NCBI GenBank assembly: GCA_001510385.1
Contig: LFFE01000017.1
Location: forward strand, 62,001 to 126,000
DNA from: Actinobacteria bacterium casp-actino5
Lineage (GTDB): Bacteria > Actinomycetota > Acidimicrobiia > Acidimicrobiales > Ilumatobacteraceae
Direction of reading: 5' to 3'
DNA length: 64,000 nt
Notes under the pieces: model-generated
Database searches by the model: none
Told to the model about the DNA's origin: nothing
The model's input: the letters and a program-made list of their open reading frames with translations, nothing else
Part shown: piece by piece, positions 1 through 64,000 of the stretch
Position numbering within the stretch: the first letter of the stretch is position 1
How the letters are laid out: each line of letters opens with the position of its first letter
Position numbers and translations under genes: made by a program

Positions 1-696
1 CTGACGACCTGCTGATGCTCCATCTGCAAGCACTGGTGATGGGACCGATGCGGAGCGGATTGGCCCAAGTCGCTGCAAGGCGAATTCATGCACACGCTCA
101 CGCTGCTGACGCAACATCGGCAATACCGAATGCGGATTATCGTGTTCATCAACAATCACGCGCTGCATTTCTCTCAGCATCTCCCCAACTCGTTCTGCAA
201 ATCCGAACATAAACGCACGCCGAAACCGCTGAGTGGCCGCTGCCGTCGCTCGTCGTTGCCGCGAGGCCATCACTGCCATCTGCTGATGCAACGAGTGAAA
301 CAATGACATCACCGCATTCACTTCTCGCTGCGGACCGCTGACCTGAGCTGTTGTCCCATCGGGGCCGGTCGTAAATGTCGCGAGGCAGCCCATCGATTCA
401 GCGACCTCAGAGAGCAAGAGAAATCGTGCTCGCACGTATGCCCCACGACCAATGAGGTGCTCGTGAACGACAAAGTCATCAGGATCAGTTGACCGCAAGG
501 CTCCGGGGCTCAGCCGATAGCGCGCGATCAACTCTGCCGCTTTTCGCGAGAACGCATCCGATTCATCTTCGTTCGCCGTACGTTCCGCGACCGCGAGAAG
601 TTTTTGCACGCGCCGAGTGACTTCGTCGAGGGCATCACCGGCAACCGAGTGTTCTCCGTCGTTCAGGTGCGTCTCTCCAGCACGCGCGTCATACAA
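1..696 (-). CDS. DUF2786 domain protein, C-terminus cut by window edge
   Basis: The minus-strand frame is open from 696 to the window edge, giving 232 codons without a stop. Near the N-terminus it reads RRVQKLLAVAER followed by KAAELIARYRLSP, which matches the DUF2786 pattern (a short helical repeat of the kind KIRKLLALA...A..LMAKY). The remainder is charged and rich in Gln and Arg (RQRRATAAATQRFRR) with no motif I recognise. The start is a TTG at 694-696 with GAGG about 6 nt upstream. It overlaps the stop of the upstream hydrolase gene by 8 bp, so the two are probably cotranscribed. The function of DUF2786 proteins is not established. The gene runs off the window, so its length and C-terminal domain are unknown. 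Confidence 0.75.
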   Translation of the reverse strand, partial: MYDARAGETHLNDGEHSVAGDALDEVTRRVQKLLAVAERTANEDESDAFSRKAAELIARYRLSPGALRSTDPDDFVVHEHLIGRGAYVRARFLLLSEVAESMGCLATFTTGPDGTTAQVSGPQREVNAVMSLFHSLHQQMAVMASRQRRATAAATQRFRRAFMFGFAERVGEMLREMQRVIVDEHDNPHSVLPMLRQQRERVHEFALQRLGPIRSASVPSPVLADGASAGRQ

Positions 697-1399
697 GCAA
701 ATCCTCAAGTATCTCCATCAACTCAGACGGAGCAGTGATATGGGGACTATGGCTCGCATCAATCTCTCGATACGTCCAGTCAGGTGAGTCTCTCGCATCT
801 GCTGCGAATCGGCCGAACATATCACCCGGTCCAATTTTGAGACAGTAGACGTATGCCTTTGGAAATGTGATCTGAGACACACCGAACGGGCATGGTTCAG
901 TAAATGTGCCGAGTGGCTGCTCGACACGTCGAGAGGCAATCCACTCCAAGTCGGCATCGTCAGTATCTGGAGGCAGCGGGTTCGAGGGAACAAGCCATGA
1001 CGTCGAGCCGCTTTCTGCAACCCGCCGCATGAGCGCTCCTCTCACGTGAGGATCAGCGGTATCGAGCATCGACTGCTCGCGTTCCGGTACGACTGCGTCA
1101 AGGTAAATGATCTGACGAACACGGTCGCCGATAGATGCCAAAGCCCCAGTGGCGACCATCCCTCCGTAACTGTGAGCGAGCAGAACCGCATCGGAATGGT
1201 CTTCAGTCTCCATGTGCTGCACGAGATCCGCTATGTGTGTACTGAGGTTGACGTGTTCGCCAGTCAGATGTTGGCGTTCGCCAATGCCAGTCCACGTCGG
1301 AGTGAACAGCTCATGGCCAGCTGCTGCCATCAATGGGTGCATCTTCTTCCAAGCCCAGCCTGCTGACCATGCGCCATGGGCTACCACAAATCTCGCCAT
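689..1399 (-). CDS. alpha/beta hydrolase
   Basis: This 236-residue protein has the alpha/beta-hydrolase pattern of the small esterase and hydroxynitrile-lyase type. It starts MARFVVAHGAW (oxyanion-hole HGAW region), has a nucleophile elbow AHSYGG around residue 70, and a late ASHSPH that supplies the catalytic His. An acidic residue between them is expected but I cannot assign it. The frame stays open further upstream, but homology begins at MARFVV, so I start at 1399. A GAGAAT box lies 6 nt before that ATG and could be a -10 of a leaderless transcript. The gene overlaps the DUF2786 gene by 8 bp. The substrate is unknown. Confidence 0.8.
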   Translation of the reverse strand: MARFVVAHGAWSAGWAWKKMHPLMAAAGHELFTPTWTGIGERQHLTGEHVNLSTHIADLVQHMETEDHSDAVLLAHSYGGMVATGALASIGDRVRQIIYLDAVVPEREQSMLDTADPHVRGALMRRVAESGSTSWLVPSNPLPPDTDDADLEWIASRRVEQPLGTFTEPCPFGVSQITFPKAYVYCLKIGPGDMFGRFAADARDSPDWTYREIDASHSPHITAPSELMEILEDLLV

Positions 1400-1484
1400 C
1401 ACAGGATTCTCGCACGCCGGGCCATGAATCGGAAGCACCGGTTGTGCGGTTCCACGCCAACTCTGAGATATCATCGGAGTCCTC

Positions 1485-1559
<75 letters not shown>

Positions 1560-1563
1560 ACCG

Positions 1564-1593
1564 AAAGAGCCCGGGCCTCGGCCCGGGCTCTTT
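1564..1593. terminator. bidirectional terminator hairpin between tRNA-Gly and rhodopsin
   Basis: A perfect 14-bp GC-rich stem (aaagagcccgggcc / ggcccgggctcttt) closes on a 2-nt centre, with short T runs on both sides. It lies just after tRNA-Gly on the plus strand and 37 bp downstream of the rhodopsin stop on the minus strand, so it can terminate both convergent transcripts. Confidence 0.85.
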
Positions 1594-1630
1594 ACAGTTT
1601 TCACATCTTTGTTGCCGCAGCGACCAAGTT

Positions 1631-2341
1631 TTATGACTCGTCTGCGGAACGTGCCTTCGCAATGCCGAGGATCATCAGACCGTACAACGCCTTCGCAGTG
1701 ATGTCCGCAAATGTGTAACCAACCTGTCGAAGTACCTCAAGGCCCTCTGAACTCGCATCGAATACAGGGAAAAGGTACGCAATTGGGTAGACGCACCAGG
1801 TCACCAAAAGAACGGCGGTTGCCTTCTTAATAGCGCCAGCGACCGCTCCAGACTCACGGCTCGATGCAGCTTGGAGCTGCCCGTAAAGCACCCACAAGAT
1901 GTAGATGAATGGAATCATGGCGAGAACCCAAAAGAGCCATTTCGTTCCATTGTCTGATGACACCTCGCCCGGATATCCGAGTCCGATCATGAGAACTGTC
2001 GCTGGTACAAGTTTCCACATCAGACCTTTGCGAATCTCATTCGAAACACCCAGCACGATGAGAAGTTCGATCACCAGCAGCGGAACGGTAATTAACCAGT
2101 CCGCATAGCGATAGCCCTCATTCATTGTCTTGTCACCGAAGTCTGACCAGATTCGGAAGTAGTGGTAGCCCGCAATACCGACCACAACTGCCGACACGGC
2201 AACACCGGAGCGGTACTCCTTCTTCACGCTCTTGATTTGCGTGAGGAAATACACGAAGGCACCAAACATCACTGCGGTGCCGAATGACAGGGCGTTGTAG
2301 ACGAGTGTGTAGTTGTTTCCAGAAAGCATTACTTCGTTCAT
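1631..2341 (-). CDS. proton-pumping rhodopsin, green-type proteorhodopsin-like
   Basis: This is a 236-residue seven-helix microbial rhodopsin of the proteorhodopsin/actinorhodopsin group. Helix C reads RYADWLITVPLLVIE and gives R78, the proton acceptor D81, T85 and the proton donor E92, the DTE set of outward proton pumps. L89 occupies the position where Leu gives green and Gln gives blue absorption. H60 matches the conserved PR helix-B His. W182, Y185 and P186 line the retinal pocket, with D213 and Schiff-base lysine K217 (DITAK) in helix G. The start at 2341 has a good GAGGAGG site, and the upstream in-frame extension is not rhodopsin-like. No retinal-forming or carotenoid gene is visible nearby. 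Confidence 0.95.
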   Translation of the reverse strand: MNEVMLSGNNYTLVYNALSFGTAVMFGAFVYFLTQIKSVKKEYRSGVAVSAVVVGIAGYHYFRIWSDFGDKTMNEGYRYADWLITVPLLVIELLIVLGVSNEIRKGLMWKLVPATVLMIGLGYPGEVSSDNGTKWLFWVLAMIPFIYILWVLYGQLQAASSRESGAVAGAIKKATAVLLVTWCVYPIAYLFPVFDASSEGLEVLRQVGYTFADITAKALYGLMILGIAKARSADES

Positions 2342-2433
2342 CTCATCCTCCTCATTGGTTCGGTGAACACTCCCAGTTTTACACAAATTCACATGTAGCG
2401 GTATGATTTGGACAGCATGCTGATGGAAAAGAT

Positions 2434-2462
2434 CGAATTCATTCAGAACAGATAAGAATTCG
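2434..2462 (-). terminator. weak terminator hairpin after the PfkB gene
   Basis: Inverted repeat CGAATTC ... GAATTCG (7-bp arms, about 15-nt loop) begins directly after the PfkB stop codon. On the minus strand it is followed by ATCTTTT. It may separate the kinase from the rhodopsin, but the stem is short and A/T-rich. Confidence 0.35.
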
Positions 2463-3434
2463 CTACGGTCGTGCCAGAACAGCCCTGATCGCAGCGTCAG
2501 GTGCTGGCCGTGCACCCGGATGCTCGATTACCCATTCAGCCACGCCGACAGCGAATCCTGCAGCATCAACGGCGTCGGCTCCTTTCAACCAGCGAGACAA
2601 GAATGCGCCTGCAAAGGAGTCTCCGGCACCTGTTGCATCAACAAGTCGGTTCGACGATGGCGGGATGTGATGGATTTCGCCGTGCTCGCACACGAGCGCA
2701 CCATCAGCATCGAGTTTCATCACGATGAGAGACCCGGCGAACATCCGCGATAAACGCTCTGCTGCAACCTGGGGCTCTGACGATCCCGTTAACACGCCCG
2801 CCTCTTCCTTGTTTGGGAAGAACAGGTCGACTCCGATATCAGTCGTCACCTCAAGAAAGGTCTCGACGCCCATGTCGCCGATCATCTGAAATGATCCGGG
2901 GTCAAAACTGATCGTCGCTCCCGACCCCTTCGCAACACGGGCCGCCTCACGGGCTGCAGAACGAGGTGGATCGGTGAAGAATGACCAAGCAGTGAGGTGA
3001 AGATGAGAGGCACCTGAAATTGACGGCCTTGGGAGCTCGGAAGGAAGCAGATAAAAGTCGGCACCATGGCCAGACACCATCGAACGTTCACCGGTGTGGT
3101 CAACGAACACTGCCACCGAACCTGTGACGTGAGCATCTGTTTCGATGAGCCGATGGTGGACCCCTTCGCGAACAAGTTCTTCCCGGGCAAGCATCCCCAT
3201 CTGATCGCGTCCGATTTTCCCAACAAACGTGACTTCGGTGCCTGCTCTCGCTGCCCAGACCGCAACGTTTGCAGCGCTTCCACCTGGAAGTAACACCACC
3301 TCACCGAAGGTGTCGCCTCCGCGCAACAACTCAGAGTTGGTTCGAATCAATACGTCCCAGGCATAGTCACCAAGAACGCAGAGCGATGAACTTGCCACGA
3401 CACGTACGGTAACCGAGCCTGTCGGCGACCGCAC
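2463..3434 (-). CDS. PfkB-family carbohydrate (ribokinase-like) kinase
   Basis: This 323-residue protein has the ribokinase/PfkB fold. It has an N-terminal sugar-binding GGSAANVAVWAARAG motif around residue 50 and the C-terminal signature DATGAGDSFAGAF, in which the Asp of GAGDS is the catalytic base. Such enzymes phosphorylate sugars or nucleosides with ATP. The substrate cannot be read from the sequence. It starts with GTG 3 bp after the Nudix stop, and the Nudix gene in turn overlaps the deacetylase-like gene, so the three probably form one minus-strand operon. Confidence 0.85.
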   Translation of the reverse strand: MRSPTGSVTVRVVASSSLCVLGDYAWDVLIRTNSELLRGGDTFGEVVLLPGGSAANVAVWAARAGTEVTFVGKIGRDQMGMLAREELVREGVHHRLIETDAHVTGSVAVFVDHTGERSMVSGHGADFYLLPSELPRPSISGASHLHLTAWSFFTDPPRSAAREAARVAKGSGATISFDPGSFQMIGDMGVETFLEVTTDIGVDLFFPNKEEAGVLTGSSEPQVAAERLSRMFAGSLIVMKLDADGALVCEHGEIHHIPPSSNRLVDATGAGDSFAGAFLSRWLKGADAVDAAGFAVGVAEWVIEHPGARPAPDAAIRAVLARP

Positions 3435-3437
3435 CTC

Positions 3438-3917
3438 TCACTCAGCCTGTTGGGCGATCTCTCGCAACTGGGGCCACGCTGCTGCAAACCCCGCATGCAG
3501 CGGCAATCTGTCGACCTCATCAAGTGGGAGCCATGCAACATCGTCAGTCTCGAAATTGATTGATGCCCCAAACAGTTCATCAACGAGCACAACAAACGTC
3601 GTATACGCCCAGTCATCGGCTGGAGCGAAGACAACGTCTCCAAGCACTTCGATCTGCTCGGGCACCGCACCGACTTCTTCTGAGGCTTCTCGGAGGCCTC
3701 CAACTAGCGGCGATTCCCCTTCGTCAAGCGCTCCGCCAGCGCACGACCACGTGCCGCCCTCATGAGCGAATGCCGATCGACGTTGAACCATTGCGAGGCG
3801 ACCACCGGCACCATCGCAGACAAATACAACACCAGCGGCCCCAAAGATGCCCCACCTCACGTGGCCATCTGAACACATCATGAACCCGTCGCCGCTGCGA
3901 CGATGACCGCTACTCAT
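3438..3917 (-). CDS. Nudix hydrolase
   Basis: This 159-residue protein has a complete Nudix box, GGALDEGESPLVGGLREASEEVG (GX5EX7REUXEEXGU), around residues 61-83; the glutamates bind the catalytic metal. The family hydrolyses nucleoside diphosphates linked to another moiety. The substrate is not inferable. Its ATG overlaps the stop of the upstream deacetylase-like gene (ATGA at 3914-3917), which indicates translational coupling. Confidence 0.88.
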   Translation of the reverse strand: MSSGHRRSGDGFMMCSDGHVRWGIFGAAGVVFVCDGAGGRLAMVQRRSAFAHEGGTWSCAGGALDEGESPLVGGLREASEEVGAVPEQIEVLGDVVFAPADDWAYTTFVVLVDELFGASINFETDDVAWLPLDEVDRLPLHAGFAAAWPQLREIAQQAE

Positions 3918-4942
3918 CGTCTCTCCTCATTGATGAGAGCGAGGAGAGCTTCATCAACCTCGCCAGTTGTTGTCTCCTCACCCTCATCGATTGTGGGTTC
4001 AACGTCAGCAAGTACCGCCGCCACCGCTCCGGCTGACCGAGCGAGCGCCTGAAAGTCATAGCCGCCCTCGAGAACAGCCACGAGTTCTCCATTTGGACAC
4101 ACCGATAACACACGATGAGTGAGATCGACATAATCACTTGAGGTGAGTTGAAGATCAGCGAGCGGGTCATCACGGTGGGCATCAAAACCGGCAGACAGCA
4201 ACACTCGTGTAGGGGCAAACTCGGTCACCGCAGGAAGTACCACCTCATCGAAGGCAGCTCGCATCATGTCTCCGGCCGAACCAGCCCGGAGAGGAATATT
4301 GAGGTTCGTGCCGCGAGCGTCGCCTGCACCAACCTCATTCACCGCTCCCGTTCCCGGGTAGTGCGGGGCTTGGTGCGTCGAGATGTACAACACCTGAGGG
4401 TCGTTGTAGAAGATGTCTTGCGTACCGTTTCCGTGGTGTACGTCCCAGTCGATAATGACGACACGTTCGCCCTTATTCCGCAACCGAGCAGCCGCAACGG
4501 CAACGTTGTTCACCAAACAAAAGCCCATCGCTCGGTCAGCGAGGGCGTGATGACCGGGAGGCCGAACGAGAGCGAATGCCCGCTGCGCCCTACCAGAATC
4601 AACTTCATCGACCGCCGCGAGCATGGCACCGGCCGCTCGACGAGCCGTTTCAAACGATCCACGCGCTGTGTACGTATCGGCATCAAGTTGGCTCCCTCCT
4701 GACTCAGCATCAGCCAACAGCCTCTCCAAGTACTCACGATCGTGCGCGTTTGCGAGATCATCAATTGAGGCGTGGGGCGGGGAAATCGCCCGCATTCGTT
4801 CTGATGGAACCGACGAACGGACGCCGGCCGCTGCACTCACGAGCCTTCCCGGCGCCTCGGGATGACGATTAGGAACATCGTGGGCATCGCATCCCTCTGT
4901 AGAAATCACCACAAGTCGGTCATCAGCCGCACGCAACCCCAT
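3914..4942 (-). CDS. histone deacetylase family protein (acetyl-amine deacetylase)
   Basis: This 342-residue protein belongs to the zinc-dependent arginase/deacetylase superfamily. It has AHDVPNRHPEAPGRL near the N-terminus, the RPPGHHA motif with the tandem catalytic His, and IDWDVHHGNGTQ containing the metal-binding Asp and His. Bacterial members remove acetyl groups from polyamines, protein lysines or acetoin-related substrates; which one applies here is unknown. The start is the ATG at 4942; a GTG one codon earlier (4945) is possible. It is divergent from the aminotransferase operon and leads the deacetylase-Nudix-PfkB group. Confidence 0.9.
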   Translation of the reverse strand: MGLRAADDRLVVISTEGCDAHDVPNRHPEAPGRLVSAAAGVRSSVPSERMRAISPPHASIDDLANAHDREYLERLLADAESGGSQLDADTYTARGSFETARRAAGAMLAAVDEVDSGRAQRAFALVRPPGHHALADRAMGFCLVNNVAVAAARLRNKGERVVIIDWDVHHGNGTQDIFYNDPQVLYISTHQAPHYPGTGAVNEVGAGDARGTNLNIPLRAGSAGDMMRAAFDEVVLPAVTEFAPTRVLLSAGFDAHRDDPLADLQLTSSDYVDLTHRVLSVCPNGELVAVLEGGYDFQALARSAGAVAAVLADVEPTIDEGEETTTGEVDEALLALINEERR

Positions 4943-5007
4943 CACATGATTCTGACCGATGCGGCATCGCAGGTGCGTGCCGTGGTACCGAAAGCATTAC
5001 TTACGAC

Positions 5008-5013
5008 TAAGTT
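5008..5013 (+). promoter_or_regulatory. leaderless promoter -10 box of the aminotransferase operon
   Basis: TAAGTT lies 7 nt before the ATG at 5021, so transcription would start at or next to the start codon. The same TANNNT-N6/7-start arrangement recurs at many other genes here. It also supports 5021 over the upstream in-frame ATG at 4946. Confidence 0.6.
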
Positions 5014-5020
5014 TCCACCT

Positions 5021-6247
5021 ATGACTGGAGCGTTTCTACACCCGTTCGCACGACCTGCTCGGGACTCGTTTATTGAACTCGTTCGCGGCGAGGGATCTCT
5101 TCTCTGGGACCGAGACGGCAATGAATACATCGACGCAATGGCAAGCCTCTGGTACTGCAACGTCGGACACGGCCGAACCGAGATCGCAGATGCTGTTGCT
5201 GCTCAGATGAGTCAGCTTGAGACGTACTCGTGCTTCGATCCATTCACCAACCCAATGGCAGATGCAATTGCCGAACGTGTTGCAGATCTCAGTCCGATCG
5301 ACAGCGCCCGAGTGTTCCTCTGCGGGTCTGGTTCTGAGTCAATTGATACCGCCATGAAGTTGGCGCGTCTCACACATGTGCAGGCTGGTCACCCTGAGCG
5401 CACGCTCATCATTTCGCGCATGCGGGGCTATCACGGCACAAACTACGGTGGAACGACCGCCCAGGGACTCCCTCCGAACAAAGAAGGCTGGGGTCCTCTC
5501 GTACCTGACGTTGTGCAGGTGCCTAGTGACGACATCGAGGCGCTCGCCACGTTGATGGCAGAGCGTTCACATGAAATTGCCGCCGTGCTCTCTGAACCCG
5601 TGCAGGGCGCTGGTGGCGTATGGCCTGCCGAGGAGGGTTACTTGAAGTCGCTGAGGAGGCTGTGTGATCAACACGGAGCGCTGCTCATTTTCGATGAGGT
5701 CATCACCGGGTTCGGACGTCTCGGCGAGTGGTTCGGATCGATCCACTACGGCGTTACCCCCGACATCATCACATTCGCGAAGGCGGTGACCTCGGGGTAC
5801 CAGCCTCTCGGAGGTGTCATTGTTGGACCCGCCGTCACCGGGCCCCTCGAATCTGATCCGAACTATGTGCTGAAGACTGGATACACCTATTCAGGTCATG
5901 CTTCGGTTGCAGCCGCAGGAATGGTCAACCTCGACATCATCGAACGTGAAAATCTTCTGTCGCACGCCAACAGGATCGGCGAACGCCTTTCAACAGGCCT
6001 TCGAGCGATGCAATCTGATGGCCAAATCGCTGAGGTCCGGGGCGCCGGCGCAATCTGGGCGGCAGGGATGCGACCGGATATCAATGCGATGGAAGTCCGA
6101 GATCATCTACTCAAAGCAGGGGTCATTGTACGTGCGATCGCCGACCATTCGTGCACGTTCTGCCCACCACTCGTCACCACCGACGAGCAGATTGACAGGG
6201 TCGTCGACGCAATGTCGTCGGTACTGACTTCATTAGGAGCGAACTAG
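5021..6247 (+). CDS. class III PLP-dependent aminotransferase
   Basis: This 408-residue protein is a class III (omega-type) aminotransferase. It starts MTGAFLHPFARP, continues with MASLWYCNVGHGR in the substrate pocket, has a CGSGSESID phosphate-binding stretch, and has IFDEVITGFGRLG, in which the Asp contacts the PLP pyridine nitrogen. FAKAVTSGYQPLGG contains the PLP lysine. These enzymes move amino groups between amines or omega-amino acids and keto acids such as pyruvate. The start at 5021 is supported by a leaderless -10 and family alignment. It begins an operon with an SDR (4 bp gap) and a P450. Confidence 0.9.
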   Translation: MTGAFLHPFARPARDSFIELVRGEGSLLWDRDGNEYIDAMASLWYCNVGHGRTEIADAVAAQMSQLETYSCFDPFTNPMADAIAERVADLSPIDSARVFLCGSGSESIDTAMKLARLTHVQAGHPERTLIISRMRGYHGTNYGGTTAQGLPPNKEGWGPLVPDVVQVPSDDIEALATLMAERSHEIAAVLSEPVQGAGGVWPAEEGYLKSLRRLCDQHGALLIFDEVITGFGRLGEWFGSIHYGVTPDIITFAKAVTSGYQPLGGVIVGPAVTGPLESDPNYVLKTGYTYSGHASVAAAGMVNLDIIERENLLSHANRIGERLSTGLRAMQSDGQIAEVRGAGAIWAAGMRPDINAMEVRDHLLKAGVIVRAIADHSCTFCPPLVTTDEQIDRVVDAMSSVLTSLGAN

Positions 6248-6251
6248 ACCA

Positions 6252-7049
6252 ATGACTGTTGATCTACACGGCAGACGCGCCGTGGTTACCGGTGCAGCAA
6301 GCGGTTTTGGAAAAGCGATTACGTTCGCTCTCATCCGACAAGGTGCAACCGTTGTTGCCACTGATGTCAACGATGGGGGACTCGCCCAACTTGCCGAAGA
6401 GATCGGGTCAGACGCGTTGCAAACTCACCGACTTGACGTAGGTGACGCCACCGCATGGACCTCATTTACTGCCGACTTTGGGCCGTTCGACCTTGCCCTC
6501 CTCAACGCCGGAGTCGCAACCCACCACATTCGCCCGGAAGGGGCTTTACCGGTGCTCGGCCTCGACACCGAGCGTTACCGGACAGTCATGTCAGCAAATA
6601 TCGATGGAGTCGTCTTCGGGACACAGGCAGTTCTCGAACACATGACCGCCACAGGCTTTGGAGACATCATTGTCACTGCTTCTGTTGCAGGCCTCGTGCC
6701 GACTGCTCCCGACCCCGTTTACGGGCTCACCAAGCACGCTGTCGTTGGATTTGTGCGGTCACTTGCTGCTGCTCTTGATCAGCATCTAGAACCACTTGAT
6801 GTTCACATCAGTGCGGTGTGCCCTGGTTTTGCTGATACGGCGATTCTCACCGACGAATCAAAAACAAATCTGCAAGCGCTGGGCGTTGAACTACTCACCG
6901 CAGAGCGAGTTGCTGAAACGATGTTGAGAGCAATTGAAACTCGGGAGAATGGCGCCCAGTGGGTGGTGTGGGGTGGATACGAGGACGAAAAATATGAGTG
7001 GAATCAGATTCGGCCACTCATCCCACCTCACATTGCGGGAGACCAATGA
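6252..7049 (+). CDS. short-chain dehydrogenase/reductase
   Basis: This 265-residue Rossmann enzyme has the NAD(P) motif TGAASGFG near residue 14, an LNAGVA stretch in place of NNAG, a conserved Ser near ASVAG and the catalytic YGLTK (YxxxK). The last codons overlap the P450 start (ATGA). It reduces or oxidises an alcohol/ketone pair; the substrate is not defined. Sharing an operon with an aminotransferase and a P450 suggests stepwise oxidation of an amine or lipid substrate, which is inference. Confidence 0.88.
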   Translation: MTVDLHGRRAVVTGAASGFGKAITFALIRQGATVVATDVNDGGLAQLAEEIGSDALQTHRLDVGDATAWTSFTADFGPFDLALLNAGVATHHIRPEGALPVLGLDTERYRTVMSANIDGVVFGTQAVLEHMTATGFGDIIVTASVAGLVPTAPDPVYGLTKHAVVGFVRSLAAALDQHLEPLDVHISAVCPGFADTAILTDESKTNLQALGVELLTAERVAETMLRAIETRENGAQWVVWGGYEDEKYEWNQIRPLIPPHIAGDQ

Positions 7050-8278
7050 CATCGGGCAACCCACAACCAGTCTGGGATCCACTCCACCCAGAATTTAGGG
7101 CTGACCCGTACCCCTGGTATGAAGCCCTCCGGCGCAGCGATCCTGTTCACCGAATAGACGACTACAACGTCGTGCTCACTCGCCATGACGACGTGTTACG
7201 CACACTTCGCGGAGGTGAATTCGCCCGCGACATCGAACAACACGCGGCATCTCCGATCAATAACCCCGTCATGCAACGCCGAAGAGAGCGAAGCGAGCAA
7301 CGCTCGAAATCAATTCTCAATCTCGACCCTCCCGATCACACACGACTTCGAAAGCTTGTCACCCAAGCCTTTACACCAAAGGCTGTCGATCGACTGCGAC
7401 ACACAACCGAGCAGATGGTGGACGACGTGCTCGATCGAGCTGAGTCCCAAGGCGGTATGGAAGTGATCGACGAGCTCGCGTTCCCGGTCCCCTTTCAGGT
7501 CATTTCAGCCATGCTCGACATGCCAACGGAGCGTGCCGACGACCTTCGCGACTGGAGTCAGATCCTCACTGCCACTCTCGAGCCCACGACTACCTTGGAA
7601 GATCTCGACCGAGCCGATGTCGCTGTCAATCAGCTCATCCCCTACCTGTTTGAGATCATCGAACAACGGCGCGTGAATCTTGGCGACGACGTCGTGTCAG
7701 CTTTGCTCACCGCCGAAAGCGAGGGCGACCGACTCGACATGGCCGAACTGATGTCATTTGTCGTCTTGCTCTACGTTGCAGGCCACGAAACAACGGTCAA
7801 TCTCATTGGAAATGGCCTCCTCGCCCTGCTGGAACATCCCGATCAACTTGAGCGTTGGCGGAATGATCCAACTCTTGATGCATCAGCGATCGATGAACTC
7901 CTACGCTTTAACGGCCCAGTGCAAAACACAGTGCGAGTCCCGCTTACACCCGTGACATATGTCGGAATTGATGACGAGCCGATCATTGTTGAACCAGGCC
8001 ATCTCGTGACGACTTGCCTCGGCGCTGCAAACCGTGACCCAGCAATCTTCGAACAGCCGGACGAGCTTCGTCTTGATCGTCCAAACGCGCAACGCCATCT
8101 TGCGTTTGCGTCTGGCATTCACTATTGCCTCGGGGCGTCACTCGCGCGTATGGAGGCAACCGTTGCGCTGACCAGGCTGATCCGACGCTTTGAACACATC
8201 TCGCTCATCGGAGAACCAACTTGGCGAGATCGTTATACCATCCGTGGCGTCAACCACTTCGAGATCGAACTCGGTTAG
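7046..8278 (+). CDS. cytochrome P450
   Basis: This 410-residue soluble bacterial P450 has the I-helix motif AGHETT for oxygen activation, the K-helix ExxR within DELLRF, and the heme-thiolate loop FASGIHYCLGASLARME whose Cys ligates iron. It starts at the ATG overlapping the SDR stop (ATGA). The next gene, on the opposite strand, ends 4 bp away. No ferredoxin or ferredoxin reductase gene is adjacent, so the electron donor must come from elsewhere. The substrate is unknown. Confidence 0.95.
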   Translation: MTSGNPQPVWDPLHPEFRADPYPWYEALRRSDPVHRIDDYNVVLTRHDDVLRTLRGGEFARDIEQHAASPINNPVMQRRRERSEQRSKSILNLDPPDHTRLRKLVTQAFTPKAVDRLRHTTEQMVDDVLDRAESQGGMEVIDELAFPVPFQVISAMLDMPTERADDLRDWSQILTATLEPTTTLEDLDRADVAVNQLIPYLFEIIEQRRVNLGDDVVSALLTAESEGDRLDMAELMSFVVLLYVAGHETTVNLIGNGLLALLEHPDQLERWRNDPTLDASAIDELLRFNGPVQNTVRVPLTPVTYVGIDDEPIIVEPGHLVTTCLGAANRDPAIFEQPDELRLDRPNAQRHLAFASGIHYCLGASLARMEATVALTRLIRRFEHISLIGEPTWRDRYTIRGVNHFEIELG

Positions 8279-8281
8279 CAA

Positions 8282-9166
8282 TTACGGCCGCTGTAAGAGG
8301 TCGATGAGAGAACTTGTATCCCAACGACTTCCACCACGCTGGTCGACCTGCCGATAGAACTGCCCAACGAGAGAAGCCACCGGCAGCCGGGCGCCATTTC
8401 GAGAGGCCTCATCAAGGCAAATTGAGAGGTCCTTGAGCATCCATTCGACTGCAAAACCAAAGTCAAATTCGCCCTCAGCCATCGTGGTGGCGCGGTTATC
8501 CATCTGCCAACTTTGAGCAGCACCTTGGCCGATGACATCAACGACTTCATCAACTTCGAGGCCGGCCCGCTGTGCAAACGACACCCCTTCGGCGAGGCCT
8601 TGCAGAAGCCCAGCAATACAAATTTGGTTCACCATCTTGGTGAGTTGTCCAGATCCAACGGGGCCCATACGCCGACACCGCTTCGCGTACGCCGCCATTG
8701 CGACAGCAGCCTGCTCGTACACCTCCGGGTCATCGGCACCACACATCACCGTCAGGGCTCCATTTTCGGCTCCCGCCTGGCCGCCTGATACCGGGGCATC
8801 GACAAACCCAACGCCGGCTTCAGCACATTGCGCCGCAAGTTCGCGGGCAAGTCCCGCAGATGCAGTCGTGTGGTCCACGAGGATGCTTCCCGGTTCCATC
8901 GCCGCAAGACAGCCAGATTCACCGAGCACAACCTCACGCACATCATCGTCATTGCCAACGCAAACAAACACGATTGACGCGCCTTCGGCCGCTTCGGCTG
9001 GAGTTGGAGCGGCACGATTGCCGTGCAAGGCAACCCATGCAAGGGCTTTCGAGGCGGTTCTGTTGTACACCGTAACGGGGTGGCCCTGTTTCGCGAGGTG
9101 ACGAGCCATCGGCGCGCCCATCACGCCAAGACCACAAAAAGCGACAGGTGAGGGGGATGTTGTCAT
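8282..9166 (-). CDS. NAD(P)-dependent beta-hydroxyacid dehydrogenase (3-hydroxyisobutyrate dehydrogenase-like)
   Basis: This 294-residue protein has an N-terminal Rossmann motif FCGLGVMGAPMARHL, the substrate loop DAPVSGGQAGAENGAL and the catalytic-lysine helix GSGQLTKMVNQ. This is the 3-hydroxyisobutyrate dehydrogenase / tartronate semialdehyde reductase family, which interconverts beta-hydroxyacids and semialdehydes. The exact substrate cannot be assigned. CAAAAT lies 6 nt before the ATG, a near-consensus leaderless -10. The gene is convergent with the P450. Confidence 0.88.
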   Translation of the reverse strand: MTTSPSPVAFCGLGVMGAPMARHLAKQGHPVTVYNRTASKALAWVALHGNRAAPTPAEAAEGASIVFVCVGNDDDVREVVLGESGCLAAMEPGSILVDHTTASAGLARELAAQCAEAGVGFVDAPVSGGQAGAENGALTVMCGADDPEVYEQAAVAMAAYAKRCRRMGPVGSGQLTKMVNQICIAGLLQGLAEGVSFAQRAGLEVDEVVDVIGQGAAQSWQMDNRATTMAEGEFDFGFAVEWMLKDLSICLDEASRNGARLPVASLVGQFYRQVDQRGGSRWDTSSLIDLLQRP

Positions 9167-9211
9167 ACCCCGATTTTGACATGCTCAGCAAGAGCGGGCG
9201 TGCACCCCTAG

Positions 9212-9742
9212 CTACTTCTTGGCAGCTGCCTTCTTGGCCTTCTTCGCAGGTTTCAGCACACCCTTCGACAGAGCCTCATCGAGATACTCCTCGGCCGCCT
9301 CTGCCGACACCTTCAGCGCAGGCGCAATTTCGCTGATCAGGTTGACACGAGCACGCTCGTACATCGTTCGCTCAGCAGCCGACAAGGCAGCGTCACGATT
9401 ACGAGCAGCAAGATTTCGGACGACCTCAGCGACCTGGTAAACGTCACCTGATTTGAGCTTCTCTTGATGATTCTTGAAACGACGGCTCCAGTTTGATGGA
9501 ACGCGTGGGTCTGGTTTTGCGAGCACGGACACAAGGTCCTCAAGCTCATCTGGAGATACGGGAGGCCGAACGCCGACCTCATCGGCCTTCTCCACAGGGA
9601 CTTTCAACGTCATCTCATTGATCACCGTCTCGAGAATGAGATACTCCCGCTTCTCTCCGAAGGCTTCCATTTTCTTCGTGCCCTTCACCACACATGCTCC
9701 ATGCTGTGGGTAAATGACCGTCTCGCCCTTCTTGAACTTCAC
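9212..9742 (-). CDS. carD: CarD-family RNA polymerase-binding regulator
   Basis: This 176-residue protein has an N-terminal Tudor-like RNAP-interaction domain (FKKGETVIYPQHGACVV) and a helical C-terminal DNA-binding region containing VPSNWSRRFK and a conserved Trp. It ends in a Lys/Ala tail (KPAKKAKKAAAKK), which is a small extension compared with the mycobacterial protein. CarD stabilises the open promoter complex, notably at rRNA and other promoters in Actinobacteria. The start is GTG at 9742 with GAGAGGA upstream; the in-frame ATG further upstream is less likely. It lies just downstream of tRNA-Arg. Confidence 0.93.
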   Translation of the reverse strand: MKFKKGETVIYPQHGACVVKGTKKMEAFGEKREYLILETVINEMTLKVPVEKADEVGVRPPVSPDELEDLVSVLAKPDPRVPSNWSRRFKNHQEKLKSGDVYQVAEVVRNLAARNRDAALSAAERTMYERARVNLISEIAPALKVSAEAAEEYLDEALSKGVLKPAKKAKKAAAKK

Positions 9743-9801
9743 GTTGTCCTCTCGATGGTGCTCGAACCGCATACGGGTATTCCGGCTCTTTGAGGGTATC
9801 G

Positions 9802-9876
9802 CGCCCCCGGCAGGATTCGAACCTGCGCGCTACGGATTAGAAAGCCGTTGCTCTATCCTGACTGAGCTACGGGGGC
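9802..9876 (-). tRNA. tRNA-Arg (anticodon TCT)
   Basis: Read on the minus strand, this 75-nt sequence has an acceptor stem gcccccg/cgggggc, a D-arm GTAGCTCAG, an anticodon loop with TCT and a T-arm GGTTCGAATCC. TCT decodes AGA and AGG. CCA is not encoded. The 31:39 pair of the anticodon stem is a C-T mismatch. Confidence 0.95.
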
Positions 9877-9928
9877 ATCTAGTTGTCAAATTGCTCTTTG
9901 AGAATAGCGCCGACAGTTCGACGCATCA

Positions 9929-11200
9929 TCACGACTCCAGCAGGCGTTTCCGGAGGAGATCAAGTGCTGAGATCACTGACAGTTGGCGCATCATGTCACG
10001 ATCGCCTGGCATTGTGACGTGGGCACTCCTGACGCGGTCTGGTTCGCCCTCTGGTAGAACCACTGCAGCAAAGAGTGTTCCAGGGCGCATTCCGTCTTGT
10101 TCCGATGGACCGGCAACACCGGTCAGCGCAAGACCGACGTCGGATTGAAGCACCTTGCGCACACCCTCTGCCATCTCAATTGCTGCTTCTTCTGTAACGA
10201 CCGGCCCCTCTGACACGTCGAGTAAATCGAACTTCACATCACTGGCGTACGACACAACGGCACCACGAAAGACCTCACTCGCCCCCGGCACTCCCGTCAA
10301 GCGACCTGCCACCAAGCCACCGGTGACAGATTCTGCAAGCCCTAAGGACCATCCCCGATCGCGCAACAAATTGAGCACTACTGACTCCATCGTGTCGCTA
10401 TCGACACCGAATACTTGACTCCCCAGCACTCCACGAATTCGTTCCTCCCAAGGGGCAAGGAGCTCCGACGCGGCTGCAGCATCTGGAGCACGACCGGTGA
10501 GACGAACCTTGAGCCCTTCCCATCCGCTGGCGAGGAACGCAAGTGTCGGGTTACCAACTTCATCAAGATCGTGGATGATGTCGTCGAGGCGTTCATTCAA
10601 GCCACTCTCGCTCTCACCCCATGTGCGTAATGTGCGGCTGGCGATTGTCCAACGTTCTCCGGATCGCTGCTGAAGGTCAGGTAAGATCGCTCGCTCATAC
10701 ATCTCTCGCATCTCATGCGGCACGCCGGGCACGGCATACACAACCCGTTCGACTGGCCCAGAAGGAGTGTCAATTGTGACGGGACAGATCAGACCCGGAG
10801 CAGTACCCCTCGTCTGAGGGATGATGGAAGCCCCTTCAGGCACCATCGCCTGCCGCAAATTATTTTCTGGCATCGTTCGATTTCGTGATGTGAACAAATA
10901 GCGAATGACGTCAGCCACATCTTCGTCAAGATGTAAGTCAACTCCCATCACGTCAGCAATCGCTTCACGGGTGAGATCGTCATGAGTGGGACCAAGCCCC
11001 CCACACATAATCACGGCGTCGGCCTCGTCGAGCATGCGCCGCAGATGTCCAGTGATCCGTCCAATGTTGTCACCAACTTTGACTTGCGACAACGAATCAA
11101 ATCCGTGCATCGCCAGGTTCTCACCTAGCCATGACGAGTTGGTATCAACGATTTGCCCCAACAGGAGTTCGGTACCGACTGCCAACACATCACAACGCAT
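9929..11200 (-). CDS. cinA: CinA-family nicotinamide mononucleotide deamidase / competence-damage protein
   Basis: This 423-residue, two-domain protein has an N-terminal molybdopterin-binding-like (MoaB/COG1058) domain starting CDVLAVGTELLLGQ with a GGLGPTHDD loop. The C-terminal CinA amidase domain has LAESVTGGLVAGRLT with the catalytic Ser and ALTGVAGPS. Family members hydrolyse ADP-ribose and deamidate NMN in pyridine nucleotide salvage. GGGGA lies about 5 nt upstream of the ATG. It lies 12 bp downstream of pgsA and is probably in the rimO-pgsA-cinA operon. Confidence 0.93.
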   Translation of the reverse strand: MRCDVLAVGTELLLGQIVDTNSSWLGENLAMHGFDSLSQVKVGDNIGRITGHLRRMLDEADAVIMCGGLGPTHDDLTREAIADVMGVDLHLDEDVADVIRYLFTSRNRTMPENNLRQAMVPEGASIIPQTRGTAPGLICPVTIDTPSGPVERVVYAVPGVPHEMREMYERAILPDLQQRSGERWTIASRTLRTWGESESGLNERLDDIIHDLDEVGNPTLAFLASGWEGLKVRLTGRAPDAAAASELLAPWEERIRGVLGSQVFGVDSDTMESVVLNLLRDRGWSLGLAESVTGGLVAGRLTGVPGASEVFRGAVVSYASDVKFDLLDVSEGPVVTEEAAIEMAEGVRKVLQSDVGLALTGVAGPSEQDGMRPGTLFAAVVLPEGEPDRVRSAHVTMPGDRDMMRQLSVISALDLLRKRLLES

Positions 11201-11212
11201 CTTTGTCCCCGT

Positions 11213-11758
11213 TCACTCGTTTGTCATTCGGCTTGAGATGAGGTACTGAGCCCCGCTGACGAGCGCTAGCGCCACGGCGAGCCAGAGCAGACCCATCCAC
11301 AACCAGGTGTGATCAGCTGCAAACCATGGCCACAGCGCAAAGCCGACGGCTAACTGCTGCACCACGGTCTTGTACTTCGCAAGCTTCGAAGCCGGCACGC
11401 TCACACCCTTCGACCCAACCAGCACCCGGTACACGCTGATCACCAGCTCGCGTCCGGCTATTAACAGCACCGGCAACAACGGAAAGACGTCACGACTGAC
11501 CAGAGTAAACATCGCTCCGAGCACGAGAACTTTGTCAGCAAGTGGATCGAGAAAGGCGCCGGTTGATGTCGTGCCATGCCGGCGAGCAACCCAACCATCA
11601 ATTCCGTCGCTGACACTTAGAGCGAACCACAACAGATACGCAACCCACGCTCCACGTTGGTGGTCAGGTATGACAAGAAACATGACCGGTGACAGCACGA
11701 GGCGACCGGCAGTGATTGCGTTAGCCCAAGTTGCAAGCGCATTTGGATCCACTGGCAC
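11213..11758 (-). CDS. pgsA: CDP-diacylglycerol--glycerol-3-phosphate 3-phosphatidyltransferase
   Basis: This 181-residue membrane protein has the CDP-alcohol phosphotransferase signature DGIDGWVARRHGTTSTGAFLDPLADK (DGx2ARx8Gx3Dx3D), whose aspartates bind the metal and CDP-alcohol. It makes phosphatidylglycerolphosphate, the precursor of phosphatidylglycerol and cardiolipin. Several hydrophobic segments span the rest. The GTG start shares one base with the rimO stop (TAGTG), so the genes are translationally coupled. The rimO-pgsA-cinA order is common in Actinobacteria. A related CDP-alcohol transferase specificity is possible but less likely in this context. Confidence 0.92.
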   Translation of the reverse strand: MPVDPNALATWANAITAGRLVLSPVMFLVIPDHQRGAWVAYLLWFALSVSDGIDGWVARRHGTTSTGAFLDPLADKVLVLGAMFTLVSRDVFPLLPVLLIAGRELVISVYRVLVGSKGVSVPASKLAKYKTVVQQLAVGFALWPWFAADHTWLWMGLLWLAVALALVSGAQYLISSRMTNE

Positions 11759-13071
11759 TACAGCGACTCCTCATCGTCATCATCGGGAATTGTCCCTCCA
11801 ACTGCAACGAGATCAGGGCCCCATGCTTCTTCAATCTTGACCTCAACGAACGAGCCGACAGCATGTGATGGGTCGATATGGATCACACCGTCAATTTCGG
11901 GTGCTTCTCGATGACTTCGACCCACGCCGCGCTCATCAACGAGCACGTTGACATGTTCCCCAATGAGAGCATCGCGTCGGCGGGCAGTAATTGCGTCTTG
12001 CATCTCAGTGAGTTCGGCAAGGCGTTCGTTCATGAGGCGGGGATCAACTTGACCGTCCAGGTCATAGGCATATGTGCCAACCTCACGACTAAAGGAGAAG
12101 AATCCACACCAATCGAGATCAGCTTCCTCGACGAACTCAACCAATGCCGCGTGGTCGTCATCGGTCTCGCCTGGATAGCCGACAATGAAATTCGACCGCA
12201 TCGTTGCATCTGGCCGAACTGAGCGAATTTCAGAAATTCGCTTCAAGAAGCGATCACCGTCTCCCCAACGCCGCATCCTCCGAAGCAGAGGTTTGCTGAC
12301 GTGTTGCAGTGACAAGTCAAAATATGGCACCTGCGTTCCAAGAATGACCTCAACTAACTCGTCGGTGAGATCACTTGGGTAGAGATACAACAAACGAACA
12401 CGTTCAGCCTCTGTGGAGACGGCGCGCACCAGTGGAACAATGGCACCTGCACCTAGTTCGTCTGGCCGATCAATTCCATATGACGCGAGATCCTGTGCAA
12501 CAAGAACAATTTCCTTCGCCTGAAGTGATTGGACTTCAGCCAAGATCGAATCAGTATCCCGACTTCGCTGGCTTCCTCTAAACGATGGAATTGCACAAAA
12601 ACCACATGACCGATTGCAGCCCTCTGCAACCTTCACGTACGCCCATGGGCGTTGGGATGGGGGCCGCTGCAAATTCAGCAAGTCCATCGTTGGCATTGGT
12701 GCTTCAGAAACGGGAATGAGACGCCGTTGTTGCTGCTCGGTAATGGCGCCCCCGAACCCAACCACTGCGTCAACTTCTGGGAGTTCTGCAGCCAGTTCAT
12801 CTCCATAACGCTCAGCCATGCACCCCGTCACAACAAGGCGTGATCCGCTCGGACGGAGCTCATTAAGTTGGAGAATGACACCAATCGACTCTTTTCGAGC
12901 CTCTTCGATAAACGCACAGGTATTCACCACAACGACTTCAGCCGCCGACGGATCGTCAGTCGGCGACAGGCCGTCGTGAAGGAGAGTTCCGACAATTTTG
13001 TCCGAGTCGACCTGATTCTTGGGACAACCAAGCGTCTCAACGTAAAAACGGCCGCTTCCCTGTGCTGTCAC
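11758..13071 (-). CDS. rimO: ribosomal protein uS12 methylthiotransferase RimO
   Basis: This 437-residue radical-SAM enzyme has an N-terminal UPF0004 domain (VETLGCPKNQVDSD, NTCAFIEEA, TGCMAERY: the three Cys of the auxiliary cluster), a radical-SAM motif CNRSCGFC and a C-terminal TRAM domain near FVEVKIEEAWGPDLV. It adds a methylthio group to an Asp of S12. GCPKNxVD is the RimO rather than the MiaB variant. It starts with GTG and is upstream of pgsA. Confidence 0.95.
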   Translation of the reverse strand: MTAQGSGRFYVETLGCPKNQVDSDKIVGTLLHDGLSPTDDPSAAEVVVVNTCAFIEEARKESIGVILQLNELRPSGSRLVVTGCMAERYGDELAAELPEVDAVVGFGGAITEQQQRRLIPVSEAPMPTMDLLNLQRPPSQRPWAYVKVAEGCNRSCGFCAIPSFRGSQRSRDTDSILAEVQSLQAKEIVLVAQDLASYGIDRPDELGAGAIVPLVRAVSTEAERVRLLYLYPSDLTDELVEVILGTQVPYFDLSLQHVSKPLLRRMRRWGDGDRFLKRISEIRSVRPDATMRSNFIVGYPGETDDDHAALVEFVEEADLDWCGFFSFSREVGTYAYDLDGQVDPRLMNERLAELTEMQDAITARRRDALIGEHVNVLVDERGVGRSHREAPEIDGVIHIDPSHAVGSFVEVKIEEAWGPDLVAVGGTIPDDDDEESL

Positions 13072-13152
13072 CTTCCTGACACTATCCGTCAGGCGCAGGA
13101 CTTCTGTGGGTGGACTAGCGAAGTACGACGAGCGGGCAAGAGTCGCAGACGC

Positions 13153-15561
13153 CTAGATCTGGCCGTTCTGACGCAAAAGTTCAAACTCTTCAACCGTCAT
13201 CAAGACCGAACGAGCCTTTGAACCCTCACTGGGCCCAACAACACCGCGCTGTTCCAACAGGTCCATGATGCGACCCGCACGAGCAAACCCAACTTTTAGC
13301 TTGCGTTGCAACATTGAAGTCGAACCAAGTTGGCTGCGAACAACAAGTTCAACTGCCTGACGCATGATGACCGCATCTTCATCATCATCTCCTGAGGAGA
13401 AGGCGTGGGCGTCAGAGGTGACGTCGCTGAAGTCAGGCACACCCCCTGCGGCACCACCTGCGCTTGAGGCTCCATCGCCTTCGACTTCACTTGAATAGAT
13501 CGGTTCGGGTGCCTGCGCCCTCCAATGCTCAACAACGTGGCGCACCTCTTCCTCACCGACCCAGGACCCCTGAATGCGGTTTGCGACCGATGAGTTGCCC
13601 GGCAGCAACAGCATGTCGCCCTGCCCAACAAGCTTCTCAGCACCGGGCTGGTCGAGAATCACTCGTGAATCGGTGAGGCTTGAGACCGCAAACGCCATGC
13701 GAGCAGGCACGTTCGCCTTAATCACTCCAGTAATCACGTTCACCGAAGGACGCTGCGTTGCAACGATGAGGTGGATCCCGACCGCCCTCGCCTTCTGTGC
13801 AATCCGGGTGATTGATTCTTCAACGTCGCGAGCTGCGACCATCATCAAATCGTTTAATTCGTCGACCACGATGACGATGTACGGCATGTGCTCGTACTCA
13901 GACGCATCTCGACCAGCGGGCACCTGCAAGTTGCCTTTGATGACTGCCGTGTTGTATCCGGTGATATCCCGGTATCCGCATTCCGAGAGAGCGTCATATC
14001 GGCGCTCCATTTCTTTGACCGCCCAACCGAGCGCGTTCGCTGCCTTCTTGGGATTAGTAACTGGCTGAGTGAGAAGGTGGGGCAAGCGCTGGTACTGCCC
14101 CATTTCAACCTGCTTAGGATCGATGAGGATGAGACGAACCTGATCCGGAGTTGTTCGCATCAATAGCGACGTAATGATGCAGTTGATTCCACTTGACTTA
14201 CCGGCGCCGGTCGCGCCAGCGATCAGCATGTGAGGTGTTGTTGCGAGATTGAGAAATACTGCCTTACCCGCAATATCTTTACCGATCGCTACCTCAAGCG
14301 GATGAGCTGCTTTCTTCGCTTCATTCGACACGAGCAGATCACCAAGTGCAACCAGCTGCCTACGAGCATTTGGAACTTCAACACCGATTGCCGAGCGCCC
14401 GGGAATTGGGGCAAGAATTCTTACGTCGGTTGCAGCCATCGCATACGCAATGTCTTTTTGAAGGCTTGTCACTTTTGCGACTTTGACACCCGGACCGAGC
14501 TCTAGTTCGTAACGCGTCACCGTCGGACCAACAGTGAAGCCAGCCAGCTGTGTCTCGACTCCGTGCTGTGCGAGAGACTCCTGCAAGGTGTCACCACGAG
14601 CCTCCACCGACTTCATATCAACCGACTGCTCACCGGTTCTTTCCAACAGCGCCATCGATGGAAGACGCCATTCGCCGGGTCGAACAGGAGTTGTAGGAGC
14701 AGGAGTCGTCTCAGGCTGTGTCGCTCTTGGCTGCTCCGCCCGCTTCTTACGGGGAGTTTTGGGCTTCGGTTCAGCAAACTCATCGTCATCTGCCCCGTCA
14801 TAGAGTGCAGGCGCAACCGAAAGCGGGTCAAGAGCGACATTCGGCTCATCAACCTCCTCGTCGTACTCTTCACGCTCACGGCGACGCTCTTCGGCGCGTT
14901 CACTCTGCAGTGTGGCGAGGTTTGACAGTGAGCGCTTGAGGAGCTGCGCGACCGGACGGGTACCTGCTGCCGCACCGGTTCCGGCCACTCTCGCCATGCG
15001 TTGAAGCGATGCTCCAGTGATTAATGCAAGTGAGGCAATAAAGAGCGCGATGAGCAACACAATTGCACCAGCCGGCGCAACGAGACGCTGGAGCGGCTCT
15101 CCCCCGGCTACACCAAGCAGCCCACCTGCTGACCCAAGACCATCGAGATTCGTGAGCGATGTCGGCGTGCGCACAACATGCACAAATCCGAGAAACGAAA
15201 GCACTGCCAGTGCCCAACCAATTCCGACACGGAGTGGAGATTGCGGCTCATGATCTCTAAGGATCGCTACCCCACTACCAATGAGAACAACTGGCAGCAG
15301 GTGCCGGCCGACACCTAAAAACCAGCCAAGGAAGGTTCCCGCACCGTCCCCAGCCGGCCCCGCAAGCGAGAACCACACCGCCAACACGAGCAGAACACCG
15401 ATTGCGATGAGAGCGATACCAAGTAAACCGCCGTCGTTGCTTGCAGCGGCGTTACGACCACCAGACTGGTTGCCCGCGCTTCGACCACCAGAAGCCTTCT
15501 TCGTCGCCCCTTTCTTAGTTATTGAGGGGCGCGACTTTGGAGCGTTTCCACCTTTGGTCAT
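13153..15561 (-). CDS. ftsK: DNA translocase FtsK/SpoIIIE
   Basis: This 802-residue protein begins with a basic Lys/Ser-rich tail, then four transmembrane segments (residues about 45-185), an acidic/Pro-rich linker and the RecA-like motor with Walker A GATGAGKSSGI and Walker B IVIVVDELNDLM. The C-terminal gamma winged-helix (VELVVRSQLGSTSMLQRKL) recognises KOPS-type DNA. It pumps chromosomal DNA through the septum during division. It lies 81 bp downstream of rimO's start side, in the same direction. Confidence 0.96.
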   Translation of the reverse strand: MTKGGNAPKSRPSITKKGATKKASGGRSAGNQSGGRNAAASNDGGLLGIALIAIGVLLVLAVWFSLAGPAGDGAGTFLGWFLGVGRHLLPVVLIGSGVAILRDHEPQSPLRVGIGWALAVLSFLGFVHVVRTPTSLTNLDGLGSAGGLLGVAGGEPLQRLVAPAGAIVLLIALFIASLALITGASLQRMARVAGTGAAAGTRPVAQLLKRSLSNLATLQSERAEERRREREEYDEEVDEPNVALDPLSVAPALYDGADDDEFAEPKPKTPRKKRAEQPRATQPETTPAPTTPVRPGEWRLPSMALLERTGEQSVDMKSVEARGDTLQESLAQHGVETQLAGFTVGPTVTRYELELGPGVKVAKVTSLQKDIAYAMAATDVRILAPIPGRSAIGVEVPNARRQLVALGDLLVSNEAKKAAHPLEVAIGKDIAGKAVFLNLATTPHMLIAGATGAGKSSGINCIITSLLMRTTPDQVRLILIDPKQVEMGQYQRLPHLLTQPVTNPKKAANALGWAVKEMERRYDALSECGYRDITGYNTAVIKGNLQVPAGRDASEYEHMPYIVIVVDELNDLMMVAARDVEESITRIAQKARAVGIHLIVATQRPSVNVITGVIKANVPARMAFAVSSLTDSRVILDQPGAEKLVGQGDMLLLPGNSSVANRIQGSWVGEEEVRHVVEHWRAQAPEPIYSSEVEGDGASSAGGAAGGVPDFSDVTSDAHAFSSGDDDEDAVIMRQAVELVVRSQLGSTSMLQRKLKVGFARAGRIMDLLEQRGVVGPSEGSKARSVLMTVEEFELLRQNGQI

Positions 15562-15610
15562 GCGCCTCTAACGGTACCAACGCGGCACCACCCGATTCAG
15601 CCATACCCAG

Positions 15611-16123
15611 CTACGAGGCCTGGACGCCCAAAATTCGACCATCGCCGGACAGCAATACGAGCAGGGTTCCGCCCTTTTCGTTGACGACAGTTGCGTCGAT
15701 CACCGTCGAACCGGCTCCGGAGCCCTGGATCGCGACATCAGCAATGACAGGAGTCGACAGCTCATCATCGATTTGCTCAAAAAGGTCCTCGGCGTTGATC
15801 GAGATTGCTGATGCTCGAAAGGTTGCGCCCTCAGCAGACAGCGTCTCGCCATCTGAGGTCAATTCGCCATCTTCCCATCGGAATGTTGTGGCGAACATCC
15901 CAAGAACTTCACCGGAATTGTCTTGCTCAGTTTCTGCCAACACCATCGTGACGCCTCTCAAGTCAGCTGACACTTCGAAATACTCCAGCCCAGTGCCAAG
16001 GCGAGTTTCGAGCGCCTCAATTGCTGCCGGGATATCGCCCACGACCGGTCTCGCTACCTCAGGAGAGGACCCGCACCCCAGCAGTCCGATTGCGGAGATC
16101 ACTGAGATGAGCGTCAATCGCAT
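15611..16123 (-). CDS. small lipoprotein of unknown function
   Basis: This 170-residue protein has a signal peptide MRLTLISVISAIGLLGC ending in a lipobox (GLLGC), so it should be lipidated and surface-anchored. The mature part is acidic with alternating beta-like segments (VSADLRGVTMVLAET, TTFRWEDGELT), reminiscent of LmeA/DUF2993-type lipid-binding folds; that comparison is weak. The start is the ATG that overlaps the rnj stop (TGATG), so it is coupled to rnj. It lies between rnj and ftsK. I do not recognise a specific family. Confidence 0.75.
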   Translation of the reverse strand: MRLTLISVISAIGLLGCGSSPEVARPVVGDIPAAIEALETRLGTGLEYFEVSADLRGVTMVLAETEQDNSGEVLGMFATTFRWEDGELTSDGETLSAEGATFRASAISINAEDLFEQIDDELSTPVIADVAIQGSGAGSTVIDATVVNEKGGTLLVLLSGDGRILGVQAS

Positions 16124-17823
16124 CAAACTTCCATCACAACAGGAACAATCATTGGCCGACGCTTTGTTCGCTGGTTCACGAACCGGCCGGCAGACCTTCG
16201 CACCTCGCGTTCGAGAGCTTCGACATCGTTCGTCCCATCGGCAAGCGCACGTTCAACCGCTGCTGCAACCGTGTCACATGCTTCATCAAGAAGGTCTTCA
16301 GCTTCGGGTGCATACACCCATCCACGAGTGATGATCTCAGGACCAGTAAGCACTGTCGCAGTCTGAACATCAACCGTAACAACCACCACGACAACGCCCT
16401 CTTCCGCCAGCGCCCGCCGATCTCGGATCACACCAGTGCCAACGTCACCGATAATTCCGTCGACATAGACATATCCAGCGGGAACGTGATCAGCATGCCC
16501 GGCACCATCGTCATCAAGAACCAGCACATCACCGTCTTCGCAGAGAAGTACACGATCGTCGGCAATTCCCATCTGGCGTCCAAGTGCAGCATTCGCCACG
16601 AGGTGCCGGTACTCACCATGGACCGGAACGAACCAGTCTGGTTGCACAATTGAAAGGTAGGTCTTGATGTCGTCAGCTTGAGCATGTCCAGTCGCGTGAA
16701 CATCAGCAACTCCTGAATGAACGACCTTGGCGCCACGGCGCAGCAAACCGTCGATGACCTGGTTGACGTTGTGCTCATTACCCGGAATTGCGTGACTCGA
16801 TAGCACGACAGTGTCGGTGTCACTCAACTTCACAAATCGATTTTCTCCTCGAGCAAGCAGTCCCAGCGCCGACATCGGCTCTCCCTGGCTTCCGGTTGAA
16901 ATCACACAAATTTCACCAGGCGGGTATTGATCAATGTCTTCGACATCGATCAGCGCAGCATCAGGAATTGAAATCACCCCAAGATCTCGTCCGAGTCGAA
17001 CGTTCTTGCGCATACTCAGGCCAAGCGTCGCCACCTTGCGTCCTGCCGCTATCGCCGCATCGGCAATTTGCTGAATTCGATGGAGGTGGCTGGCGAAACT
17101 GGCGGTAATAATTCGTCGACCTTGATGTTCTGCAAATACCTGCCGAAGAACTCCACCTACCGATGTTTCACTGGGAGCGAATCCAGGCTCCTCGGCATTT
17201 GTTGAATCCGCAAGCAATAGCCGAATTCCCTCAGATCGAGCGATTTCACCTAATCGAGCTAGGTCACATCGACGACCATCAACTGGGGTGAGATCGAGTT
17301 TGTAATCACCTGAGTGCAGAATGACGCCTTGACCAGTTCGCACAACGATCGCATGAGCATGTGGCACAGAGTGGGTAACAGGTACAAACTCAACCTCGAA
17401 GGGGCCGATGGTGACCCGGTCACCGTCGTTCGTCGGCACAAAATCAACCCGCCCGAGGAGCCCTGCCTCCTCAATACGATTTCGCGCAAGTCCGAGCGTC
17501 AACTGTGACCCATAAATCGGAAGCGGCGTGTCGCGACGGTCGCCGATGCCGTGCTCATCTCGAAGAAGGAACTGGATACCGCCCACATGGTCTTCATGAC
17601 CATGAGTTGCGACAAGACCTTCAATCGCCGACGCATGTTCACGCAAGTAGGTGAAGTCCGGAAGCACGAGGTCGATGCCATGCATATCCGCGGAGGGGAA
17701 CATGATCCCGCAATCGATAACAATGATTGAGCGCTCGTTGCCTTCGCCCTGTTCGATCGCAAGACAGTTTCGGCCAATCTCGCCGAGACCTCCAAGGATG
17801 ACTATTCGTACCGGTTCAGCCAC
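16123..17823 (-). CDS. rnj: ribonuclease J
   Basis: This 566-residue metallo-beta-lactamase/beta-CASP ribonuclease starts VRIVILGGLGEIGRN. It has the metal-binding HGHEDHVGG near residue 72, a second His in VTHSVPHAH, HSGDYKLD, a beta-CASP domain with STGSQGEP, and VHGEYRHL near the C-terminus. RNase J has 5'-3' exo- and endonuclease activity in mRNA turnover and rRNA maturation. Its start overlaps dapA by 8 bp, so dapA, rnj and the lipoprotein form one operon. The dapA-rnj pairing is typical of Actinobacteria. Confidence 0.95.
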   Translation of the reverse strand: MAEPVRIVILGGLGEIGRNCLAIEQGEGNERSIIVIDCGIMFPSADMHGIDLVLPDFTYLREHASAIEGLVATHGHEDHVGGIQFLLRDEHGIGDRRDTPLPIYGSQLTLGLARNRIEEAGLLGRVDFVPTNDGDRVTIGPFEVEFVPVTHSVPHAHAIVVRTGQGVILHSGDYKLDLTPVDGRRCDLARLGEIARSEGIRLLLADSTNAEEPGFAPSETSVGGVLRQVFAEHQGRRIITASFASHLHRIQQIADAAIAAGRKVATLGLSMRKNVRLGRDLGVISIPDAALIDVEDIDQYPPGEICVISTGSQGEPMSALGLLARGENRFVKLSDTDTVVLSSHAIPGNEHNVNQVIDGLLRRGAKVVHSGVADVHATGHAQADDIKTYLSIVQPDWFVPVHGEYRHLVANAALGRQMGIADDRVLLCEDGDVLVLDDDGAGHADHVPAGYVYVDGIIGDVGTGVIRDRRALAEEGVVVVVVTVDVQTATVLTGPEIITRGWVYAPEAEDLLDEACDTVAAAVERALADGTNDVEALEREVRRSAGRFVNQRTKRRPMIVPVVMEV

Positions 17824-18712
17824 GCGCCGTCACCAGCTCGGCGTAAATCCGACGCGCCTCATCTTCTAGGCCTTCGGGAGCATCACCGAGAGGAAGCCGA
17901 CATTGACCCACGTTGAATCCGAGTGTTCGCATCATTGCCTTTGAAGGGATCGGATTCGGGGCGACATCGCCGGTTTCAAACGCGAAACTTGGCAGCATGC
18001 GCTGGTTAACAGCAGTTGCAGTCGCAAGATCACCTGCCGCAAGCGCCTCAAACATCTGCACGTGATCCGGGGCTGTCCAGTGCGTCGCCACCCCAATGGT
18101 CCCGACAGCACCAACAGACAGCAGAGGAAGGGTAAGGCCGTCGTCGCCGCTGTAGACCTCAAAATGAGCAGGGGCCTCGCGAATGAATCGAGCAGTCTCT
18201 GCGGGATTTGCTGCTGCATCTTTCAACCCGATGACGTTTTTCTCATCGTGAGCCAAGCGCAGGAGTACATCTGTCGAGACTTTTCGTCCTGTGCGGACGG
18301 GGATGTCATAGATGATTTGCGGCAGGTCAACCGCCTGAGCGATTGACCGCAAGTGCTGTTCGATACCGGACTGCGAGGGACGGTTGTAATACGGGCAGAG
18401 CGAGAGAATTCCATGCACTCCGAGTGCTTTCGCCCTCACGGACAGGTCAACAGAGTGCGCCGTGTCGTTTCCGACTGTTCCCGCAATGACGGGGACGTCA
18501 ACCGCCTCAACGACCGCTGCAAACATCGACAGTTTCTCGTCATCGGACAACGTCGGCGACTCGCCTGTTGTGCCACAAACGACAAGACCCTCGTTCCCTT
18601 CATCCACAAGTCGACGGGCGAGCTGTTGAGCAACATCAAGATCGACACTGCCGTCCTGAGCGAACGGAGTGATCAGCGCAGTAAGAATTCGTCCAAATGT
18701 CGGCGATGGCAT
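17816..18712 (-). CDS. dapA: 4-hydroxy-tetrahydrodipicolinate synthase
   Basis: This 298-residue TIM-barrel aldolase condenses pyruvate and aspartate semialdehyde in lysine/diaminopimelate synthesis. It shows CGTTGESPTLSDDEK (the pyruvate-binding TT), YYNRPSQSG, the catalytic Tyr in IIYDIPVRTG and the Schiff-base Lys in IGLKDAAA. Unlike in many genomes it is not adjacent to dapB; about 4 kb of unrelated genes separate them. Confidence 0.95.
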   Translation of the reverse strand: MPSPTFGRILTALITPFAQDGSVDLDVAQQLARRLVDEGNEGLVVCGTTGESPTLSDDEKLSMFAAVVEAVDVPVIAGTVGNDTAHSVDLSVRAKALGVHGILSLCPYYNRPSQSGIEQHLRSIAQAVDLPQIIYDIPVRTGRKVSTDVLLRLAHDEKNVIGLKDAAANPAETARFIREAPAHFEVYSGDDGLTLPLLSVGAVGTIGVATHWTAPDHVQMFEALAAGDLATATAVNQRMLPSFAFETGDVAPNPIPSKAMMRTLGFNVGQCRLPLGDAPEGLEDEARRIYAELVTARG

Positions 18713-18752
18713 GCAGTCAAGAGACTAGTGACCGGTCAGCGGGTCGCCATGC

Positions 18753-19886
18753 TCAGGCGACGTCAGCACCAAGTTCGAACTTGAGATATTCAGACCCAGT
18801 ATCTTCCCAATCCTCGAACTGGATGACGTTCATCTCTTCAAATCGCCGACGCAACCACGACTCGTTTCGATCAAGGAGTCCCAACTTTTTGCAGTTCGGA
18901 ACAATCTTCGAGAACAGCATCTGCTGGAACACGTCGCGGGTCGGGTCACGTAGAACGAGAGGGACAACGTCTTTTGGATTCACGCCCTGCTTTTCCCAGA
19001 CCTCCTGCTGCAAAAAGCGATCTCGCATTCGAATTGCTGCCTCAAATGCAAACTCCTGACGATCCATCAACTCACGGTCAGTCATTTCGGAGTAGACCTC
19101 TTTCAGCGAAAGAACACCAAAAGCGACATGGCGCGCTTCGTCGCTCATCACATAACGAAGAAGTTGCTTTAAGAGAGGCTCTTCGGTCATCTGGTGCATG
19201 AATCCGAATGCGGCAAGCGCAAGACCTTCGACCATGACCTGCATTCCGAGGTAGGTCATGTCCCAACGAGAATCTTCGATGATGTCGTCGAGCAACATCC
19301 GAAGGTGCGCGTTGACCTGGAAACCTCCGCCAAGCTTCTCATCGAGATAACGAGCAAATACCTCAACATGACGGGCCTCATCAACAACTTGTGTTGCGGC
19401 GTACAACTTGGCGTCATACCAGGGCACCGTCTCGGTAATTTTTGCAGTACAAAGCAGTGCGCCCTGTTCACCGTGCAGGAATTGCGACAGAGTCCAGCGA
19501 CGACTGTCAATTCCGAATTCGAGCCACTCTTTATCGCCCCACTTCTCGACAACAGTTCCGGCGTAATGATCGGGACTGAGCCCCGCCGAGAACGCTGCCT
19601 GATCAGATGTCACGACCTCATCGAGTTCGACCTCAGTATCCCATGGGAGATCAGTTGTGCCGTTCCACTGACCGACCTTTGCTTTCTCGTACAGCTTGCG
19701 AAGCTGTGGCCGAGCGAGGGAATAGTCCCATGTGAAGATCGCGTCTGCATTGTCTTTTACGACATGCTCGACTTCGTCAACATCGACGTTCGAAACCGAA
19801 AGAATGGCCTCAATGTCATTGATCTCATCTCGGCCGATGATGTCTGAATTTGCCGCGTGACCGACTGGCTGTTCTGTGGTGCTCAT
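18753..19886 (-). CDS. ferritin-like diiron protein (putative oxygenase)
   Basis: This 377-residue helical protein has the carboxylate-bridged diiron ligand set: E140 (LHGEQG), E170 and H173 (DEARH), E220 (MVEGLAL), and E250 and H253 (DEARHVAFG). This is the E...ExxH...E...ExxH pattern of ribonucleotide reductase R2-like and aminobenzoate N-oxygenase-like enzymes. The substrate is unknown, and an N-oxygenase, desaturase or oxidative-stress role is possible. The gene starts 9 bp after a TetR regulator that probably controls both. Confidence 0.85.
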   Translation of the reverse strand: MSTTEQPVGHAANSDIIGRDEINDIEAILSVSNVDVDEVEHVVKDNADAIFTWDYSLARPQLRKLYEKAKVGQWNGTTDLPWDTEVELDEVVTSDQAAFSAGLSPDHYAGTVVEKWGDKEWLEFGIDSRRWTLSQFLHGEQGALLCTAKITETVPWYDAKLYAATQVVDEARHVEVFARYLDEKLGGGFQVNAHLRMLLDDIIEDSRWDMTYLGMQVMVEGLALAAFGFMHQMTEEPLLKQLLRYVMSDEARHVAFGVLSLKEVYSEMTDRELMDRQEFAFEAAIRMRDRFLQQEVWEKQGVNPKDVVPLVLRDPTRDVFQQMLFSKIVPNCKKLGLLDRNESWLRRRFEEMNVIQFEDWEDTGSEYLKFELGADVA

Positions 19887-19895
19887 GAGTTACTC

Positions 19896-20516
19896 CTATG
19901 TGTGAGGCATGACCGAGTCAAAGCTGTGCTCATTCAGGGTCACGGAAGAAATAAGTGGATAGAGAAATTGCGATGCGGTTGCCGCGTTCGTGAGGTCAAC
20001 AGACTCATCGGGAGACAAGAAATGCGACACCGTTAAGCGAACGACAAGATCAATGAGGCGGTGAGCCGACTTGTGGCCGATGAGCGGCTCCAGGTGTGGA
20101 GCAAGAGCACCTGTCGCCATGCGAATAATTCTCGGCAACCCGGCCGCTGTGAGTTGCCCCAGCGCCTCACCTGGTTCAGAACTCAACATCATCGCGAGGT
20201 GATCATCGGCCTTCAACAAAATTGAGGCCGATACGACGCTTCGAACAACAATGGCTTCAACCGTTGTTGCACCCTCGATTTCTGCGACAACATCGCCAAA
20301 AAACTGGTGAAGTTCACGAACTCTCAGTGCTTCAAATAGAACGTCACGGCCGCCCGGGAAGAGCCGGTACACCGTTGCCCTCGAAACACCTGACTCTCTG
20401 CAGATGTCATCAATCGTGACCTTCGAGAAGCCAAGCCGGTGACTACACCGCAGGGCGGCGTCGAGAACAGCGTCCTCGGATTCTGCCAATCCTCGCCGGA
20501 GTGTGCCATCTGTCAC
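19896..20516 (-). CDS. TetR-family transcriptional regulator
   Basis: This 206-residue protein has an N-terminal helix-turn-helix (VTIDDICRESGVSRATVYRLF, residues about 34-54) and a divergent ligand-binding C-terminal domain. It starts with GTG at 20516. TAGTGT lies 7 nt upstream, making the transcript leaderless, and a TGAGACA/TGTCTCA inverted repeat covers that promoter. It is therefore likely autoregulated and a repressor of the diiron gene that follows. The ligand is unknown. Confidence 0.9.
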   Translation of the reverse strand: MTDGTLRRGLAESEDAVLDAALRCSHRLGFSKVTIDDICRESGVSRATVYRLFPGGRDVLFEALRVRELHQFFGDVVAEIEGATTVEAIVVRSVVSASILLKADDHLAMMLSSEPGEALGQLTAAGLPRIIRMATGALAPHLEPLIGHKSAHRLIDLVVRLTVSHFLSPDESVDLTNAATASQFLYPLISSVTLNEHSFDSVMPHT

Positions 20517-20519
20517 ATA

Positions 20520-20546
20520 TGAGACACTATTGCTGTAAATGTCTCA
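20520..20546 (-). promoter_or_regulatory. TetR operator over a leaderless promoter
   Basis: Inverted repeat TGAGACA-N13-TGTCTCA ends 4 bp before the TetR start codon and overlaps the -10 box TAGTGT (20524-20529). Its placement over the promoter is what an autorepressing TetR site would need. Binding is inferred. Confidence 0.65.
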
Positions 20547-20571
20547 GCGCAAGTCGTGGGCTCAGCATTCC

Positions 20572-22197
20572 CTAGTCGGGCAGCACATACTCGGCATACC
20601 GTGCGCGGAGGTCTTTCTTCGAGAACTTTCCGACGCTCGTCTTGGGTACCTCGTCAATGAACTCAACTGCATCAGGCAACTGCCAGCGCGCAACGCGATC
20701 GCGTAAAAAGTTGAGAACTTCCTCAGCAGAAATCTCGCTGCCCTCCGACCGCACAACACACGCCAACGGGCGCTCCGACCAACGGGGGTGAGGAACTCCA
20801 ATGACGGCCGCTTCCGCAATCCCGGGATGCGACATCAGTTCATTCTCGAGTTCAACCGAGGAAATCCATTCACCACCTGACTTGATGAGGTCTTTTGTGC
20901 GATCGAGCAGTCGCACTCGGCCTCGCTCGTCGACGCTTGCGACATCACCTGTCCGCAACCAGCCATCGGAGGTGAAACTTTCGTTCGCCCGCTCGTCGTT
21001 GTAATAGGTGGCTGCGATCCAGTTTCCACTCACCTGCAACTCACCGCTCGACTCGCCATCCCACGGAACCGGATCTTGGGAGTCTGGGTCAACAACTCTC
21101 ATCTCGACACCGAACGAGATGCGACCAACCGTCGTGCGCAATTCTGCCTGTTCATCATTTGGCAAATCGCGCTGATCAGCATCGAGGTGAGAAACTGCAC
21201 AAATCGGGCTCGTTTCGGTCATTCCCCACGCTTGCAATAGCGGAAGTCCTGTCATCTCCCGATAACCCTCAGACAACCCTCGCGGTACGGCCGAACCGCC
21301 ACAAGGAATTGCCCGTAAGCAGGAGGTATCACGACCCTCAAGTTCGGGAAGCACCTGCATCCAGATAGTGGGCACACCGGCGGCGAGCGATACTCGTTCC
21401 TCGACAATCAGATTGGCTAGCGCCCTCCCTGAAAGGTCTGCGCCTGGCATTACCATTTTCGCGCCGGTTGCCACACCTGCATGCGCCAGCCCCCAGGCGT
21501 TTGCATGAAACATTGGTACGACCGGAAGCACGACATCAGATTCCCGCGCGCCAAGAGAATCAGCCGTCATTGTCCCCATCGTGTGAAGGAAGGTACTGCG
21601 GTGCGAGTACACAACTCCCTTGGGATTGCCCGTCGTGCCTGAGGTGTAACACATGCTTGCTGCACGGTGCTCATCGACAGGCTTCCACTCGATAGGAGAA
21701 GAGCCTGCGAGAAGTTCCTCGTAGTTGAGAAGTTCAAACCCTGATAGGTCGTCAGGGATATCACCGTCACCGTCATCGATCAGCACAAGGTGTCGTAACC
21801 GTTCAAAGGTTGGTAACAGAGGTGCAAGCAGCGGTAGCAACGAGCGATCGACAAAGATGACCTCGTCGTCTGCATGATTAACGATGTAGGTGAGTTGCTC
21901 GGGGAACAGCCGGATATTCAATGTGTGAAGGACCCGACCAGTGCATGGCGCAGCAAAATACAACTCAAGATGCTGGGCGGTGTTCCATGAGAACGTTGCA
22001 ACCCGCCCGTAATCAGAGATCTCTAATGCATCGAGCACCCCACCAAGCTGTCGAGTTCTCATTGCCCACTCCCCATACGTGGTGCGGTCACGACCCTGCG
22101 TCGTTGCGGTAACGATCTCTTTGTGGGGGTGATAGCGCTCGGCCCGATCAAATAGATGAGAGATATTCAGTGGTACGTCTTGCATTAATCCACGCAT
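20572..22197 (-). CDS. acyl-CoA synthetase (AMP-forming), DmdB/medium-chain type
   Basis: This 541-residue adenylate-forming ligase starts [16 protein letters not shown], which is typical of the medium-chain / methylmercaptopropionate-CoA ligase branch. It has the P-loop [12 protein letters not shown], the adenine-binding GMTE, YNDERAN...GWLRTGD and the C-terminal catalytic Lys in [11 protein letters not shown]. It activates a fatty or related carboxylic acid as acyl-AMP and then the CoA thioester. Chain length and any DMSP role cannot be decided by reading alone. It is divergent from the membrane protein gene. Confidence 0.88.
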
Positions 22198-22258
22198 GTC
22201 GGGAAATGCTAATCGACAGAGAAACTCAGGTCATAGGGCATACAGATATCGTCGAGGT

Positions 22259-22888
22259 GTGACTGCCAACCCCCCCGATACGACAACCCTTCGTCCTCGT
22301 TGGGCCCCACTGTCGATCGCCGCGTTTGTGGCGCTGGTCGTCTGTACCAATATCGCAGCAATTACTTGGGCGCGACTCGTGCTCTCTTCACCAGAAACAT
22401 TACTTGCGCTGTCATCACGAAACCGATATCTCGCACTCGCGCTTGGGACCGATATCAGTGGAATCTCCTACTGGCTCATCGGCAGCCTTCGTATTGCCTT
22501 AGCATTCGCTGTCTGCCATCTTGCAGGACGCGCATACGGCGATCGAATCCTCGCCATGTTCATCAAATACCTCGGGATGGATCAGCCCACGATCGACCGC
22601 TTGCAATCAGGTTTTGCTCGGGCCGATTGGGCACTCATTCCATTTTTCGTCGGCTCAAACATTGTTGCTGCGATTAGTGGAATTCAGCGGACTCGACCAG
22701 GTCGTCTTGCCGCCCTCGTTGCTCTCGGACTCGTCGCTCGACTAGCCCTCATTCAGTGGCTAGCAAACGTCTTTGAGGAACAACTCACCGACGTCATCAA
22801 CCTCCTCCAGAAGTATTCGTGGTGGTTTGTCGGCGGATCGGTCATCCTCGTCGTACTCACGAATAGTCGGAAAACACGGCGGTCGTAG
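22259..22888 (+). CDS. hypothetical membrane protein
   Basis: This 209-residue protein has about four to five hydrophobic segments (APLSIAAFVALVVCTNIAAI, ISYWLIGSLRIALAFAVC, LIPFFVGSNIVAAISG, LAALVALGLVARLAL, WWFVGGSVILVVL). The arrangement GFARADWALIPFFVGSNI weakly resembles DedA/VTT-type membrane proteins, which act in lipid flipping; this is only a suggestion. The start is GTG 22259 because TATCGT lies 6 nt before it. The frame is open upstream to 22196, where it would overlap the ligase start. Confidence 0.65.
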   Translation: MTANPPDTTTLRPRWAPLSIAAFVALVVCTNIAAITWARLVLSSPETLLALSSRNRYLALALGTDISGISYWLIGSLRIALAFAVCHLAGRAYGDRILAMFIKYLGMDQPTIDRLQSGFARADWALIPFFVGSNIVAAISGIQRTRPGRLAALVALGLVARLALIQWLANVFEEQLTDVINLLQKYSWWFVGGSVILVVLTNSRKTRRS

Positions 22889-22995
22889 TCCGAACAAAAC
22901 AAACGGTTGAGCGAGCGCGTAGCCCGATCTCGACAAGGTGTGCCAGGCAATAGATGACGACCATGCCTGTCCGCAACAGTGACCGCCGTTCGGGT

Positions 22996-23763
22996 TTACA
23001 ACAATGCGTCGAGTCCGACCGTGAGCCCAGCAGCACCACTAATGCGCCTGCATGCGAGTACAACGCCGGGCATAAAACTCGTTCGATCGTAGGAATCCTG
23101 CCGGATTGTCAGCGTCTGACCCTGGGCGCCAAGAATCACTTCTTGATGGGCTGTCATGCCTCGCATTCGAACCGAGTGAATTCGCACTCCATTCGGACCA
23201 ATTCCTCCACGAGAGCCGGCCGGCTCCTCAACCTGAGTTGGGTCATCGGCCCATCCAGTCTCGCTTGGGGTCATCATTCGGGCTGTTGCAAGTGCTGTGC
23301 CCGATGGTGCGTCAATCTTTTCATCATGATGAAGTTCGATGATTTCTGCGGTGTCGAACAGCGCAGCCGCCTCCGCCGCGAACCTCATCATGAGCACTGC
23401 TGAAATCGCGAAATTTGCTGCGATCAGACAATTTGCTGCAGATGCCTCGAACGCCGATTCGAATGCAACAAGATCACGATCATCAAACCCGGTCGTGCCC
23501 ACGACAGCATGAATGCCATGTTGTGCAAGAAACGGGAGTGTTTCTCTCGCCGCCTCCGCCGTCGTGAAATCAACCACGACGTCACATGAAGCATCTAACA
23601 ACGCATGAAGATCAGGTGAAACCTGGATGCCGTGAATCATGTCGGAACCATGAATATCCACCAAGGCGACAAGTTCAAGACCCTCCGCGGCTACAACCGC
23701 GTCACAGACAGTTCTTCCCATTCTCCCGGTCGCACCAACTACTCCGACACAAATACTGCCCAT
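22996..23763 (-). CDS. dapB: 4-hydroxy-tetrahydrodipicolinate reductase
   Basis: This 255-residue enzyme of lysine/diaminopimelate synthesis has the NAD(P) motif VGVVGATGRMGRT and the substrate motif ELHHDEKIDAPSGTA, which contains the catalytic His pair and Lys. TACCGT lies 7 nt before the ATG, so it appears to have its own leaderless promoter even though the M16 peptidase gene ends only 18 bp upstream. Confidence 0.95.
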   Translation of the reverse strand: MGSICVGVVGATGRMGRTVCDAVVAAEGLELVALVDIHGSDMIHGIQVSPDLHALLDASCDVVVDFTTAEAARETLPFLAQHGIHAVVGTTGFDDRDLVAFESAFEASAANCLIAANFAISAVLMMRFAAEAAALFDTAEIIELHHDEKIDAPSGTALATARMMTPSETGWADDPTQVEEPAGSRGGIGPNGVRIHSVRMRGMTAHQEVILGAQGQTLTIRQDSYDRTSFMPGVVLACRRISGAAGLTVGLDALL

Positions 23764-23781
23764 AGCGACGACGGTACTCTG

Positions 23782-25002
23782 TTACGCGCGGCCAACCGAG
23801 ACAGTGAGCCTGGTGCTGTTGAGAAGGGTCGCGGCCACCTCAGCAGCATCGCTTTGGGTGACTCGACCCCATCGAGCGATCTGCTCATCAACAGGTCGTA
23901 TTGTTGACGAACCAGAAAGCATCCCACCAAGGCGAGCCATGCGGGCGCCGGAGTCCTCGAGACTCATCTCGAATGCCCCAACGAGGTACCCGATCGAAAT
24001 AGCAAGTTCGTCGCTAGTCGGGCCGCGTTTAGCCATGTCGTCGATGATGCTCATCATCAGATCCTGGACTTCTGCCGCTCGCTCTGGATTTGTGGCTGCG
24101 TACACCGACCACGCGCCGATATCAGAGAAGGAACTGAGTCCAGAAAACACGGTGTAGACGAGTCCGCGCCGTTCTCGAATTTCATCAAACAATCTGCTCG
24201 ACAGACCACCGCCAAGTGCATGATTGACGACATCTAAACACTCCCGACGCGGATCCATACGGGATAACCCGAGACCGCCGATGACAACGTGAGTTTGTTC
24301 GGTGCCATCATGCACCGATCGATCGCCGGCGCTGCGTACCGGCATAGTTCGATTCAACGCTGAGCCACACGAGGGAATCTTCGAGAAGGCCGACTCAACA
24401 TCAGCGATCACCGCGTCAGGGTCGACGGCTCCTGCGATCGCCACCACCATTCGGTCGGCCACATAATGCTCGGCATGAAATCGACGGATGTCATCGACCG
24501 TTGTAGCTGAAACAGACTGTCGAGTGCCGCCTGGATCTCGGCCAAGCGAATGGTCGGCAAATAATTGCTCGGCGAACACTCGATGCGCGATGTCATCAGG
24601 TGACTCATCATCCATTGCCAATTCTTCAAGGATGACTTGACGCTCACTTTCAACGTCTGACGGGCGCAATGAGGGAGTTGAAATGACGTCGCCCAAAAGA
24701 CTGATGGCATCGTTCACATTTCGCGCCGGCATGCGACAGTAAAACGTCGTATTTTCGCGTGCTGTGTAGGCGTTGATATCGCCACCAACTCGATCAACCG
24801 AGCGAGAGATATCAGATGCCGATCGCTGCGAGGTTCCTTTAAACAACAAATGCTCAAGGAAATGACTCACACCTGCGATGGGCTGAGGCTCGTCGCGAGA
24901 ACCAACTCCAACCCATACACCTACCGAGACCGAACGTGTTGTCTCCATCGGATCAACCGCAACGGTTAATCCATTATCAAGAACGACAACACGCTCGGTC
25001 AT
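23782..25002 (-). CDS. M16 family zinc peptidase (processing-peptidase-like)
   Basis: This 406-residue protein has the inverted zinc motif HFLEH (in SHFLEHLLFKGT) near residue 46 and a downstream Glu in the ESERQVILEELAM helix that supplies the third ligand. This is the pitrilysin/mitochondrial-processing-peptidase-like family commonly encoded next to pnp in Actinobacteria. The physiological substrate is unknown. It starts 17 bp after pnp ends and is probably cotranscribed with it. Confidence 0.92.
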   Translation of the reverse strand: MTERVVVLDNGLTVAVDPMETTRSVSVGVWVGVGSRDEPQPIAGVSHFLEHLLFKGTSQRSASDISRSVDRVGGDINAYTARENTTFYCRMPARNVNDAISLLGDVISTPSLRPSDVESERQVILEELAMDDESPDDIAHRVFAEQLFADHSLGRDPGGTRQSVSATTVDDIRRFHAEHYVADRMVVAIAGAVDPDAVIADVESAFSKIPSCGSALNRTMPVRSAGDRSVHDGTEQTHVVIGGLGLSRMDPRRECLDVVNHALGGGLSSRLFDEIRERRGLVYTVFSGLSSFSDIGAWSVYAATNPERAAEVQDLMMSIIDDMAKRGPTSDELAISIGYLVGAFEMSLEDSGARMARLGGMLSGSSTIRPVDEQIARWGRVTQSDAAEVAATLLNSTRLTVSVGRA

Positions 25003-25019
25003 CGAGGTGTCATTTGCTA

Positions 25020-27395
25020 TTAGCGGTGACGACGACGTCCGCCGCCGTCACCACGACGTTCGGAGCTTGGCCCGAGGTCACCGAGTTCATCGGCGAGTTC
25101 AGCGTCAAAACTCTCATCGAAACTGACAGATTCGATCTCTCCATCACTAGACGCCCGTTGTGCAGGAGCCGGAGCTGGAGCATCATCATCTGCGTCGGAG
25201 GAATCGCCAGAGACGATGTCACCGGCCGGGCTCAGCGATACCTTCCCGCGGTCATCGATCTCGTCAACAACGACCTCAACCTCATCACCGAGAGATAACA
25301 CGTCTTCGACGGCGTTGATTCGCTTACCGCGACCGATCTTCGAGATATGAAGCAGGCCATCTCGGCCTGGAAGGATGTTGACAAACGCACCGAACTTAGT
25401 GATGTTCACCACGCGACCGGTGTAGGTGGCGCCAATTTCAGCCTTCGGCGGGTCAACGATGTTAAGGATCGCGGTACGAGCCTCTTCCATGCGCCATGAC
25501 TCGACTGCTGCAATCGTCACGATGCCAACAGCTCCATCGTCGTCTACTGCAATATCGGCACCGGTCTCGGCCTGGATGGTGTTGATGATTTTGCCCTTTG
25601 GACCGATCACCTCTCCAACTTTGTCAATCGGAATAGTGATGGTGACAATCTTTGGAGCCGTTTCTGCGACCTCGCTCCGTGGTGCAGCAATCGCAGCATT
25701 CATCACGTCGAGAATCTGCATACGTGCCTCACGGGCTTGCTGGAGTGCATCAGCGAGTACCTGTGCAGGAATACCCTCGATCTTCGTGTCGAGCTGGAGT
25801 GCGGTGATCGCATCATGCGTTCCGGCGACTTTGAAGTCCATGTCTCCGAATGCATCTTCTGCACCAAGGATGTCGGTCAATGTCACGTAGTTATCGCCGT
25901 CTTTCACGAGACCCATTGCGATACCGGAAACAGCTCCACGGATGGGTACGCCCGCATCCATCAGTGAGAGGCTTGACGAACACACCGAACCCATCGATGT
26001 TGAACCATTCGACGACATCACCTCGGACACGAGACGGAGCGTGTACGCGAAGTCTTCCTGACTTGGAACAACCGGCATCACCGCCCGAGCAGCAAGCGCT
26101 CCGTGGCCAATCTCGCGACGCTTCGGTGAACCGACACGGCCCGTCTCGCCATTTGCCCACGGTGGCATGTTGTAGTGGTGCAGATAGCGCTTCTCGTTGT
26201 TCGGTGACAGCGAGTCGATCATCTGATTCATGCGCGGCATTGCGAGGGTCAACACGTTCATGACCTGAGTTTCACCACGCTGGAACAGACCTGATCCGTG
26301 TGCTGTGGGGAGCACGCCTACTTCTGCTGAAACAGGGCGGAGGTCGCGGACACCACGGCCGTCGATACGGAGGCCCTCGTCAACGATCCGGCGGCGAACG
26401 AGCTTCTTCGTCAGCGAACGAACAGCTTCCTTCACAGCCTTTTCTTGACCTGCGAATTCGCCATCTTCACCGCACAGCGCTTCGAGTGCCTTTGCAGTTG
26501 CAGCATCAGTTGCTGCGTTGCGCTCGGATTTTCCGGCAATTGAAACCGCCGCACCAACTTCAGCCGCGACACAACCCTCAACTGCTGCAAACACCTCTGG
26601 GGTGTAGTCAAGCACTGGGGTAAACGGGAGTTGTTCAATTGGTCCCGAGGTAGCGATCACACTTGCGACAAGTTGACGCTGCAGCGCAATTGATTCTTTG
26701 ATCCACTGCTTCGAGGCATCGAGACCCTCAGCGAGTGCGACCTCATCAACCTTCGGCGCGCCGTCTTCATAGAAGTAGAAGCTCTGCTCAGTACCGCCAG
26801 CCTCGACCATCATGATTGCGACATCGCCGTTGTCAAGTTCGCGACCTGCGACAACGAGTTCGAATGTGGAGGATTCCCCCTCATCGTAGGTGGGATGAGG
26901 AATCCAGTCTCCCTCAGTGGTGTATGCAACGCGCACCGATCCAATTGGTCCCTCAAATGGGATTCCCGAGATCATGAGTGCTGCAGACGCAGCATTGATT
27001 GAAAGGACGTCGTGCGGGTTGGCCATGTCGACGCCGAGAACAGTCGTTACAACCTGAACTTCGTTGCGGAAACCATCTGGGAATGCCGGACGGAGCGGAC
27101 GGTCGGTGAGACGGCAGGTGAGAATTGCGTCCTCGGTTGGACGGCCTTCACGACGGAAGAATGACCCGGGGATCTTTCCCGCTGCGTATGAGCGTTCCTC
27201 AACGTCAACGGTGAGCGGGAAGAAGTCGATACCTGGACGTACGTCTTTAGCGGCGTTTGCCGTGGTGAGCACTCGAGTTTCGCCGATAGTGGCGACGACA
27301 GCGCCTTGACTTTGTGGCGCAAATTTTCCTGTCTCAAATGACAGGGTTCGATCGGTGCCCGAAATTGCTCCGGACACGCGGATTGGATCAGCCAT
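25020..27395 (-). CDS. pnp: polyribonucleotide nucleotidyltransferase (PNPase)
   Basis: This 791-residue protein has two RNase PH-like cores (first with RREGRPTEDAILTCRLTDRPLRP; second with RREIGHGALAARA and STSMGSVCSSSL), then a KH domain (IPIDKVGEVIGPKGK), an S1 domain (GATYTGRVVNITKFGAFVN) and an acidic tail ending in RRGDGGGRRRHR. It degrades RNA 3'-5' using phosphate and is a core of RNA decay. It follows rpsO, from which it is separated by a terminator-like hairpin. Confidence 0.97.
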   Translation of the reverse strand: MADPIRVSGAISGTDRTLSFETGKFAPQSQGAVVATIGETRVLTTANAAKDVRPGIDFFPLTVDVEERSYAAGKIPGSFFRREGRPTEDAILTCRLTDRPLRPAFPDGFRNEVQVVTTVLGVDMANPHDVLSINAASAALMISGIPFEGPIGSVRVAYTTEGDWIPHPTYDEGESSTFELVVAGRELDNGDVAIMMVEAGGTEQSFYFYEDGAPKVDEVALAEGLDASKQWIKESIALQRQLVASVIATSGPIEQLPFTPVLDYTPEVFAAVEGCVAAEVGAAVSIAGKSERNAATDAATAKALEALCGEDGEFAGQEKAVKEAVRSLTKKLVRRRIVDEGLRIDGRGVRDLRPVSAEVGVLPTAHGSGLFQRGETQVMNVLTLAMPRMNQMIDSLSPNNEKRYLHHYNMPPWANGETGRVGSPKRREIGHGALAARAVMPVVPSQEDFAYTLRLVSEVMSSNGSTSMGSVCSSSLSLMDAGVPIRGAVSGIAMGLVKDGDNYVTLTDILGAEDAFGDMDFKVAGTHDAITALQLDTKIEGIPAQVLADALQQAREARMQILDVMNAAIAAPRSEVAETAPKIVTITIPIDKVGEVIGPKGKIINTIQAETGADIAVDDDGAVGIVTIAAVESWRMEEARTAILNIVDPPKAEIGATYTGRVVNITKFGAFVNILPGRDGLLHISKIGRGKRINAVEDVLSLGDEVEVVVDEIDDRGKVSLSPAGDIVSGDSSDADDDAPAPAPAQRASSDGEIESVSFDESFDAELADELGDLGPSSERRGDGGGRRRHR

Positions 27396-27572
27396 AAGTG
27401 GCTCCTTTCAATTTGGGACGTTCCCAAATGGTGTGGAGCAGCTCTCCGGTTGCCAGTTGGCAACACCGCATCAATTCCCGCTCACACGTTTGACACGATC
27501 TCAGCAACCGGTAACCGACATCAGCTACTCAGTGATATGTGGACGATGACGCCCAAGGTAAGGCTAGCCCGC

Positions 27573-27607
27573 AAAAACAACACCCGCTCGTCATTCGATC
27601 GAGCGGG
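27573..27607 (-). terminator. rho-independent terminator / processing hairpin between rpsO and pnp
   Basis: On the minus strand an 8-bp stem CCCGCTCG/CGAGCGGG is followed by TGTTGTTTTT. It lies between rpsO and pnp. It would end most rpsO transcripts, and read-through could feed pnp, as in other bacteria where this junction is a control point. Confidence 0.8.
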
Positions 27608-27662
27608 CGAGTTCTTCACCGAAAATAACTGACGGCAACAACCGCCAACGTTGAGCCAAAAC

Positions 27663-27926
27663 TCAGCGACGGAGGCCGAGTTCAGCAACGATCGAGCGGT
27701 ACCGCTCAACGTCAATTGCGCGGATGTAGTCGAGCATACGACGACGCCGACCAACGAGCATCAACAAACCACGACGGGAGTGGTGATCTTTCGGATGGGA
27801 CTTCAGGTGATCTGTCAGGTGCTGAATTCGTGATGACAGCAGCGCAATTTGGACCTCTGGAGATCCGGTATCGCCATCACTTTGACGGTGACGTGCAATG
27901 ACGTCTGCTTTTGGCTCAATTGCCAT
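27663..27926 (-). CDS. rpsO: 30S ribosomal protein S15
   Basis: This 87-residue protein starts [13 protein letters not shown]. It has the conserved [23 protein letters not shown] and [21 protein letters not shown], which bind the central domain of 16S rRNA. Its length fits the family (about 89). It is followed by a terminator hairpin and pnp. Confidence 0.97.
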
Positions 27927-28030
27927 GTTCTTGCCTACCTTTTCGTAGTTGAGGTGGTCGCGCCCAAGGACGCATCCGAGAGAGTCGGAACCCCAACGGA
28001 CATCGAGAGGTTATGAGAACTGAATAAAGG

Positions 28031-28969
28031 TCACAACCTGACGCAGGCGCGAGTCCGATCAACATCGGCACGAAGTTGTGTGGTTAGCGCCTCAAGCCCG
28101 TCAAATCGCTGCTCATCACGCAGCCGCTCTACAAATTCAACCGCAAGCATCTGACTGTAGAGATCTCCAGAAAAGTCGAGCAGATGGCATTCAACCAGTG
28201 ATCGATCCGCCGACCCGTAAAAGGTTGGTCGTTTACCGATATTCACCGCGCAGGCAAATTCAACTCCCGCCTCGGTGAGGCATTTCGCTGCGTAGACACC
28301 GTCGGCTGGAATGATGAATCGTTCAGGAACATCGACATTGGCAGTCGGGAAGCCAATCGTTCGGCCACGTTCATCACCATGCACAACTTGGCCACGAATC
28401 ACCATGTTTCGACCGAGCATTTCACTGGCCGCCTTGATGTCTCCTTGGCGCAGCGCAGATCTGATCGCAGTCGAACTAATGATGTCTGCCGACTCGGATC
28501 GTCGAAGTTCGAGGGGAGTCACACTGAAATCGTGTTGAGAACCAAGTGCTGCTAGCAACTCAACATTTCCCCTTCGTCCTTTGCCAAAGTGAAAATCCTC
28601 CCCGATAACGATGTCGATTGCCGAGAGCGCGTCTACGAAGACACGCCGCACGAAACTCTCAGCTTCTTCTGCCGCCGCAGTTTCATCAAACTCCAGCACA
28701 ACAACTGCATCAAGCCCTGTTCGCTCAAGGAGTTCAAGACGCTGATCAAGCGAGGTGATCAACAGCGGGGCCGACTCTGGGCGAACCACCGAAGCAGGGT
28801 GTCGATCGAACGTCACGACAACACTGCGGTGGCCGAGTTGCTTCGCGCGATCAACGACAGACGCGATCACCGAGGTGTGACCACGGTGTAACCCGTCATA
28901 GGCCCCAATAGTGACCACGGAGCGCTCACCCAGGAATACGGGTGTCTGCAGCGAGTGAACGACGAGCAC
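28031..28969 (-). CDS. ribF: bifunctional riboflavin kinase / FAD synthetase
   Basis: This 312-residue protein has an N-terminal adenylyltransferase domain (TIGAYDGLHRGHTSVI, the nucleotidyl-transferase GxxxGxH type) and a C-terminal riboflavin kinase domain (GRTIGFPTANVDVP, the PTAN motif, then VYAAKCL). It converts riboflavin to FMN and FAD. The frame is open upstream, but homology begins near the GTG at 28969, which has GGAA in front and lies 11 bp after truB. Confidence 0.94.
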   Translation of the reverse strand: MLVVHSLQTPVFLGERSVVTIGAYDGLHRGHTSVIASVVDRAKQLGHRSVVVTFDRHPASVVRPESAPLLITSLDQRLELLERTGLDAVVVLEFDETAAAEEAESFVRRVFVDALSAIDIVIGEDFHFGKGRRGNVELLAALGSQHDFSVTPLELRRSESADIISSTAIRSALRQGDIKAASEMLGRNMVIRGQVVHGDERGRTIGFPTANVDVPERFIIPADGVYAAKCLTEAGVEFACAVNIGKRPTFYGSADRSLVECHLLDFSGDLYSQMLAVEFVERLRDEQRFDGLEALTTQLRADVDRTRACVRL

Positions 28970-28980
28970 GTTTCCGAAAC

Positions 28981-29859
28981 CTATCGCTGAGATGCCGTTG
29001 GCAACACCACCGACGGCTTGGCATTCCCATTGCGGAACGGTTGATAGACCGCAATGAGCGTTCCACCGGTGTGAACAGCCCACGGCCCTTCGCCGCCCCA
29101 CATTGGAAGGAGCCCACCGACGGCAACCTTTTGTGCAGTCTCTTCATCAACATCGACGCGGTCAAGGCTCTCTACGATCACCTCAACCGGCAGCAGCTCA
29201 CATGTCTCGGGCGGCGCCGCTCTCTCAAGATTGAACGGCCCTGACGCGACGCGTCGTAAAGATCGCAAGTGCGCCCCTCCCCCTAGAAGATGCCCAATGT
29301 CATCAGCAATCGTTCGAACATAGGTGCCGGCGGAACAATCAACTTCAATCGCAAATATGTGCGACTCATCTGTTTTACAAACATCACAACGAAAAATCGT
29401 TACCCTTCGCGGCTCGCGTTCAATCTCAATTCCCTCGCGCGCAAGTTCGTGTAATCGTTTTCCATCGACCTTTATCGCAGACACCATTGGTGGAATTTGA
29501 TCAATCTCGCCAAGCAAATGTTCCTCGACAACGCGCTGAACGTCTTCTAGTGTCACCGCCGACATATCGTGGGTCGCGGTTACCTCTCCTGCCGCATCCA
29601 GGGACGATGTTTCAGTTCCTAGAACAACCTCACCGACGTAGGTCTTCGTTGAAGCGGTGGCGTATTGCAACAGACGAGTCGCCATTCCTACGGCGACGAC
29701 CAGCACCCCAGTTGCGTCAGGATCAAGAGTTCCAGCGTGACCAATCTGCCGCTCAGAAAAACGTTTACGTAACTGGCCGATCACGTCATGGCTTGTGATT
29801 CCCGCTGGCTTGTCGACAATACAAACCCCGTGAACAGTCGGAGGCCGACGGCGAGCCAT
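28981..29859 (-). CDS. truB: tRNA pseudouridine(55) synthase
   Basis: This 292-residue protein has the TruB motif GHAGTLDPDATGVLVV with the catalytic Asp, the IPPMVSAIKVDGKRLHELAR region and SAGTYVRTIADD. It forms pseudouridine 55 in the T-loop. It starts directly after the rbfA stop, with no spacer. Confidence 0.95.
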   Translation of the reverse strand: MARRRPPTVHGVCIVDKPAGITSHDVIGQLRKRFSERQIGHAGTLDPDATGVLVVAVGMATRLLQYATASTKTYVGEVVLGTETSSLDAAGEVTATHDMSAVTLEDVQRVVEEHLLGEIDQIPPMVSAIKVDGKRLHELAREGIEIEREPRRVTIFRCDVCKTDESHIFAIEVDCSAGTYVRTIADDIGHLLGGGAHLRSLRRVASGPFNLERAAPPETCELLPVEVIVESLDRVDVDEETAQKVAVGGLLPMWGGEGPWAVHTGGTLIAVYQPFRNGNAKPSVVLPTASQR

Positions 29860-30270
29860 CTACTCCCCTGCGTCCGAAATGGCAGAACGAGGGTCAGCCC
29901 GGAGAATTTCGTCGATTCGTTCCGCAGCCCGAATCACATCATCGGGTGCGAAATGAAGGATCGGTGTTTTCTTCGCACGGATCTGTCGCCCGATTGATGA
30001 CTGAATGCGTATTCGATGCTCTCCGAGTGCCTCCACGATTTCCTCATCAGCCTCCGGACCAGACAAAGAGTCGTAATAAACGTGCGCTCGGTTGAGTTCG
30101 TCGTCAACATCGATTCGCGTCACCGTGACAAACTCGAGCCGCTCGTCAGCTATTCGAACCAACTCTTCGGCGATGATTTCTCTTAGGGTTTCACCGACAC
30201 GCGCGGAACGAGGGTAACGATGCGCCCCGCTCGATGCGCGGGTCGAACGACGTCCACCACGAGAGCCCAT
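29860..30270 (-). CDS. rbfA: 30S ribosome-binding factor A
   Basis: This 136-residue KH-like protein has a basic N-terminal extension, then VGETLREIIAEELVRI, VTRIDVDDELNRAHVYYDSL and RQIRAKKTPILHFAPDD. It assists 30S maturation and cold adaptation. It lies 3 bp after infB in the classic infB-rbfA-truB-ribF order. Confidence 0.93.
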   Translation of the reverse strand: MGSRGGRRSTRASSGAHRYPRSARVGETLREIIAEELVRIADERLEFVTVTRIDVDDELNRAHVYYDSLSGPEADEEIVEALGEHRIRIQSSIGRQIRAKKTPILHFAPDDVIRAAERIDEILRADPRSAISDAGE

Positions 30271-30273
30271 AGC

Positions 30274-33183
30274 TCAACTCAGCGTTCGTGCTATTTCACG
30301 CTCATCGAATGTTTCGATGACATCGCCCGGTTTCAAATCTTGGAAGTCGCTCAAGCCGATACCGCATTCAAATCCTTCGCGGACCTCACGAACATCATCT
30401 TTGAAGCGCCGGAGAGAAGTGATCTCGCCCTTCCAGATGATGGTTCCGTCGCGAAGGAAGCGCACCTTCGAACCACGAGTGATTGTGCCGTTCTGAACGT
30501 AGCAACCGGCAATTGCTCCAAGTTTTGGAACACGGAAGATCTCGCGAACTTCCGCATCGCCGGTGACGACCTCTTCGTACTCAGGCGCAAGCATTCCGAC
30601 CATCGCTTGCTCAATGTCTTCGAGCAATTTGTAGATGATTTCGTAAGTACGAATCTCGACATTCTGCTGATCGGCCAACTCGCGCCCCTTGCGATCAGGA
30701 CGAACGTTGAATCCGAGGATGGTTGCATTTGTCGTTGCAGCAAGAGTGATGTCGTTTTCTGAGATCGCACCGACCGCACGATGCACAAAAACCAGGTCGA
30801 CTTCATCACGGCCCAGTTTCCGTAAACTGTCAGTAACGGCTTCGAGTGAACCCTGCACATCGGCTTTCAGGACGATGTTAAGAATTGCCGACTCACCGCT
30901 CTGAATCTGGGTGAAGATGTCCTCCAGTTTCGTGCCGGTCTTGACTCGCGAATCAGATCGCTGATCGCGGATCTTGCGGTGATGTGTTCGGGCTTCGCCG
31001 ACCAGACGAGCAATTCGCTCATCTGGTGCCGCCCGAAACTCGTCTCCTGCTGCCGGAACTGATGACAAACCGAGAACCTCAACCGGTGACGATGGACCTG
31101 CGACCTTGACCTGCTCGCCACGATCGTTAATCATTGCGCGAACACGTCCCCAGGAAGCTCCAGCGACAATTGGGTCACCAACTTTCAGTTCGCCTTTGTC
31201 GACGAGCACAGTGGCAACCGGGCCGCGCCCCTTATCAAGGTTGGCCTCAAGAACAATGCCCTTCGCTCGACCAGTTGGATTAGCAGTCAACTCTTCAAGT
31301 TCGGCAACGACCAGCAACTGATCGAGTAGGTCATCAACACCGAGATCTTGAAGGGCAGACATCTCGACGACAATCGTGTCGCCACCCCAGGCCTCAGGAA
31401 CAAGCTCGTGCTCAGCAAGTTGAGTTAACACTCTCTGAGGGTCAGCGTTGTCTTTATCAATCTTGTTGACTGCGACAATGATAGGAACATCGGCAGCGCG
31501 AGCGTGACTGATCGCTTCGATCGTCTGCGGCATCACCCCATCGTCAGCTGCCACAACGAGCACAACGATGTCTGTCGCCTGTGCACCACGAGCACGCATG
31601 CTCGTGAAGGCCGCGTGTCCCGGTGTGTCAATGAATGTAAGGACATGACCATTGCGCTCAACCTGGTACGCGCCGATGTGCTGGGTAATACCACCGGCCT
31701 CACCATCGACCACATTGGCCGAGCGGATCCTGTCGAGAACGGTCGTCTTACCGTGGTCAACGTGACCCATCACAGTGATCACTGGCGGACGTGACCGCTG
31801 CGCCTCTTCGTCATCGTCGTCACTGTCATCGAACAACGCTTGAAGCTCAATTTCTTGCTGCTGACCTGGATCAACAAGGAGCAACTCGGCCGACACATCA
31901 AGAGCAAAGAGCTCCATATGTTCATCAGAAAGTGCCTGTGTTGCAGTCACCATTTCACCGTTGTTGAGCAGGAACTTCACAACGTCAGCGGCAGTGCGAT
32001 TCAACTTTGGAGCGAACTCCTGAGCTGACACCCCACGCTCAATAACGATCGTTCCTTCAGGAACTGGGGCAGTGCGATCGGTGAGCTGGAGATGCTGCGG
32101 TTGCAACTCATCTTGGTCACGACGACGACGGCGCTTCGATCGCCGAGGCGGACGCCGCTGACCACTGGGCCTACCGCCGGGACCCGGACGACCACCGGGA
32201 CCGCCGCCAGGACCACCAGGACCACCAGGACCACCAGGACCGCCAGGACCGCCGCCTGGGCGAGGGCCACTAAAGCCGCCCGGGCGACCGCCCGGGGCGG
32301 GTCGAGCAGGCCGGCCACCTGGTGCTGGACGACCAGGAGCATTTGCCTGGCCCGGAGGAGGCGGAATTGGCTTACCCGTAGATGAGAAGGGGCGACCCGG
32401 AGGAGGTGGAATCGGCCTACCACTTGGGGCTTCCGGCGGGGCCGGACGCTCAGATGGAGTTTGAACTGGACGATCACCCGTTGGCTGTGCAGGCGACTTT
32501 GCAGACGCCGGTCCGGGACTCGAGACAACACGATCACTTGAGCTGCCCGGGCCCGCACTTGAAATGACTCGAGGCGATGGGTCTGCGGGAGTTTCTGTTT
32601 CGGCAACTACGGGCTGAGGATCCGCGACATCGTCCGTTGTTTCTGCCTCAGGTTCTACTACTTCGGGTTCCGGAATCGGCTCCGGTGTCGGTGCAGATTC
32701 CTCTGGCGCTTCGGCTTCTGGTTGTGGCGCAGGGGCGGGCTCGTCTGCGGTTGGCGCAGAATCAGGTGTTGATGTGACTGATCCGACGAGGCCGGCCTTG
32801 GAAGCCTTTTCTCGAACCATCGAGGCATCCTCTTCACTTAACGTCGAGGAGTGACCTTTCACTGCCAGATCAAGCGATTTGCAGAACTCAACGAGTTCTG
32901 GGTTCGACATTTGTAATTCTTTGGCTAGAGCATGAATACGGATATTCGAGCCGGGCTTCTTCCCTTTTGATCCACCCGACTCAGCAGCAGCCTCCTGTGG
33001 CTGCTCGTCTCGGGTGAGCCCCTCGCGTTCTGCCTTGCGCCGCACCATGTCGGCATATGCCTCGTTCAACGAAGACGACTGACCCTTAATCGGCACGCCC
33101 AGGCTGTGGCAGAGCTCGACTATCTCAGCATTGGTCATGCCAAGTTCCTTCGCTAGCTCGTGCACTCTTAGGTTTTTTGCCAC
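30274..33183 (-). CDS. infB: translation initiation factor IF-2
   Basis: This 969-residue protein begins with two tandem IF2-N modules (residues about 1-55 and 78-133), separated by a charged linker. A long Pro/Ala/Gly-rich low-complexity stretch follows (about 140-350), then an Arg-rich patch ([11 protein letters not shown]). The GTPase has G1 GHVDHGKT, G3 DTPGHAAFT and G4 NKID, and the C-terminal domains bind fMet-tRNA. It guides initiator tRNA to the 30S subunit. It sits between ylxR and rbfA. Confidence 0.97.
32198..32258 (-). repeat. in-frame tandem repeat coding for Gly-Gly-Pro in IF-2
   Basis: A 9-nt unit close to gaccaccag repeats about four times, with degenerate copies at both ends. 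It encodes runs of Gly-Gly-Pro in the IF-2 linker. It is a slippage-prone coding repeat, not a CRISPR or an intergenic element. Confidence 0.8.
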
Positions 33184-33235
33184 TTGATTCCTCTATCCCT
33201 CAGTCGTTTCTCAGTCTCTCAAACAAATCTCGCCG

Positions 33236-33487
33236 TCACACCTGTCCGGCGGTGGCACTCTCTATCGATCGGATCAATTCTTCTAACTCGGATGCTGGCA
33301 CGCTGATCCGCCATGCCTTTGAAAAGGCATTCGTACGCATCGCCTGTCGTGCACATATGACCCCACACAACCAAGCTCCACGTCCAGGTCCGTGTCGGTC
33401 GATATATGCGCCCGAATCGCCGTACACACACCTCAGCAACTGCTGTTGCTCGCGCCGCTGACGACACCCGACACAGGTTCGCACCAT
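33236..33487 (-). CDS. ylxR: YlxR-family RNA-binding protein
   Basis: This 83-residue protein starts MVRTCVGCRQRREQQQLLR, which is the hallmark of the YlxR/DUF448 fold encoded between nusA and infB. It also has GRGAWLC and a second Cys pair. In Bacillus and relatives this protein binds RNA (RNase P modulator, RnpM). The start at 33487 is 4 bp after nusA. The longer frame would run into nusA. Confidence 0.9.
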   Translation of the reverse strand: MVRTCVGCRQRREQQQLLRCVYGDSGAYIDRHGPGRGAWLCGVICARQAMRTNAFSKAWRISVPASELEELIRSIESATAGQV

Positions 33488-33491
33488 CTGA

Positions 33492-34751
33492 TCAGTCGAT
33501 GTCCTCACCACCTTCGGCTTCTGCAGTTGATTCGTTCTCGGCAACCTCAACGCTTGCCTCTACCGCAGGTTCGTCGGCAGCATCTGACGATGCGCCACCC
33601 TCACCATCATCGGCGACAGTTCCCGATGTCTGCACTGTCCATTCGGCTTGGCTCATCACGCTGCCATCGGCGGCGTGCCACTCCATCTCGCCAGAGTTCG
33701 GGTTCTCGACCCACTCACCCTCTGCATATTCAACATTTCCAAGTTCTGCTGCATATCCGCCCGAGGTCTCGCCATCGGCTTCCTGAGTTTCGGAGCGGAT
33801 ATCGATGCGAACACCAGTGAGGCGAGCCGCCAAGCGAGCGTTCTGACCCTCTCGTCCAATCGCAAGCGAAAGTTGATGATCCGGAACAATGACGTCAGCC
33901 TGGGTCCGGTCCTCGGAGATCACTACTTGAGTGACTTTTGCCGGCGACAACGCCTTGGCCACGAAATCTGCAAGGTCGTCACTAAACGGAACAATGTCAA
34001 TCTTCTCACCGCGAAGTTCGTTCACGACCATACGAACCCGTGCACCCCTCGCACCGACACAGGCGCCGACCGGATCAACGTTGTGGTCATTAGACCACAC
34101 GGCGATCTTGGTGCGGTGTCCTGGCTCGCGAGCACATGCACGCAACTCGACGACCCCATCTGCGATCTCTGGAACCTCGAGCTCGAACAGGCGCTTGATC
34201 ATTCCGGGGTGGGTTCGCGATACGACAATCTGCGGACCCTTCGCGGTCTTGCGCACTTCGACGATGTACGCCTTTGAGCGGTCGCCACGATTCGGACGCT
34301 CATATGGAACCTGTTCAGCTTGTGGCATCAATGCCTCAACCCGGCCGAGGTCGAGCAGGGCGTAACGAGACTCTGTGCGCTCGATAATTCCGGAGACCAG
34401 ATCGCCTTCACGGTTGGCGTATTCCTCGAACTTGCGATCACGCTCAACCTCGCGGATGCGCTGTGACATGACTTGACGAACAGTCTGCGCCGCAATTCGG
34501 CCGAGCTCAGCCCTGTTCGGGGTGTCGTCCCGGGGGTTCACCCACTCACCATTTTCATCAAGGTCATAGGCAGTGAAGGTGAACTCCATCGTCTCTGGGT
34601 CGACCCCAACCTGAACCTCGTCAGCTGCATCCGGGCGACGCTTGTACGCGCTCGCAAGCGCCTCCACTAACACCTGCAACAGTGCGTCAACAGACAAGCC
34701 CTTTTCTTGGGCAAGCATCTTGATGGCTTCGCTCATGTCGAGATTACTCAC
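33492..34751 (-). CDS. nusA: transcription termination/antitermination factor NusA
   Basis: This 419-residue protein has the N-terminal RNAP-binding domain, S1 (GDLVSGIIERTESRYALLDLG), KH1 (DPVGACVGARGARVRMVVNELRGEKID) and KH2 (AIGREGQNARLAARLTGVRIDI). It ends in an acidic tail about 70 residues long that replaces the proteobacterial repeats. It affects pausing and termination. The start overlaps the rimP stop (GTGA). Confidence 0.96.
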   Translation of the reverse strand: MSNLDMSEAIKMLAQEKGLSVDALLQVLVEALASAYKRRPDAADEVQVGVDPETMEFTFTAYDLDENGEWVNPRDDTPNRAELGRIAAQTVRQVMSQRIREVERDRKFEEYANREGDLVSGIIERTESRYALLDLGRVEALMPQAEQVPYERPNRGDRSKAYIVEVRKTAKGPQIVVSRTHPGMIKRLFELEVPEIADGVVELRACAREPGHRTKIAVWSNDHNVDPVGACVGARGARVRMVVNELRGEKIDIVPFSDDLADFVAKALSPAKVTQVVISEDRTQADVIVPDHQLSLAIGREGQNARLAARLTGVRIDIRSETQEADGETSGGYAAELGNVEYAEGEWVENPNSGEMEWHAADGSVMSQAEWTVQTSGTVADDGEGGASSDAADEPAVEASVEVAENESTAEAEGGEDID

Positions 34752-35320
34752 GGTTGTTCCTCCGCGTCTGTCCCGCTGTCATATGACTCTGCGGGATTGG
34801 GTGTTGTTATTCCCGATTGCCGGGACTTCTTGGATCGAGGAGCACCAGGCTTAGGTGCTGGGCCCCATTCGAAGATCGTTTTGGCTTTATCAATTGCAGA
34901 AATGGCGATTGTCATCGCGCCGGATTCGGTATCGAGCACAATTGACTGGCCGTCGCACGATGACAACAGGCCTTCGACTCGCCGCTGCTCCACCGAAGAG
35001 TCGGACAGACGAACGGTGATGCGCTTTCCAACCTCTCGAGTGAAATGGTGGGGGGTTCGGAGTGCACGTTCGACACCGGGGCTTGTCACCTCAAGCGTGT
35101 ACTTTCCAGGAATTGGGTCTTCGTGGTCAAGTTCACGGGAAAGTAGCCGGGTGACCACTGCAATGGTGTCAAGGCTCACGCCTGATTCGGAGCCGGTAGG
35201 CGTATCGATCGTTACTCTGAGAGTTCCGCCACGCTGCTCAAGGTCATAAATTTCGAGTCCGAGGTCAACTACAACCGGTTCAACGAGCGCCCGAACTCGA
35301 TCAATCGTTGTAGATGTCAT
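34748..35320 (-). CDS. rimP: ribosome maturation factor RimP
   Basis: This 190-residue protein has RALVEPVVVDLGLEIYDLEQRGG..LRVTIDTP, then SPGVERALRTPHHFTREVGKRITVRL, the RimP pattern. It assists 30S assembly. The ATG at 35320 has a strong GGAGG and begins the rimP-nusA-ylxR-infB operon. A terminator-like hairpin sits in its leader. Confidence 0.93.
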   Translation of the reverse strand: MTSTTIDRVRALVEPVVVDLGLEIYDLEQRGGTLRVTIDTPTGSESGVSLDTIAVVTRLLSRELDHEDPIPGKYTLEVTSPGVERALRTPHHFTREVGKRITVRLSDSSVEQRRVEGLLSSCDGQSIVLDTESGAMTIAISAIDKAKTIFEWGPAPKPGAPRSKKSRQSGITTPNPAESYDSGTDAEEQP

Positions 35321-35365
35321 GCGGTCCTCCTTGTCGTTGTTTCCACCTGTGCCCATCCAACAAAC

Positions 35366-35391
35366 AAGGCGTGGGGTAAACCCCACGCCTT
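35366..35391 (-). promoter_or_regulatory. terminator-like leader hairpin upstream of rimP-nusA
   Basis: An 11-bp perfect stem (AAGGCGTGGGG/CCCCACGCCTT) with a 4-nt loop is followed on the minus strand by GTTTGTT, about 46 nt before the rimP start. In the direction of the operon it looks like an intrinsic terminator with a poor U tract. NusA-dependent termination in the leader of its own operon is known in Bacillus; here it is inferred. Confidence 0.55.
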
Positions 35392-35511
35392 TCGGTCGGA
35401 TACGCATACAGCGTTATTCGTTTCGAAATAGCACTGCAAGCATACCTCAAGACTTGTAAATCAGAAAGGGCAGGGCAGGTCAGGTCACTAGGGGCAACGA
35501 GAGGGGCACGG

Positions 35512-35517
35512 TAGTGT
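35512..35517 (+). promoter_or_regulatory. leaderless promoter -10 box of proS
   Basis: TAGTGT lies 6 nt before the GTG at 35524, placing the transcript start at the start codon. Confidence 0.6.
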
Positions 35518-35523
35518 GCGGAC

Positions 35524-37293
35524 GTGCTTCGGATGTCAAAACTCTTCTTACGAACACTGCGAGATGACCCATCAGATGCCGAGGTTCCCTCACATCGACT
35601 TCTCGTTCGAGCTGGATATATCCGCCGTGCTGCTCCCGGCGGCTTCACCTGGTTACCTCTCGGCTGGATGACCTACCGCAAGGTCGAAGACATCATTCGC
35701 GACGAAATGAACAAAGCAGGATTTCAAGAAGTCCACTTCCCTGCGTTGCTGCCGCGCGAACCCTATGAAGCAACTGGACGCTGGACCGAATACGGACCGA
35801 ACCTCTTTCGCTTGAAAGACCGGCGGGACAATGATTTTCTTCTCGCCCCTACCCACGAAGAAATGTTCACGCTGATCGTACGCGACCTCTTTTCTTCCTA
35901 TCGAGACCTTCCACTTTCGATCTACCAGATTCAAACGAAATATCGAGACGAGGCACGTCCGAGAGCCGGACTTCTTCGAGGCCGAGAATTTGTGATGAAG
36001 GATTCGTACTCGTTTGACGTTGATGATGAAGGCCTCGAGTCCTCGTACAACAGACACCGCGAGGCATACATCTCGACCTTTGACAGACTCCAGCTCCCCT
36101 ACGTGATCGTGTCAGCAATGTCTGGAGCGATGGGCGGCTCAGCATCGGAGGAATTCCTCGCCCCGATCGACGTCGGCGAGGACACCTTCGTGCAATGCAC
36201 ATCGTGCGGCTACGCCGCTAATACCGAAGCTGTCAACGTGGCGGTATCGAAACCAACTGATGCGGTACACCCTGATGCCCTCGTCGTCGACACGCCGGAC
36301 ACACCCACAATCGACACGCTCGTGTCGCATTTGAATTCAGCAGCGGACACCCAGCAACCAGACCATCAGTGGGCAAGTGAAGACACGCTAAAGAATGTTC
36401 TTCTCAACCTTGTTCATCCTGATGGACGCATCGAGCCACTCGCAATTGGCATTCCCGGTAATCGAGAAGTAGACCTCAAGCGCGTTGAAGCACAAGTTGC
36501 CCCCGCAGAACCCATTCCGTTCACCGACGCTGATTTTGCAGCACACCCGACGCTCATCAAGGGCTACATCGGACCGAAAGCAGTCGGCGTGGATTCACCA
36601 TCTGGAATCCGATACCTCGTCGACCCTCGAGTGGTCCACGGAACAGCTTGGGTCACCGGAGCAAATTCGCCTGGCCATCACGTCATCAACCTCGTCTGCG
36701 GCCGAGACTTTACTCCCGACGGAACGATCGAGGCAGCAGAAGTACTTGAAGGTGATCCATGCTCAAACTGTGGATCGGCGATGACGATTGCACGAGGCAT
36801 CGAAATTGGGCACATCTTCCAACTTGGGCGTAAATACGCGACAGCGCTCGACCTTAAGGTGCTCGACGCCGAGGGGCAGCAGATCACGGTGACAATGGGG
36901 TCTTACGGCATCGGGGTGTCGAGAGCGGTTGCCGCTATCGCCGAATCACACCATGACGAGAACGGATTATGTTGGCCACGCGCCGTTGCGCCTGCAGATA
37001 TCCACCTCGTCATTGCAGGCAAAGACGATGGCCCGCAACGTCCGGCAGCCGAGACTCTTGCAGCCGAGCTCGAAGCAGCGGGAGTCGCCGTTCTGTTCGA
37101 CGACCGAGAAGGGGTCTCTCCCGGCGTAAAATTTAAAGATGCCGAACTGATCGGCATTCCCACAATCGTCATCGTTGGTCGCGGAATTACCGATGGTCTT
37201 GTCGAAGTGAAAGACCGACTCACCGGGGAGCGATCAGACCTTCCGATTGGAGAGGTGACAGCTCATCTCTTGGCGCTGGTGCAGGCCCCATAA
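35524..37293 (+). CDS. proS: proline--tRNA ligase
   Basis: This 589-residue class II aminoacyl-tRNA synthetase is of the long bacterial type. It has motif 2 ([26 protein letters not shown]), an editing-domain insertion in the middle and motif 3 ([14 protein letters not shown]), followed by an anticodon-binding C-terminal domain. It charges tRNA-Pro. The start is GTG 35524 under a leaderless promoter; ATG 35533 is an alternative. It is divergent from the rimP operon. Confidence 0.96.
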
Positions 37294-37319
37294 CTCTGAA
37301 AGGTTGACGAGAGAAGTAG

Positions 37320-38234
37320 CTACCCAAATGCTGAACTGAGTCGTTGAGCCACCCACTCGATGGCGTCGCCACCTTCGGGAATCAACTCCCGCAGCGTGAA
37401 GAATGCGTGAATCTGACCCGGGAAGCTCCGAAGTTCGCAACTTACACCCGCCTTTGCGAGAGCGCTGGCGTATGCGGCACCTTCGTCACGTAGCGGATCG
37501 AATCCGGCAATGAGGACCGACGCGCTCGCAGTCTTACGCATTCGCTCTGGAGCAGCTGCGAGGGGCGAAACTGATTCATCCCCTGCTGAAATTCCGGTGC
37601 CACCCAAGTAGTGGCCGACAAACCACTGCATGCCAGCCTTTGTCAGCAGGTAACCCTCGGCGTTTTCGTCAATCGATGGGTGTGACAACGTGAGATCTAC
37701 AACCGGATACACAAGCGCCTGATGACACAGCGCCTCACCGAGTTCAAGCGCCACCAACGCAGCAAGATTGCCTCCCGCAGAGTCACCTCCCACGGCGACA
37801 CGCGAATGATCGAGTCCGATCTCACGTCCGTGTTCAAGCACCCACTTTGTGACCGCCGCACAGTCCATCAACGCAGCGGGTGCAGGGTGCTCGGGAGCAA
37901 GTCGATAATCGACTGAGATGACAGCACACCCTGCCGACGCCGCAAGATCCTGACAGACTGCCAACGAAGCCGCAGACGAACCAATCACCCACCCTCCGCC
38001 ATGAAACCACACAAGCACGGGAGGCTTCGCAACATTTTTTGGTCGGATGAGGTGACAGGGCACGCCGTCGATTGTCAACTCGCTAACAGATTCGACATCA
38101 GCACCTTCGCCAGCGAAGGGAACCGTTGCGTCATACCCGGCGCGGGCATCAACTGGAAGGGATTCGTGAAGCGGAGGTCGACCGGCCTCAACCAACATTT
38201 GTAAAAAACTTGCTGCAGAACTATCGAGCGTCAT
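37320..38234 (-). CDS. alpha/beta hydrolase, hormone-sensitive-lipase family
   Basis: This 304-residue esterase has HGGGW (oxyanion hole) near residue 75 and the nucleophile GDSAGG near 150. A later Asp (FDPLRDEG) and His (QIHAF) complete the triad. These enzymes cleave carboxyl esters of short to medium chain. It is the last gene of a minus-strand group with an alpha-hydroxy acid oxidase, MaoC protein and SDR, separated by 12 bp or less at each junction. Confidence 0.9.
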   Translation of the reverse strand: MTLDSSAASFLQMLVEAGRPPLHESLPVDARAGYDATVPFAGEGADVESVSELTIDGVPCHLIRPKNVAKPPVLVWFHGGGWVIGSSAASLAVCQDLAASAGCAVISVDYRLAPEHPAPAALMDCAAVTKWVLEHGREIGLDHSRVAVGGDSAGGNLAALVALELGEALCHQALVYPVVDLTLSHPSIDENAEGYLLTKAGMQWFVGHYLGGTGISAGDESVSPLAAAPERMRKTASASVLIAGFDPLRDEGAAYASALAKAGVSCELRSFPGQIHAFFTLRELIPEGGDAIEWVAQRLSSAFG

Positions 38235-38246
38235 TCCCGCATCATT

Positions 38247-39488
38247 TCACACTCGCCACTCAACTAGATCACGATCGATCTCACTGATCGAACGCCGACC
38301 TGAGAGCGCCATTGTCCTTCGAACACCATCATCTAAGAAGTTGATGACATGGTCGACACCGCGCTCCCCTGCGGCCCCCATGCCGTACAGGTATGCCCGA
38401 CCTATCGAACAGAGGTCAGCACCTAATGCAATTGCTTTCACGATGTCAGAACCCCTGCGAATGCCACCATCGCATATGATTTTGACTTGTCCGCCGACGG
38501 CTTGTGCGACTGGCTCGATGAGTTCTACCGGAGTTGGAGCATCATCAAGTTGGCGCCCACCATGGTTCGAAAGAGCAATCCCCTCAACACCGGCATCTAC
38601 TGCCCGTCGAGCATCGTCAACGCGCTGAATGCCCTTCAAAATGATCGGGCCCTCCCAGATAGACCGCAGCCATTGCACATCATCCCATGACAGCGCTTGG
38701 TCGAAACTGGTCATCACATGCTCGGCAAGTGAAATCGGGTCGGTTCCGTCCTCATCGTGACCATCGTGCCCGACGACATTCGCGAACATGATCGGAGGGT
38801 TGGTAATGAAATCGAGCGTCCAGCCGGGGTGAAGTATTCCGTCGACGATGGTCCCAGGACCAATCTTTGGGGGAATTGTGTACCCCCGACGTACGTCACG
38901 TTCGCGTCGACCAAGGACAGCAGTGTCGACGGTCAGCCACAACCCGGTGTATCCCGCGGCCTTGGCACGACCAACAAGTTCGGCCACAAGACCGCGATCA
39001 CGCCACGTGTAGACCTGGAACCAGCGATCAACGTTTGGTCCTGCGGCAGCAACTTCTTCGATCGAACGTGTCGCCATTGTCGACAACGAATATGGAATTC
39101 CTGCCCGCTGAGCGGCACGCACAACCGCTAGTTCTCCTTGGGAGTGCGTGATCCGGGTATATCCCGTTGGCGACAGCATCAATGGCAAGGGCAACGTGCT
39201 TCCGAGAAACTCAACCGATGTGTCGATATTGCTGACATCTCGAAGAACGTTTGGGCGAAAGCCAAGCCTGCCAAACGCCGAAGAGTTCCGTTCGAGAGTG
39301 CGCTCATCTTCCGCTGCGCCATCGATGTAATCAAAGACACCTCGAGGAAGCCGGCGCCGAGCGATCCGACGCAAATCTTCGATATCGGCGCAGCCAGAAA
39401 GTCGGCGCTCCACCGGATCGAGTTCAATCGGCTTGAATCGAACAACTGAACGGAATGTTCGATACATCGAACGAGGGTCGACCGACAT
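38247..39488 (-). CDS. FMN-dependent alpha-hydroxy acid dehydrogenase/oxidase
   Basis: This 413-residue protein has the (S)-2-hydroxy-acid oxidase fold. It starts in CADIEDLRRIARRRLPRGVFDYIDGAAEDE, has LSTMATRSIEEVAAA for FMN, and the catalytic SNHGGRQLD with the conserved His. GGIRRGSDIVKAIALGADL binds the phosphate. It oxidises 2-hydroxy acids such as lactate or a mycofactocin-type substrate; the specificity is unknown. The start at 39488 (ATG) has GAGGTG 5 nt upstream; the GTG one codon earlier is less likely. Confidence 0.9.
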   Translation of the reverse strand: MSVDPRSMYRTFRSVVRFKPIELDPVERRLSGCADIEDLRRIARRRLPRGVFDYIDGAAEDERTLERNSSAFGRLGFRPNVLRDVSNIDTSVEFLGSTLPLPLMLSPTGYTRITHSQGELAVVRAAQRAGIPYSLSTMATRSIEEVAAAGPNVDRWFQVYTWRDRGLVAELVGRAKAAGYTGLWLTVDTAVLGRRERDVRRGYTIPPKIGPGTIVDGILHPGWTLDFITNPPIMFANVVGHDGHDEDGTDPISLAEHVMTSFDQALSWDDVQWLRSIWEGPIILKGIQRVDDARRAVDAGVEGIALSNHGGRQLDDAPTPVELIEPVAQAVGGQVKIICDGGIRRGSDIVKAIALGADLCSIGRAYLYGMGAAGERGVDHVINFLDDGVRRTMALSGRRSISEIDRDLVEWRV

Positions 39489-39497
39489 CACGTCACC

Positions 39498-40334
39498 TCA
39501 GCTAAACCGGACGAGACCTTGGTCAATAACCGTGCGGTCACCAACCGACGTCGTAAACATCGCAGAGCCGTCGCCGTTGTCCCATACCCGGATGTCCAAG
39601 GTGTCACCTGGAATAACCGGTGACGCAAAGCGCGCCTCAATGTGGTTGAAACGTGATGGGTCGGAATCGCATAACGAGTGAAGTAACCCGCGGCCGGTGA
39701 ATCCGTAGGAGCACAGCCCGTGCAAAATCGGTATCGGGAACCCACCCCGGGCGGCAAATGAGGGGTCGGTATGAAGCGGATTGCGATCACCTGATAGCCG
39801 ATAGACAAATGCCTGATCAGGTGCAGTTGTATAGCTAACGAGATGATCTGGATCACGTTCGGGTGGTTCATTGACGGGCCCTGAAGGGCCACGGTCTCCG
39901 CCCCAACCCCCGGCGCCTCGAACGAACGCCGATGACCGAAGTGTGCACAGCACTCCACTGCCATCGGTCAGCGTTGTTTCGGACACAACAACGGCCGCTT
40001 TACCCTTGTCATACATCGCGACAATTTCGCTTTGCATCGTGGCAGAACCGGAGGTCGGAAGCGCCCGTGCTGGTGTCACGGCTTGTTGCCCATGAACGAG
40101 CAGTGCCGGATCAAATTCACCGACTGCTTTCATGGGCGAACCTTTGCCCCACCCCAGCACGACCGGGAATGTTGGAAAAACCTGCTGGACAACGTCAGCG
40201 GTGTTCTCCGTGGTGAACGCCAATTCGTCGGCACCAGCGCCGATGCCGACCGCGTATAGGAGACAATCTTTGGAGTCCCAAGTGATCTCTACCGGATCAC
40301 CCTTTGCTCCAACTGCAGATGGATTAAGTGCCAT
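39498..40334 (-). CDS. MaoC-like enoyl-CoA hydratase
   Basis: This 278-residue protein has two hot-dog domains, as in hydratase 2 of peroxisomal multifunctional enzyme. The C-terminal domain carries YRLSGDRNPLHTDPSFA, in which Asp and His form the hydratase dyad, followed by PIPILHGLCSYGF. It hydrates trans-2-enoyl-CoA to (R)-3-hydroxyacyl-CoA. It lies 1 bp from the SDR that would oxidise this product, so together they resemble a split MFE-2. The start MALNPSAVG at 40334 is preferred to the upstream frame. Confidence 0.9.
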   Translation of the reverse strand: MALNPSAVGAKGDPVEITWDSKDCLLYAVGIGAGADELAFTTENTADVVQQVFPTFPVVLGWGKGSPMKAVGEFDPALLVHGQQAVTPARALPTSGSATMQSEIVAMYDKGKAAVVVSETTLTDGSGVLCTLRSSAFVRGAGGWGGDRGPSGPVNEPPERDPDHLVSYTTAPDQAFVYRLSGDRNPLHTDPSFAARGGFPIPILHGLCSYGFTGRGLLHSLCDSDPSRFNHIEARFASPVIPGDTLDIRVWDNGDGSAMFTTSVGDRTVIDQGLVRFS

Positions 40335-40335
40335 G

Positions 40336-41262
40336 TCAGTTCCCTTCCTGAGGTTGTGGCGGTCCGCCAGCAACACCATCCATACCTGAATTTTTTCGAG
40401 CGGTCGAGAGCAATGTTTCGACGACCGGGCCCAAGGCCTCAGGGTCTTCGATCGGCGAAACCGATGGTCCACGAACCCAGCCCTCAGCCACTGCTAGGAA
40501 CTCACCCGAAGCCTCAAACACTCGACCGGTGACTCCGCCCGACTCTTCTGAGGCCAACCATGTGGCGATTGGGGCAATCCAGCGGGGAGATCGGAGATCA
40601 GCCTCTTCTGGGGTTTCTGGCGCCGGGCTAAGCCCTTCAGTCATTCGGGTTAACGCAACCGGGGCAACCGCATTTACGGTGACCCCGTAACGGGCCATCT
40701 CTAACGCTGAGATCACAGTGAATGCAGCGATACCCGCCTTTGCGGCGCCGTAATTTGTTTGGCCTGGGTTTCCGTAAATTCCAGAGACTGACGATGTATT
40801 GATTATCCGTCCGCTGACAGCCTCGCCTGCTTTCGAGCGATCCCGCCAGTAGCCGCAAGCGTGCTTCGCTGGCGCAAACGTTCCTTTGAGATGCACATTG
40901 ATCACGGCATCCCACTCTTCTTCAGTCATGTTGACGAGCATCCGGTCGCGAAGGATCCCCGCGTTGTTGATCACGGCGTGTAAGTCGCCAAAGGTGTCGA
41001 TGGCTTGCGCAATCATCCGCCCTGCACCATCGAAATCGGCAACATTGTCACCGTTGACGACGGCTTCTCCACCCATCGCAATGATCTCGTCAACAACAGA
41101 TTGCGCTGGCGTCAACTCTCCACCAGTGCCATCGACCGCACCACCAAGGTCGTTCACCACCACCTTTGCGCCTTGACGAGCGAGGCTAAGGGCATGCTCA
41201 CGCCCAATCCCTCGGCCGGCACCTGTCACAATCGCTACTCGCCCTTCACAAAGCCGCGCCAT
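40336..41262 (-). CDS. SDR family 3-hydroxyacyl-CoA dehydrogenase-like
   Basis: This 308-residue Rossmann enzyme has TGAGRGIGREHALSLARQGAKVVVNDLGG, INNAG, an SSVSG catalytic Ser and NYGAAKAG with the Tyr and Lys. VNDLGG after the nucleotide motif is typical of the HSD17B4/MFE-2 dehydrogenase. With the neighbouring MaoC hydratase it probably runs two consecutive beta-oxidation steps on a bulky acyl-CoA; this is inferred. The start is MARLCEGR, after three possible extra residues. Confidence 0.9.
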   Translation of the reverse strand: MARLCEGRVAIVTGAGRGIGREHALSLARQGAKVVVNDLGGAVDGTGGELTPAQSVVDEIIAMGGEAVVNGDNVADFDGAGRMIAQAIDTFGDLHAVINNAGILRDRMLVNMTEEEWDAVINVHLKGTFAPAKHACGYWRDRSKAGEAVSGRIINTSSVSGIYGNPGQTNYGAAKAGIAAFTVISALEMARYGVTVNAVAPVALTRMTEGLSPAPETPEEADLRSPRWIAPIATWLASEESGGVTGRVFEASGEFLAVAEGWVRGPSVSPIEDPEALGPVVETLLSTARKNSGMDGVAGGPPQPQEGN

Positions 41263-41406
41263 GTTTCCTCCCAATCATCGACGAGCATGCCGCTCGTTCA
41301 TTTAGCCACTTGTTCAGATTAGAACCCTATACACGATGTGACGGGAGGCGGAGTCCGCTGACAAGCGTGTTTCGCGAAGGAATCAGCGTGCTGACGCATT
41401 CGCCTC

Positions 41407-41412
41407 TAACCT
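41407..41412 (+). promoter_or_regulatory. leaderless promoter -10 box of the geranylgeranyl-reductase-like gene
   Basis: TAACCT lies 7 nt before the GTG start at 41420. The arrangement matches other leaderless starts in the window. Confidence 0.5.
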
Positions 41413-41419
41413 CTCGGAC

Positions 41420-42643
41420 GTGTCACCTCGGCTACCTGACGAAACAGATGTGCTTGTTGTTGGCGGAGGTCCCGCAGGATCCGCAGCGGCAATCGAACTT
41501 GCGCGTGCAGGAAAGGCGGTCACCATTGTCGACAAGTCAACCTTTCCTCGCGACAAGTGTTGTGGTGACGGGCTCACCACTCTCGCACTGCGTGAACTCG
41601 AACATCTCGATATTGCCGTCGATAGCTTGAATTCGTTCACCCCAATCGATGGCGCTCGTTTGCGGTCCCCTGCCGGTAGAGAGTTCAAGGTTCCGCTCCC
41701 TACAACAGGCACCTACGCCGCTGTTGCACGTCGTATCGATCTCGATGCTCACCTGCTCGAACATGCGCAGCGCGCGGGCGCTCAGGTTCTTCAAGGGGTT
41801 TCGGTCACTGGAGCACGCCACTCGGGCAATACGACAGAGATTGATCTTGATGGCCTCGGGACTATCGCACCAGCGTCTGTCATTGCCGCCGACGGCATGT
41901 GGAGCACGGTCCGACGCGAATTGGGGCTCACCCCCGACAACTACCGAGGCGAATGGCATGCGTTCCGTCAATATGGCCAAGGTGCAACCGGTGTTGCTCG
42001 AGACGAACTCATCGTATGGTTTGAGCGAGATCTTCTTCCGGGATACGCGTGGTCGTTCCCGCTCGGAAATGGCGAGGTGAATATCGGCTTCGGTATGTTG
42101 CGAGGCGAAATTCTGTCAGGCAAAAAGATGGCCAATATCTGGAGGGATCTTTTAGAGCGGCCTCACGTCGCACAAGCCCTCGGGGAGAATTTCTCACTTG
42201 TTGACCGACACACAGCGTGGCCGATTCCTGCCCGCGTCGGGGAGATGCCGCTGTCATCGGGATCCGTGTTATTTACCGGCGATGCTGCTGCTGCGACAGA
42301 TGTCCTCACCGGTGAGGGAATCGGCCAAGCACTGCTGACTGGGCGACTTGCTGCACAAGCCATCATCGACGGAGGCGCTCCGTCATCAGTCGCCACGAAT
42401 TACGAACGAGCTGTGAGAGGTGAACTGGTCGCCGACCACCGAATGTCAGTTCGACTTGGCAAGGTGCTCGCTTCGCCTCGAGGCGCAGAAACCGCGCTTG
42501 CCATTGTCGCGAAAAGTGGTCGGTGGGGTCGACGCAATTTTGCTCGCTGGATGTTCGAAGATGAACCACGAGCCATCGCAGTCACCCCCCGTCGCTGGCA
42601 CCGGTCGATGTTTTCTCGGCCAGGAGCGTGGACACACCGTTAG
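41420..42643 (+). CDS. geranylgeranyl reductase family FAD-dependent oxidoreductase
   Basis: This 407-residue flavoprotein has an N-terminal FAD motif VLVVGGGPAGSAAAIELARAG, then DKSTFPRDKCCGDGLTTLAL, which is the family signature, and a second FAD motif VLFTGDAAAATDVLTGEGIGQAL. Family members reduce isoprenoid double bonds (in chlorophyll, menaquinone or archaeal lipids). In an organism like this it could act on menaquinone tails. It faces the enoyl-CoA hydratase gene tail to tail. Confidence 0.88.
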   Translation: MSPRLPDETDVLVVGGGPAGSAAAIELARAGKAVTIVDKSTFPRDKCCGDGLTTLALRELEHLDIAVDSLNSFTPIDGARLRSPAGREFKVPLPTTGTYAAVARRIDLDAHLLEHAQRAGAQVLQGVSVTGARHSGNTTEIDLDGLGTIAPASVIAADGMWSTVRRELGLTPDNYRGEWHAFRQYGQGATGVARDELIVWFERDLLPGYAWSFPLGNGEVNIGFGMLRGEILSGKKMANIWRDLLERPHVAQALGENFSLVDRHTAWPIPARVGEMPLSSGSVLFTGDAAAATDVLTGEGIGQALLTGRLAAQAIIDGGAPSSVATNYERAVRGELVADHRMSVRLGKVLASPRGAETALAIVAKSGRWGRRNFARWMFEDEPRAIAVTPRRWHRSMFSRPGAWTHR

Positions 42644-42673
42644 AGCTGCTCGGAGCCGCAACTGCTGGGCAAA

Positions 42674-43504
42674 TCAGGCCTCTGATCGGATGACATCAAT
42701 TCCTGCTGGATCGACCAGCATGTCATGCAACCGGAAATTGTGGTTATGCCCGACATGGTGTAATCCAAACGCCGACTGAATAGCCGTGTACATCCCCATC
42801 GCATCCAAGGTGTGATTCACACTTTGTTTGGCAAGATTTAGACCGAACATTGGGCGTTTCGCAATATGCGAAGCAAGGTCCAATGTCGACTGTTCGAGTT
42901 CATCAAGCGGAACCACGCGAGACACCATCCCTGCCCGATGGGCTTCTTCAGCGGTGATCGCTCGACCTGTAAATAGCATGTCTTTCGCGAGTCGAGCCCC
43001 AACCTCAAATGGATGTGTGAAGTACTCATGACCGTTTACCCCAAACGCCACCACCGGATCAGAAAAAGTCGCGTCTTCAGAGCACACAATGAGGTCCATC
43101 GGCCACACCAGCATCAGCCCGCCAGCGATCACCTTTCCTTGTACCTGAGCAATTGTCGGTTTGGGCAAATTTCGCCACCGCCAACAAAGACCGACATACA
43201 TCTCGGCTTCAGTCGCCATGTACCCCTCTGCCCCCGGAGCGTCAAAATGACACCATGTGCCGATGGCGTCGACGTCATTCATTGACGTTCCGGCTGCAAG
43301 GTCATGGCCAGAGGAAAAGTGTTTCCCGTCGGCCGCGAGAACAATTACGCGAACGTCAGTGTCACTTGCCGCGCGGTCAAATGCCTCATTAAGTTCACTC
43401 AGCATCGTGTAGTCCTGAGCGTTGGCCTTCTCAGGTCGAGCGAGTGTGATTCTTGCCACGCGATCAACCGGCATGTCATAACGAATAGTTGTCCAATTAC
43501 TCAT
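42674..43504 (-). CDS. enoyl-CoA hydratase/isomerase family protein
   Basis: This 276-residue crotonase has ARITLARPEKANAQDYTML, HFSSGHDLAAG for the oxyanion hole, and AGGLMLVWPMDLIVCSEDATFSDP in the core. It hydrates or rearranges an acyl-CoA; the substrate is not certain. The frame continues 50 codons upstream, but the family starts at MSNWTTIRYD. It is divergent from the CMD gene, with 123 bp between starts. Confidence 0.88.
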   Translation of the reverse strand: MSNWTTIRYDMPVDRVARITLARPEKANAQDYTMLSELNEAFDRAASDTDVRVIVLAADGKHFSSGHDLAAGTSMNDVDAIGTWCHFDAPGAEGYMATEAEMYVGLCWRWRNLPKPTIAQVQGKVIAGGLMLVWPMDLIVCSEDATFSDPVVAFGVNGHEYFTHPFEVGARLAKDMLFTGRAITAEEAHRAGMVSRVVPLDELEQSTLDLASHIAKRPMFGLNLAKQSVNHTLDAMGMYTAIQSAFGLHHVGHNHNFRLHDMLVDPAGIDVIRSEA

Positions 43505-43615
43505 ACAACAATTCTTCACCATCCCCTGCGCCAATGTGGAGGCGGGAACAGTGAGCTCGCTGCCGAGTCGACGAGCCAGCACCGTTCCGAGGCACTTCGC
43601 GGCCAATGTCTCCCG

Positions 43616-43621
43616 TACGGT
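43616..43621 (+). promoter_or_regulatory. leaderless promoter -10 box of the CMD gene
   Basis: TACGGT lies 6 nt before the ATG at 43628. It supports this ATG as the start, since the longer open frame upstream is not family-like. Confidence 0.5.
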
Positions 43622-43627
43622 GACACC

Positions 43628-44233
43628 ATGACAGCCGACAAACGAGTAGGACACCTCCCCGCGCTTGTTGAGGAGGACCTTAACGATGCCCAGACCGAGC
43701 TATGGAACGACATCACGAAAGGCCCACGCGGTGCCGCTCCATGGATGGTTCAGAATGGCTCACTCACCGGACCATTCAATGCCTGGCTACAAATTCCACA
43801 GATTGGACGAGCATTCGCAGCCGCAGGCGAACACCTTCGTTTCACCTCGAGCCTCGACGCTGTCACTCGTGAACTTGTCATCCTCACAGTCGGCGCGCAC
43901 TGGAGAAGCGAATTTGAATTTTGGGCTCATGCCGGAATCGCCCGCGATGCGGGAATGAAAGAGTCCCTGATCTCGGCGATTGAATCGGGCTCGGTCGACG
44001 CTGTCCGCAGTGCTTCAGACGACGGCGGTCACCCGGTCATTTTTTCTGCTGTTCAAGCGCTCGTTGAACAGGGTGTCATTCCTCCTACCCAGCTTTCGGA
44101 ACTTACCGAGTTGGTGGGAGATGCAACAGCAGTTGAGATCGTCGCTCTCGCGGGTTACTACACCGTGGTTTCGTTCACACTCAACACATTCGCTGTACCG
44201 CTACCGGATGGAGAACAGTTGCGTTTCTCCTGA
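43628..44233 (+). CDS. carboxymuconolactone decarboxylase (CMD) family protein
   Basis: This 201-residue helical protein has a CMD-like core (AVTRELVILTVGAHWRSEFEFWAHAGIARDAG). Unlike AhpD it lacks the CxxC pair, so it is unlikely to be a peroxidase-type member. The function could be decarboxylation or an unknown step in ring or acid catabolism. It is 87 bp upstream of an HpcH-type aldolase in the same direction. Confidence 0.75.
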   Translation: MTADKRVGHLPALVEEDLNDAQTELWNDITKGPRGAAPWMVQNGSLTGPFNAWLQIPQIGRAFAAAGEHLRFTSSLDAVTRELVILTVGAHWRSEFEFWAHAGIARDAGMKESLISAIESGSVDAVRSASDDGGHPVIFSAVQALVEQGVIPPTQLSELTELVGDATAVEIVALAGYYTVVSFTLNTFAVPLPDGEQLRFS

Positions 44234-44320
44234 GCAACTTACGTCACGACAAGCCAACTCTTTCAGACCGCATCTTCGCGAATACCCTCACATCACAACT
44301 CTTCACAAAGGAGCACCAGG

Positions 44321-45115
44321 TTGTCACACCGAGACACACTTCGAACCATCTGGGATCGCGGAGGTGAAACCCTCGGCGCTTGGACGTTCATCCCCTCACC
44401 GGTTTCAGCCGAGTCGTGTGCCCGAGCAGGCTTTGACTATGTCTGCGTCGACGCTCAACACGGAGCTATCGGTTACGACGCCGCAGTTCCGATGATTCAG
44501 GCGATCGAACTTGGGGGAAGCGTGCCGATTGCCCGCGTGCCCTGGAACGAACCGGGCATCATCGGAAAGATGCTCGATGCCGGTTGCCACGGTGTCATCG
44601 TTCCAATGGTGAATACTGCAGATGAGGCTGAGGCTGTCGTCCGGGCCGTTCGGTACGCACCACGTGGAAGTCGCAGTTGGGGGCCGGCGCTCGCCGCACC
44701 TCGCCACGACGACTACCGGACATGGGCCGACAGCAACATCGCTGTGATTCCGATGATTGAGACTGCTGAGGCATTGAAGAACGTCGACGACATCCTCAGC
44801 ATTGCCGGGATCGATGCGGCGTATGTTGGGCCGGCGGATCTCGCCATCAGCCTCGGACTTGGACCCGCAGGGAATGACGGAATAGCAATCTTTGACGAAG
44901 CACTTGCGACGATCATTACGGCGTGCAACCGACACAATGTTGTCCCAGGAATTCATGCATCTGCAGATTTGGCCGGTCTTCGGCGCCGTCAGGGCTTCAA
45001 GATGATCACGGTGTCGACCGATCTTCCGACGCTGAGAGAGGCGCTTGCCACAGAATTGCAAGTTGCGCGAGCCGAGAACCTTGATTCGCGCGGGGGCGAA
45101 TCAGGACCCTACTGA
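44321..45115 (+). CDS. HpcH/HpaI aldolase family protein
   Basis: This 264-residue class II pyruvate aldolase-like TIM barrel has FDYVCVDAQHGAIGYD (catalytic His), VIPMIETAEAL (metal-binding Glu) and YVGPADLAISLG (metal Asp). It cleaves 2-keto-4-hydroxy acids into pyruvate and an aldehyde. The start is TTG, supported by AAAGGAG about 8 nt upstream. The last 15 bp overlap the end of the desaturase gene on the other strand. Confidence 0.88.
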   Translation: MSHRDTLRTIWDRGGETLGAWTFIPSPVSAESCARAGFDYVCVDAQHGAIGYDAAVPMIQAIELGGSVPIARVPWNEPGIIGKMLDAGCHGVIVPMVNTADEAEAVVRAVRYAPRGSRSWGPALAAPRHDDYRTWADSNIAVIPMIETAEALKNVDDILSIAGIDAAYVGPADLAISLGLGPAGNDGIAIFDEALATIITACNRHNVVPGIHASADLAGLRRRQGFKMITVSTDLPTLREALATELQVARAENLDSRGGESGPY

Positions 45116-46540
45116 ATCGATGCCTACGAGGTGCACTGACACTCGGCCCTTGGATACCGTCACCGGGTAGGTCGTTAGCCCATCTTTGGCCGGCTTTCGA
45201 GTCGCTTCTCCCGTGCGACAGTCGAAACGAGCATTGTGCTTAGGGCACTCAATTTCTTCTCCGATTACAGCACCTTCTCCGAGGTGAACTTTTGCATGTG
45301 TACACCATCCCTCACAGGCGAATAACGAACCACTTTCGGTTCTGCCAACAACAACACTGTGTCGCCCAATGTCGACTTTCCGAAGCTCGCCAAGGCCGAA
45401 TGAGGTCTCTAGCCCAACAATGACTTCCCCTGACGGTCCACGCATCCAACTTTCGGCGCCAATCTCAACCGGCCGCGCGTCTCCTTCAATTTTGGGAAGT
45501 TCGAGTGGTATTTCATAATTCGGGTCGACCTGCTGACGTCGAAACGCTCCAATGATTTGTCGATATGCCGCCCAAGTTGACGGAAGTGCTGGGGCAAGTT
45601 GGCTGCTGATCTCGCCGTGAAGTGAAGGAAGCGAGTAATACGGGACGCTTGGAAACATGTGGTGTTCGACGTGAAAATTCATGTTCAGATACAAAAAACG
45701 GAAGACCGGGTTCATCATTACCGTGCGGGTATTGAGCCGATGATCGAACACATTCTCTTGAAGGCCCGCATGCTGCGTAATTCCAAAGAACACAACAAGC
45801 CAACCACCCAAGAACGTCGACCCACCAATGAGCACAACTGGGATGGCGCTACGCAGTACGACAGTTGCGATCACCGCGATCAGCAAGACCCCAATCATGA
45901 TTCGCGATTCAAGAACTACCCGGCGCCGTTCATGAGCCGGGACCAATTCTTTTGCTTCATCATCAAGCCGCCCTCCGGCGTGACGAACGAGCCGAAGTAA
46001 TAGTTCAGAACCGCCTTGCAGATGAGTAAAACGCCACAACGTTCGCGCGACGCTTGGGGGACGCTGAAATGCGATCTCAGCATCGTGGCCCTTAATGATC
46101 GTGTCTGTGTGATGTCGATAGTGCGACCACCGCCAAATGGTTGGACCACGTAACAGCATGAAGCACGCGAGGTAGTAAATAACATCATTGGCTCGGCGCG
46201 ACCGAAACGCCGTTCCGTGACCCATCTCATGCCAACGTGAATCGCTGGCGCCCCCATAGAGAGCGGCGTACACCGCAACAGATGGAATTGACCACCAGGA
46301 CCAAGCAGTTGCGACGACAGCAAACCCTGCAATCACAGTCAGTCCGAGCCACAACGACGTGCTGAGGGTCGCATGGAGATTTGAACGTCGCTGTAACCGG
46401 CGCAGTTCTACGGCGTTAATCGCCGGGAGAGCCCACTGCGCATCGACATAACCTGCTCGTCGCGCGAGTTCAGTGTTGGCCGATGAGATGTCGTAGGAAG
46501 AGATGGCCACCAATGCCATACCTCCATTGTTGTCGATCAC
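45101..46540 (-). CDS. membrane fatty-acid desaturase fused to a C-terminal Rieske ferredoxin domain
   Basis: This 479-residue, two-part protein has three His boxes in its desaturase half, H104EMGH108, H140YRHH144 and H290VEHH294, plus QHAGLQE around 257. Membrane segments lie at about 62-85, 122-135 and 214-255. The C-terminal part (about 370-475) is a Rieske domain, with C413-T-H415 and C432-PK-H435 binding a [2Fe-2S] cluster. The usual partner ferredoxin is thus fused, as in a MocD-MocE-like pairing (from memory). The substrate may be a fatty acid or other hydrocarbon. The start at GTG 46540 is uncertain; ATG 46519 is possible. Confidence 0.88.
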   Translation of the reverse strand: MIDNNGGMALVAISSYDISSANTELARRAGYVDAQWALPAINAVELRRLQRRSNLHATLSTSLWLGLTVIAGFAVVATAWSWWSIPSVAVYAALYGGASDSRWHEMGHGTAFRSRRANDVIYYLACFMLLRGPTIWRWSHYRHHTDTIIKGHDAEIAFQRPPSVARTLWRFTHLQGGSELLLRLVRHAGGRLDDEAKELVPAHERRRVVLESRIMIGVLLIAVIATVVLRSAIPVVLIGGSTFLGGWLVVFFGITQHAGLQENVFDHRLNTRTVMMNPVFRFLYLNMNFHVEHHMFPSVPYYSLPSLHGEISSQLAPALPSTWAAYRQIIGAFRRQQVDPNYEIPLELPKIEGDARPVEIGAESWMRGPSGEVIVGLETSFGLGELRKVDIGRHSVVVGRTESGSLFACEGWCTHAKVHLGEGAVIGEEIECPKHNARFDCRTGEATRKPAKDGLTTYPVTVSKGRVSVHLVGIDSVGS

Positions 46541-46550
46541 TCAAGCACAC

Positions 46551-46611
46551 GAGCGATCCAACCGCTGTGATCGCTCCACCTTGGTTAAGCAGATTCGCGG
46601 CGATCGCTCCA
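46551..46611. promoter_or_regulatory. three GATCGCTC boxes between the desaturase and MBL genes
   Basis: GAGCGATC at 46551-46558 and GATCGCTC at 46569-46576 form an inverted repeat with a 10-bp spacer. A direct copy, GATCGCTCCA, recurs at 46602-46611, the same 10 bases as 46569-46578. The boxes lie in the 141-bp divergent gap, where a regulator could act on both genes. No matching regulator gene is adjacent. Confidence 0.45.
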
Positions 46612-46669
46612 AGTCAACGTTTCACGACCAGCATGAGGTGGAGAGGTCCTCCGAAACCTCTCGAAGGTC

Positions 46670-46675
46670 TAATGT
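46670..46675 (+). promoter_or_regulatory. leaderless promoter -10 box of the MBL gene
   Basis: TAATGT lies 6 nt before the ATG at 46682. Confidence 0.6.
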
Positions 46676-46681
46676 CACCCC

Positions 46682-48028
46682 ATGGCTGATCTACTTGACT
46701 TGTCCTCCCGGGTGATCGATAGCGGCGTTGCCGACACGCCAGTCAACCGGGTGACCCAAGAGCTGTCAGAACTACGCGACGACCTTGCGATTGTCGAAAG
46801 CTTTAGCCACTCAGTGGTTCTTGATACCGGCGATGGCATGGTCGCTTTTGACACATCAGCGGGAAACACCGGCCGTGAAGTCGTTGAGCAGATTTCCCAC
46901 TGGAGGAGCCAACCGGTCACGCACCTGATGTACACCCATGGCCACGTCGACCACGTTGGCGGAAGCCGAGAGTTTGCTGCGCGTTGGAATTCACCGGTTG
47001 TCGTTGGCCACACAAACGTTGCGCATCGATTTGACCGTTACGAACAGACCAACGACTGGAACCGCGACATCAATCTTCGGCAGTTTGGTGGTATCCGCGC
47101 TGACCTCAATCTCGATCTCATCACCAATGACGACCCCGCAGGAGATCTTGCGCCCGCAGCTTCAGAACGGCCTTGGAAAAGTTTTCTCCCCCAGGGCACG
47201 CTTCGCCCAACGCTGGAAGTTGAGAATCACCACTCCTTGAAAGTCGGCGATGCCGTGATTGAAGCACACCATGCAAGAGGGGAAACCGACGATCACCTCT
47301 GGTTCTGGCTCCCAGACACGAGAACCATCATGGCCGGCGACTTTCTCATCTGGAACTTCCCCAATGCAGGTAACCCTCAGAAGGTGCAGCGCTACCCCGG
47401 CGAATGGGCTGCTGCCCTTCGGGCCATGGGAGCGATGCAACCCGATCTCATCGTTCCAGCTCACGGTCTACCAATCACCGGCACCGAGCGAATCCAACGA
47501 GTTCTCAACGACATTGCATCAGCACTCGAGTACCTCGTATCAACCGTTGTTGACCTCATGAACGGCGGAGCGACCCTTGATGAGATCATCCATTCGGTGT
47601 CACTACCGAGCGACACCCTTGCCCTGCCGTATCTCCGCCCGTTGTACGACGAACCTGAATTTGTGGTGCGGAACATTTGGCGTATGTACGGCGGATGGTG
47701 GGATAAAGCCCCAAGTCGACTCAAACCAGCCCCTGACGCACAACTTGCTGAAGTCATTTCTCGAATGGCAGGTGGCCCTGAGGCCTTGCTCGAGGAGGCC
47801 GAACGTGCAGCCGTCGCCAACGATTTACGTATCGCTTGCCACCTCGCGGATATCGCTGGGTGGGCAGCGCCGGATAACCCCGACATCCACGCACGACGCG
47901 CTGCGGTGTATTTGCAACGAAGGAAGTCCGAGCCATCCCTGATGGCGAAGGGCATTTTCGCTGCAGCGGCAAAGGAGTCTCAAACCATCGTTGACACAAA
48001 CTCAGGCGCCGATACCCACAAGGACTAG
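46682..48028 (+). CDS. metallo-beta-lactamase fold hydrolase, alkyl-sulfatase-like
   Basis: This 448-residue protein has the MBL metal motif THGHVDHVGG near residue 85. A later AHHARGETDDHLWFWLPD and the C-terminal helical part (GGWWDKAPSRLKPAP) match the dimerization region of alkyl/aryl sulfatases such as SdsA. It probably cleaves alkyl sulfates or a related ester, but sulfatase activity is inferred only from this pattern. The 3' end overlaps the transporter gene by 27 bp in convergent orientation. Confidence 0.82.
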   Translation: MADLLDLSSRVIDSGVADTPVNRVTQELSELRDDLAIVESFSHSVVLDTGDGMVAFDTSAGNTGREVVEQISHWRSQPVTHLMYTHGHVDHVGGSREFAARWNSPVVVGHTNVAHRFDRYEQTNDWNRDINLRQFGGIRADLNLDLITNDDPAGDLAPAASERPWKSFLPQGTLRPTLEVENHHSLKVGDAVIEAHHARGETDDHLWFWLPDTRTIMAGDFLIWNFPNAGNPQKVQRYPGEWAAALRAMGAMQPDLIVPAHGLPITGTERIQRVLNDIASALEYLVSTVVDLMNGGATLDEIIHSVSLPSDTLALPYLRPLYDEPEFVVRNIWRMYGGWWDKAPSRLKPAPDAQLAEVISRMAGGPEALLEEAERAAVANDLRIACHLADIAGWAAPDNPDIHARRAAVYLQRRKSEPSLMAKGIFAAAAKESQTIVDTNSGADTHKD

Positions 48029-48853
48029 GGCAAAACCTGCGACGCCTACCCCAAGCCATTGGGTTTTTGAGAGTCGCTCACGATCGATAAAGATCGCAAG
48101 CCCAATCGTGCTTGCTGGGTACATCGAGGCGATCACTGCAACGATCGACAGCAGGCCCGATCGAACTGCTACCAAGTAAGCGAGGTTCGCGACAAGGATG
48201 GTGATCCACGCGCCGAATGTCCAGCGCCGAGCGATCGGCGTAACGCGGTCTGCACGAAGCCGGTGACGCAGCACGACTGCAGTTGCGATTAACGCCGGCA
48301 ACGTCAACGTTCGCGACGTGAGCAGTGGCCACCAACCACTTTCTGCGCCGGCAACGTCGAGAGCGATGTACCACAATCCAAACAAACCACCCGAAGCCAC
48401 CACAAGAAGCAACTGAGAACGGGGCATCGTGACCTCTGCGCGTCGCGATGACATGGCGCCGCTCACCAGCACCACCGAGGACAACGCAAACGCAATTCCG
48501 ACCATCGCAACTGTGCTTGGACGTTCACCCATGGCGATCCCAACGCTCACGGGAACTACGGCCGAGAGGACTCCTGCAACTGGAGATGCGACGCTGATCG
48601 AACCCATTGACAACGCCAAATAGAACGCCGCCACTCCCCCGACACCTCCGATACCGGCGATCGCACCCCAAATAGCGTCACGAAGCACAAAAGGGGCGGG
48701 ATCAATTACGACGAGTACAACGTACGACACCGTCATCAAGAACTCGATGTACAGGGTCACTCGAAGAACCGACATGTGACGGGTTGCGCGACCCCCCATG
48801 TAGTCGGACCAGCCATAGAGCAGGGCAGACAGCACTGCAAGAACAATCGCCAT
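48002..48853 (-). CDS. EamA/DMT-family transporter
   Basis: This 283-residue, very hydrophobic protein has about ten membrane segments in two halves, the drug/metabolite transporter (EamA) layout. AISPVAGVLSAVVPV-like stretches occur at about residue 90, with a second repeat near the C-terminus. Members export or import amino acids or other small metabolites. The substrate is unknown. Confidence 0.85.
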   Translation of the reverse strand: MAIVLAVLSALLYGWSDYMGGRATRHMSVLRVTLYIEFLMTVSYVVLVVIDPAPFVLRDAIWGAIAGIGGVGGVAAFYLALSMGSISVASPVAGVLSAVVPVSVGIAMGERPSTVAMVGIAFALSSVVLVSGAMSSRRAEVTMPRSQLLLVVASGGLFGLWYIALDVAGAESGWWPLLTSRTLTLPALIATAVVLRHRLRADRVTPIARRWTFGAWITILVANLAYLVAVRSGLLSIVAVIASMYPASTIGLAIFIDRERLSKTQWLGVGVAGFALVLVGIGA

Positions 48854-48932
48854 TACGTGCTACCTTGCGCAACGCAATCTTCTACTTCGAGACAACAACG
48901 ACACTGGCCTCGAATCAAACCTTGATTTCGTA

Positions 48933-50234
48933 TCACCCTGCTTCAGAGTGAGTGACAGGCTTCTCGCCCATCCATTCGCGAAGGGTGTTCTTGAGTTTTG
49001 TCTGCTGAATGAAAATGTCTTGCTCGGCATCGCGGGCACCCGCTGCTTGAGGAGCCTTGAAGTAGAAGCTCAACCACTCCTGAACCCCTGATTCGCCAGC
49101 GCGATGGGCGAGATCCATAAAGAGTGCGAGGTCGAGAACAATCGGGGCAGCGAGAATCGAGTCGCGACACAAGAAGTCAACTTTGATCTGCATCTCGTAA
49201 CCGAGCCAACCAAAGATGTCGATGGCATCCCATCCTTCTTTGTTGTCTCCACGTGGCGGGTAATAGTTGATGCGGACAACATGATCGATGTTGCCGTACA
49301 GGTCTGGGTACACCTCTGGCTGAAGGATCCCTCCGAGCACACCGAGTTTGGACATCTCTTTGGTCTTAAAGTTCTCTGGAGCGTCGAGTACCTCACCGTC
49401 ACGGTTGCCGAGAATGTTGGTCGAATACCAACCGCGCAGACCGAGCATTCGTGCTTTCAAACCAGGTGCGAGAATTGTCTTCATCAGGGTCTGACCCGTC
49501 TTGAAATCCTTGCCCGCGATTGGGACCTTGCGCTGCTTAGAAAGTTCCACGATGCAGTCGAGGTCGGTGGTGAGGTTTGGAGCGCCATTCGCGAAGGGAA
49601 CATCACACTGCAGTGCGGCATAGGCATAAATCTGGCTCGGCGCAATATTCGGATCGTTATCTTTCAACCCCTGCTCGAATGCTGCGACCGAGACGTGTAC
49701 CTCACTTGGCTCCTGGTAGGCCTCGGTTGACCCGCACCACACCATGACAAGTCGATCGCAGTCGTTTTCTTCGCGGAAACGATTGATGTCGTCGATCAGG
49801 GCTAGTGCCTGGTCCCACTTATTAGGAATTGCCTTCACGCGAACCCCAGTAAGACGCGAGACCCACTTTTCGTCGAAGACCGCTTCCATTGCAACGACCC
49901 CTTCGAGTTCTTTCGCGACTTCTTCGAGGTCGCCTCCCTGAAGCACACCGGCTGTCTTCGCCGCTTCCATTGCATTCGGGGAGATCGGGTCCCAGCCGCC
50001 GAATACCAAATCATCAAGTTCAGCAAGTGAAACGAAGTCACGAATAAGCGGGTTGCGATCCTCTTCGCGGCTTCCAAGTCGAATGTTTGCCATCTGGCTC
50101 ACCGATCCAATCGGCGGATGGATGCCGCGTCGGGCGGCCATTACACCTGCGATAAAGGTTGATGCCACTGCCCCCATTCCGGGGAGCAGAACGCCAAGGC
50201 GGCCGCTGGCGGGAGTGATGTTGTGCTGAGTCAT
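48933..50234 (-). CDS. ino1: myo-inositol-1-phosphate synthase
   Basis: This 433-residue enzyme converts glucose-6-phosphate to inositol-1-phosphate using NAD. It shows the N-terminal LLPGMGAVASTFIAG dinucleotide loop and the C-terminal GKDFKTGQTLMKT with catalytic Lys residues, plus LGLRGWYSTNILGNRDGEVL and YYPPRGDNKEGWD. It is longer than mycobacterial Ino1 (about 367 residues, from memory) and resembles the longer bacterial class. TACGTT lies 7 nt before the ATG, so it is probably leaderless. It is divergent from a LysR gene. Confidence 0.92.
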   Translation of the reverse strand: MTQHNITPASGRLGVLLPGMGAVASTFIAGVMAARRGIHPPIGSVSQMANIRLGSREEDRNPLIRDFVSLAELDDLVFGGWDPISPNAMEAAKTAGVLQGGDLEEVAKELEGVVAMEAVFDEKWVSRLTGVRVKAIPNKWDQALALIDDINRFREENDCDRLVMVWCGSTEAYQEPSEVHVSVAAFEQGLKDNDPNIAPSQIYAYAALQCDVPFANGAPNLTTDLDCIVELSKQRKVPIAGKDFKTGQTLMKTILAPGLKARMLGLRGWYSTNILGNRDGEVLDAPENFKTKEMSKLGVLGGILQPEVYPDLYGNIDHVVRINYYPPRGDNKEGWDAIDIFGWLGYEMQIKVDFLCRDSILAAPIVLDLALFMDLAHRAGESGVQEWLSFYFKAPQAAGARDAEQDIFIQQTKLKNTLREWMGEKPVTHSEAG

Positions 50235-50260
50235 GGATATAAACGTAAGTTGGATTGATG

Positions 50261-50290
50261 CTTAAACTCGCTTTGTTAAGTATTTCTTAA
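50261..50290. promoter_or_regulatory. CTTAA/TTAAG inverted repeats between ino1 and lysR
   Basis: Three half-sites, CTTAA (50261), TTAAG (50276) and CTTAA (50286), form two overlapping inverted repeats with spacers of 10 and 5 bp. The right end abuts the -10 box TAAAAT (50292-50297) of the LysR gene, and the left part lies upstream of the ino1 -10 (50242-50247). This is a plausible LysR binding region controlling both genes. Confidence 0.6.
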
Positions 50291-50303
50291 CTAAAATGCG
50301 GAG

Positions 50304-51176
50304 GTGGCCGAACCTCTCGACATACCGCTTCGACAACTCGAATATCTTGTCGCCATTGCCGACCACCCGACCTGGTCTACCGCAGCAGCATCACTTGGCG
50401 TCTCAGCATCGGCGCTCTCCCAAGGCCTCGCCGATCTCGAACGCCGAATCGGTGTTCAACTATTTGATCGGCAGGGACGCCGGCGGGTCCTCACCGATCT
50501 CGCCGACACCGTGTTACAGCACGCCCGAACCGTTCAATCAATGTCGCATGATTTGGCTCATTGGGCTGAGCGAGTGAACACCCTTAAGGTGGGATCGGTT
50601 CGGGTAGGGATGCTTGATGTTGGAGCCGTCCTCCACTTTCCAGAAGTTCTGCGAACATTTCGTGCCGACTTCCCCGAGATAGGTCTGCACCTTACGGTTG
50701 CTCCATCGAGCGAATTACTTGCCGGGCTACGACGAGCCGACCTTGACGTCATCGTCTGCGTCAGCCCATCGGAGATTCCTCCAACGATTTCAATGACGGC
50801 GCTCTTACGCGAAGAACTTGTCCTCGTTCGACCACCGGGCGTCAAGTCGCGGCTCCCCAGCGCATGGGGGCCATGGGTGCTGTTCCCAGAAGGTTCCCAC
50901 ACTCGAACCCTCATCGAGCGCAGCCTTCGTGAACTTGGTGCACGGCCACAAGTTGTTGCTGAAAGTCATCAACCCGACGTTCTTGCGCAGATGGTGAGCC
51001 TGGGCCTCGGCTGGGGCGTTCTACCTCTCGCTCAAGTACCCGAGAACCTCGACATTGAAATCGGTGAGCCCATTGTCTCCCGAGACCTCGTCATCTGCCA
51101 GCGCGAGGGTGCACCGCAACATCCGGGGGTTGGAGCGCTCATTCAACGACTGCAATCAGCAACCCAACCTGCCTAG
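50304..51176 (+). CDS. LysR-family transcriptional regulator
   Basis: This 290-residue protein has an N-terminal winged helix (LRQLEYLVAIADHPTWSTAAASLGVSASALSQ, with GLADLERRIGVQLFDR) and a type 2 periplasmic-binding-like effector domain. The GTG start has TAAAAT 6 nt upstream. It faces ino1, so it may adjust inositol or mycothiol-related flux. The effector is unknown. Confidence 0.92.
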   Translation: MAEPLDIPLRQLEYLVAIADHPTWSTAAASLGVSASALSQGLADLERRIGVQLFDRQGRRRVLTDLADTVLQHARTVQSMSHDLAHWAERVNTLKVGSVRVGMLDVGAVLHFPEVLRTFRADFPEIGLHLTVAPSSELLAGLRRADLDVIVCVSPSEIPPTISMTALLREELVLVRPPGVKSRLPSAWGPWVLFPEGSHTRTLIERSLRELGARPQVVAESHQPDVLAQMVSLGLGWGVLPLAQVPENLDIEIGEPIVSRDLVICQREGAPQHPGVGALIQRLQSATQPA

Positions 51177-51198
51177 CCACGGGTGCGACAATGTTGTT

Positions 51199-53448
51199 CT
51201 AACGCTGACGAACAGTGACCACAGCGTTGTAATCCGGAATGCCACTCTCACGATCAGTGGAACCCGAACCAATGAGAACATTGCCCTCTGGCCACACCAC
51301 CTGAAGTGACCGCTCAGCGATATCAGCAACGTGCACCCGTCCATCAAAACGACCGGTTACCGATTCGAGGGTCACCGCATCCCCATCGGCCAAATTGAGT
51401 CGCTGCGCATCCGTCGCGTTCATGAAGACTGCGTCTCGTCCAGTCCCAGTCAACGGATCACGCTGTCCATGCACGATCGAGTTGAACTGCTTACCCCTTC
51501 GAGTAGATACCAAGAACGAACCTTCAGGGAGTTCCACCGGGCGTGCCGTCGGAGTAGTGAATCTTGCTCGACCATCAACTGTGGGAAACACTCCCCCCTC
51601 GCATAAATGCCGGCCACCCCATTGCACCGAATCACCCGTTTTCGAAAGATGTTCAATTCCCGCATACGCAGGAACAACCTCAGCAATCTCGGATCTCAGG
51701 TGTTGATTGTCACTCCACGAAAAGCAGTGAGCATTGGCTGGCGAGACCTTGCTTGCGATCTCTCCCCAAAGTCGCCATTCGCTCTTCGCAGTGCCGACTG
51801 TGCGAGGAATCTCTGGCGAGAAAATGATTCGCCGTTCAGTTGATGTCTCGGTTCCACCACCTTCCTGCTCGTAGCGAGTTCGCACCGGCAAGATGAGAAC
51901 ATCTTCCCCCTCGACGAGCATCTGTGAGGTTGCAACGACATCGAGATGCACACGAAGACCGACCGTCGACAGGGCCGAGGTCACTCGCTGCGGGTCGGGT
52001 AGGACGTCAATCATGTTGCCGCCAGAGAGCAACAACACATCAACCTGACGATCGATCACTGCTCCGACAAGCTCGGGAGCAGTTCGCGCCGGCTCACGAG
52101 GAATCTCGAACCCCCATCTCTCGCCTAACTCCACACAATTCTCATCGGTAAGGTCACGGCCACCCGGTAAGGCTGTTGCGTAGGCGCCCATCTCCGCTCC
52201 ACCTTGAACACCTGAATGTCCACGGATCGGCATCAAACCTGCCCCATCGCGGCCGACCATTCCGCGCGACAATGCAAGATTCACGATCGCCCGCACCCCA
52301 TCAACCGCATCAGCACGTTGGGTGATCCCCATCGACCACACAAAGATCGCTGACCCTACCTGCGCATACATATCAACAAACTCATCGATAACTGCGCTGT
52401 CGACTCCACAGTGCGCAAGAAGTTCGCCATCATCAACTTTCGTCAACTGATCGGCAAGTTCCTCCCACCCAGTCGTGTGCTCTGCGATAAAGGCTGTATC
52501 GATTGCGCCACGAGCAATCAGCCTCTTCAACACCAACTGAGCAAGTGCGACATCACCGCCAGGACGCACCGGCACATGAAGGTCGCAGATCTTTGTTCCA
52601 AACATCGCTGACTCAGCGTTGCTCGGTACCCAATAACGCTCAAGTGCGGGTTCAAGGAACGGGTTGACGACGACGACGCGACACCCACGGGCTTTTGCAA
52701 GATAGATGTACTTTGTGAAGACGGGCTGGTTTGCTGCCGGGTTTGCACCCCAGAGCACGATGAAATCTGAGGCAATCACGTCTTCCATTGAGCATGTCGT
52801 TGCCGCGACGCCAACTGTCGCCTTGAGCCCGACTGTTGACGGAGCGTGACACACTCGCGCCGCTGAATCGATTGACGCAATACCCATGGCCCGCGCCGCC
52901 TTGCCAGCGGCGTAATACACCTCGTTTGTTAATCCGCGACTCGTGAGATATACCCCGACGCGATCCGGAGTCGTTGAGTTGATTGACTCTGCAATCGTGC
53001 TGACTGCCTCATCCCAAGTGATCGCCGAGAAGCCTGGGTCGCCCTTGCGGCGTCTGAGCGGATAGCCAAGCCGGCCGAGATCTCTCAGTCCGGCACCATC
53101 GAGATGCGAGAGCGATGCAACATCAGCAAGTGCATCAACCTTCATCACATCTGCGGTGTTGAACTCCAACAGGCGCAGACGAGTACTACATAGGTGTATC
53201 CCGTCTTGGCCCCAATCGTGGAGCCCAGCGACGCCAAGAGCGCACCCATCGCAGGCTCCCTGAGTGAGCACCTTCCAGCCGTATCGCAGGTTCTTCCGAT
53301 TCACCCAGATCGTTCGCAACATCTCGCCGTAGTGATTCGGCTTCACGAGGCCGATCCCATTTGGTCGCCAACTCACCCACAATGACGGCCTGGGCCGACG
53401 AATGTGCCACCGCCACGGCAACACCCTCAAGGGGCGCCAGGAAATCAT
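51199..53448 (-). CDS. formate-dehydrogenase-like molybdopterin oxidoreductase (FdhF/YdeP family), Cys form
   Basis: This 749-residue molybdopterin-guanine-dinucleotide enzyme has an N-terminal Cys cluster C66, C69 and C87, which is fewer than the four Cys of FdhH. C200 in ARVCHAPS occupies the position where FdhH has selenocysteine (RVUHGPS), so it does not need Sec. LWGANPAANQP and the C-terminal cofactor-binding domain are typical. Substrate and partners are unknown; it may oxidise formate or another small molecule. Its ATG overlaps the stop of fdhD (ATGA), which ties it to the sulfur-carrier gene. Confidence 0.88.
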   Translation of the reverse strand: MISWRPLRVLPWRWHIRRPRPSLWVSWRPNGIGLVKPNHYGEMLRTIWVNRKNLRYGWKVLTQGACDGCALGVAGLHDWGQDGIHLCSTRLRLLEFNTADVMKVDALADVASLSHLDGAGLRDLGRLGYPLRRRKGDPGFSAITWDEAVSTIAESINSTTPDRVGVYLTSRGLTNEVYYAAGKAARAMGIASIDSAARVCHAPSTVGLKATVGVAATTCSMEDVIASDFIVLWGANPAANQPVFTKYIYLAKARGCRVVVVNPFLEPALERYWVPSNAESAMFGTKICDLHVPVRPGGDVALAQLVLKRLIARGAIDTAFIAEHTTGWEELADQLTKVDDGELLAHCGVDSAVIDEFVDMYAQVGSAIFVWSMGITQRADAVDGVRAIVNLALSRGMVGRDGAGLMPIRGHSGVQGGAEMGAYATALPGGRDLTDENCVELGERWGFEIPREPARTAPELVGAVIDRQVDVLLLSGGNMIDVLPDPQRVTSALSTVGLRVHLDVVATSQMLVEGEDVLILPVRTRYEQEGGGTETSTERRIIFSPEIPRTVGTAKSEWRLWGEIASKVSPANAHCFSWSDNQHLRSEIAEVVPAYAGIEHLSKTGDSVQWGGRHLCEGGVFPTVDGRARFTTPTARPVELPEGSFLVSTRRGKQFNSIVHGQRDPLTGTGRDAVFMNATDAQRLNLADGDAVTLESVTGRFDGRVHVADIAERSLQVVWPEGNVLIGSGSTDRESGIPDYNAVVTVRQR

Positions 53449-54266
53449 TGTGTTGACGTTGACGCCGTTGGGACTACCGAGGGATCAACGTAAGCGGTGA
53501 ATCGGTCATCACGGGCAAACCCGATCAGCCGAAGACCTGCCCGCTGCGCTGCATCGACGGCGAGCGACGACGGAGCGCTCACCGCAATGAGGGTCCCAAA
53601 TCCGGCAGCGCAGGCTTTCTGAACCATCTCAAAACTTGCTCGACCACTGATCACTAGCATCAAGTCGCGGGCAGGCAATCGTCCGGAGCGATACAAATGT
53701 CCAACAACTTTGTCGACTGCGTTGTGTCGCCCGACATCCTCGGTAATTTCGACAACGTGACCATCAATGGTCACTGCCGCAGCCGCATGCGAACCTCCAG
53801 TGAGGGCAAAAACCTCTTGTTGGGAACGCAAATTAGAAGCAACCGAGGCGACTACGTCACCATCTGGCTGACGGCCAGCATCGACACATGCAACGCTTGC
53901 GACCAACGCCGCCATGTCGGCAGTTCCACAAACCCCACATGAAGATGAGACCGTTCCTAAGCGAGCGGAGAATGAACCGGGGAGGTGGCCCGTTTCAATG
54001 AGAACTGTCGTCGTCGGACCTGAGCGATCTACTGAAACACCCGCCGTCACATCAGCTTGGAGCATTCCCTCGGCGATACAAAAACCGAGCGCTAGTGCCA
54101 CCGGGTCATCGGGAGTGCACATCGTCGTGGCAATGATTTCACCATCGACATTGATGGCGAGTGGCTGCTCGACGACGAGCCATTCTTCAGATTGGACTGA
54201 CCACCCGCTCGTATGACGGTCGGCTGTGTGGCGCCGAGCTCGTCCGTGCAGCGGTCGTGTAGTCAC
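53445..54266 (-). CDS. fdhD: formate dehydrogenase accessory sulfurtransferase FdhD
   Basis: This 273-residue protein has the FdhD Cys pair in SSSCGVCG (C110, C113), the sulfur-carrying residues that sulfurate the Mo cofactor for formate dehydrogenases. Other family motifs are ALGFCIAEG and TEDVGRHNAVDKVVG. The GTG start lies 41 bp downstream of the DUF169 gene. It precedes, and overlaps by 4 bp, the molybdoenzyme it should activate. Confidence 0.93.
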   Translation of the reverse strand: MTTRPLHGRARRHTADRHTSGWSVQSEEWLVVEQPLAINVDGEIIATTMCTPDDPVALALGFCIAEGMLQADVTAGVSVDRSGPTTTVLIETGHLPGSFSARLGTVSSSCGVCGTADMAALVASVACVDAGRQPDGDVVASVASNLRSQQEVFALTGGSHAAAAVTIDGHVVEITEDVGRHNAVDKVVGHLYRSGRLPARDLMLVISGRASFEMVQKACAAGFGTLIAVSAPSSLAVDAAQRAGLRLIGFARDDRFTAYVDPSVVPTASTSTQ

Positions 54267-54307
54267 AGGTGTAGTTTGCCACGCTGACTCACGTCACCTG
54301 CCACCGG

Positions 54308-55099
54308 TCACCCGTAGCTTCGACCAAGTCCCGCAGTTGCATCCGACTGCACGCCGTACGGCGGGATCGGATAGCGCAATCCGTTTTTCGACAGCGACTC
54401 AAGACCAGCAATGACACCCGGGAGGAACCGCGGCGGAATCGCCATCAACAATTCGTCCTCCATGACCCCGCCGTAGCGACGCTCGGCAAAACACGGGATC
54501 GACAAACTTGGTTCTCCAGTCGAGAGCGCACGACCCCACGAATCAGCACAGGACGATTCGCCCACGCAACCCCACTCGAGTTTCTTGAAACCAGTCCATT
54601 GGAGCCCGTTGATGAACAAGATCATCTGCGCCGGTGTGGCATAGATGAGACAGATATCGGGTGGATTCAGCCGACCAGATGCGAGCGGTGACACAGCCAT
54701 CGCTTCGTACTGACCGAACGGCACCGTTGTCATTGAGTGCTGATGAGCTGACGCATCCTCAGGCGTCTCGTACCACACTCCAGTCATCCGTTCACCCGAC
54801 AGCCATTCGTCATCTCGCGGGTGCAAACCAATCACGGTCGAACACTGGTCGCCGACGAGGTCTTCTACGGTGATGCCAACCGTCCACCCGAGGCGGCTCG
54901 CCTGGCCAACGATCTGATCGGTTGTGTGGATTGCCTGTGGTCGACGGATTTTCGGAATCGACTCCATCTCGTCACGGGTGACGAACATCTTCATGCCAAT
55001 TGGTGTCGTGCGAAGGCGAAGTAACCGGTTGAGATCATCCACTACCTGCGGCCAATCGAGATGGTCTCCAATCGACACCTTTGTCTCTACGTCGCTCAC
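54308..55099 (-). CDS. DUF169 family protein
   Basis: This 263-residue protein has the N-terminal DUF169 pattern VDDLNRLLRLRTTPIGMKMF and a later WGCVGESSCADSWGRALSTGEPSLSIPCFAERRYGG with several Cys. The family has no established biochemical function. The start is GTG 55099 with GGAGGTG a few nt upstream; the longer frame starting at 55147 would have no such site. It lies between the selenoprotein and fdhD in one apparent operon, so a redox or metal-handling role linked to them is possible. Confidence 0.85.
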   Translation of the reverse strand: MSDVETKVSIGDHLDWPQVVDDLNRLLRLRTTPIGMKMFVTRDEMESIPKIRRPQAIHTTDQIVGQASRLGWTVGITVEDLVGDQCSTVIGLHPRDDEWLSGERMTGVWYETPEDASAHQHSMTTVPFGQYEAMAVSPLASGRLNPPDICLIYATPAQMILFINGLQWTGFKKLEWGCVGESSCADSWGRALSTGEPSLSIPCFAERRYGGVMEDELLMAIPPRFLPGVIAGLESLSKNGLRYPIPPYGVQSDATAGLGRSYG

Positions 55100-55172
55100 C
55101 GTGCACCTCCAGATGTACTCGCTCGTCTCATGTTGACACGCGAACAAACCACGACAAGTTGTCGGAGCAGCG

Positions 55173-55703
55173 TTAGGAGATGATTTCGTTGATCACTGAC
55201 TCGATCACACCTGCTGCAAGGGCACGCATCTCGTCATCGGTGCGATCTTGAATCGGGTGCTCAACAAATATTCGCGCAACGTCTGGGAAACCGAGCGCTG
55301 CCGACTGAGCATCCGCCCCACTCACGAATTCACTTGACGCGACGAACACTCCAGGGACTCCACGGCTTTCGAGATCGACGATGTCATGCACACTGCATGA
55401 CGTGCAACTGCCTCAATCAGCAAGCGCTTCGATCACGAGCGTGCATTGAGTCGCGATCTCGTGTCGAAGGTCCACTGGCGCAGGCTTTGAAAACGTTGGT
55501 TTCTTGTAGCGCCGAACTATTGCGCCTCGCTCTATCAGTTGACGTTCAATTTCGTCGAGGAAGACGTCACCTCGAGGTTTTGAGATGTCGAGCAACCCAA
55601 TCGTCTCCCCGCTGAGAGACGAAGGACGCGCCAAGCGAGTGCGGGTTGCCGGAGCACTCTCCGACGTTGGGTCGAGGACGATGGTCTCACTCACGTTTGC
55701 CAC
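55173..55703 (-). CDS. selenoprotein with U-G-S-C motif (UGSC family), UGA at 55413-55415 decoded as Sec
   Basis: The frame starting at GTG 55703 runs to a TAA at 55173 through a single in-frame UGA at codon 97. Read as selenocysteine this gives EALAD-U97-GSC100-TSC103-SVHD, then VFVASSEF. The product is 176 residues, of roughly Trx-fold size. Both sides of the UGA are protein-like. U-x-x-C is a typical redox pair, and a UGSC family of seleno/Cys proteins is known by that motif (from memory). A perfect bSECIS-like hairpin starts 11 nt after UGA, and selA, selB and tRNA-Sec are next door. The start could be GTG 55694, which has a better GGTGG site. The function is unknown. Confidence 0.9.
55383..55401 (-). 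promoter_or_regulatory. bacterial SECIS element of the UGSC selenoprotein
   Basis: In the mRNA, GUCAUGCA pairs perfectly with UGCAUGAC around the 3-nt loop GUG. The stem begins 11 nt after the UGA and the loop lies about 20 nt after it, with a G in the first loop position. This matches bacterial SECIS rules (apical loop with G, 16-37 nt from UGA) and the spacing I recall for E. coli fdhF. The hairpin lies in coding sequence for TSCSVHD. Confidence 0.85.
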
Positions 55704-55724
55704 CTTAGACGATCCGCCAACTAC

Positions 55725-57185
55725 TCATGGGCGAACAGCCACGGTCACTGGGTCGCTTCCCATTTCGCCATTCACCCATCCACCAATCATTGAGGAAAAC
55801 AAACCTGCCCCGCCACCGGCATGCGCCAGCAGGATTCCTCCAGGTCGAAATTTAGGAAGAGCAGGAGCATCAGCAAAACCTGCGGGAACACCCTCTGCGA
55901 TGCCGCCAACACCCCTCGCAAGTTCAGCGCCAGGACGAGTAGTAGCGGCGTACAGCGCCTCAAGCACCTCGGCGTCACTCCACTTCGCTTCATGGAAAAT
56001 TCGAGAATGATCCGGGCTTATAACCAATACGACGTCAAACCCGATGACAAGTTTGGGGTTATGCATCCCCATCAGGGCATCGGCAAGGGTCGCAACAAGT
56101 TGTTCTGGTGTCCGGGCAAGTTGGTCAACAACACACTTCGGGCCCTCACCGGCGAAGACCGTGATGGCGTCGGTGCCTTCCGGCATACCTCGCTGAACCG
56201 ACAGGGGTTGAAACGGAGAACCCACCTCATCCTCGGCAAAGCAGAACGAAATCTTTCCGGGACTGCCGTGGGTCGCGCGATCAACCTCGCCTGGCCGTCC
56301 TCCGCCGACATTTCGAATGACAAGTTGCACAGCACGACCAATTGTCAGGTTCGCTCGATTTCCCTGACCGAATACATTGATGCCGGAATTCATACCGATG
56401 GCCTTCGTTCCAGGGCCGTTACATATCAACACAGGCCCAACCGGCATCGTCGTTGCAAGGAGTCCGTGCATGTTGAACGTGTCGTTGCAGACCGCCTCGA
56501 TTGCAGCAATAACCCACGGCAGGTACTCAGGCCGACAGCCAGCCATGACCGCGTTCACCGCAATCTTTTCAACGGTGAGCTCGACAAGGTCGGGGGGGGC
56601 GATCGCAACAACTTCATCTGGATCCCGCGTCGTCCCTTCAAGCATTCGTAACACCCGCTCACGGGTCGGCGGGACAACAGGGAGTCCATCGGTCCAGCCT
56701 CGCTCGAACATTGCCTCGAAAGGATCTTCCGCCTGGGCAAATTCCACCTGACGAGCAGCCAATCCATCGCCAGCGAATTTCGCTCGAAGTGCGTCGACGA
56801 GGTCGGGGTCGACGCTCATCGAGCCGCAGCCAGGGCGCATCACGGGCAGGCTGGCGCCAAGATCATCAATGCCGGTGATTGTCTGCCATTCGGCTTGAGA
56901 CCAACCGACTGTTCGCACCTCCTCTGAGCCTGAGCTCACTTTGATGAGCGTGGGAACAGTCTCGATGTCGTGATGCCATGAGAACGCGAGCTCGTTGTCG
57001 TGCTCACGATCAACAGATTCAGGAAATGCAGGATCGTCCTGGGTGATAACCCGAATTGAGGTCGACTCAGTGATCTCTAAAATCACCTGTTCCACCATCT
57101 GGCAGGTCTCACAGTCTCGCTTCACCACAACTGTCAGTCCATCTGAAAGCGCTGTGGAGGAAAGTTCTCGTGCTGGGGTCGCCAT
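55725..57185 (-). CDS. protein with thioredoxin-like CxxC N-terminus and large domain of unknown function
   Basis: This 486-residue protein has an N-terminal region with a C25-ET-C28 motif in VVVKRDCETCQMVEQV, a thioredoxin/glutaredoxin-like beginning. A large domain follows, with ERGWTDGLPVVPPTRERV, VNAVMAGCRPEYLPWV and GPVLICNGPGTKAIGMNSG. I do not recognise that domain. It leads the operon CxxC protein - selenoprotein - DUF169 - fdhD - molybdoenzyme and lies 21 bp before the selenoprotein in the same frame. The start at 57185 has TACCGT 6 nt upstream, so it appears leaderless. It could be the redox partner or substrate-binding subunit of the selenoprotein (inference). Confidence 0.82.
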   Translation of the reverse strand: MATPARELSSTALSDGLTVVVKRDCETCQMVEQVILEITESTSIRVITQDDPAFPESVDREHDNELAFSWHHDIETVPTLIKVSSGSEEVRTVGWSQAEWQTITGIDDLGASLPVMRPGCGSMSVDPDLVDALRAKFAGDGLAARQVEFAQAEDPFEAMFERGWTDGLPVVPPTRERVLRMLEGTTRDPDEVVAIAPPDLVELTVEKIAVNAVMAGCRPEYLPWVIAAIEAVCNDTFNMHGLLATTMPVGPVLICNGPGTKAIGMNSGINVFGQGNRANLTIGRAVQLVIRNVGGGRPGEVDRATHGSPGKISFCFAEDEVGSPFQPLSVQRGMPEGTDAITVFAGEGPKCVVDQLARTPEQLVATLADALMGMHNPKLVIGFDVVLVISPDHSRIFHEAKWSDAEVLEALYAATTRPGAELARGVGGIAEGVPAGFADAPALPKFRPGGILLAHAGGGAGLFSSMIGGWVNGEMGSDPVTVAVRP

Positions 57186-57191
57186 GTCTTC

Positions 57192-57201
57192 ACGGTACTC
57201 T
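57192..57201. promoter_or_regulatory. overlapping divergent -10 boxes of tRNA-Sec and the selenoprotein operon
   Basis: On the minus strand TACCGT (57197-57192) lies 6 nt before the ATG at 57185. On the plus strand TACTCT (57196-57201) lies 7 nt before the tRNA-Sec 5' end at 57209. The boxes share two base pairs, so polymerase cannot occupy both at once. The -35 region of each would fall inside the other gene. Confidence 0.6.
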
Positions 57202-57208
57202 ACGAAGT

Positions 57209-57301
57209 GGAGGTGTCCGAGCGCCTGGTGGGCTCCGCCGTCTTCAACACGGTTGGGACGGATGAACTCCGTCCGGCGGGTTCGATTCCCGTCCACCTCC
57301 G
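57209..57301 (+). tRNA. selC: selenocysteine tRNA (anticodon UCA)
   Basis: This 93-nt tRNA has the features of tRNA-Sec. The acceptor stem GGAGGTG pairs with CACCTCC with an eighth position mismatched, the anticodon loop CTTCAAC carries TCA to read UGA, the long variable arm is GGACGG/CCGTCC, and the T-arm is GGGTTCGATTCCC. CCA is not encoded. The gene points toward selB, whose stop codon begins 2 nt after the discriminator base, so the two genes are tail to tail. Its promoter overlaps that of the selenoprotein operon. Confidence 0.95.
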
Positions 57302-57302
57302 C

Positions 57303-59003
57303 TCATGGCTGACTGCCGCGTCCGCGAACTCGGCGATCACCAACACGCCGGGTCAGCATCATCTGATCAAGGCAATTTGCAAGCGGCAGTGCGTGCTTTC
57401 TTGTTACGCCAAGAGCATCCCGTAGTTCAGCGACTGTGAACCCGTCTGGGTCAGCACCCCACAGCAATTCAAGAACTGGTTGAAGTCCGCGCAACACCTC
57501 GGTATGGAAGTACACGCCATCGTGGCCAATCAGCACACCGAGACGGACCAGTCGCGCAACGACAGGTCGATCTGCACTGTCGATTGGCCCCGCTGCAACA
57601 CCTTCCACAAGGAAACGATCGATGAGCGGCGACTCAAGAGCCGGATCGACCCCTCCAAGCCGCGCAACTCCATGCTCGATAACAACACCATCGATTGAAC
57701 TCAATAGTGAACGTTCAATCTCGGTGCACTCAGCGACATCGAACGGGGCGGTGCCAAGCCGTTCACGGAGCGAGCGAAGAGTTGATTCCACAACAGTTGA
57801 CGCCGCGGTCCAAGGGCCAGCCACAGGCGCCACGTCGAGCCCAGTGAGTCGCCGGGCCTCAGCGATCGTGATCCAGCCGTGAGCAATCAATTGCTGTTCA
57901 ACTGACCCATCTGGAAACGATCGAGACGGTGACGAAATCGGTGCAACATCATTAACGATCGCCACTCCGACGACCTCTCCCACTCCCTGGTCGCGCAGCA
58001 CCAGACGATCTTGCGGACGGAGCGGAAGAGGGTCGTCAAACCTCATTCGATACCAATTCCGATGTGCGTTGTCCGCCCCGCCAACTGGACGAAGGTTGAC
58101 ATCTCGACGCGCTGAACCAATATGCGCGCTGAAGCCCTTCCCGTTCCGAATACTTGAACCTTCTAACAAATCGAGTACTACATCAACCGCGGTGGTATTC
58201 TGCCACTCTCCCTCTTCGACAAGTGCATCACCCCGCTCAAGCTCAGTGGTTGAAAGTCCGGAAACATTCACCGCGATCCGACTGACGGCAGCAACCTGCT
58301 CACATTCCACTCCGTGCCGCTGCACCCCCCGAACCGTCACCGAGCGGTCAGAACTAACAAGCACCAACTCACTGCCAACCGACACGCAACCCGACGAGAG
58401 AGTTCCAGTAACAATCGTGCCGGCACCCGTGATCGAGAACACTCGATCGACAAACAGACGCACAGGTACTGACGGTCGCTCCGATCGCTGTTCATCTACC
58501 GTTTGCACGACTCTCGCAAGTTCGTCAACGAGCGCAGCAACACCCTCACCCGTCACAGCAGATGTAAAGAACGGCTGAGACCACGAGATTGAAGACTGGC
58601 TGAGTAATTCGGTTACCTCGGAAGCGACCTGAGTGCGTCGTTCCATCGACACAAGATCAACCCGCGAAAGAGCAACTACCCCCGCCTCAGGCAGTGTCGC
58701 CTCGATGACTGCCAAATGCTCTCGTGTTTGCGCGCGGCCGCCCTCGACGGCGTCTACGACGAGCAAAGCAACTGACGCTTGAGACATCCCCGCAATCATG
58801 GTTTTGAGATAGTCCGCATGCCCGGGAACATCCACAATGTCGAGGGTGGTGCCATCTGAGGAAACGACATGACCAAAACCGAGGTCAAGTGTGAGACCTC
58901 GCCTGAGCTCTTCCGCATATCGGTCGGGTTCGATACCCGTCATCGCTCGCACAAGCGCCGACTTTCCATGGTCGACATGGCCAGCGGTAGCGATTACTGC
59001 CAT
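57303..59003 (-). CDS. selB: selenocysteine-specific elongation factor SelB
   Basis: This 566-residue EF-Tu-like GTPase has G1 GHVDHGKS near the N-terminus and G3 DVPGHADYL. G4 reads SRVD rather than NKxD, so the guanine-binding motif is divergent. The second half has winged-helix domains that bind the SECIS (LRSLRERLGTAPFDVAEC, VAELRDALGVTRKHALPL). It delivers Sec-tRNA to UGA codons with a SECIS. It starts 1 bp after selA ends, so the two are cotranscribed. Confidence 0.95.
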   Translation of the reverse strand: MAVIATAGHVDHGKSALVRAMTGIEPDRYAEELRRGLTLDLGFGHVVSSDGTTLDIVDVPGHADYLKTMIAGMSQASVALLVVDAVEGGRAQTREHLAVIEATLPEAGVVALSRVDLVSMERRTQVASEVTELLSQSSISWSQPFFTSAVTGEGVAALVDELARVVQTVDEQRSERPSVPVRLFVDRVFSITGAGTIVTGTLSSGCVSVGSELVLVSSDRSVTVRGVQRHGVECEQVAAVSRIAVNVSGLSTTELERGDALVEEGEWQNTTAVDVVLDLLEGSSIRNGKGFSAHIGSARRDVNLRPVGGADNAHRNWYRMRFDDPLPLRPQDRLVLRDQGVGEVVGVAIVNDVAPISSPSRSFPDGSVEQQLIAHGWITIAEARRLTGLDVAPVAGPWTAASTVVESTLRSLRERLGTAPFDVAECTEIERSLLSSIDGVVIEHGVARLGGVDPALESPLIDRFLVEGVAAGPIDSADRPVVARLVRLGVLIGHDGVYFHTEVLRGLQPVLELLWGADPDGFTVAELRDALGVTRKHALPLANCLDQMMLTRRVGDRRVRGRGSQP

Positions 59004-59004
59004 G

Positions 59005-60315
59005 TCAACGCTTCAACGCGAGTAGTGCGTCGATGATGTTGGCATCGTCTGTTTCGTGCACCGATCTCAAATCGATCCACGTGGCACCGTCGGCTACACG
59101 GGTGATCACCGGAAATGGTTTCGCACGTCGAAGCTGTTCGACGTGGTCACCTGAAACGACAACAGCGTGCGATGGCAACGTTGCTCCAGGTGCTGCTCCT
59201 GCGCCGACAACCGCTGATGACACTCGCGCCTCGCCGATACCCGCTTCAGCAATGATTCGTTGCGCGCGGCCTGCAAGCGCGTCATCACGAACCCCGACCA
59301 TCGCCCAGAACGGAATGTCCTCTGTCACGGTCCGATCAAGGTATGCCAGCAACACCTGCTGGAGCGGAACAATTGCGTGATGACCGGGTCGAAGGGCACG
59401 CATTAACGGGTGCTTCGCGCACTCCTCGATGAGATCTGAGCGACCAGCGATGATTCCGCATTGAGGACCACCTAGCAATTTGTCGCCACTAAACATCACA
59501 ATGTCGGCTCCGTCTTCAATACTTTGCTTCACTGATGGCTCATCAGTCACCCAGGTAGGGAAGGGACGCATTTCAGATGGCAACCACGGGGCTTGCGAGT
59601 CGAGAAGCCCGGAGCCCAGATCAACCGCAAGAACCGGGGGTAACGATGCCAACTCGCGTAGTGAGGCTGACTCGACGAATCCTTCTACAGAAAAGTTTGA
59701 TGGGTGCACCTTGAGCAGCATTGCGATGTCGTGATCTGGTGTTGAACACGCCTCTTCGTAATCCTCACGTCTCGTTTTATTCGTCGTTCCAACATCAATT
59801 AGTCGAGCCCCTGATCGCCGCATCACATCAGGGACTCTGAACCCGCCCCCGATCTCGACGCTCTCTCCACGAGAGACTGCAACACCCCGATTCTCGGCCA
59901 ATGCCGACAGCACCAGCAGTACGGCGGCCGCATTGTTGTTGACGACTAACGCGTCTTCAGCCCCCGTCAACATTCGTAGCAACGAGGCGATTGCGGTGTG
60001 TCGAGAGCCTCGGCTTCCGTCTTGAAGGTCAAACTCGACTGAGGTTGCCCGTTGCCCAGAAGTACCAGTGATTGGTGCCCGGCCAAGATTCGTATGCAAT
60101 AACACTCCGGTTGCATTGATGACTTCGCTGATGAGTGAGGCATGGAGTTGTTCACATAGCTGGCGGGCCACCTTCGCAGCGTCGTCAGGTTGTATTGAAA
60201 TTGCGCGCCGAACGCAGTCAACAAGTACCGCGTGCGGAAGATCGACTTCTGCTGAGAGCGCCCGGGCAAGCGCATCAACCGATGGCGGGCGCTGTGCCGT
60301 TTCGTTGTTACTCAT
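59005..60315 (-). CDS. selA: L-seryl-tRNA(Sec) selenium transferase SelA
   Basis: This 436-residue PLP enzyme converts Ser-tRNA(Sec) to Sec-tRNA(Sec) using selenophosphate. It has the family N-terminus (PSVDALARALSAEVDLPHAVLVD), ATGVLLHTNLGRAPI, and MFSGDKLLGGPQCGII containing the PLP-binding Lys. The start is ATG 60315; a TTG one codon earlier is possible. It lies 30 bp downstream of the monooxygenase gene and is followed by selB. selD, needed to make selenophosphate, is not in the window. Confidence 0.95.
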   Translation of the reverse strand: MSNNETAQRPPSVDALARALSAEVDLPHAVLVDCVRRAISIQPDDAAKVARQLCEQLHASLISEVINATGVLLHTNLGRAPITGTSGQRATSVEFDLQDGSRGSRHTAIASLLRMLTGAEDALVVNNNAAAVLLVLSALAENRGVAVSRGESVEIGGGFRVPDVMRRSGARLIDVGTTNKTRREDYEEACSTPDHDIAMLLKVHPSNFSVEGFVESASLRELASLPPVLAVDLGSGLLDSQAPWLPSEMRPFPTWVTDEPSVKQSIEDGADIVMFSGDKLLGGPQCGIIAGRSDLIEECAKHPLMRALRPGHHAIVPLQQVLLAYLDRTVTEDIPFWAMVGVRDDALAGRAQRIIAEAGIGEARVSSAVVGAGAAPGATLPSHAVVVSGDHVEQLRRAKPFPVITRVADGATWIDLRSVHETDDANIIDALLALKR

Positions 60316-60345
60316 CAACCGACGCCAATGCGCTCAACCCATCGA

Positions 60346-61977
60346 CTACGAGAGAACGAAGCCGTCATAGTTATTCGCAACGACTTTGTCGAGCCTCCGC
60401 CGGTAACGAGGCGCTCCGCCGTTGTAAATCATGTGCCGTTTGATGTCACGGCCATCAACGTTTGAGTTGTATCCGGTAAACCAGCTTTTGGCGTTTCTCA
60501 GCAGCACCATTCCGTAGAGTTCTTCGATCTCAGTTACCCACGCATCTTGAGCTTCTCGGGTGCACTCAATGCGCTTGAGTCCGTTGTTACGCATGTGTCC
60601 TACGAGATCAGAAGCCCATTCAACCGAAGTCTCAATCGCCCGTGGGAAGTTCGTTGAGACTGAAGCACCTTGTGGTCCGGCGAGCATGACAAGGTTCGGG
60701 AAACCTTCGACCTGAACTCCTAGATAGGTTCGTGGCCCTTTCTCCCACTCGTCGCGGAGCCGGCGGCCATCTTTGCCGAAGAACTCAATCCGGTCGAACG
60801 CACCAGTGATGGCGTCAAACCCAGTCGCGTAAATAATGAGATCAAACTCGTATGTCTCTGCGGAGGTCTTGATTCCTTCAGCAACAATTCGGTCAATTGG
60901 TTGCTCAGAAATATCGACGAGGGTCACATTGTCAAGGTTGTATGCCTCGTAGTAGTTCGTCTCCATCGGCACGCGCTGCACTCCAAATCCGTGATCCTTC
61001 GGAATCAGTTTTTCTGCCAGCACTGGGTCGTTAACGCGTTCACGAATCTTGTTCGCGATGAAGGCCGAAAATTCGGCATTCGCGTCCTCTTCCATGAGCA
61101 CTTCTCGATAATTCGCCAACCAAATTCCAAAACCCGGCTTGTCATACAGGTCATCCCAGAACTCATAGCGTTCCTGAGCGGTCGCATCATGGAAGGATCC
61201 ATCAGTTGGCCCATGAATAAACCCGCCCGGAGTTTCCGCACAACGCGCAAAGATCTCGTCGTAACGCTTTCTGATATCCGCCATTTCCTCATCGCTGATG
61301 AGGCCGTTCTTTAACGGTGCGCACCAGTTTGGTCGACGCTGGAATACGTGAAGTGACTTCACATTCTCTGCAATCGCTGGAATGATCTGCACCCCGGTAG
61401 CACCGGTGCCGATCACAGCAACTCGCATCTGCGACATATCAATTGGTTCTTTTGGCCAGTTGTAGGTATGAAATGACTGACCGGTGAAGTCCTGCTGGCC
61501 TTCATACCTCGGCAAGGTAGGTGCTGACAGCAACCCAATTGCAGGCAGCAACAAATCGCAGGTCATCACGTCACCGCCACCGAGGTGAAGTGTCCAACGG
61601 TTGGCGTCGTCGTCCCACTCAGCCTTCTCGAGTTGCTGATTGAAACGCATTCCATCACGAAGCCCAAACTTCTCAACGACGTACTGCAGGTATTTCAAGT
61701 TTTCTGGCTGCGGAGAGAATCGTTCTTTCCAATGCCATTCATCAAGAAGTTCTTTTGAGAACGAATAGCCGTATGAGTAACTCTCAGAGTCAAAGCGGCA
61801 GCCGGGGTAACGGTTCCAGTACCAAGTACCTCCGAAGTCATCGCCTGCTTCAAGTACGAGAGCGTCAACACCAAGATTGCGGAGCCGATGTAGCGCATAG
61901 ATTCCGGCAACCCCTGCGCCAATCACGATGACCTCGTGATGCTCTGCGGTGTTTGCACTCGACTTCTGATCACTCAA
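60346..61977 (-). CDS. Baeyer-Villiger-type flavin monooxygenase
   Basis: This 543-residue protein has two Rossmann motifs (IGAGVAGIYALHRL, IGTGATGVQIIPAIA) and the type I BVMO fingerprint FTGQSFHTYNWP (FxGxxxHxxxW). It uses FAD and NADPH to insert oxygen next to a ketone, giving an ester or lactone. The substrate is unknown. The start is TTG with AGGGGA upstream. It is the first gene before selA in the same direction, 30 bp away, so selAB may depend on its promoter. Confidence 0.9.
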   Translation of the reverse strand: MSDQKSSANTAEHHEVIVIGAGVAGIYALHRLRNLGVDALVLEAGDDFGGTWYWNRYPGCRFDSESYSYGYSFSKELLDEWHWKERFSPQPENLKYLQYVVEKFGLRDGMRFNQQLEKAEWDDDANRWTLHLGGGDVMTCDLLLPAIGLLSAPTLPRYEGQQDFTGQSFHTYNWPKEPIDMSQMRVAVIGTGATGVQIIPAIAENVKSLHVFQRRPNWCAPLKNGLISDEEMADIRKRYDEIFARCAETPGGFIHGPTDGSFHDATAQERYEFWDDLYDKPGFGIWLANYREVLMEEDANAEFSAFIANKIRERVNDPVLAEKLIPKDHGFGVQRVPMETNYYEAYNLDNVTLVDISEQPIDRIVAEGIKTSAETYEFDLIIYATGFDAITGAFDRIEFFGKDGRRLRDEWEKGPRTYLGVQVEGFPNLVMLAGPQGASVSTNFPRAIETSVEWASDLVGHMRNNGLKRIECTREAQDAWVTEIEELYGMVLLRNAKSWFTGYNSNVDGRDIKRHMIYNGGAPRYRRRLDKVVANNYDGFVLS

Positions 61978-62064
61978 TGTGGTTCCCCTTTGGTTTCTTC
62001 CTGAACGCTAGACGCCACACCGCAATTCACTTCAAACGGAGCACACCGAGGCCATACTGGTTTC

Positions 62065-62097
62065 CTCATTTTGCTACGTTCTGAATACCGAAATGAG
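62065..62097 (+). promoter_or_regulatory. inverted repeat upstream of the enoyl-CoA hydratase operon
   Basis: CTCATTT ... AAATGAG (7-bp arms, 19-nt spacer) lies just before the enoyl-CoA hydratase start and between it and the divergent BVMO. It could bind a dimeric regulator; no regulator gene is adjacent. Confidence 0.3.
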
Positions 62098-62108
62098 TGG
62101 GGGAATTC

Positions 62109-62963
62109 ATGGGGGAAGCAGTTCGAGTTGTCGATGCCAATGGTGTACGAACCATGACGTTGTGCCGGCCAAAGGAGTACAACACCATCACTCCCCAGCT
62201 TCGTGACGAACTTGGAGCGGCAATTGATTCCGCTCAACACGACCCCAACATCCGGGTGTTGCTTCTCGATGCCGAGGGGCCAGCATTCTGTGCGGGATAC
62301 GACCTCGGTTGGGCGACGGGCGAGCAAGCAGCTGAGAGCGCGTCAACGGATCACCGCGCCTGGGACTCCGCGTCAGACCTTCACATGATCGGCGAGTTTG
62401 CTGCCACGTGGGCAAAACTGCATGATTCAGTGAAGCCCACCATCGCTGCGGTCACTGGCTGGTGTATCGCCGGTGGAACCAACATTGTGTTCAACGCCCA
62501 CATGATCATTGCCAGCGAGTCTGCTCGTTTCGGTTACCCACCCTCACGCGTGTGGGGCATCCCCGAGGCGCCTTGGACATGGGTGGCTCGAATGGGGTTG
62601 CAACGGGCGCGTCGTTTCATGCTGACCGGCGATGAGATCACTGCACGCATGGCACTCGACATGGGATTAGTGCTCGAGCTCACCGATGATGACAAACTTT
62701 CCGACGCAGCCAGAGAACTCGCGAACCGCGTGGCACAAGTACCAGCCAGCCAGCTTGAGATGATCACGCGATCACTCAATGCGGTCGCCGATCACATGTA
62801 TGACCCTCCAGCATCTCGGCGTCTCGGAACACTTTTCGATGGTGTTGCCCGACATAGCCAAGAGGGCGATGACTTTGTTGCCCGCGCCGAAGAGGTTGGG
62901 TTCAGAGAAGCCGTCCGAGAACGAGATCGGCCATTTGGCGATTACGGCGAACGAAAGAATTAA
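62109..62963 (+). CDS. enoyl-CoA hydratase/isomerase family protein
   Basis: This 284-residue crotonase has FCAGYDLGWATG (oxyanion hole) and AVTGWCIAGGTNIVFNAHMIIASESARFGYPP. It acts on acyl-CoA intermediates. The ATG at 62109 has GGGGGA about 4 nt before it; the frame is open from GTG 62097. It is followed by an acyl-CoA synthetase (43 bp between genes), likely cotranscribed. Confidence 0.88.
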   Translation: MGEAVRVVDANGVRTMTLCRPKEYNTITPQLRDELGAAIDSAQHDPNIRVLLLDAEGPAFCAGYDLGWATGEQAAESASTDHRAWDSASDLHMIGEFAATWAKLHDSVKPTIAAVTGWCIAGGTNIVFNAHMIIASESARFGYPPSRVWGIPEAPWTWVARMGLQRARRFMLTGDEITARMALDMGLVLELTDDDKLSDAARELANRVAQVPASQLEMITRSLNAVADHMYDPPASRRLGTLFDGVARHSQEGDDFVARAEEVGFREAVRERDRPFGDYGERKN

Positions 62964-63006
62964 CCCAGCAACAACACCTCACGTTTCACCGCGAAGGATG
63001 CATGAC

Positions 63007-64000
63007 ATGACGACTCCACCCCTAAAAATAAGCCACACGGTTGGCCCAACCGCTCCGCCAATTCTTGATCTTACGATTGGCGATGTCCTTCGACGCGCCG
63101 CCGCAGAGCGACCGGACCAGCCCGCACTCATCGCCTCGAATACGGGTGCGACGTGGACCTTCGTTGAGTTGTTGTCTGATGCTGAGGCAGTCGCTCGAGA
63201 CCTCGTCGACCGATTCGAACCTCACAGTCGAATCGCGATTTGGGCTCAGAACCTTCCTGAATGGGTTATCGCTGAATATGCGATTGCCCTTGCCGGAATG
63301 GTGATCGTCACCGTCAATCCAAACCTGCTCGAAGACGAAGCGGCGTATGTCTTCAACCAGTCGAAATCTGCTGGAGTGATCGCGTCGAGCAGTTATCGCG
63401 GAAGAAACTTAGTGAGTACTGCTGAACAGTTGATGGAGCGTTGCCCATCGGTGCGTGAGGTAATGCCACTTGGAGAACTCACCCAGGTCGCTGACTCGGC
63501 GAGATCATCGACTACCACCCTTCCGCAGCCGGACCCAAGTGACCTTGTCATGATTCAGTACACGTCTGGTACCACCGGTTTCCCGAAGGGGGCAAGCTTG
63601 CATCATCGGGGACTGGTGACCAATGCACTCCACAGCACCCTCCGCAACGGGAGCAAACCGGGGGATGTCATGCTTGGTGCAATGCCGCTCTTCCACACTG
63701 GTGGCTCAGTGCTTGCCGTGCTTGCTTCTGGCACCCGGATGTTGACGATCGTGACGGTCGAGGAATTTGAGCCCGGTCATGTGCTTGACACTTTCGAAAA
63801 GTACGCGGTCACTCTCGGTGGCGGGGTCCCGACCATGCTGATCGCAATGATGGAGCACCCGACATTTAAGGATCGTGACCTTTCGGCTCTGACGACCATC
63901 ACATCGGGCGGTTCAACCGTGCCCGCCGCTCTCGTCGAGCGGTTTGAACGTGAGGTGGGAGCAAAACTCACCATTGTTTTCGGGCAGACAGAGATGTCTC
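63007..64000 (+). CDS. acyl-CoA synthetase (AMP-forming), truncated by window end
   Basis: The frame is open from ATG 63007 to the end of the window, 331 codons. It has FxxL-type N-terminal segments, the P-loop YTSGTTGFPKGA, PLFHTGG and the adenine-binding region TSGGSTVPAALVERFE with GQTEMS at the edge. It is an adenylate-forming acyl-CoA ligase of the FadD/CaiC type that activates a carboxylic acid. GAAGGA lies about 9 nt before the ATG. The C-terminal domain is outside the window. Confidence 0.9.
   Translation, partial: MTTPPLKISHTVGPTAPPILDLTIGDVLRRAAAERPDQPALIASNTGATWTFVELLSDAEAVARDLVDRFEPHSRIAIWAQNLPEWVIAEYAIALAGMVIVTVNPNLLEDEAAYVFNQSKSAGVIASSSYRGRNLVSTAEQLMERCPSVREVMPLGELTQVADSARSSTTTLPQPDPSDLVMIQYTSGTTGFPKGASLHHRGLVTNALHSTLRNGSKPGDVMLGAMPLFHTGGSVLAVLASGTRMLTIVTVEEFEPGHVLDTFEKYAVTLGGGVPTMLIAMMEHPTFKDRDLSALTTITSGGSTVPAALVERFEREVGAKLTIVFGQTEMS

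Follow-up and report, generated by a model that had tools for sequence, protein, structure and literature searches.

The protein of the UGSC selenoprotein family and the CxxC protein encoded beside it, hereafter the partner, form a pair whose existence is demonstrated here by computation, and the evidence supports the two as a selenium-dependent unit that is conserved and has no part in formate metabolism. Both genes lie in the window, by which we mean the whole stretch of 64,000 nucleotides from the aquatic Actinobacteria bacterium casp-actino5 that was analysed. The first-pass annotation of this DNA had proposed a tie between the CxxC protein and UGSC as well as a selenium-dependent system outside formate metabolism, and both proposals are supported. 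Among 198 genomes of the class, both genes are found in 65, UGSC alone in one and the partner alone in two (Fisher 9e-49), which means that 65 of the 68 genomes having either gene have both. The partner adjoins UGSC at every locus examined, a count in which some genes were fetched twice, and the two mostly lie less than 100 nt apart. This adjacency spans Actinomycetota, Pseudomonadota (Alpha-, Beta- and Gammaproteobacteria), Bacillota and haloarchaea and is also seen in Myxococcales, and apparent fusions of UGSC and partner occur in Sporomusa, Vibrio and Variovorax boronicumulans.

Another reading would see an ordinary UGSC selenoprotein with a partner that is just a frequent neighbour and with sel genes that are nearby by chance. 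The family already has a name, the pair does not adjoin selA or selB in many genomes, and 79 surveyed genomes carry selA without a UGA-type UGSC gene, all of which would fit such a reading; but the near-perfect co-occurrence in the 198 genomes, the fusions and the adjacency across phyla point to a pairing beyond chance neighbourhood and make this explanation rather improbable.

As a selenoprotein family, UGSC has carried its name since 2008 (PMC2398784); Pfam and NCBIfam both have models of it, and the novelty implied by the first-pass annotation is not supported. It ranked in the top five selenoprotein families by number in the Global Ocean Sampling survey of 2008 (PMC2398784); it also appears in later work (PMC9312934, PMC13188914), in Geodermatophilaceae with a UAG-coded selenocysteine (Sec) (PMC5330540), and its function is described as largely uncharacterised in a 2026 review (PMC13188914). 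The 2008 paper mentions a fusion of UGSC to a domain called Unknown_1 (PMC2398784), which may correspond to the core of the partner. The part of the literature that was searched, supplements aside, contains neither a link between UGSC and glycine reductase nor a description of the partner, and a search for Acidimicrobiia together with selenoproteins returned nothing. Relative to the papers searched, the obligate partner, its thioredoxin link, its Sec form and the relation to GrdB and PrdB are therefore new.

Sec machinery and gene neighbourhood

The genes selA, selB, tRNA-Sec and the UGA-containing UGSC gene together span 5.2 kb (55173-60318; Table 1), in agreement with the earlier description of a cluster that holds all Sec-specific genes except selD. 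The tRNA-Sec is part of this island as described, although its strand is opposite to that of the operon, a point on which the description needs correction. A profile search of the genome's contigs located selD on another contig (G000:C11:56959-57864, 333 bits), so that the bacterial Sec decoding set of selA, selB, tRNA-Sec and selD is present in full in this genome (1.9 Mb in 32 contigs, 90.8% complete). The absence of selD, named by the first-pass annotation as a possible objection, is thus not observed. No match to a tRNA 2-selenouridine synthase was found in the genome. The organism had also been described as rhodopsin-bearing, and a rhodopsin gene is present inside the window at about 1658-2287.

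Table 1. Features of the Sec locus, numbered by position in the window
Feature	Position	Strand	Evidence
selA, L-seryl-tRNA(Sec) selenium transferase	59005-60318	-	TIGR00474 399 bits, cut-off 268
selB, Sec-specific elongation factor	57303-59003	-	TIGR00475 275 bits, cut-off 242; SelB-wing_3
tRNA-Sec (selC), anticodon TCA	57209-57302	+	ARAGORN; Rfam RF01852 63.4 bits, gathering score 47
Partner (CxxC) protein, 486 aa	55725-57185	-	NCBIfam/Pfam: no named family above cut-off
UGSC selenoprotein (predicted), ~173 aa, probable GTG start at 55694	~55173-55694	-	PF24696 163.2 bits, cut-off 25; NF041046 160.4 bits, cut-off 125
In-frame TGA, predicted to be read as Sec (U of UGSCTSC)	55413-55415	-	TGA/Cys codon pattern among homologous copies
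Putative bSECIS apical stem-loop, GUCAUGCA-GUG-UGCAUGAC	55383-55401	-	Stem conservation, covariation
DUF169 protein	54308-55099	-	PF02596 133.7 bits
fdhD	53445-54266	-	TIGR00129 172 bits
FdhF/YdeP-family molybdopterin oxidoreductase, Cys form	51199-53448	-	TIGR01701 593 bits

Many Ilumatobacteraceae-like MAGs, including ones whose SelB is about 42-45% identical, share the order selA-selB-partner-UGSC, and wherever ARAGORN calls a tRNA-Sec in these MAGs it lies between selB and the partner. A Burkholderiales MAG shows selA, selB, tRNA and pair in the same order, and on a Paracoccus plasmid the pair is flanked by selA and selB. The presence of these genes beside the pair would be explained by a dependence of the pair on Sec.

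On the other side of the pair, the island could be taken for a formate or molybdoenzyme locus in which UGSC serves the FdhF/YdeP-like enzyme, since UGSC is followed by DUF169, fdhD and fdhF, all on its strand, in an order that the closest relatives retain (L080-L084; a further locus on a short contig, L121, shows DUF169 only). In relatives further away, however, none of the three genes was found next to the pair, and the functional linkage that the first-pass annotation had drawn to them is not supported. Its statement that the formate-dehydrogenase-like enzyme is in the Cys form was right: the active site reads ARVCHAPS and has no Sec, which we take to be the cysteine form of the formate dehydrogenase Sec site. 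Both observations speak against the formate locus, which is very improbable.

Nor does the Sec machinery serve UGSC alone, as had been suggested. A second predicted selenoprotein, on contig C7, has about 398 residues, an N-terminal part that matches the C-terminal region of GrdB, and the reading TPV-U-PLC across a TGA that is conserved in relatives. Together with the 79 genomes in which selA occurs in the absence of a UGA-type UGSC gene, this second selenoprotein shows that the earlier suggestion is wrong.

The UGA codon of the UGSC gene and its hairpin

The UGSC gene is open only if its in-frame TGA is read as Sec. Four lines of sequence evidence indicate that this is very probably the case: the codons found in homologous copies, the constraint downstream of the UGA, a covarying hairpin and the co-occurrence with selA. 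At the Sec site, 97 of 109 unique homologous copies have TGA and the remaining 12 a Cys codon. Between the window and its closest relatives, 30-34 codon differences 3' of the UGA are synonymous and only 2-4 nonsynonymous; purifying selection acts past the UGA, and chance is excluded. Genomes with a UGA-type UGSC gene also have selA in 55 of 56 cases, the exception being a genome that is 79% complete (G188), whereas those with only the Cys type have selA in three of ten cases and lack the Sec machinery in seven (lists compiled by hand from genome profile searches). In these seven the UGSC copies carry a Cys codon and no plain stop, so that the other objection raised by the first-pass annotation, a UGSC gene with a plain stop and no Sec machinery, finds no counterpart beyond the single UGA-type genome without selA.

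The hairpin begins 11 nt 3' of the UGA and consists of an 8-bp stem closed by a GUG loop (GUCRUGCA-GUG-UGCAYGAC). The full stem is present in 88 of the 97 Sec copies and in one of the 12 Cys copies. The third bases of the Ser TCR and His CAY codons pair with each other as G-C (60 copies), A-U (21) or G-U (14), never as A-C, with C-U in two copies; pair 7-13 exchanges C-G for G-C (92 and five copies) with zero mismatches. The p-values of this covariation are inflated by the kinship of the copies, and the stem is partly fixed by the encoded amino acids, but the covariation at third bases and the collapse of the stem in Cys copies are difficult to account for without a SECIS element. Thermodynamic stability alone does not single out the hairpin (z -0.24, not significant), so that its assignment derives from covariation at synonymous sites and not from folding energy. 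The TGA as a true stop, leaving two short open reading frames or a pseudogene, is extremely improbable in view of the 97 unique TGA copies, the Cys codons in homologs, the downstream purifying selection, the covarying hairpin and the full Sec machinery. The UGA-coded selenoprotein of the first-pass annotation is thus strongly supported by the coding constraint and the conserved hairpin.

Folds and redox sites of the two proteins

The motif UGSCTSC of the window's UGSC forms a UxxCxxC site (U95-GS-C98-TS-C101) in which, across the alignment, positions C95 (U or C), G96, S97 and C98 are invariant, and the last Cys is replaced by Trp or Tyr in many type B copies. In a structural model (pLDDT 94), computed from an alignment that left out the plasmid loci, the Sec sits where a helix begins, following a central strand of a flavodoxin-like alpha/beta fold. 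In a structure search thioredoxin is absent from the top rows, and comparison with the PDB returned only generic flavodoxin- or receiver-like folds. The thioredoxin-like fold guessed for UGSC in 2008 is not what the model shows.

A relation to glycine and proline reductase was found by profile-profile comparison. Against proteins of the same class related to GrdB (glycine/sarcosine/betaine reductase selenoprotein B) and PrdB (D-proline reductase), hhalign gave a score of 53 (P 1.1e-7) with Sec aligned on Sec, followed by a common E..G[IV]P and then an HP motif. The controls stayed well below this value, with 16.6 for the reversed profile, at most 18.9 in 60 column shuffles and at most 24.1 for 43 unrelated families. 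The score falls to 35 without the three true GrdB rows, the match is confined to residues 79-152, and the GrdB profile PF07355 does not match UGSC. Therefore, we regard the Sec half of UGSC as a distant homologue of the GrdB/PrdB Sec domain rather than a member of PF07355. No solved structure of the GrdB Sec domain was found for comparison. A search of the genome with PF09338, the GrdE model, found no pyruvoyl subunit.

The partner begins with a thioredoxin domain (residues 5-106, CxxC at C25-C28). Its N-terminus matches thioredoxins of the PDB by sequence profile (E 1.6e-4), and the corresponding domain of its model superimposes on them with Z 9.9 (rmsd 2.3, 89 aligned). The CxxC is present in all complete partner copies (117/117, some fetched twice). 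A second partner class is devoid of the thioredoxin domain, and here trxB lies beside the pair on plasmids of Arthrobacter, Roseovarius and Variovorax, joined by trxA in Arthrobacter.

Between the thioredoxin domain and the core lies a PGCGS motif (C120) whose thiol is probably redox-active, judging from its codons. In 98 distinct copies its Cys is encoded by TGC or TGT in 95 and replaced by TGA in three (L026, L058, L130). A hairpin follows immediately 3' of each of these TGAs, and in these lineages the partner, too, is predicted to be a selenoprotein. Cys and Sec are exchanged at two sites, in UGSC and at PGCGS.

The core of the partner has the invariant residues D166, G167, C217, R284, D302, C315 and E318 in the alignment, belongs to no family in Pfam or NCBIfam and shows no similarity by hhalign to the GrdE family (PF09338 members; probability 0.1%). 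As the core falls in no recognised family, it gives no clue to substrate or reaction. Foldseek with the whole partner returned thioredoxins and, weakly, class I fumarase (probability 0.5-0.7, TM about 0.2); this likeness was rejected, as just two invariant Cys in the core are too few for such an iron-sulfur enzyme.

A candidate selenoreductase and its known relatives

We give an even chance to the pair being a thioredoxin-driven two-subunit selenoreductase that cleaves a small organic substrate. UGSC would be the catalytic Sec subunit, and the partner would supply the thioredoxin domain, the PGCGS thiol and the conserved core. The thioredoxin CxxC of the partner would be reduced by NADPH via a thioredoxin reductase whose gene lies elsewhere. 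From there electrons would reach the UxxCxxC of UGSC, possibly by way of the PGCGS cysteine, which is Sec in some lineages. A small organic substrate, bound for the most part by the core of the partner, would then be attacked by the selenolate and cleaved reductively, by analogy with GrdB and PrdB in glycine and proline reductase, but presumably without a pyruvoyl subunit.

The neighbourhoods of the pair bear on what it might act upon. Distant pairs lie next to TRAP/TTT transporters, CoA transferases and acyl-CoA enzymes, which favours small-acid metabolism in these organisms. Type B neighbourhoods contain aconitase X, CoA transferases, TRAP transporters and a phosphosulfolactate synthase-like protein, and are too varied to name a substrate. 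The thioredoxin-fused form in marine relatives is found near a MutY-like glycosylase, MauE, flavin reductase and acyl-CoA dehydrogenase; the clustering of neighbours around it reflects synteny and reveals no pathway, and several clusters resemble shadow ORFs.

A thiol or peroxide reductase is a serious rival, in which the pair would be an antioxidant or thiol-repair enzyme of the thioredoxin type (peroxidase, disulfide or sulfoxide reductase) and would cleave no organic C-X bond. It draws on the thioredoxin domain fused to the partner, on the marine relatives in which the pair is found without a catabolic operon, on thiol oxidoreductases being the majority of marine bacterial Sec proteins, and on the Trx-like fold guessed for UGSC in 2008 (PMC2398784). 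The match of the Sec half of UGSC to GrdB/PrdB, its flavodoxin-like model with no thioredoxin in the top rows, and distant pairs beside TRAP/TTT transporters and CoA transferases of the kind usual in the catabolism of small acids all argue against it, and we regard it as somewhat unlikely. The more specific proposal, that UGSC and partner form a so far unrecognised lineage within the superfamily of glycine and proline reductases, thioredoxin-fused, two-subunit, free of a pyruvoyl cofactor and cleaving a small organic compound in surface-water bacteria and, in Cys form, in haloarchaea, is put forward tentatively, at a little under even probability. If true, this would account for a selenoprotein that ranks among the most abundant of the ocean. 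With an obligate thioredoxin-domain partner and a Sec domain akin to that of GrdB/PrdB, an orphan becomes a testable enzyme of two proteins, with a likely electron donor and a defined active site, and the PGUGS partner is a predicted new form of selenoprotein.

Among known systems, the selA-selB-selC-fdh loci likewise cluster selA, selB, tRNA-Sec and fdhD, with the difference that here the formate-dehydrogenase-like enzyme is in the Cys form, its linkage is restricted to the closest relatives and the selenoprotein is UGSC. The partner shares fold and CxxC with thioredoxin, whose domain is here fused to a core of about 340 residues of no named family. The Sec halves of UGSC and GrdB/PrdB align and have UxxCxxC in common, and thioredoxin, the electron source of GrdB (PMC13188914), is a further likeness. 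By contrast, UGSC has neither a PF07355 match nor a pyruvoyl proprotein partner (PF09338), and its hosts are mostly surface-water bacteria, while those of GrdB and PrdB are amino-acid-fermenting clostridia. In sum, the pair has the look of a distant relative of the glycine and proline reductases of clostridia.

Gene order and the predicted selenocysteine form of the partner

The order selA-selB-tRNA-Sec-partner-UGSC found in the window recurs in a Burkholderiales MAG. A peroxiredoxin-like ORF of that locus reads GHW-TGA-PYC. In the loci L026/L057, L058 and L130, TGA replaces the Cys codon of the partner's PGCGS site and is followed by a hairpin, and the partner with this TGA-coded site is predicted to be a new selenoprotein form.

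The tRNA-Sec position of three loci is occupied by 96-nt genes, which are probably tRNA-Sec with a misplaced anticodon. Three MAG contigs (L091, L094, L097) are titled Bifidobacterium breve yet carry a cassette of the aquatic Acidimicrobiia type, and these titles look wrong.

Features and their coordinates
Feature	Location	Strand	Remarks
selA-selB-tRNA-Sec-partner-UGSC	L149:9254-11955
Peroxiredoxin-like ORF	L149, near 9745	-
96-nt genes	L087:9848-9943; L092:7927-8022; L096:6857-6952		ARAGORN: tRNA-Phe or tRNA-Val
Tandem partner-UGSC pairs	L146:4397-8069
Partner-like gene, C-terminal piece	L183 (genome contig C25, 11976-12503)		at contig end
GrdB-like selenoprotein	L181:8713-9906 (genome contig C7)	-	TGA within TPV-U-PLC; PF07355 28.5 bits

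Further pairs and apparent fusions

In a Granulosicoccaceae MAG the partner-UGSC pair occurs twice in tandem, and the thioredoxin domain is present in just one of the two copies. A single ORF appears to join UGSC and partner in L155, L157 and L192, and genes for aconitase X and DUF126 adjoin the apparent fusion in Sporomusa and Vibrio. In the window's own genome, the fragment on contig C25 belongs to a second partner-like gene and is probably the remnant of a second pair truncated by the assembly.

A second selenoprotein of the genome

The same genome encodes a second selenoprotein, which is GrdB-like and probably corresponds to the form named PrdB in ocean surveys.
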